Source: a virus. Taken from it: a stretch of 20,167 nucleotides of DNA. The notes beneath the pieces are model-generated. The model saw only the letters and a program-made list of their open reading frames with translations, was not told the origin of the DNA and made no database searches. The DNA lies in the IMG/VR virus record IMGVR_UViG_3300034374_000371, positions 1 through 20,167 of that record. The stretch is one strand, 5' to 3'. The first letter of the stretch is position 1. Each line of letters opens with the position of its first letter. A program made the position numbers and the translations under genes. Positions 1 through 20,167 of this stretch are shown here, piece by piece.

Positions 1-90
1 GGTGATCCATATGAAACAGCATTTCGTGAAGGACAACGAAATGTAATAATCAGAATAATCAATTTAATCAAGGAGGATAAAGATGTCTGA
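1..90 (+). CDS. Bbp19-like small phage protein, 3' end only
   Basis: An open frame enters from the left edge and ends at TGA 88-90, giving 29 visible residues. They begin GDPYETAFREGQRNV and continue with an Ile/Leu-rich helix. The pattern of D-P, then TAFREGQR, then an aliphatic run matches, from memory, the C-terminal part of the Bbp19-like phage domain. Proteins of that family are short and lie near the portal, scaffold and capsid genes of BPP-1-like podoviruses, which fits this position. The stop overlaps the scaffold start at 83 by eight bases, so the two genes are probably translationally coupled, and the scaffold's Shine-Dalgarno sequence (70-76) lies inside this gene. Function is unknown in the family. 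The family call rests on one short motif. Confidence 0.6.
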   Translation, partial: GDPYETAFREGQRNVIIRIINLIKEDKDV

Positions 91-895
91 TGAACAAATG
101 ACCACAAACGACAATCCAGTACAAGAAGAACAAGTTAGTACGGTACTTGGATCGGGAAGTGACAATCAAGATTGGAAAGCATCACTTTCAGACGAGTTAA
201 AAAATGACGCTACTTTACAAAACTTTAAAGACATAGAAAGTTTAGCTAAAACTGTAGTGCATCAACAAAAAGTTTTAGGAGGCAGAATACCGTTACCTAA
301 AACAGATGAAGAATATAACGAACTTTATACTAAATTAGGAAGACCAGAAGATCCTAATAAATATGAAGTTAATATTCCACAAGATTATCAACAATATTTT
401 AAAAAAGAAAATGTTGATGAGTTTAAAAACGTAGCGCATAAAATAGGTTTAAATAACAAACAAGTAAATGCGTTATTAGACTATCAAGTAAATAGTATTA
501 AATATGAAGTGGAAAATGAACCTGCAAGTATGGCGGCAGAAAGAGATCAAACAACACAAACATTAAAACAAGAATGGGGCTATGATTATGATAAAAATAT
601 TAGAGCCGCAGAAAGAGCATTAAATGTTTATGGTGATGATGAATTAAGAGATCTTGTTCAAAATACTAATGCTGGTAATAATCCTGCTGTTATTAAATTC
701 TTTGCTAGATTAGGTGCTGAAGTAACAGAAGATATGGCTAAAAATACACAAAATAATAGATTAGCTGTATCACCTTTAGATGCAAAAGAAGAAATACAAA
801 AGGTTATGAATGATGCAAATCATCCTTATCATAAAGGCGATCAAATGGCTGTTGAAAGAATGCGACAGTTACATGAAAAAGCCTATGGTAATTAA
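83..895 (+). CDS. Capsid assembly scaffolding protein
   Basis: This 270-residue acidic, Lys/Glu/Gln-rich protein should act as the internal scaffold for prohead assembly and then be removed. The first ~30 residues are low-complexity and polar. A conserved block follows: DWKASLSDELKNDATL, then KDIESLAKTVVHQQKVLG, then LPKTDEEY and LGRPEDPNKYEV. This block is typical of scaffolds in podoviruses with a BPP-1-like head (family knowledge). The rest is predicted helical and charged, ending in a basic, helical segment (MAVERMRQLHEK), as expected for a capsid-binding tail. AAGGAGG at 70-76 is ideally spaced from ATG 83, which fixes the start. The gene lies directly upstream of the capsid gene, separated by an unusual 198-base leader. 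Confidence 0.85.
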   Translation: MSDEQMTTNDNPVQEEQVSTVLGSGSDNQDWKASLSDELKNDATLQNFKDIESLAKTVVHQQKVLGGRIPLPKTDEEYNELYTKLGRPEDPNKYEVNIPQDYQQYFKKENVDEFKNVAHKIGLNNKQVNALLDYQVNSIKYEVENEPASMAAERDQTTQTLKQEWGYDYDKNIRAAERALNVYGDDELRDLVQNTNAGNNPAVIKFFARLGAEVTEDMAKNTQNNRLAVSPLDAKEEIQKVMNDANHPYHKGDQMAVERMRQLHEKAYGN

Positions 896-925
896 GCAAC
901 ATTTGTGATATATTTACAACACTAA

Positions 926-949
926 ATTCGCCCTTTTAGGATAACGAAT
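926..949 (+). ncRNA. Small hairpin at the 5' side of the capsid leader
   Basis: ATTCG (926-930) pairs with CGAAT (945-949). Inside it C932-C933-T934 can pair with A938-G939-G940 around a TTT loop. It lies just upstream of the larger 956-1032 fold and may be its first stem. A five-plus-three base-pair stem alone could be chance; adjacency to two stronger stems raises the likelihood that it belongs to one element. Confidence 0.4.
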
Positions 950-955
950 AGGTAG

Positions 956-1032
956 CCGTGATGGCTTTAAACTTCCGATTGATCGTATCGTTTACGATAA
1001 GGTTTCCCGTAAGGACAAAAGCCGACACACGG
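956..1032 (+). ncRNA. Candidate structured RNA element upstream of the capsid gene
   Basis: This part of the gene-free leader folds as nested stems. CCGTG (956-960) pairs with CACGG (1028-1032). GGCTTT (963-968) pairs with AAAGCC (1018-1023). AAACTT (969-974) can pair with AGGTTT (1000-1005) with one G-U. ATCGTA (982-987) pairs with TACGAT (993-998) over a five-base loop. On the 3' side CCCGTAAGGACA (1006-1017) stays unpaired. GC content is about 47% over these 77 bases, against about 30% around it, which is typical of a conserved RNA in AT-rich DNA. It is not a tRNA: there is no TTCRANNC arm. I cannot match it to a riboswitch or ribozyme class I know. Possible roles are a cis-regulator of capsid translation, a processing site, or a stable small RNA. 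Confidence 0.6.
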
Positions 1033-1069
1033 AATATAGTATAATGCATTTGTATTATGCTCTCTATTC
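1032..1069 (+). promoter_or_regulatory. Long hairpin just before the capsid ribosome-binding site
   Basis: GAATA (1032-1036) pairs with TATTC (1065-1069). After a small asymmetric internal loop, AGTATAATGC (1038-1047) pairs with GTATTATGCT (1052-1061) through ten base pairs, two of them G-U, with an ATTT loop (1048-1051). It ends 11 bases before the AGGAGG at 1081-1086. It could protect or process the capsid mRNA (an RNase III-type site is plausible) or insulate the ribosome site. The 5' arm contains a perfect TATAAT (1040-1045), but I see no convincing -35 box at normal spacing, so a promoter here is unproven. G1032 would be shared with the preceding stem, so the two folds compete at that base. 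Confidence 0.5.
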
Positions 1070-1093
1070 TTAAACTTAATAGGAGGACTTAAT

Positions 1094-1954
1094 ATGTCAA
1101 CTCAAATAACAACTGCTTTTGTAGAACAATACAAAAGTAATGTGTTTCATTTGGCTCAACAAAAAGGTTCTAGATTAAGAGATGCGGTAAGATCTGAAAG
1201 TGTAACAGGTAAATCACATTTCTTTGAAAGAATTGGGTCAACTGCGGCACAAAAAAGAACTTCTAGACACGCTGACACTCCAAGAGTGGACACGCCACAT
1301 TCTAGAAGAAAAGTAACTATGGATGATTACGATTGGGCAGACTTAATTGATCAAGAAGATAAAGTAAGAATGCTTATTTCGCCTCAATCCGAATACGCTA
1401 AAGCTGGTGCTTACGCTATGGGTAGAGCAATGGATGACGCAATTATTGCGGCGGCTACTGGAACTGCTTATGGTGGAGTTAGTGGTGGTACAAGTATTGC
1501 ATTACCATCTGCTCAAAAAGTAGCAGTAGCAACAAGTGGTTTATCATTGGAAAAATTAATCAGCGCTAAAGAAATTCTTGATGCGGCTGATGTTGATCCA
1601 GATGAAGAAAGATATATGATTTGCACAGCAAAACAAATGTCTGATCTTCTTGCGTTAGAGAAAATCACTTCTGCTGACTACGCAACAGTTAAGGCGCTAG
1701 TACAAGGTGCTATTGATAGTTTCATGGGCTTCAAGTTTATCAGATCAGAAAGACTTGGAACTGACGGAAACGGTGATAGACAAGTATTAGCTTTCACTAA
1801 ATCAGCTATGGGTCTTGCGCTTGGTAGAGATATTGCTACAAAAATCTCTGAAAGAGCAGACAAGAACTATGCAACACAGGTATTTTTATCTATGACTATC
1901 GGCGCTACAAGAGTAGAAGACGAGAAAGTAGTAGAAATAGCTTGTGCGGAATAA
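1094..1954 (+). CDS. Major capsid protein
   Basis: This 286-residue protein is the expected major head subunit of BPP-1-like podoviruses. The N-terminus (MSTQITTAFVEQYKSNVFHL) leads into a Gln/Ser/Arg block and RHADTPRVDTPHSRRKVTM. It then reads DYDWADLIDQEDKVRMLISP and AYAMGRAMDDAIIAAATG. A central glycine-rich stretch and the domain SAKEILDAADVDPDEERYMI follow. This order fits the phage capsid family that holds BPP-1-type major capsid proteins (from memory), and the position between scaffold and cement protein supports it. The start is fixed by AGGAGG 1081-1086. Codon use is richer in C- and G-ending codons than the tail genes, consistent with high expression. It has its own long structured leader and shares a transcript with the next gene, 12 bases downstream. 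Confidence 0.88.
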   Translation: MSTQITTAFVEQYKSNVFHLAQQKGSRLRDAVRSESVTGKSHFFERIGSTAAQKRTSRHADTPRVDTPHSRRKVTMDDYDWADLIDQEDKVRMLISPQSEYAKAGAYAMGRAMDDAIIAAATGTAYGGVSGGTSIALPSAQKVAVATSGLSLEKLISAKEILDAADVDPDEERYMICTAKQMSDLLALEKITSADYATVKALVQGAIDSFMGFKFIRSERLGTDGNGDRQVLAFTKSAMGLALGRDIATKISERADKNYATQVFLSMTIGATRVEDEKVVEIACAE

Positions 1955-1966
1955 AGGAGATAAATT

Positions 1967-2389
1967 ATGGCTAGTGTAAAAGGTTCAAATTTTACTAACA
2001 TAACTGCTGATCCTGTTGTTAAAACATCATCACAGTATGCTCATGGTAAAATAAGAGTAATATACGATACATATGAAGCATCTTCTTTGGCTAATCCGTC
2101 TGACATTTCAGTTGCAAGATTACCAAAAGGCGCAGTAGTGTATGACATTGTTGTACATCATGACGCTTTAGGTTCTGGTGTAACTTTATCAGTAGGTGAT
2201 AGCGGTAGTGCAACAAGATACATTGGTGCAACTGCGGCGGCAACTGCTGGAAAAATAGTAATGTCAGAAGATGGCGCTATTGACGGTTTCGGATATGAAA
2301 ATTCATCTGAAACAGATGTTTTAATTACTACAGGCGGTGGTGCGGCTACAGGAACTATTAAAGTTGCTGTAATGTACGCTGTTGAGTAA
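1967..2389 (+). CDS. Head cement/decoration-like protein
   Basis: This 140-residue Gly/Ala/Ser/Val-rich protein has almost no charged helix-forming stretches. It reads as a small beta sandwich: KIRVIYDTYEASS, then ARLPKGAVVYDIVVHH, then SGVTLSVGDSGSATRYIG, and a final strand TIKVAVMYAVE. In BPP-1-like phages the gene after the capsid gene encodes a cement protein that clamps capsomers at the outer surface, so I infer that role from position, size and fold type. AAAGGAG at 1953-1959 sets the start. The gene follows the capsid stop by 12 bases, and a strong terminator-like hairpin follows within 20 bases, so capsid and cement probably form one high-level unit. It could instead be another head-stabilising protein. 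Confidence 0.65.
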   Translation: MASVKGSNFTNITADPVVKTSSQYAHGKIRVIYDTYEASSLANPSDISVARLPKGAVVYDIVVHHDALGSGVTLSVGDSGSATRYIGATAAATAGKIVMSEDGAIDGFGYENSSETDVLITTGGGAATGTIKVAVMYAVE

Positions 2390-2407
2390 TACATAACAAA
2401 CAATTAG

Positions 2408-2444
2408 AAGGGGCGATATATATTGAATTATAGTCGCCCCTTTG
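2408..2444 (+). terminator. Hairpin terminator after the capsid/cement pair
   Basis: AAGGGGCGA (2408-2416) pairs perfectly with TCGCCCCTT (2434-2442). TATA/TATA pairing extends it inward past a bulged G2433, over a small AT loop. This is the most GC-rich stem in the window outside the capsid leader. The 3' T run is short (TTTGATATAT), so termination may be partial, leaving some read-through into the tail genes. Confidence 0.75.
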
Positions 2445-2462
2445 ATATATTAAGAGATTATT

Positions 2463-3041
2463 ATGGCTACAGAAGTATCAATTTGTTCAAATGCATTAAG
2501 ACGTTTAGGTGATGATCCAATCACTTCTTTGACAGATGATACAGAAAGAGCCAGATTATGTAATTCATTTTATCAAGATGCAAGAGATGCTTGTTTAAGA
2601 TCACATCCTTGGAACTTTGCAATTACAAGAGCAAGTTTAGCAAAATTATCTGATGCACCTGCATACGGATTTAATTATCAATACGCATTACCAACTAATC
2701 CTTATTGTTTAAGAGTTTTAGAAATGGAATACAAAGATTACATTTTTAAAGTTGAGAATGTAGCTACTCACGGTAGAGTATTATTAACAGATGAAGGTAC
2801 AGCTAATATTTTATATATTGCAAGAATAACAGATACTAATTTATTTGACCCAATGTTTGTTGATGTTTTAACTGCAAAATTAGCTGTAGATTTAGCATAT
2901 CCTGTAACTAACAGCCAACAAGTACAAACAAATATGCAGAAATTATATCAACTTAAACTTTCTGAAGCACGTAGTATTGATGGACAAGAAGGATTTATTG
3001 ATGATCTTGTTTCTGATACATTTACGGACTTTAGAAAATAA
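2463..3041 (+). CDS. Tail adaptor / tail tubular protein A-like
   Basis: This 192-residue protein should form the ring joining the portal to the tail nozzle (T7 gp11-type role). The family signature is clear at the N-terminus: SICSNALRRLGDDPITSL, then ERARLCNSFYQDARDACLR, then SHPWNFA. The middle holds the FNYQYALPTNPYCLRVLEM pattern, and the C-terminal helix is rich in Gln/Lys/Leu. The start has only a weak purine-rich site (AAGAGA, 2452-2457) right after the terminator, suggesting modest translation compared with the capsid gene. Its last base is the first base of the next start (TAATG at 3039-3043), so adaptor and nozzle are translationally coupled. Confidence 0.82.
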   Translation: MATEVSICSNALRRLGDDPITSLTDDTERARLCNSFYQDARDACLRSHPWNFAITRASLAKLSDAPAYGFNYQYALPTNPYCLRVLEMEYKDYIFKVENVATHGRVLLTDEGTANILYIARITDTNLFDPMFVDVLTAKLAVDLAYPVTNSQQVQTNMQKLYQLKLSEARSIDGQEGFIDDLVSDTFTDFRK

Positions 3042-5515
3042 TGGCACGTGTACATCCTTTTCAAACAAATTTTACTGCTGGTGAATTAACACCAAAACTT
3101 GCAGGTCAAGTTGATTTTAAAAAATATAATAATGGTGTTGAAATATTAGAAAACATGACAGTATTTCCGCAAGGAGGTGCTAAAAGAAGATATGGTACTA
3201 GATTTGTTGCTGAAGTAAAAGATAACAGTAAAACAACTAGATTAATACCTTTTGAATTTAATATAGAACAATCTTATATTTTAGAATTTGGCAATCAATA
3301 CATTCGTTTTTTTAAAGATGGTGGTCAAATAACTAATGCTTCTAAAAATATTACAAACATAACACAAGCTAATCCTGCTGTAGTTACAGTTGCATCACAT
3401 GGATATTCAAACGGTGATGATGTTTGGATTAATAATGTTGGTGGTATGACAGAATTAAATGGTAGAAGATTTAGAATAGCTAATGTTACAGCAAATACTT
3501 TTGAATTATCTGGTGTAGATAGCACAGGTTATATTGCATACACATCTGGTGGTACTTCGGCTGACGTTTATGAAATAGCATCACCTTTTACTGAAAGTAT
3601 GTTGTATGATTTACAATTTACACAATCAGCAGACGTTATGTACATTGTACAAGAAACATTAGAACCTAGAAAATTATCTAGAACAGGACACACATCTTGG
3701 ACATTAAATGATGTAGAATTTATTAATGGGCCATATTTAGATGATAATGAAAGTAGTGTAACATTTACATCATCTGCAAGTGGTGTAGGTACAGGTAGAA
3801 CATTAACAGCATCCGCTTCAACTTTTGAATGTTCACCAAATGAAACAGGTTTTCATACAGAAGATATTGGTAGATCTGTTAGATTAAATGATGGATGGGG
3901 TATAATTACAGCATACATATCACCAACACAAGTTACTTGGGAAATTAAACAAGATATTGGATCTGCTTCAGCATCAACAGATTGGGCGTTAGGTGCTTGG
4001 TCTGAACATACAGGTTATCCGAGAACAGTATCATTTTTTGAACAAAGATTAGTATTTGGTGGAAGTACAGCATATCCTCAAACTATATGGGCAAGTGAAA
4101 GTGGATTTTATGAGCATTTTCATAGAGGTGCAGGTGATCCAGCAGATGCATTTATTTATACTATTGCGGCAAACAAAGTAAACGTAATTAGATGGTTATC
4201 ACCTGCAAGAGATTTAATTGTTGGTACAGCAGGTGGTGAATTTAAAGTTGGAAGACCAACTGGTGAGCCTTTACAACCCGATAACGTACAAATTACACAA
4301 CAAACTACATATGGTGGTTATAATTCACAACCAATACAAATTGGTAATGCTGTTTTGTTTGTGCAAAGACAAAGAAAAAAAATTAGAGAATTTGCATATA
4401 GATTTGAAGATGACGCATATCAAGCACCAGATATGACATTACTTGCTGAACATATTACAGGAACAGGAATTACAGATGTTGATTATGCACAAGAACCAGA
4501 AAGTATTTATTGGGCTGTTAGAGATGATGGAACATTGTTAGGTTTAACGTATCAAAGAGAAGAAGATATTGTTGCATGGCACAGACATATTCTTGGTGGA
4601 TCGTACAAACTTACATTTAACGGTGCAAGTGATGTAACTGATTATTCAGCAGATCCTAATTACAATGGATATATTACAATTACAGCACATGGTTTAAATA
4701 CAGGTGATAGTGTTGTTTATAATAATGGCGGTGGTACATCATTAAGTGGTTTAGTAGATGGTGAAACTTATTATGTTTATAAAATAGATGCAAATAATTT
4801 AGAATTAGCATTAACATACGATCAAGCTATAGATAGAACAATATTACAAATAGGTGATGGAGTAGGATCTAATCATTCATTAAAAGCAAACTCACAAGTT
4901 AAAAGTGTCGCATCTATTTCAGAACCATCAGAAAACCAAGTATGGATAATTGTACGTAGAAGAATTAATGGAAATATAGTACAATATGTAGAATATTTAG
5001 ATCCAACTTTAAATATGGATAGTACGTTATCTGCGCTTGTAAATGATGGAACTACAATTATTACATCATTAGATCATTTAGAAGGTGAAACAGTACAAGT
5101 ATTAGTAGGTGATGCTGTATATCCAGATCAAACAGTTACAGATGGTAAAATTTCAGTAACATTACCATCACAAGCTAGTTTTAAAAGTATAGAAATAGGT
5201 CTAGGTTATACATCTAGAATTAAAACTATGAGAGTTGAAGCGGGATCACAAGCAGGTACTGCACAAGGTAGAAAAAAGAGATATAATGAAGTTATGGTAA
5301 GATTATACAAAACAGTAGGAATTAAAATAAATGGGGATCAATTACCATTTAGAACATCATCTACTCCAATGGGCCAAAATATTGAAGAATTTACTGGCGA
5401 TAAACGTGTTCTTAATTTAGGATGGGATAGAGATGGACAAATAGAAATTTTACAAGAACAACCGTTGCCAATGACGGTTTTAGGTATAACAGGAACATTG
5501 GCAACAACGGATTAA
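3041..5515 (+). CDS. Tail nozzle / tail tubular protein B-like
   Basis: This 824-residue protein is the likely tail tube or nozzle of the short tail (T7 gp12-type role). The N-terminus is characteristic: VHPFQTNFTAGELTPKLAG, then YNNGVEILENMTVFPQGGAK and RRYGTRFVAEV, then IPFEFNIEQSYILEFG. A segment near residues 110-180 (SHGYSNGDDVWINNVGGM) recurs in related form near 540-600 (AHGLNTGDSVVYNNGG). These may be two copies of one inserted beta module. A conserved core around residues 330-360 reads YPRTVSFFEQRLVFGGS followed by PQTIWAS. There is no separate ribosome site; the start overlaps the adaptor stop (TAATG). The protein ends ten bases before the next gene. Confidence 0.85.
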   Translation: MARVHPFQTNFTAGELTPKLAGQVDFKKYNNGVEILENMTVFPQGGAKRRYGTRFVAEVKDNSKTTRLIPFEFNIEQSYILEFGNQYIRFFKDGGQITNASKNITNITQANPAVVTVASHGYSNGDDVWINNVGGMTELNGRRFRIANVTANTFELSGVDSTGYIAYTSGGTSADVYEIASPFTESMLYDLQFTQSADVMYIVQETLEPRKLSRTGHTSWTLNDVEFINGPYLDDNESSVTFTSSASGVGTGRTLTASASTFECSPNETGFHTEDIGRSVRLNDGWGIITAYISPTQVTWEIKQDIGSASASTDWALGAWSEHTGYPRTVSFFEQRLVFGGSTAYPQTIWASESGFYEHFHRGAGDPADAFIYTIAANKVNVIRWLSPARDLIVGTAGGEFKVGRPTGEPLQPDNVQITQQTTYGGYNSQPIQIGNAVLFVQRQRKKIREFAYRFEDDAYQAPDMTLLAEHITGTGITDVDYAQEPESIYWAVRDDGTLLGLTYQREEDIVAWHRHILGGSYKLTFNGASDVTDYSADPNYNGYITITAHGLNTGDSVVYNNGGGTSLSGLVDGETYYVYKIDANNLELALTYDQAIDRTILQIGDGVGSNHSLKANSQVKSVASISEPSENQVWIIVRRRINGNIVQYVEYLDPTLNMDSTLSALVNDGTTIITSLDHLEGETVQVLVGDAVYPDQTVTDGKISVTLPSQASFKSIEIGLGYTSRIKTMRVEAGSQAGTAQGRKKRYNEVMVRLYKTVGIKINGDQLPFRTSSTPMGQNIEEFTGDKRVLNLGWDRDGQIEILQEQPLPMTVLGITGTLATTD

Positions 5516-5524
5516 GGAGGATAA

Positions 5525-5965
5525 ATGGCTTGGTTTGTACCTGCAATGATGGCGGCTAGTACCGCATTGACTTTAATGGGTCATAGACAAAATATTAAAA
5601 ATATAAAAGCAAATGCGGCTTGGAAAAATTATGAAAATGAATTGTCGTTTTTATATGACAAGCAAAAGATGCTTAAAAAACAAAAAAAATTATTATCAGC
5701 ACAAAGAGCAAGAACTGCGGCAAGTGGTGTTCAATTTACAGGATCACCTTTAATTATTGCTAATGCAGATATTGAAGAAATGGAAAATGATTTGGCGTTT
5801 TTAGAAAAAGGTGTGTTTATTAAAAATGCGGCATTAGATGCAGAAGCTACAGGTTTAATTGCTAGTGAAACTTATAAAGCAGGTGCATCATTATTTAGTA
5901 GTGCTGTAAGTTATAAATCTTATAAACAAGATCAAGCTATAGCTAAAAAATTAGGAATTGGATAA
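5525..5965 (+). CDS. Internal virion protein, T7 gp14-like
   Basis: This 146-residue protein has a hydrophobic N-terminus (residues 3-18, Ala/Met/Leu-rich) that could be a membrane segment. A Lys/Gln/Ala-rich helical body follows. The block AQRARTAASGVQFTGSPLII and the following acidic stretch are typical of small internal (core) proteins that follow the nozzle gene in many marine podoviruses. By analogy with T7 gp14 it would be ejected and help form a channel in the outer membrane; that role is inferred from position and the hydrophobic segment. AAGGAGG at 5514-5520 overlaps the previous stop and is a strong site for ATG 5525. The stop overlaps the next start (TAATG, 5963-5967). Confidence 0.72.
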   Translation: MAWFVPAMMAASTALTLMGHRQNIKNIKANAAWKNYENELSFLYDKQKMLKKQKKLLSAQRARTAASGVQFTGSPLIIANADIEEMENDLAFLEKGVFIKNAALDAEATGLIASETYKAGASLFSSAVSYKSYKQDQAIAKKLGIG

Positions 5966-6141
5966 TGTATTTAATAAAAGTATGGGATAACGATCAAATG
6001 ATATTTGAAGGTAAAAGTAAAATAATACCAACATCAGATCATCAAGGATGGTTTATTAAAAAAGATGAAAAAGGTATTGTTAAAGAAGCTAAATTTAATC
6101 CCGCTAAATACAGGATAACATATGAAGATACCACGATATAA
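5965..6141 (+). CDS. Small overlapping gene, 58 residues, unknown function
   Basis: An open frame starts at ATG 5965, sharing its A with the preceding TAA, and ends at TAA 6139-6141, 20 bases inside the next gene. The protein begins MYLIKVWDNDQMIFEGKSKI, has an HQGWFIKKDEKGIVKEAKF centre and ends with YRITYEDTTI. It is basic and reads as a small beta-rich fold. It fills what would otherwise be a 156-base gap in a region where genes abut, and its codon use (TTA, AAA, ATA, ATT) matches its neighbours. Overlaps at both ends suggest a real coupled gene. No family is recognised; its place among internal virion protein genes suggests a minor virion protein or chaperone. Confidence 0.7.
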   Translation: MYLIKVWDNDQMIFEGKSKIIPTSDHQGWFIKKDEKGIVKEAKFNPAKYRITYEDTTI

Positions 6142-7921
6142 CGAACAAAAATCAGACATAGGATCTGGTAGATCTTTAACTACAGGAACAAGTGCTAGTA
6201 GTACAATAGCTAGTATTGGTAAACAAGTATTTAATCAAGTAGCTGAATTAGGCAATAAACAAAATGCCATGACAGCAAAATTAAGAAGATTAGAAATTAA
6301 TACAAATGTTGATTTATCAAAATCAACTATGTTTGGAAAACAAACAGAATTTTCTGATAGTTTGTTAGAAAGAGATGATTATTTAACACCAGATAATTGG
6401 TTATTAGATTATGAAAAAAATTCAAAAACATGGGAAAAAGAATTTAAAAGTGGATTAGATGAACAAACATGGAAAGAATATCAACCTTTTTATTATCAAT
6501 CATATTTTGAAGGAAGACAAAATGTAAAAAAAGCAATTAGAGATCAAAAAATTAAAAACAATTTTATTGCTTACGATCAAACAAAAACAGATTATTTAAC
6601 TAATTTAGAAAAATTAACAAATCCAAAAGAAATAGCATTGCAATATGAATTGTTTGTAGAAACAACTTTAAAAACTAAAAAAACATTAGATATTTTTGAA
6701 GCTGAAAAATATAACGAAGAAGTAAATAATGTTAAATTAGCTACTAACAATAAATATATGATGATACAAGCTATTGGTACAGATTATATTTTAAGTCCAA
6801 ATAAAACTAAAGAAATAGATTGGAACAAAACATTAACTAAATTAAAAGATAAAAATTTTGAAATTAAAGATGTTGATGGAACACCAGTAAAACCAAATGA
6901 TAAATTAAGAGCAGATTTAATTACACAAGCTAAAACAAAATTTGACAATCAAACAGCTACATTTGATAAACAAATAGATCAAAACAATAAACAAACAAAA
7001 CAAGAACTTTCAAATGATTTAATTAAAATAGCTAATGGTCAAGATAAAGACGGTAATATTTCTGGTAATTTTTTAACTAAACTTGAAGGATCTACATTAA
7101 AAGATACAGAAAAAAAAGCATACTTAAATGCATTTAAAACACAATTATCAAGCGGTGTAAAAAGTTGGGATACAGGCCAAGCACAAAATGCACAAATATT
7201 AGCAAATATTATGATTGCTAAAGGTTTAATTGATACAGAAAAAGAAAAAGATTTTATTAATGAATTATATTCAAATGGATTAATGTCACATGAAACATAC
7301 CGTACATTAGAAGGTAAAATTGATGAAAATATAAAAGCTAAAAATGCTTACAAAAATCCATTATATAAAAATGCAGTTAAAGTATTATTAGATGAATTAG
7401 GTGAAAAAAAACTTGGTGCAGTTTTATTACAAGATGCAAAAGATATGTCATTAGCTGATATAATGAACCAAATAACTGGATCTGGTTTAAGTCAAGAAAG
7501 TTATGATGCTCTTAACTATTTTAATCAAGTATTAGCAGAAGGTGAAAAAAGAGGTTTTAATTATGTCAATATGTTGGTTAAAAAAGGACATGAAAATTAC
7601 ATTATGGATGATATTTTAACTTATGCTAAATCTGCTAAAGATAAAAAAGTACCTGCATTAGTACCATTACCAGAAGGTTTTGATAAAAATAAACCATATC
7701 ATTTAGCACCAGAAGTTTGGTTTAAAGGTAAATCACCAGAGGTATTAGGATACACAGTACCAAAAAGAAATAAAGGTGAGAGTGTTCCAGCTTACTTAAA
7801 TAGAACAATGACAGAACTTAAAGCTAAAAAATTTAATTTGCCTTCTACATTAACTGGTTTTCAATTTGAACAAGATTTTGATTTGAACACAGAAATGATA
7901 GTGCCAAATATTAAAAAATAA
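6122..7921 (+). CDS. Internal virion protein, T7 gp15-like by position
   Basis: This 599-residue, Lys/Asn/Glu/Gln-rich protein is predicted to be almost entirely helical and has no membrane segment. It begins with MKIPRYNEQKS, an opening common in podovirus internal core proteins. A Ser/Thr/Gly-rich stretch and long amphipathic helices follow, with the block DNWLLDYEKNSKTWEKEF near residues 93-110. No enzymatic motif is visible. Its place between the gp14-like gene and the giant protein makes it the likely second internal core or ejection protein, forming part of the DNA-delivery tube. The start overlaps the preceding small gene by 20 bases, with only AGG (6112-6114) as ribosome site. The stop overlaps the next start (TAATG, 7919-7923), coupling it to the giant gene. 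Family identity is by context rather than sequence. Confidence 0.65.
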   Translation: MKIPRYNEQKSDIGSGRSLTTGTSASSTIASIGKQVFNQVAELGNKQNAMTAKLRRLEINTNVDLSKSTMFGKQTEFSDSLLERDDYLTPDNWLLDYEKNSKTWEKEFKSGLDEQTWKEYQPFYYQSYFEGRQNVKKAIRDQKIKNNFIAYDQTKTDYLTNLEKLTNPKEIALQYELFVETTLKTKKTLDIFEAEKYNEEVNNVKLATNNKYMMIQAIGTDYILSPNKTKEIDWNKTLTKLKDKNFEIKDVDGTPVKPNDKLRADLITQAKTKFDNQTATFDKQIDQNNKQTKQELSNDLIKIANGQDKDGNISGNFLTKLEGSTLKDTEKKAYLNAFKTQLSSGVKSWDTGQAQNAQILANIMIAKGLIDTEKEKDFINELYSNGLMSHETYRTLEGKIDENIKAKNAYKNPLYKNAVKVLLDELGEKKLGAVLLQDAKDMSLADIMNQITGSGLSQESYDALNYFNQVLAEGEKRGFNYVNMLVKKGHENYIMDDILTYAKSAKDKKVPALVPLPEGFDKNKPYHLAPEVWFKGKSPEVLGYTVPKRNKGESVPAYLNRTMTELKAKKFNLPSTLTGFQFEQDFDLNTEMIVPNIKK

Positions 7922-10900
7922 TGACTACTTTATTAACTACGTTGCAATTAAAACAAGCAGGTTTTTCTGATGACGCTATTGTTCATTGGGTAAATAATCA
8001 AAGACCATTACTTAAAAATGCAGGTTTTAGTGACATGGAAATTAATAATGCCTATGGAATAAAACCTACTGATCTTGCTTCAATTAATACTGAAATAATG
8101 AACAATGAAAGTAATGTTAGTATTAATGAAAACACAGTACATACAGATGGTGTTACTTCATTAAATAATAAAAATACCGTAGGTAAAGATAAATCAATAG
8201 ACACAATTAATTCAAGTTTAGATAAAGATTATGAAAAAATAGAAAAACTTAAATTACCTAATGAAGATAAAACTAAAATAAAAACAATGCTAAAAACATC
8301 TTTAGATAATTTTAAAGGTGATGATAAAGGTAGAGTAGGTTTTGAAGAAACGTGGTTAAACGATCATTATCCAGATATAACTTTAAATGATATTAAATTT
8401 TCAGAAGACAAAGATGTTGATTTATTAAGTACAGCATTAAATGATAAACAAGTAGAATTATTACAAGGCGCAGAAGCTAAAGATATTTTAAATGGTAATA
8501 TTGGTTACAATTCAAAAGAAAATAAATTTGTTTTTAGTAAAGAATATGAAGATGAAATTAGACCCGCTAGATTAAAACAAAAAGAAAAAGAATTAATTGA
8601 AGGTGTTAAAAAACAAAAATACAAATTATATGTATTAAATACACCATTAACTACAGGTCAAGAAAGTAGAAAAGTATTAAATTTTGCACAAGATTATTAT
8701 GGTGCAAACGAACAACAATTAAATAATTTCAATACATTTATTAGTTATGTTTCAACATTAGAAAGTGATAATAGAAATATTTATAGTCGTGATGGTGAAG
8801 CTAAAGGATTGTTTCAATTCAGAGGATCGTCTGCTGTTACAGGATTAAATAGATTTAAAAATCTAATGTATAAATTAGATAAAGATTATCAAATACCTAA
8901 ATGGTTAGAAGAAGCATATGAACATAAAGATTTTACAGCATTAACTCCAGATCAACAAAGAGCAGTTACTCTAGCTAATTTTATAATGATTGGGCCAAAC
9001 AAAACATTAAATAGAGCAGGTACAGATGATTTAATTAAAAGAATTATGGATGGTGATGTAGATGCTATGAAAGAATTATACAAAAGTTATCATCATGCTG
9101 ATTGGTACAAAGATGAAACACAAGGTAAATATGTATTACGTGATAATGAAAAATTAGACAAAAGAATAGATGACCATTTTAAATATTGGGGTACACAAGA
9201 TGTAGGTTACATGAACCCTCAAATTGCTACATGGCCAAGTGATTGGATGACTAAAGAAGGGCAAGGTGGAAAGTTTGATAACTTTGTAAGTTATTACATG
9301 GGTGGTCAAGGTGCTGAAAACGCATTTAGACAAGGTTATTATAATTCAGTTACAGGTTTATTTGATAGATATGTAGAATGGACAGAAGCTAATCCATTAG
9401 CAACTATTGAAGACAAAGAAGATAAAATGAAAGAAATGTTTATGTATAATGACGGATCTTTTGGTGATGCAGTTATTTCTTCAGCAGTACAATTAGTCAA
9501 TGATAGTCCATATATGATAGCAGGATGTTTTGCTACTGCTGGTGCTGTTACAGTAGGTACAGGAGGTATAGCCGCACCTGCCGCACCAGTTGTTTGTATG
9601 GGTGGTGCATTTGCTTTACCAGAAGCATTAAGACATCCGTTTACAGAAGGTTTGTTAGAAGGCAAGTGGAATAATTTTAGTGAATTTATGGATCACTTTT
9701 TAAGTTTAAAAAATGCTGAAATAGCAGGTAAGATGGGTGCTGTTGGTATGGTAACTGGCGCAGTTGGTAAAGTTGCTGAAGTTGGAACAAAAAAATATTT
9801 ACATAATTTTATAGGCCCACAAACAAAAGCACAATTAAAATACAGTAAAAAATGGTCAACAGCTAATAGGCTTGGTGTAGAAGTTTATGCAATGACAGAA
9901 TTAGGTGCAAGAGTGAATGGTCATACACCTACTATGGAAGATTTTGCACATACAGCAGTATTAATATTTGGTTTTCACGCAACAATTAAACAAGTAAATA
10001 ATCTTGTTAATTTATATAAAAAACACGCAGTACATCCAAAAGACGTACAAAAATTAGCAGAAGTAAATAAAGAAGTAAAAGATCAATTAAAAAAAGGTGA
10101 GATACCAGATGTATATACAGAATTACAAAAAGACGTAATTAACGGTTTAGAAAAAACAACTAATCAAAAAATATTACCAGAACCTAAATTTAAAATAGGT
10201 GAAAAAATAAACATTAATGTAGATGGTACAAGACAAGGTATTGTTGTTTCTAGAGAAGTTTCTGGTAATGAAACACTTTTAATTGTTAAAGATATTGAAG
10301 GTAACAATATTACAATATTAGAAAGCCAAGCACGTAAAACAGACCCAGTTGATAAAATACAAGTTAAAATAAATGAAAAAGACGGATCTTTAGAAATAAC
10401 TAAAAAAGAAGCAGACGCTAATGAAATTAGCGCAGGTAGTAAAGACGGTGAAGTTAGTTTTAAATCTAAACAAGAAGCAAATGAATTTAGTCCAGATATA
10501 ATAGAATTACAAAATGGATCATCACGTTTTATTAAAAACAAAGATGGTACTACATATAAATCTACAGCTAAAGAAGCAGTACAAGAAACATCAAATAATG
10601 TAAAAGAAAAATTTATATCTGAAGACGGTGCAGTAGAAACTAATGGTATTATACTTACTGTTAAAAAATTTTATCCAGAAATAACAAAAGAAAAATCTAA
10701 TTATGAAGTTGTTGGTAAATATAAAACAGCAATGGATTTAATTAACAAAACATTTGATGGTGTTACAAATAAATACAAAAGAATATCAATGGTGTTTGCA
10801 GGTAAAAAAGGATTAGATTTTAATGTAGATAGTTTAGTAGCTAAAATAGGAAATGATTTTATTTCAATACCTAGAAAAGCATATGAACAATTAATGAAGT

Positions 10901-13900
10901 TTAATGACAATGGAACAATTAAACAAGCTAAAGTAGCAGGTATATCTAAAGATAAACCATTAGTATTTTTAGATCCAGTAACAAATGAGATTGTTGCTAT
11001 GTTAAAAGTTACACCGCTTAAAAAAGGTGAAAGATCATATTCACAAGCAGAAAGTTATTGGAATGAATATTCTGATTATAGAGGAACAGGTAATTTTCAT
11101 TATAGTAAAAGAACAAGAGATAGTGATAATGCAGGTATTCCAGATGAACCTTGGCATCCTAGTAATAGATCAATGGGTACTAAAGACAACTGGAAACAAT
11201 TATTTGAAAGTTCTACAGGTCTTGATTATTTTAATATTGTTACTTTAGTAGAAAGTTTATTAGGTAAATTACCTAAAGAAACTAGCAGACGTACTGGTTA
11301 TTTAGGTGTGTTTAGACATTTAAAAAAACAAGATCCTAATATACCTTTAAGAAGACAAGCAGAAATAGAAGTACAAAGAAATTTACAAGACAACCCTGCT
11401 GATTTTTTAAAAACACTTACACATGAATTAGGACACTTAATTGATTTTGTTCCAGATAGATCAATGAAAAAAGGTAATATTCTTGGACACATTGCTAATT
11501 TTAAAAGTTTCTTAAACAAATGGATAGACGGTAAAAACGAAGGTAATAAACCATTAGATAGAAAAGAAATAGCGGCAATAAAAAAACAAGCAAATGAATT
11601 AGCTAAATCAAAAGAAAAAGAAACTAATAAAGAAATAGAAACAGATCTTAAAATAACACCAGATAAAATATTACAAATATTTACAGATCCAAATGTTAGA
11701 AATAAAATAGATCCAGAATTTTATGATGCATTTGCTAAATTAGGTTCTTCAGTTAAAAAAGAAGTAGTTAAAGATGCAATGAAGGGAATGTTATCGCATC
11801 ATATTAAAGCTATTGCAGACAAAGTTAATGGTAAAAAAGTTGATCCTAGACTTTCTGATGAAGCTAATACAATCTTTAAAAACTTATTTGAAGCAGAATT
11901 AAAGAAAAGAAATTTAGTAAGCGTACAAGAAATTAGAGCAGAATTAAAAGCATTGTCTATGAAATGGCATCCGTGGAATAGAGCAACTGCACCTAAAAAA
12001 TATGCAGAATACAGAGATAGTCCATCTGAATTAATGGCTGAATTTATGATGGCATTATTATTAAGACCACAATGGACAAAATTTAATGCACCTAAATCTT
12101 TTGATCTATTAATGTATCACATGAAAAATAGACCAGAAGTAATGGATAATTATATTACTATTCAAAACTTATTAAACGCACCTGTTAAAAAACAAGACGC
12201 TGTTAAATACCAAGCGACTATGGATATGTTTATGAGAGGTGATAAACAAATAAGAGAAGCTGTTAAAGATGCAGAAAAAACTAAAAGAGAAGCATTAGAT
12301 GATATAGGTACAGAAGTTCTTGATAATTTCTGGTGGATGTTACAACATTTAAAATTAGACAGTCAAAGAGGTAATAGTCCATTAGCAAAAGACGTTAGAT
12401 ATTATATTGAAAATTACAGATATAGATGGGCTGAAGGTTCTTTATATAAAAGAATGATTGAAGAACGTATTATTAAACAAATACATAATCTTGGTTATAA
12501 CAAAAATCAATTTGGTTATACATTGTTGTTAAAAAACTTGGCAGAAAGTCAACAAAGGGAAGGTAAAATTACTTGGAAGTTTTACAAAATGCCTAAAGAA
12601 TTAGAACAACAATTTAAAAAAGAAGAAGGTGACATTGTTGGTATGTATGAAAGATGGGCAATGGATCACCCAGAATTAGTTAGAATTGCAAATGAATTTG
12701 CTGAATTAAGACAAACAGAAGTAGTACAAGCTGTAGCTAATGAAGGTGTAATTAGTCCAGATATAGTTCAACAAATGAAAGATAATACTGCTTACATTAA
12801 ATATCAACCAATAGAAGTTTTAATTGAAAAAATAGAAAAGATGGGAAAATATGTATTAGGTAAAGGATCTTTAAAAAAAACAAAAGGAACATTTAGTGAA
12901 TTTGCAAATCCTTTTGATTTTACTGTAGCCGCAGATATGCAAATTATGGCTGAAGTAAAAAAACATAATACTTATTATCATATTGTAGAATTTTTAAAGA
13001 CACATAAAACAGCATTAGAAGAAGCAAGTGGTGGTCAAAAAGTTATATCTAAACCAAAATATATTGGTAAAGGTGTATTAGATCCAAATGTACCTACTGG
13101 ATTAAAAAGAATTCAATTTATGCGTAATGGTAAAATGGAAACTTTTGATATTCATAGAGGAACAGCAGAAGCTATGGGAACAAATCCATTACAATTAAGA
13201 TGGACAGTAAGATGGTTAGCGGCAATCAATTCTGTTTCTAGAGCAGTTTTAACAGAACACAATCCTTTATTCTGGATATGGAATTGGGGATTTAGAGATA
13301 TGCGTAGATCATTTTTATTATTACCAAACGGTAAAGTAAGTAAAAGTTTAGGTAATAGAATTAAATATGTAAAAGAAGTTTTTGCATCTTTACCAGATGC
13401 TTGGAAATCTATTTACGGTGATGGTACTGCAATTACTAGACATATGGAAAAGAATGGATTTTTAATTGCGGCTGAAGAAGGTTACAGATCTGAAGCAGGT
13501 ATGGGTAGATCTAGATTAACTTTAGATGAAGACAGTTTTGCTTTAAAAAAACTTGTGTTTGAAAAGTACGAACAAAAAGGAAAATTTGGTGAATTATGGG
13601 ATGGTACTATGGGTGAATATTTAAGACATAGTGGTAATGTTGCTAGAATATTAGAACGATCACATAAAATAGCAGGTTATAAAGTAATAAAAGATCAAGT
13701 TAAAAAAGGTGAATTAAAAATAAGTGAAAAAGAATTGATGCAAATTATTCAATCTCAAATAGGTTCACCAAACTTTTTACGTCAAGGTAAAATGAACCCA
13801 GTATTAAATCAATTAATGTTATTCTATAATGCAAATAAAGAAGGTTATAGAGGTGATATAGAAGCATTTAAAAGAGATAAATCTGGAGTAGCTAGTAGAT

Positions 13901-14856
13901 TTTTCTTATATTCAGTAGCGCCTAAAGTTTTTGAAAAGATGATACAATATGGATTTTTAGGTAGTTCATTAGCAGTATTGTATAATGCTATACCAGATCA
14001 CGATAGAGATAATTTTAATGTAGTTCTTATTGGTAAGACAGAAGATAACAGACCAGTTTACATTAGATTTCCAATGGATTTTACGTCACAATTAATTACA
14101 AGTATATTTGGTACATCATTTGATATGATATTTGGTATTAATAAAGATTTATCTTCTTCAGAAAAACAAGCTAAATTTTGGGAAACAACAAAATCTGGTT
14201 TACCACAAATATCACCGTTTTTAGTTTTAATGTCGGAAGTAAGTCAAATGGTTTTAGGTCAAGAAGTTAGAGATAGATTTGGTAATCCTATTTTTGATCC
14301 ATTAATTCAAAAAATGGATTGGTTAGAAAGAGATGCTGTTAAATTACAAGAAACTTTAAAACACGTTTGGAATACAAATGGGCCAAGTTTTGTACACAAA
14401 TTTAAAAGTAAGTTTAAAAAAGATATTGCTAAAGAATATACTAATATAACAGGTTTTCCTTTAATAGATCCATTAATAGAAAGATTTTTAAAAGTAGGTG
14501 AAAACCCTGTAGTTGATGAATATTACAATATTAAGAATGTTGAAAACAGATTATTAAATTTAAAACAATATGATTTGAGAACAGCTATAGATAAAATAGC
14601 TACAGGCAAAATAGATGAATTAACAGCTAATGAAAAACAAGCATTAGTATTAACGCCTCAATTAGCTAATAATACTTACTTTATTGAAAACATATCTAAT
14701 GCGGCAGAAATATCAGAATTGTTGCAAATATTCCTAACTGGTGATACGAAAGATAGAGCCATGGCTTTAAAAGCTATGAAAAAGATAATGGGATCTGCAC
14801 CAGATTTAGAATTTAACTTTAAAATTACTGAAGAAGGTGATATTATAGGTAATTAA
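7921..14856 (+). CDS. Giant polyvalent internal virion protein with transglycosylase-like and metallopeptidase-like motifs
   Basis: This 2311-residue protein is likely packed in the head and ejected with the DNA. The N-terminus has two copies of an AGFSD motif (residues 13-17 and 34-38). A lytic-transglycosylase-like region follows at about 260-420, with E281 in LESDN as the candidate catalytic Glu and AKGLFQF at 294-300, which would cut peptidoglycan at entry. A hydrophobic Gly/Ala-rich stretch (about 532-572) could insert in a membrane. Residues 755-810 look like a small SH3-type barrel. HELGH at 1168-1172 is a zinc metallopeptidase signature, with SELMAE (1369-1374) offering a possible third ligand. 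EHNPLFWIWNWGFRD (1779-1793) resembles the LPD38 domain of large polyvalent phage proteins. It starts by TAATG coupling. Whether the protease motif is active cannot be told from sequence. Confidence 0.8.
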   Translation: MTTLLTTLQLKQAGFSDDAIVHWVNNQRPLLKNAGFSDMEINNAYGIKPTDLASINTEIMNNESNVSINENTVHTDGVTSLNNKNTVGKDKSIDTINSSLDKDYEKIEKLKLPNEDKTKIKTMLKTSLDNFKGDDKGRVGFEETWLNDHYPDITLNDIKFSEDKDVDLLSTALNDKQVELLQGAEAKDILNGNIGYNSKENKFVFSKEYEDEIRPARLKQKEKELIEGVKKQKYKLYVLNTPLTTGQESRKVLNFAQDYYGANEQQLNNFNTFISYVSTLESDNRNIYSRDGEAKGLFQFRGSSAVTGLNRFKNLMYKLDKDYQIPKWLEEAYEHKDFTALTPDQQRAVTLANFIMIGPNKTLNRAGTDDLIKRIMDGDVDAMKELYKSYHHADWYKDETQGKYVLRDNEKLDKRIDDHFKYWGTQDVGYMNPQIATWPSDWMTKEGQGGKFDNFVSYYMGGQGAENAFRQGYYNSVTGLFDRYVEWTEANPLATIEDKEDKMKEMFMYNDGSFGDAVISSAVQLVNDSPYMIAGCFATAGAVTVGTGGIAAPAAPVVCMGGAFALPEALRHPFTEGLLEGKWNNFSEFMDHFLSLKNAEIAGKMGAVGMVTGAVGKVAEVGTKKYLHNFIGPQTKAQLKYSKKWSTANRLGVEVYAMTELGARVNGHTPTMEDFAHTAVLIFGFHATIKQVNNLVNLYKKHAVHPKDVQKLAEVNKEVKDQLKKGEIPDVYTELQKDVINGLEKTTNQKILPEPKFKIGEKININVDGTRQGIVVSREVSGNETLLIVKDIEGNNITILESQARKTDPVDKIQVKINEKDGSLEITKKEADANEISAGSKDGEVSFKSKQEANEFSPDIIELQNGSSRFIKNKDGTTYKSTAKEAVQETSNNVKEKFISEDGAVETNGIILTVKKFYPEITKEKSNYEVVGKYKTAMDLINKTFDGVTNKYKRISMVFAGKKGLDFNVDSLVAKIGNDFISIPRKAYEQLMKFNDNGTIKQAKVAGISKDKPLVFLDPVTNEIVAMLKVTPLKKGERSYSQAESYWNEYSDYRGTGNFHYSKRTRDSDNAGIPDEPWHPSNRSMGTKDNWKQLFESSTGLDYFNIVTLVESLLGKLPKETSRRTGYLGVFRHLKKQDPNIPLRRQAEIEVQRNLQDNPADFLKTLTHELGHLIDFVPDRSMKKGNILGHIANFKSFLNKWIDGKNEGNKPLDRKEIAAIKKQANELAKSKEKETNKEIETDLKITPDKILQIFTDPNVRNKIDPEFYDAFAKLGSSVKKEVVKDAMKGMLSHHIKAIADKVNGKKVDPRLSDEANTIFKNLFEAELKKRNLVSVQEIRAELKALSMKWHPWNRATAPKKYAEYRDSPSELMAEFMMALLLRPQWTKFNAPKSFDLLMYHMKNRPEVMDNYITIQNLLNAPVKKQDAVKYQATMDMFMRGDKQIREAVKDAEKTKREALDDIGTEVLDNFWWMLQHLKLDSQRGNSPLAKDVRYYIENYRYRWAEGSLYKRMIEERIIKQIHNLGYNKNQFGYTLLLKNLAESQQREGKITWKFYKMPKELEQQFKKEEGDIVGMYERWAMDHPELVRIANEFAELRQTEVVQAVANEGVISPDIVQQMKDNTAYIKYQPIEVLIEKIEKMGKYVLGKGSLKKTKGTFSEFANPFDFTVAADMQIMAEVKKHNTYYHIVEFLKTHKTALEEASGGQKVISKPKYIGKGVLDPNVPTGLKRIQFMRNGKMETFDIHRGTAEAMGTNPLQLRWTVRWLAAINSVSRAVLTEHNPLFWIWNWGFRDMRRSFLLLPNGKVSKSLGNRIKYVKEVFASLPDAWKSIYGDGTAITRHMEKNGFLIAAEEGYRSEAGMGRSRLTLDEDSFALKKLVFEKYEQKGKFGELWDGTMGEYLRHSGNVARILERSHKIAGYKVIKDQVKKGELKISEKELMQIIQSQIGSPNFLRQGKMNPVLNQLMLFYNANKEGYRGDIEAFKRDKSGVASRFFLYSVAPKVFEKMIQYGFLGSSLAVLYNAIPDHDRDNFNVVLIGKTEDNRPVYIRFPMDFTSQLITSIFGTSFDMIFGINKDLSSSEKQAKFWETTKSGLPQISPFLVLMSEVSQMVLGQEVRDRFGNPIFDPLIQKMDWLERDAVKLQETLKHVWNTNGPSFVHKFKSKFKKDIAKEYTNITGFPLIDPLIERFLKVGENPVVDEYYNIKNVENRLLNLKQYDLRTAIDKIATGKIDELTANEKQALVLTPQLANNTYFIENISNAAEISELLQIFLTGDTKDRAMALKAMKKIMGSAPDLEFNFKITEEGDIIGN

Positions 14857-14857
14857 T

Positions 14858-17065
14858 ATGACAATATCTACAACTATTATTAAAGTAAGTTATTCTGGTA
14901 ACGGTACACAAACGGTATTTCCATACACGTTTAAGATTAGTGCTGAAGCAGATATACAAGTTATTATCAGAGCCGCTAACGGAACAGAAACTGTAAAAAC
15001 TTTAACTACAGATTATAGTGTTAGCGGAGTAGGATCTGCTAGTGGTGGTAATGTTACTATGGTAACAGCACCAAGCGCAACTGAAACTATTGTTATCAGA
15101 CGAGAAACAACACAAACACAAACTGTGGATCTAGTTGAAAATGATCCTTTTACTGCTGAAACAGTTGAAGGTGCATTTGATAAATCAATAGCTGTAGCAC
15201 AAGAATTACAAGAAGAAGTAGATAGATCTATAAAATTATCAAGAACAAATACAATGACATCTACAGAGTTTACAGTAGATGCGGCTACACGTGCTAATAA
15301 AATTTTAGCATTTGATGCTAACGGTGAAATTGCAGTTACACAAGAATTAGGAACATACAAAGGTAATTGGGCGGCTAGTACATCATACAGCGCTAGAGAT
15401 ATTGTAAAAGATACAAGTAACAATAATATTTACATTTCTAATACAGCACACACATCATCTGGTTCGTTACCATTAACAACAAATACAGATAGTGCTAAAT
15501 GGGATTTATTAGTTGATGCGGCATCAGCAACATCATCAGCTAGTGCGGCGGCAACAAGCGCAACTAATGCGGCTAACAGCGCAACGGCGGCGGCAACATC
15601 CGCATCAAATGCGGCTACATCAGAAAGTAATGCGGCTACATCAGCATCAACAGCAACTACACAAGCAACAAATGCGGCAACAAGTGCAACTAATGCTTCT
15701 AATAGTGCTACGGCGGCGGCTAATAGTGCTAGTGCGGCAGAAGCATATGCTGACAATTTTGATGATGCATATTTAGGTGCAAAAGCATCTGACCCAAGCG
15801 TAGATAATGACGGTGATCCATTAGATGATGGTGCATTGTATTTTGATACGACTAACAATATAATGAAAGTTTATGATCTTGGTACAACAACTTGGTATCA
15901 ACTTACTCCAACTGTTTCTAACCAAACAAACATTAATATTGTTTCTGGAATTTCAAGTGAAATTCAAACAGTTGCTGGTGATAGTGCAGATATTCAAACA
16001 GTTGCATCTGACAGCGCTGACATTCAAACACTTGCAGATATTGAAGATGGAACAGTTGCAACAAATGCTGTTTCAAATGCAGGAAACAACTCAACTAATA
16101 TTACAACAGTTGCAGGACAAATTTCACCAACTAACAACATTGCAACAGTTGCATCCGCAAACGCAAATATTGCTAGTGTTGCAGGTCAAATATCACCAAC
16201 AAATAATATTGCTACAGTAGCAGGTGCAAATGCAAGTATTACAACAGTAGCAAACAATCTAAATGGTGCTAACACAATCGGAACAGTAGCAGGTTTAAAT
16301 TCTGAAATTTCAGCACTTGGCCCTATAGCTGTTGATATTACAACTGCGGCAAACAATGTTACAGATATTACTAACTTTGCTGACGTATATGTTGGCCCAT
16401 CTGCAACACCACCTACAACAAGAGTAGATACTTCTGCACTTCAAGTGGGTGATTTATATTTTGATACTGTTTCAAATACTATGAAAGTTTACTCATCTGG
16501 TGGGTGGGTATCTACAGGTTCTAGCGTAAACGGTACTTCAAATAGGTTTACATACACAGTATCTTCATCAACTACTACAATTACAGGTGCGGATGATGAT
16601 GGCAATACTTTGGCATATGATGCAGGGTATATAGACGTTTATCTAAACGGGGTACGTATGGTAAATGGAACAGACGTAACAGTAACGTCTGGTACAAGTG
16701 TTGTTTTTGCTAGTGCTATTGGTACAAGTGGTACAGATGTTGTTGATATTGTGGCATTTGGTACTTTCCAATTAGCTAATTTTTCTATTAATGACGCAAA
16801 TGACGTATCAACTGCTGGTATATCAGATGGCCAAGTATTAGTATGGAATGCAGGATCTAGTACATTCCAAGCAGGAAACGCTAGTAGCGCTGAAGTATAT
16901 GGTTTTAGCAAAGATGGTAGTGGTAATTTAATAGTAACAACAACAGGTGGCGGTGCTGATAATATAGATGCGGCAACATACGCTACATTTGATGACGTGG
17001 TATTTGCGGCCTCTGGATTTACTTGGAGTATTGATAGTGGCGGTAATTTAATTGCAACAATATAG
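14858..17065 (+). CDS. Tail fibre with T7-type N-terminal anchor
   Basis: This 735-residue protein is the probable main fibre. Residues 1-130 match the T7 gp17 N-terminal attachment domain (VSYSGNGTQTVFPYTFKI, VIRRETTQTQTVDLVENDPF, then AFDKSIAVAQELQEEVDRS). Residues 167-218 form a carbohydrate-module-like segment (YKGNWAASTSYSARDIV), similar to one in the next gene. Residues 221-300 are an Ala/Ser/Thr/Asn repeat likely to form a trimeric stalk. Two related blocks, ALYFDTTNNIMKVYD and DLYFDTVSNTMKVYS, flank a region of short repeats (about 365-490). The C-terminal ~200 residues are beta-rich and probably contain the receptor-binding tip. The gene follows the giant gene by one base, with a poor ribosome site, so coupling is likely. 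Confidence 0.85.
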   Translation: MTISTTIIKVSYSGNGTQTVFPYTFKISAEADIQVIIRAANGTETVKTLTTDYSVSGVGSASGGNVTMVTAPSATETIVIRRETTQTQTVDLVENDPFTAETVEGAFDKSIAVAQELQEEVDRSIKLSRTNTMTSTEFTVDAATRANKILAFDANGEIAVTQELGTYKGNWAASTSYSARDIVKDTSNNNIYISNTAHTSSGSLPLTTNTDSAKWDLLVDAASATSSASAAATSATNAANSATAAATSASNAATSESNAATSASTATTQATNAATSATNASNSATAAANSASAAEAYADNFDDAYLGAKASDPSVDNDGDPLDDGALYFDTTNNIMKVYDLGTTTWYQLTPTVSNQTNINIVSGISSEIQTVAGDSADIQTVASDSADIQTLADIEDGTVATNAVSNAGNNSTNITTVAGQISPTNNIATVASANANIASVAGQISPTNNIATVAGANASITTVANNLNGANTIGTVAGLNSEISALGPIAVDITTAANNVTDITNFADVYVGPSATPPTTRVDTSALQVGDLYFDTVSNTMKVYSSGGWVSTGSSVNGTSNRFTYTVSSSTTTITGADDDGNTLAYDAGYIDVYLNGVRMVNGTDVTVTSGTSVVFASAIGTSGTDVVDIVAFGTFQLANFSINDANDVSTAGISDGQVLVWNAGSSTFQAGNASSAEVYGFSKDGSGNLIVTTTGGGADNIDAATYATFDDVVFAASGFTWSIDSGGNLIATI
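15518..15757 (+). repeat. Degenerate Ala/Ser/Thr/Asn coding repeat in the fibre stalk
   Basis: This stretch encodes about 80 residues made of variants of a 7-residue unit such as SATNAAN, SASNAAT and SATAAAT. The DNA is not an exact repeat, because synonymous codons vary, so the periodicity has been kept at protein level. Every adjacent Ala-Ala pair uses GCG first (GCGGCA, GCGGCT, GCGGCG). The likely structure is a helical coiled or stalk segment. The repeat leaves an Ala/Leu/Val-rich open frame on the opposite strand that is a by-product. Confidence 0.85.
16109..16240 (+). repeat. Two-copy 21-residue repeat in the fibre shaft
   Basis: Residues 418-438 (16109-16171) and 441-461 (16178-16240) share the unit VAGQISPTNNIATVA, then S/G-ANA and N/S-I. 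Bases differ mainly at synonymous third positions, so the duplication is not recent. It is preceded by shorter units of the type ADIQTVASDS (about 15960-16035). Such Ile/Val/Thr repeats probably form a beta-helical or triple-beta shaft. Confidence 0.8.
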
Positions 17066-17105
17066 ATTGAAACTAGAACAAAAATAGGGTAAAAGGAGTA
17101 CATAT

Positions 17106-17960
17106 ATGGCAACAGTAAATTTAGGATCAATAAAATTTAATTGGCAAGGTGCATACGATAATGCAACTGCCTACGCAGTAGATGATGTAGTTTCATCTGG
17201 TGGTAATAGCTATGTTTGTATAGCGGCAACAACTGGTAACACTCCACCAAATGCTACCTACTGGGAATTGATGGCACAAGCAGGTACTAATGGTACTGAT
17301 GGAACAGATTTAACAACAACATTAACTACACAAGGCGATATTGTTTATAGAGATGCGTCTGGTCTTGCTAGACTTGGTGCAGGAACAAGTGGTCAAGTTT
17401 TACAAACTAATGGTACAGGTGCAAATCCTAGTTGGGGAACAGTATCAAGTGATTTTGTTAAACTAGCTAGTGGTTCTGTCACAAGTGGTAGTTCACTTTC
17501 TATTGATGGATATTTTTCAAGTACATATCCAAATTATAAATTAATTATATCTGATACTACTACTTGGTGGAAAATGAGATTTAATTTTGGTGGCTCTGCT
17601 TACACAGGTGGTAATTATGTTTGGGCTATGAATTTTGCGACTAGAACAAGTAGTAGTGATACTCATAGTTCAAGTGGTGGTTGGAATGTAGATTATATTC
17701 CTCTTTCATTTTGGAATGGAGATAATACTGCAGAACATCATCACGCAGAGGCAACATTTATTAGACCTTGGGATACATCTAATAGAGCAAAAACTGTTCA
17801 TGTAAATGGTTGGGATTATAACTCTAGTGAACTTCATATTCATCAACACGCAGGTTATTTAGATAATGCTAATTATGGTAATGCATCTACAGGTATAACA
17901 GCATTTCCTGCATCTGGTAATTTTTCAGATGGTAATTGGGAATTGTATGGAATTAAATAA
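17106..17960 (+). CDS. Second tail fibre / receptor-binding tail protein with carbohydrate-module-like N-terminus
   Basis: This 284-residue protein is probably an accessory fibre or tip. Residues 12-60 read as a CBM5/12-like module: FNWQGAYDNATAYAVDDVV, then SYVCIAATTGNTPP, then YWELMAQAG. That is the same pattern as residues 167-218 of the upstream fibre. A GTNGTDGTD linker follows (about residues 58-66). Next is a segment common in phage tail proteins (QGDIVYRDASGLARLGAG, SGQVLQTNG). The C-terminal ~160 residues are aromatic-rich and end FSDGNWELYGIK, a beta-sandwich ending seen in many phage tail proteins. His-rich EHHHAEA and LHIHQHAG could bind metal. AAAAGGAG before ATG 17106 is a good ribosome site. 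Attachment is unclear since there is no T7-type anchor. Confidence 0.7.
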   Translation: MATVNLGSIKFNWQGAYDNATAYAVDDVVSSGGNSYVCIAATTGNTPPNATYWELMAQAGTNGTDGTDLTTTLTTQGDIVYRDASGLARLGAGTSGQVLQTNGTGANPSWGTVSSDFVKLASGSVTSGSSLSIDGYFSSTYPNYKLIISDTTTWWKMRFNFGGSAYTGGNYVWAMNFATRTSSSDTHSSSGGWNVDYIPLSFWNGDNTAEHHHAEATFIRPWDTSNRAKTVHVNGWDYNSSELHIHQHAGYLDNANYGNASTGITAFPASGNFSDGNWELYGIK

Positions 17961-17972
17961 GGAGAATAAATT

Positions 17973-18236
17973 ATGCAAAAAATAATAGTCAATCCAGAAA
18001 ATCCAAATGGAATTTTAGTTGATATGACAGCAGAAGAAATTGCTCAAGTTGAAACTGATAAAGTTAATGAACAAGCTAGACTTCAAGCTATTGCTGATAA
18101 AAGAGCAGAAGAAGAAACAGCTAAACAAGCTAAAGAAACTGCTCAAGCATCTGGCAATCAAAAGCTATTAGACTTAGGACTTTCACAAGCTGAAGCAACT
18201 GCATTAACTGGTTATACACCACCAAGCGAGGAGTAA
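17973..18236 (+). CDS. Small coiled tail-associated protein, unknown function
   Basis: This 87-residue protein lies between two receptor-binding-type genes. It begins MQKIIVNPENPNGILVDMT, has a charged helical centre (ADKRAEEETAKQAKETAQ) and ends with KLLDLGLSQAEATALTGYTP. Small proteins of this make-up are common next to tail fibre genes in marine phages, where they may be fibre chaperones or structural adaptors; that role is inferred from neighbourhood only. AAGGAG upstream overlaps the preceding stop region. Its last codons and stop form the 5' arm of a hairpin that covers the next gene's ribosome site. Confidence 0.65.
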   Translation: MQKIIVNPENPNGILVDMTAEEIAQVETDKVNEQARLQAIADKRAEEETAKQAKETAQASGNQKLLDLGLSQAEATALTGYTPPSEE

Positions 18237-18243
18237 AACTCCT
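18229..18243 (+). promoter_or_regulatory. Hairpin hiding the ribosome-binding site of the last tail gene
   Basis: AGGAGT (18229-18234) and ACTCCT (18238-18243) are a perfect six-base-pair inverted repeat around an AAA loop, directly abutting ATG 18244. The 5' arm contains the only Shine-Dalgarno sequence (GGAG, 18230-18233) and overlaps the upstream stop (TAA 18234-18236). A ribosome finishing the upstream gene would open it, so the two genes should be translationally coupled. Confidence 0.6.
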
Positions 18244-19695
18244 ATGACTAAAGCAAGAGATATTGCTGACTTTAAATTTGAAAACATAGTTGATACTGGT
18301 ACTGAAGGTACTAGAGTTGCTACAGGTACTAATGCTCAAAGAGGTACTACGCAAGGTCAATTAAGATTTAATACTGATACTGGATTAGCTGAATATTATA
18401 CTGGTACTGCTTTTAAAACGATTGATAGTCCACCAACAATTTCTAGTATTTCACCAACAACAGCTACAGCAGGAAATACATCAATAACTATAACTGGTTC
18501 AAATTTTCAATCTGGTGCTACAGTAAAATTTATTGGTAATGATGGAACAGAATATACAAGTCCAAGTGTGACTGTAAATTCTGATTTACAAATAACAGCT
18601 ACAACACCTGCTTCAGCTTTTACAGTTGCTAATGAACCTTATGATATAAAAGTCACAAATAGTTCTGGTTTATCAACAACATTAGCAGATGCGTTAGATG
18701 CAGGTGGTTCGCCAACTTGGAATACTGCAAGTGGTTCTATAGGTTCAGTTGATGAAGGTGCTAGTGCAAGTTTTTCAATATCAGCAACAGACCCAGATGG
18801 ACAAGCAATAATTTATTCTGAAACTGGTGGTACAAATTTATCTTCAAATGGATTTACATTAAATTCTTCAACAGGTGCAATTACTGGAACAGCACCTTCA
18901 GTTTCTTCAGCTACAACTATTTCATTTACTGGCAGAGCAAGTGATGGAACAAACACTTCTGATAGAGCATTTAATTTTGTAGTAAATAACTTAATAGCTT
19001 TACCAAGCGATATTTCTTCTTGGACTTATCCAGTTGATGAAACGCATTCTTCTGGTACTTTTAATACAACTAATTATTATGGATATGGATTTAGTGTTAA
19101 AAATGGAGATGGAAGAATAGCTCAAGATTATGGTTCTTATGAATATCCAATATTTTCAAAATATTCTGTAAGAAGTAGTGTTAATGAAGATGTAATTATT
19201 CAACTTTATAATTTATCAGCATATAATACAGGAATTAACTTACTTCAATTTGGTGCTATTTGGACAAATCCAACTGCTATGGCAGGAACTAATACTTTAA
19301 TGGCAACAACTGATTTAGCAGATGGAGATGGAGTTTATTTAGTTAATGGTGGTTATCAACCTTCTGGTACTTTTACAACTGGATTTTTTAAAGGTGGCTC
19401 TAATCACAATGCTGTTGGTCAAGGTAGTTCAAATAGAGAAAGCCAACTAAATTTAAGTTATTCAGCAAATACTATTTCTTTTGTTATTAAAAAAGATACT
19501 GGAACTAATGCTAGAAAAATTGCTGTGTATAGTGGAGATACAAAATGGTACACTTATACTCAACAAATTCCTTCATCTACATCAAATATTTATTGGTATG
19601 TTGGTCATGGTTATTCTCAAATTGCGGGAGCAATTAATAACCTTTTACCAAAATTAAGATATTCAGCATCAACAAATTATAACTTTACTGTCTAA
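18244..19695 (+). CDS. Receptor-binding-type tail protein with IPT/TIG and Ig-like domains
   Basis: This is a 483-residue modular protein. Residues 1-60 (TKARDIADFKFENIVDTGTE, then RGTTQGQLRFNTDTGLAEYY) are a short N-terminal module widespread in marine phage tail proteins, probably used for attachment. Residues 63-145 form an IPT/TIG Ig-like domain (PTISSISPTTATAGNTSITI, TGSNFQSGATVKF). Residues 156-247 resemble a cadherin-like or putative-Ig domain (SVDEGASASFSISATDPDG, then FTLNSSTGAITGTAP). Residues 250-483 are aromatic-rich and have no recognised family; they probably make the receptor contact. No signal peptide is present, as expected for a virion protein. The start follows a hairpin-covered ribosome site. 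The gene ends 15 bases from the stop of an opposing gene. Confidence 0.72.
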   Translation: MTKARDIADFKFENIVDTGTEGTRVATGTNAQRGTTQGQLRFNTDTGLAEYYTGTAFKTIDSPPTISSISPTTATAGNTSITITGSNFQSGATVKFIGNDGTEYTSPSVTVNSDLQITATTPASAFTVANEPYDIKVTNSSGLSTTLADALDAGGSPTWNTASGSIGSVDEGASASFSISATDPDGQAIIYSETGGTNLSSNGFTLNSSTGAITGTAPSVSSATTISFTGRASDGTNTSDRAFNFVVNNLIALPSDISSWTYPVDETHSSGTFNTTNYYGYGFSVKNGDGRIAQDYGSYEYPIFSKYSVRSSVNEDVIIQLYNLSAYNTGINLLQFGAIWTNPTAMAGTNTLMATTDLADGDGVYLVNGGYQPSGTFTTGFFKGGSNHNAVGQGSSNRESQLNLSYSANTISFVIKKDTGTNARKIAVYSGDTKWYTYTQQIPSSTSNIYWYVGHGYSQIAGAINNLLPKLRYSASTNYNFTV

Positions 19696-19710
19696 TGCCT
19701 AGAAAAAAGA

Positions 19711-20167
19711 TTACACTAATTTCTTAATCCATTTACCATCATTATTTAAAACCATTGGAAGTAATCTTGGAATACCATCAAGAATAACTCCACATCCAAT
19801 TATAAATCTAGTCTTAAAATTTTTGGCGTATTGAAAAGCAAGTGACTTTTGATCTATCATACATCCTACATTCATACCAAAGAATATATTATCTGGATTA
19901 GCCCAATAGCTTATAATAAACTTTGTATGATAGTGGCCTTGTACAGCAGACATACCCATAGTCTGTGATACTTTTAATATATCAGCAGATCTACCGTGTG
20001 TGAAAAAACATCTTTGTCCATTAGACATTGTAATAGTTAGATCATCAATCCATTCCCATTTCTTTGTACCAAGAAAATCACCGTAGTCTTTAAGAAACTC
20101 TTTAGACATTCCATACTTTAATGCACGTCTATATACTAAACTACTATGATTGCTTTCTACTTCAATC
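19711..20167 (-). CDS. Metallophosphoesterase-like protein, C-terminal part, start beyond the window
   Basis: The frame is open on the minus strand from the right edge to the stop at 19711-19713. It adds about 19 residues (including VESNHSSLVYRRALKYG) upstream of the ATG at 20109, so that ATG is probably internal. Three calcineurin-like metallophosphoesterase motifs are visible: a GNH(D/E)-type motif read as SNHSS, FTHG, and GHYH in VQGHYHTKF. The C-terminal MNVGCMID and GCGVILDGIPRLLPM fit the phage-encoded branch (from memory). The first two metal motifs (DxH and GD) would be beyond the edge. The SNHSS form lacks the usual acidic residue after His. The enzyme would hydrolyse phosphodiesters, and its substrate is unknown. 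It converges on the tail genes, marking the end of the virion module. Confidence 0.72.
   Translation of the reverse strand, partial: IEVESNHSSLVYRRALKYGMSKEFLKDYGDFLGTKKWEWIDDLTITMSNGQRCFFTHGRSADILKVSQTMGMSAVQGHYHTKFIISYWANPDNIFFGMNVGCMIDQKSLAFQYAKNFKTRFIIGCGVILDGIPRLLPMVLNNDGKWIKKLV

Follow-up and report, generated by a model that had tools for sequence, protein, structure and literature searches.

Comparative evidence for a conserved structured RNA in the capsid gene leader of pelagiphage-like podoviruses

Introduction

The locus described here raises the question of what purpose a gap of 198 bases (896–1093) serves between an open reading frame at 83–895 and the gene of the major capsid protein. 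The window, i.e. the whole stretch of DNA that was analysed, comprises 20,167 nucleotides (positions 1 to 20,167 of IMG/VR record IMGVR_UViG_3300034374_000371), and this gap is the longest in its list of open reading frames. An earlier note, made from the letters of the DNA, had pointed to the gap and to its raised GC content, and both observations were reproduced: positions 956–1032 have a GC content of 46.8% in comparison to 31.7% for the whole window. The folding energy of the region 900–1110, for which the note had envisaged a comparison with shuffled sequence, was better than that of 200 of 200 dinucleotide shuffles (z = -4.07).

The genome to which the window belongs is that of a pelagiphage-like podovirus. 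The hosts of such viruses are the ocean's commonest bacteria. The capsid protein shares 78.7% identity with that of the cultured Pelagibacter phage Baldr, and at the DNA level, 72% of the leader aligns with the Baldr leader at 82% identity. The capsid gene (1094–1954, plus strand; PHROG 3437, E = 1e-98) is preceded by a Shine-Dalgarno sequence AGGAGG, read from the sequence at 1081–1086 (plus strand), and is followed by the second gene of the unit, encoding a virion structural, decoration-like protein (1967–2389, plus strand; PHROG 486). At the level of PHROG annotation, the flanking genes on both sides match head and tail functions. A search of the window for tRNA and tmRNA genes found none. 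A single gene for a protein of 2311 amino acids (7921–14856) takes up more than one third of the window, and Baldr possesses a gene of 6990 bases at the matching place.

Fold of the capsid leader RNA

The capsid leader almost certainly contains a conserved structured RNA that is absent from Rfam. All 4227 Rfam families were searched at the gathering score, and neither the window nor 16 related loci yielded a match, in agreement with the note, which had recognised no riboswitch or ribozyme class. Permissive Rfam scans of the window leader, of a short class I leader and of a class II leader yielded only matches at chance level. A hammerhead-like P2 was considered and dropped, as the conserved core bases misfit. 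In the literature, no report of an RNA element in pelagiphage capsid leaders was found. The SAM-V, rpsB, rpsL and ffh leader motifs of Pelagibacter are likewise structured leaders which were found by comparison in SAR11 sequence, but they sit on host genes, and neither phages nor capsids are mentioned in that paper (PMC2704228).

As read from the aligned sequences, the conserved fold consists of the hairpins P1 and P4, which flank hairpin P2 with a pseudoknot and an optional hairpin P3. In the window, the whole conserved core (model R1, class I) extends from 925 to 1026 with a score of 102.9 bits, and all of its parts lie on the plus strand. P1 (926–949) is formed by the stems 926–930/945–949 and 932–933/939–940, and all four modelled outer pairs showed double compensatory changes; in its internal loop, C931 is located opposite A941–A944 (AUAA). 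P2 (954–966) possesses the stem 954–957/963–966 and the loop GUGAU, with double changes in 4 of 4 pairs, and the pseudoknot (960–975) pairs its loop positions 960–962 (GAU) with 973–975 (UUC). P3 (982–998; stem 982–986/994–998) carries CGU in its loop and showed double changes in 5 of 5 pairs. P4 (1001–1023) consists of the stems 1001–1005/1019–1023 and 1007–1008/1013–1014, a GUAA loop and an internal loop with C1006 opposite A1015–A1018 (ACAA). This hairpin is nearly invariant and therefore shows little covariation, namely one double change and G-U swaps. Among the members, the core is about 77–109 nt long, with P2, pseudoknot and P3 located between the twin hairpins; short members do not possess P3, and the pseudoknot is less clear in them. 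A further hairpin, P5 (1032–1069, plus strand), is an accessory domain of a subgroup with long leaders; it is kept in 24 distinct leaders of this subgroup and absent from the others.

For marine (pelagiphage-type) podoviruses, the comparative analysis supported the basic proposal of the earlier note that the capsid leader holds a structured RNA, and changed the architecture of this RNA. The note had drawn four nested stems between two flanking hairpins. From the nest, which corresponds to the minimum-energy fold of the window only, the stem 982–987/993–998 was retained as P3. For the stems 963–968/1018–1023 and 969–974/1000–1005, covariation in the counts from the family alignment was not above that of shuffles, and 956–960/1028–1032 is not kept in relatives, as judged from the alignment by eye. 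Instead, GGCU pairs inside P2 (954–957/963–966) in the relatives, and AAGCC pairs with GGUUU as P4. Compensatory changes, proposed in the note as a test, were present in P1–P3 and in the pseudoknot and absent in two of the nested stems. Both flanking hairpins (926–949 and 1032–1069) exist, the second one being restricted to the subgroup mentioned. As functions, the note had considered a setting of the capsid copy number, a processing site or a stable phage RNA; since the core helices comprise only 2–5 bp, processing of the leader by RNase III appears unlikely.

Sampling and covariation

For the comparison, 80 loci were collected by capsid similarity, and this sample is hence biased towards the neighbourhood of the capsid gene. 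A second sample was obtained independently of capsid similarity by scanning a DNA pattern for the P4 hairpin over viral contigs; its matches, unlike the first sample, are free of this bias, and their count is to be read as "at least". In both sets together, 185 of the 186 P4-pattern matches listed lie about 20–80 nt upstream of this capsid gene. The one listed match which does not precede a capsid gene (L141) was rejected as a GC-rich chance match.

The covariance model detected exactly one element in each of 80 sources and one element per record in 11 long records. In the model-fitted alignment, which leans towards the model, 96.5% of the cells were paired in comparison to 29–49% with the partners slid, and 150 double-change cells were observed in comparison to 38 in shuffles; yet P1, P2 and P3 were also seen in plain MAFFT alignments. 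Every modelled pair of the P1 outer stem, of P2 and of P3 showed compensatory changes. RNAalifold recovered P4 alone from the first MAFFT alignment because the arms of P1 and P2 were misregistered there, which was cured by realignment with the model. The pseudoknot is located outside the covariance model. Its three pairs were formed in 86.5% of the cases (9–53% if slid) with 21 double-change cells, and the variants GAU/AUC, GAA/UUC, GCA/UGC, GUG/CAC, GGU/ACC, GUU/AAC and AAU/AUU occurred. Three pairs are possible in most relatives, for example with GAA/UUC in L086, and the window itself has GAU/UUC, i.e. two pairs and a U-U.

It could be argued that the leader folds by chance, or that its DNA is constrained as an operator or a dense promoter without any role as RNA, and the minimum-energy fold of the window indeed differs from the conserved fold. 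This explanation is refuted in the main by the compensatory changes in P1, P2, P3 and the pseudoknot and by the independent covariation in class II (see below), and it is hardly credible any more. The leader RNA is new to Rfam, and its shape was kept by evolution while the letters changed.

Twin internal loops and their distribution

An asymmetric internal loop is common to P1 and P4, in which a single C (rarely U or A) is located opposite A-Y-A-A; in P1, some variants with A-G-A-A or A-A-A-A occur. A hairpin scan of ten near-complete records and the window revealed that this C/AYAA module is present in class I genomes almost only in the capsid leader, with about 0–0.6 modules per genome expected by chance. 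No second pair of C/AYAA hairpins was detected elsewhere in the scanned phage records and the window. Further matches to the module were found at 12128 of the window (low-quality) and at 11573 of record G006. Probably, a protein binds at the two identical loops, or they make contacts in tertiary packing.

Searching 84,980 bacterial and archaeal genomes with the P4 pattern yielded 12 matches. Only L218 from the marine bin TMED56 reached the score of a true element (57 bits), and this sequence is probably a phage contig. The other 11 of the 12 scored at most 21.6 bits, and a host origin of the element was rejected.

Related leaders in other phages

In HTVC010P-type and more distant phages, no significant match to the class I covariance model was obtained. 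Among the pelagiphage groups of the ocean, HTVC010P-type phages are reported to rank second in abundance (PMC12753301), and their capsid mRNAs start with a class II form. L222 and another 76 loci carry this form some 100 nt ahead of the capsid gene, and in many of these loci it overlaps with the 3' end of the small gene upstream. In 32 distinct class II leaders, 98.6% of the cells were paired in comparison to at most 46% when slid, with double changes in 12 of 23 pairs. In class II, ACAA lies on the 5' side of P1, opposite C, and AGAA lies on the 3' side of P4, likewise opposite C; judged by these sequences, the loop is of the same type as in class I and circularly permuted in P1. Cultured carriers are available for both classes, with Baldr for class I and HTVC010P for class II.

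Furthermore, twin hairpins with a different 4x1 loop were detected in the capsid leaders of several Vibrio/Alteromonas-type phages (L204, L406, L409, L410, L411, L412). Here, the first hairpin has GUAG opposite U and the second one U opposite GUAG or GUUG, and two hairpins of this type occurred in 0–22 of 200 shuffles of these leaders. The loops follow an extended -10 box in permuted order; the architecture is the same as in the leader of the window, with unrelated sequence. One GUAG-type hairpin is clear in L203, and a permissive scan of L407 and L413 gave, as a lead, AGAA or ACAA opposite C together with C opposite ACUA. With these relatives, work in easier hosts becomes possible.

Predicted promoter and transcript 5' end

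Positions 906–914 (plus strand) were recognised by consensus as an extended -10 promoter box, which reads TGA-TATATT in the window and TGnTATAAT in most relatives, and the transcription start is predicted at about 921. Of 78 leaders, 70 have 9–11 nt between the end of the box and the core, and no conserved -35 box was recognised among class I leaders; class II leaders are preceded by a -35 box similar to TTGCCA and a TATTAT box, as seen by eye. From the spacing, the stem of P1 is predicted to begin at about +4 to +7 of the putative start site. The distance between core and Shine-Dalgarno sequence amounts to 7–65 nt among the relatives. Because the spacing to the -10 box is nearly fixed while that to the Shine-Dalgarno sequence varies, the element appears to be anchored to the 5' end of the transcript, which argues against direct masking of the Shine-Dalgarno sequence. 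No gene for a T7-type RNA polymerase was found in these phage genomes, and the positive control HTVC019P worked. This and the promoter anchoring point to transcription by the host polymerase and to a function at the transcript 5' end. An intrinsic terminator was not seen between core and capsid gene. Transcriptomes of infected SAR11 cells are available for HTVC022P and HTVC027P, representatives of other phage groups.

Possible functions of the leader RNA

With this element it becomes testable how hundreds of capsid copies and few tail parts are made from one operon by a phage without its own polymerase. Single-copy and capsid-only placement, promoter anchoring and fold were computed; the RNA very likely acts in cis on the capsid mRNA and probably controls the amount of shell protein. 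As main action we favour, with a probability of roughly 40%, a stabilisation of the capsid mRNA from its 5' end. The host polymerase would start at the extended -10 box, and P1 would fold close to the 5' end, at a distance of a few nucleotides. A compact domain would be formed by the pseudoknot and the twin hairpins with their internal loops, and it may protect the mRNA from decay dependent on the 5' end (RppH/RNase E and, if present, RNase J). With a hairpin behind the decoration gene in addition, a long-lived and abundant capsid-decoration mRNA could result inside the late operon. It is known that secondary structure at the 5' end stabilises mRNA, as both RppH and RNase E act on 5' ends that have to be single-stranded (PMC3997798).

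This role is put first because the 5' element and a 3' hairpin bracket the capsid-decoration message. The strong hairpin closing this unit (2407–2443, plus strand) is found at the same place in nearly all relatives, and a GC-rich hairpin of about 7–17 bp is located behind the decoration gene in almost every class I and class II genome. It has a U-rich tail in 8 of 24 class I and 7 of 20 class II genomes (a few of the hairpins picked lie elsewhere), and a conserved 3' hairpin that usually has no U-run fits a protected 3' end. Stabilising stem-loops of the papA and ompA type likewise lie a few nucleotides from the 5' end (here a predicted one) of an mRNA needed in abundance, but these are simple hairpins, in which neither invariant loops nor a pseudoknot occur. 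As a plain hairpin suffices for the protection of a 5' end, stabilisation leaves these two features of the capsid leader unexplained. Also against it, a larger distance separates the box from the first hairpin in some Vibrio-type leaders, amounting to about 32 nt in L409.

A put-like element is an alternative explanation. In phage HK022, putL is an RNA of about 70 nt just downstream of its promoter, with two stem-loops whose bulges contact the polymerase, and the first base pair of putL is at A3 (PMC9378689). A similar element in the capsid leader would bind the host RNA polymerase as nascent RNA, so that it ignores pauses and terminators and reads through the hairpin at 2407–2443 into the tail genes; this hairpin would then be what is read through. 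Size and layout are similar: the capsid leader lies directly downstream of a host-type promoter (identified by consensus only), has two hairpins with unpaired loops and is probably transcribed by the host polymerase, and twin 4x1 loops recur in unrelated leaders. In put RNA, the two stem-loops join directly in a V, and antitermination proceeds independently of proteins via the beta' zinc-binding domain; between the twin hairpins of the capsid leader lie P2, the pseudoknot and P3. However, the capsid leader has a third hairpin with a pseudoknot and the same loop twice, it precedes the capsid gene and not early operons or the head of the late operon, and, at the level of the description of put, no common sequence was recognised. 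Antitermination would moreover cancel the high capsid-to-tail ratio which the hairpin could give, and the lack of a U-run in most 3' hairpins leaves little termination to defeat. Since putR acts about 270 nt from its start, a put element also needs no fixed spacing. Such a function is considered unlikely.

An equally doubtful explanation is autogenous control, in which a structural protein, be it free capsid protein or another one, would bind the twin loops and, as soon as shells are supplied, repress its own mRNA or make it less stable. Identical twin loops would suit a dimer, all but one of the pattern matches listed precede this capsid gene, and the architecture stays with the capsid gene in phages of different hosts. 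On the other hand, the Shine-Dalgarno spacing is not conserved, a conserved alternative fold covering the start site was not seen, and the capsid protein has no known RNA binding. The coat-protein operator of MS2-type phages is also a bulged hairpin tied to coat-protein expression, but it is single and overlaps the start site, whereas the capsid leader contains two putative sites far from the start codon.

A complex pseudoknotted fold with invariant unpaired bases is also reminiscent of a riboswitch or another ligand-sensing leader. Such a function is improbable, as there is no Rfam match, the element was not found in host genomes, a single structural gene is the target, and neither a terminator nor a platform masking the Shine-Dalgarno sequence was found between core and gene.

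More tentatively, twin hairpins with a repeated 4x1 loop, with AYAA opposite C in pelagiphages and GUAG opposite U in Vibrio/Alteromonas-type phages, might be a general, previously unnoticed device of capsid mRNAs in podoviruses without their own RNA polymerase. A single conserved partner, either the host polymerase or the capsid protein, would then recognise this device, which would set the dosage of shell protein.

Repeats in the DNA were observed near some of these promoters. Upstream of the class II leader in L228, L238, L257 and L270, a covarying dyad (ATCCCTT...AAGGGAT or ACCCCTT...AAGGGGT) spans the promoter and is a candidate for an operator or an upstream terminator. In the Vibrio-type phages L409 and L410, a long inverted repeat, GTGTTCTCCCTATG...CATAGGGAGAACAC, flanks the promoter TGATATAAT upstream of the capsid gene.
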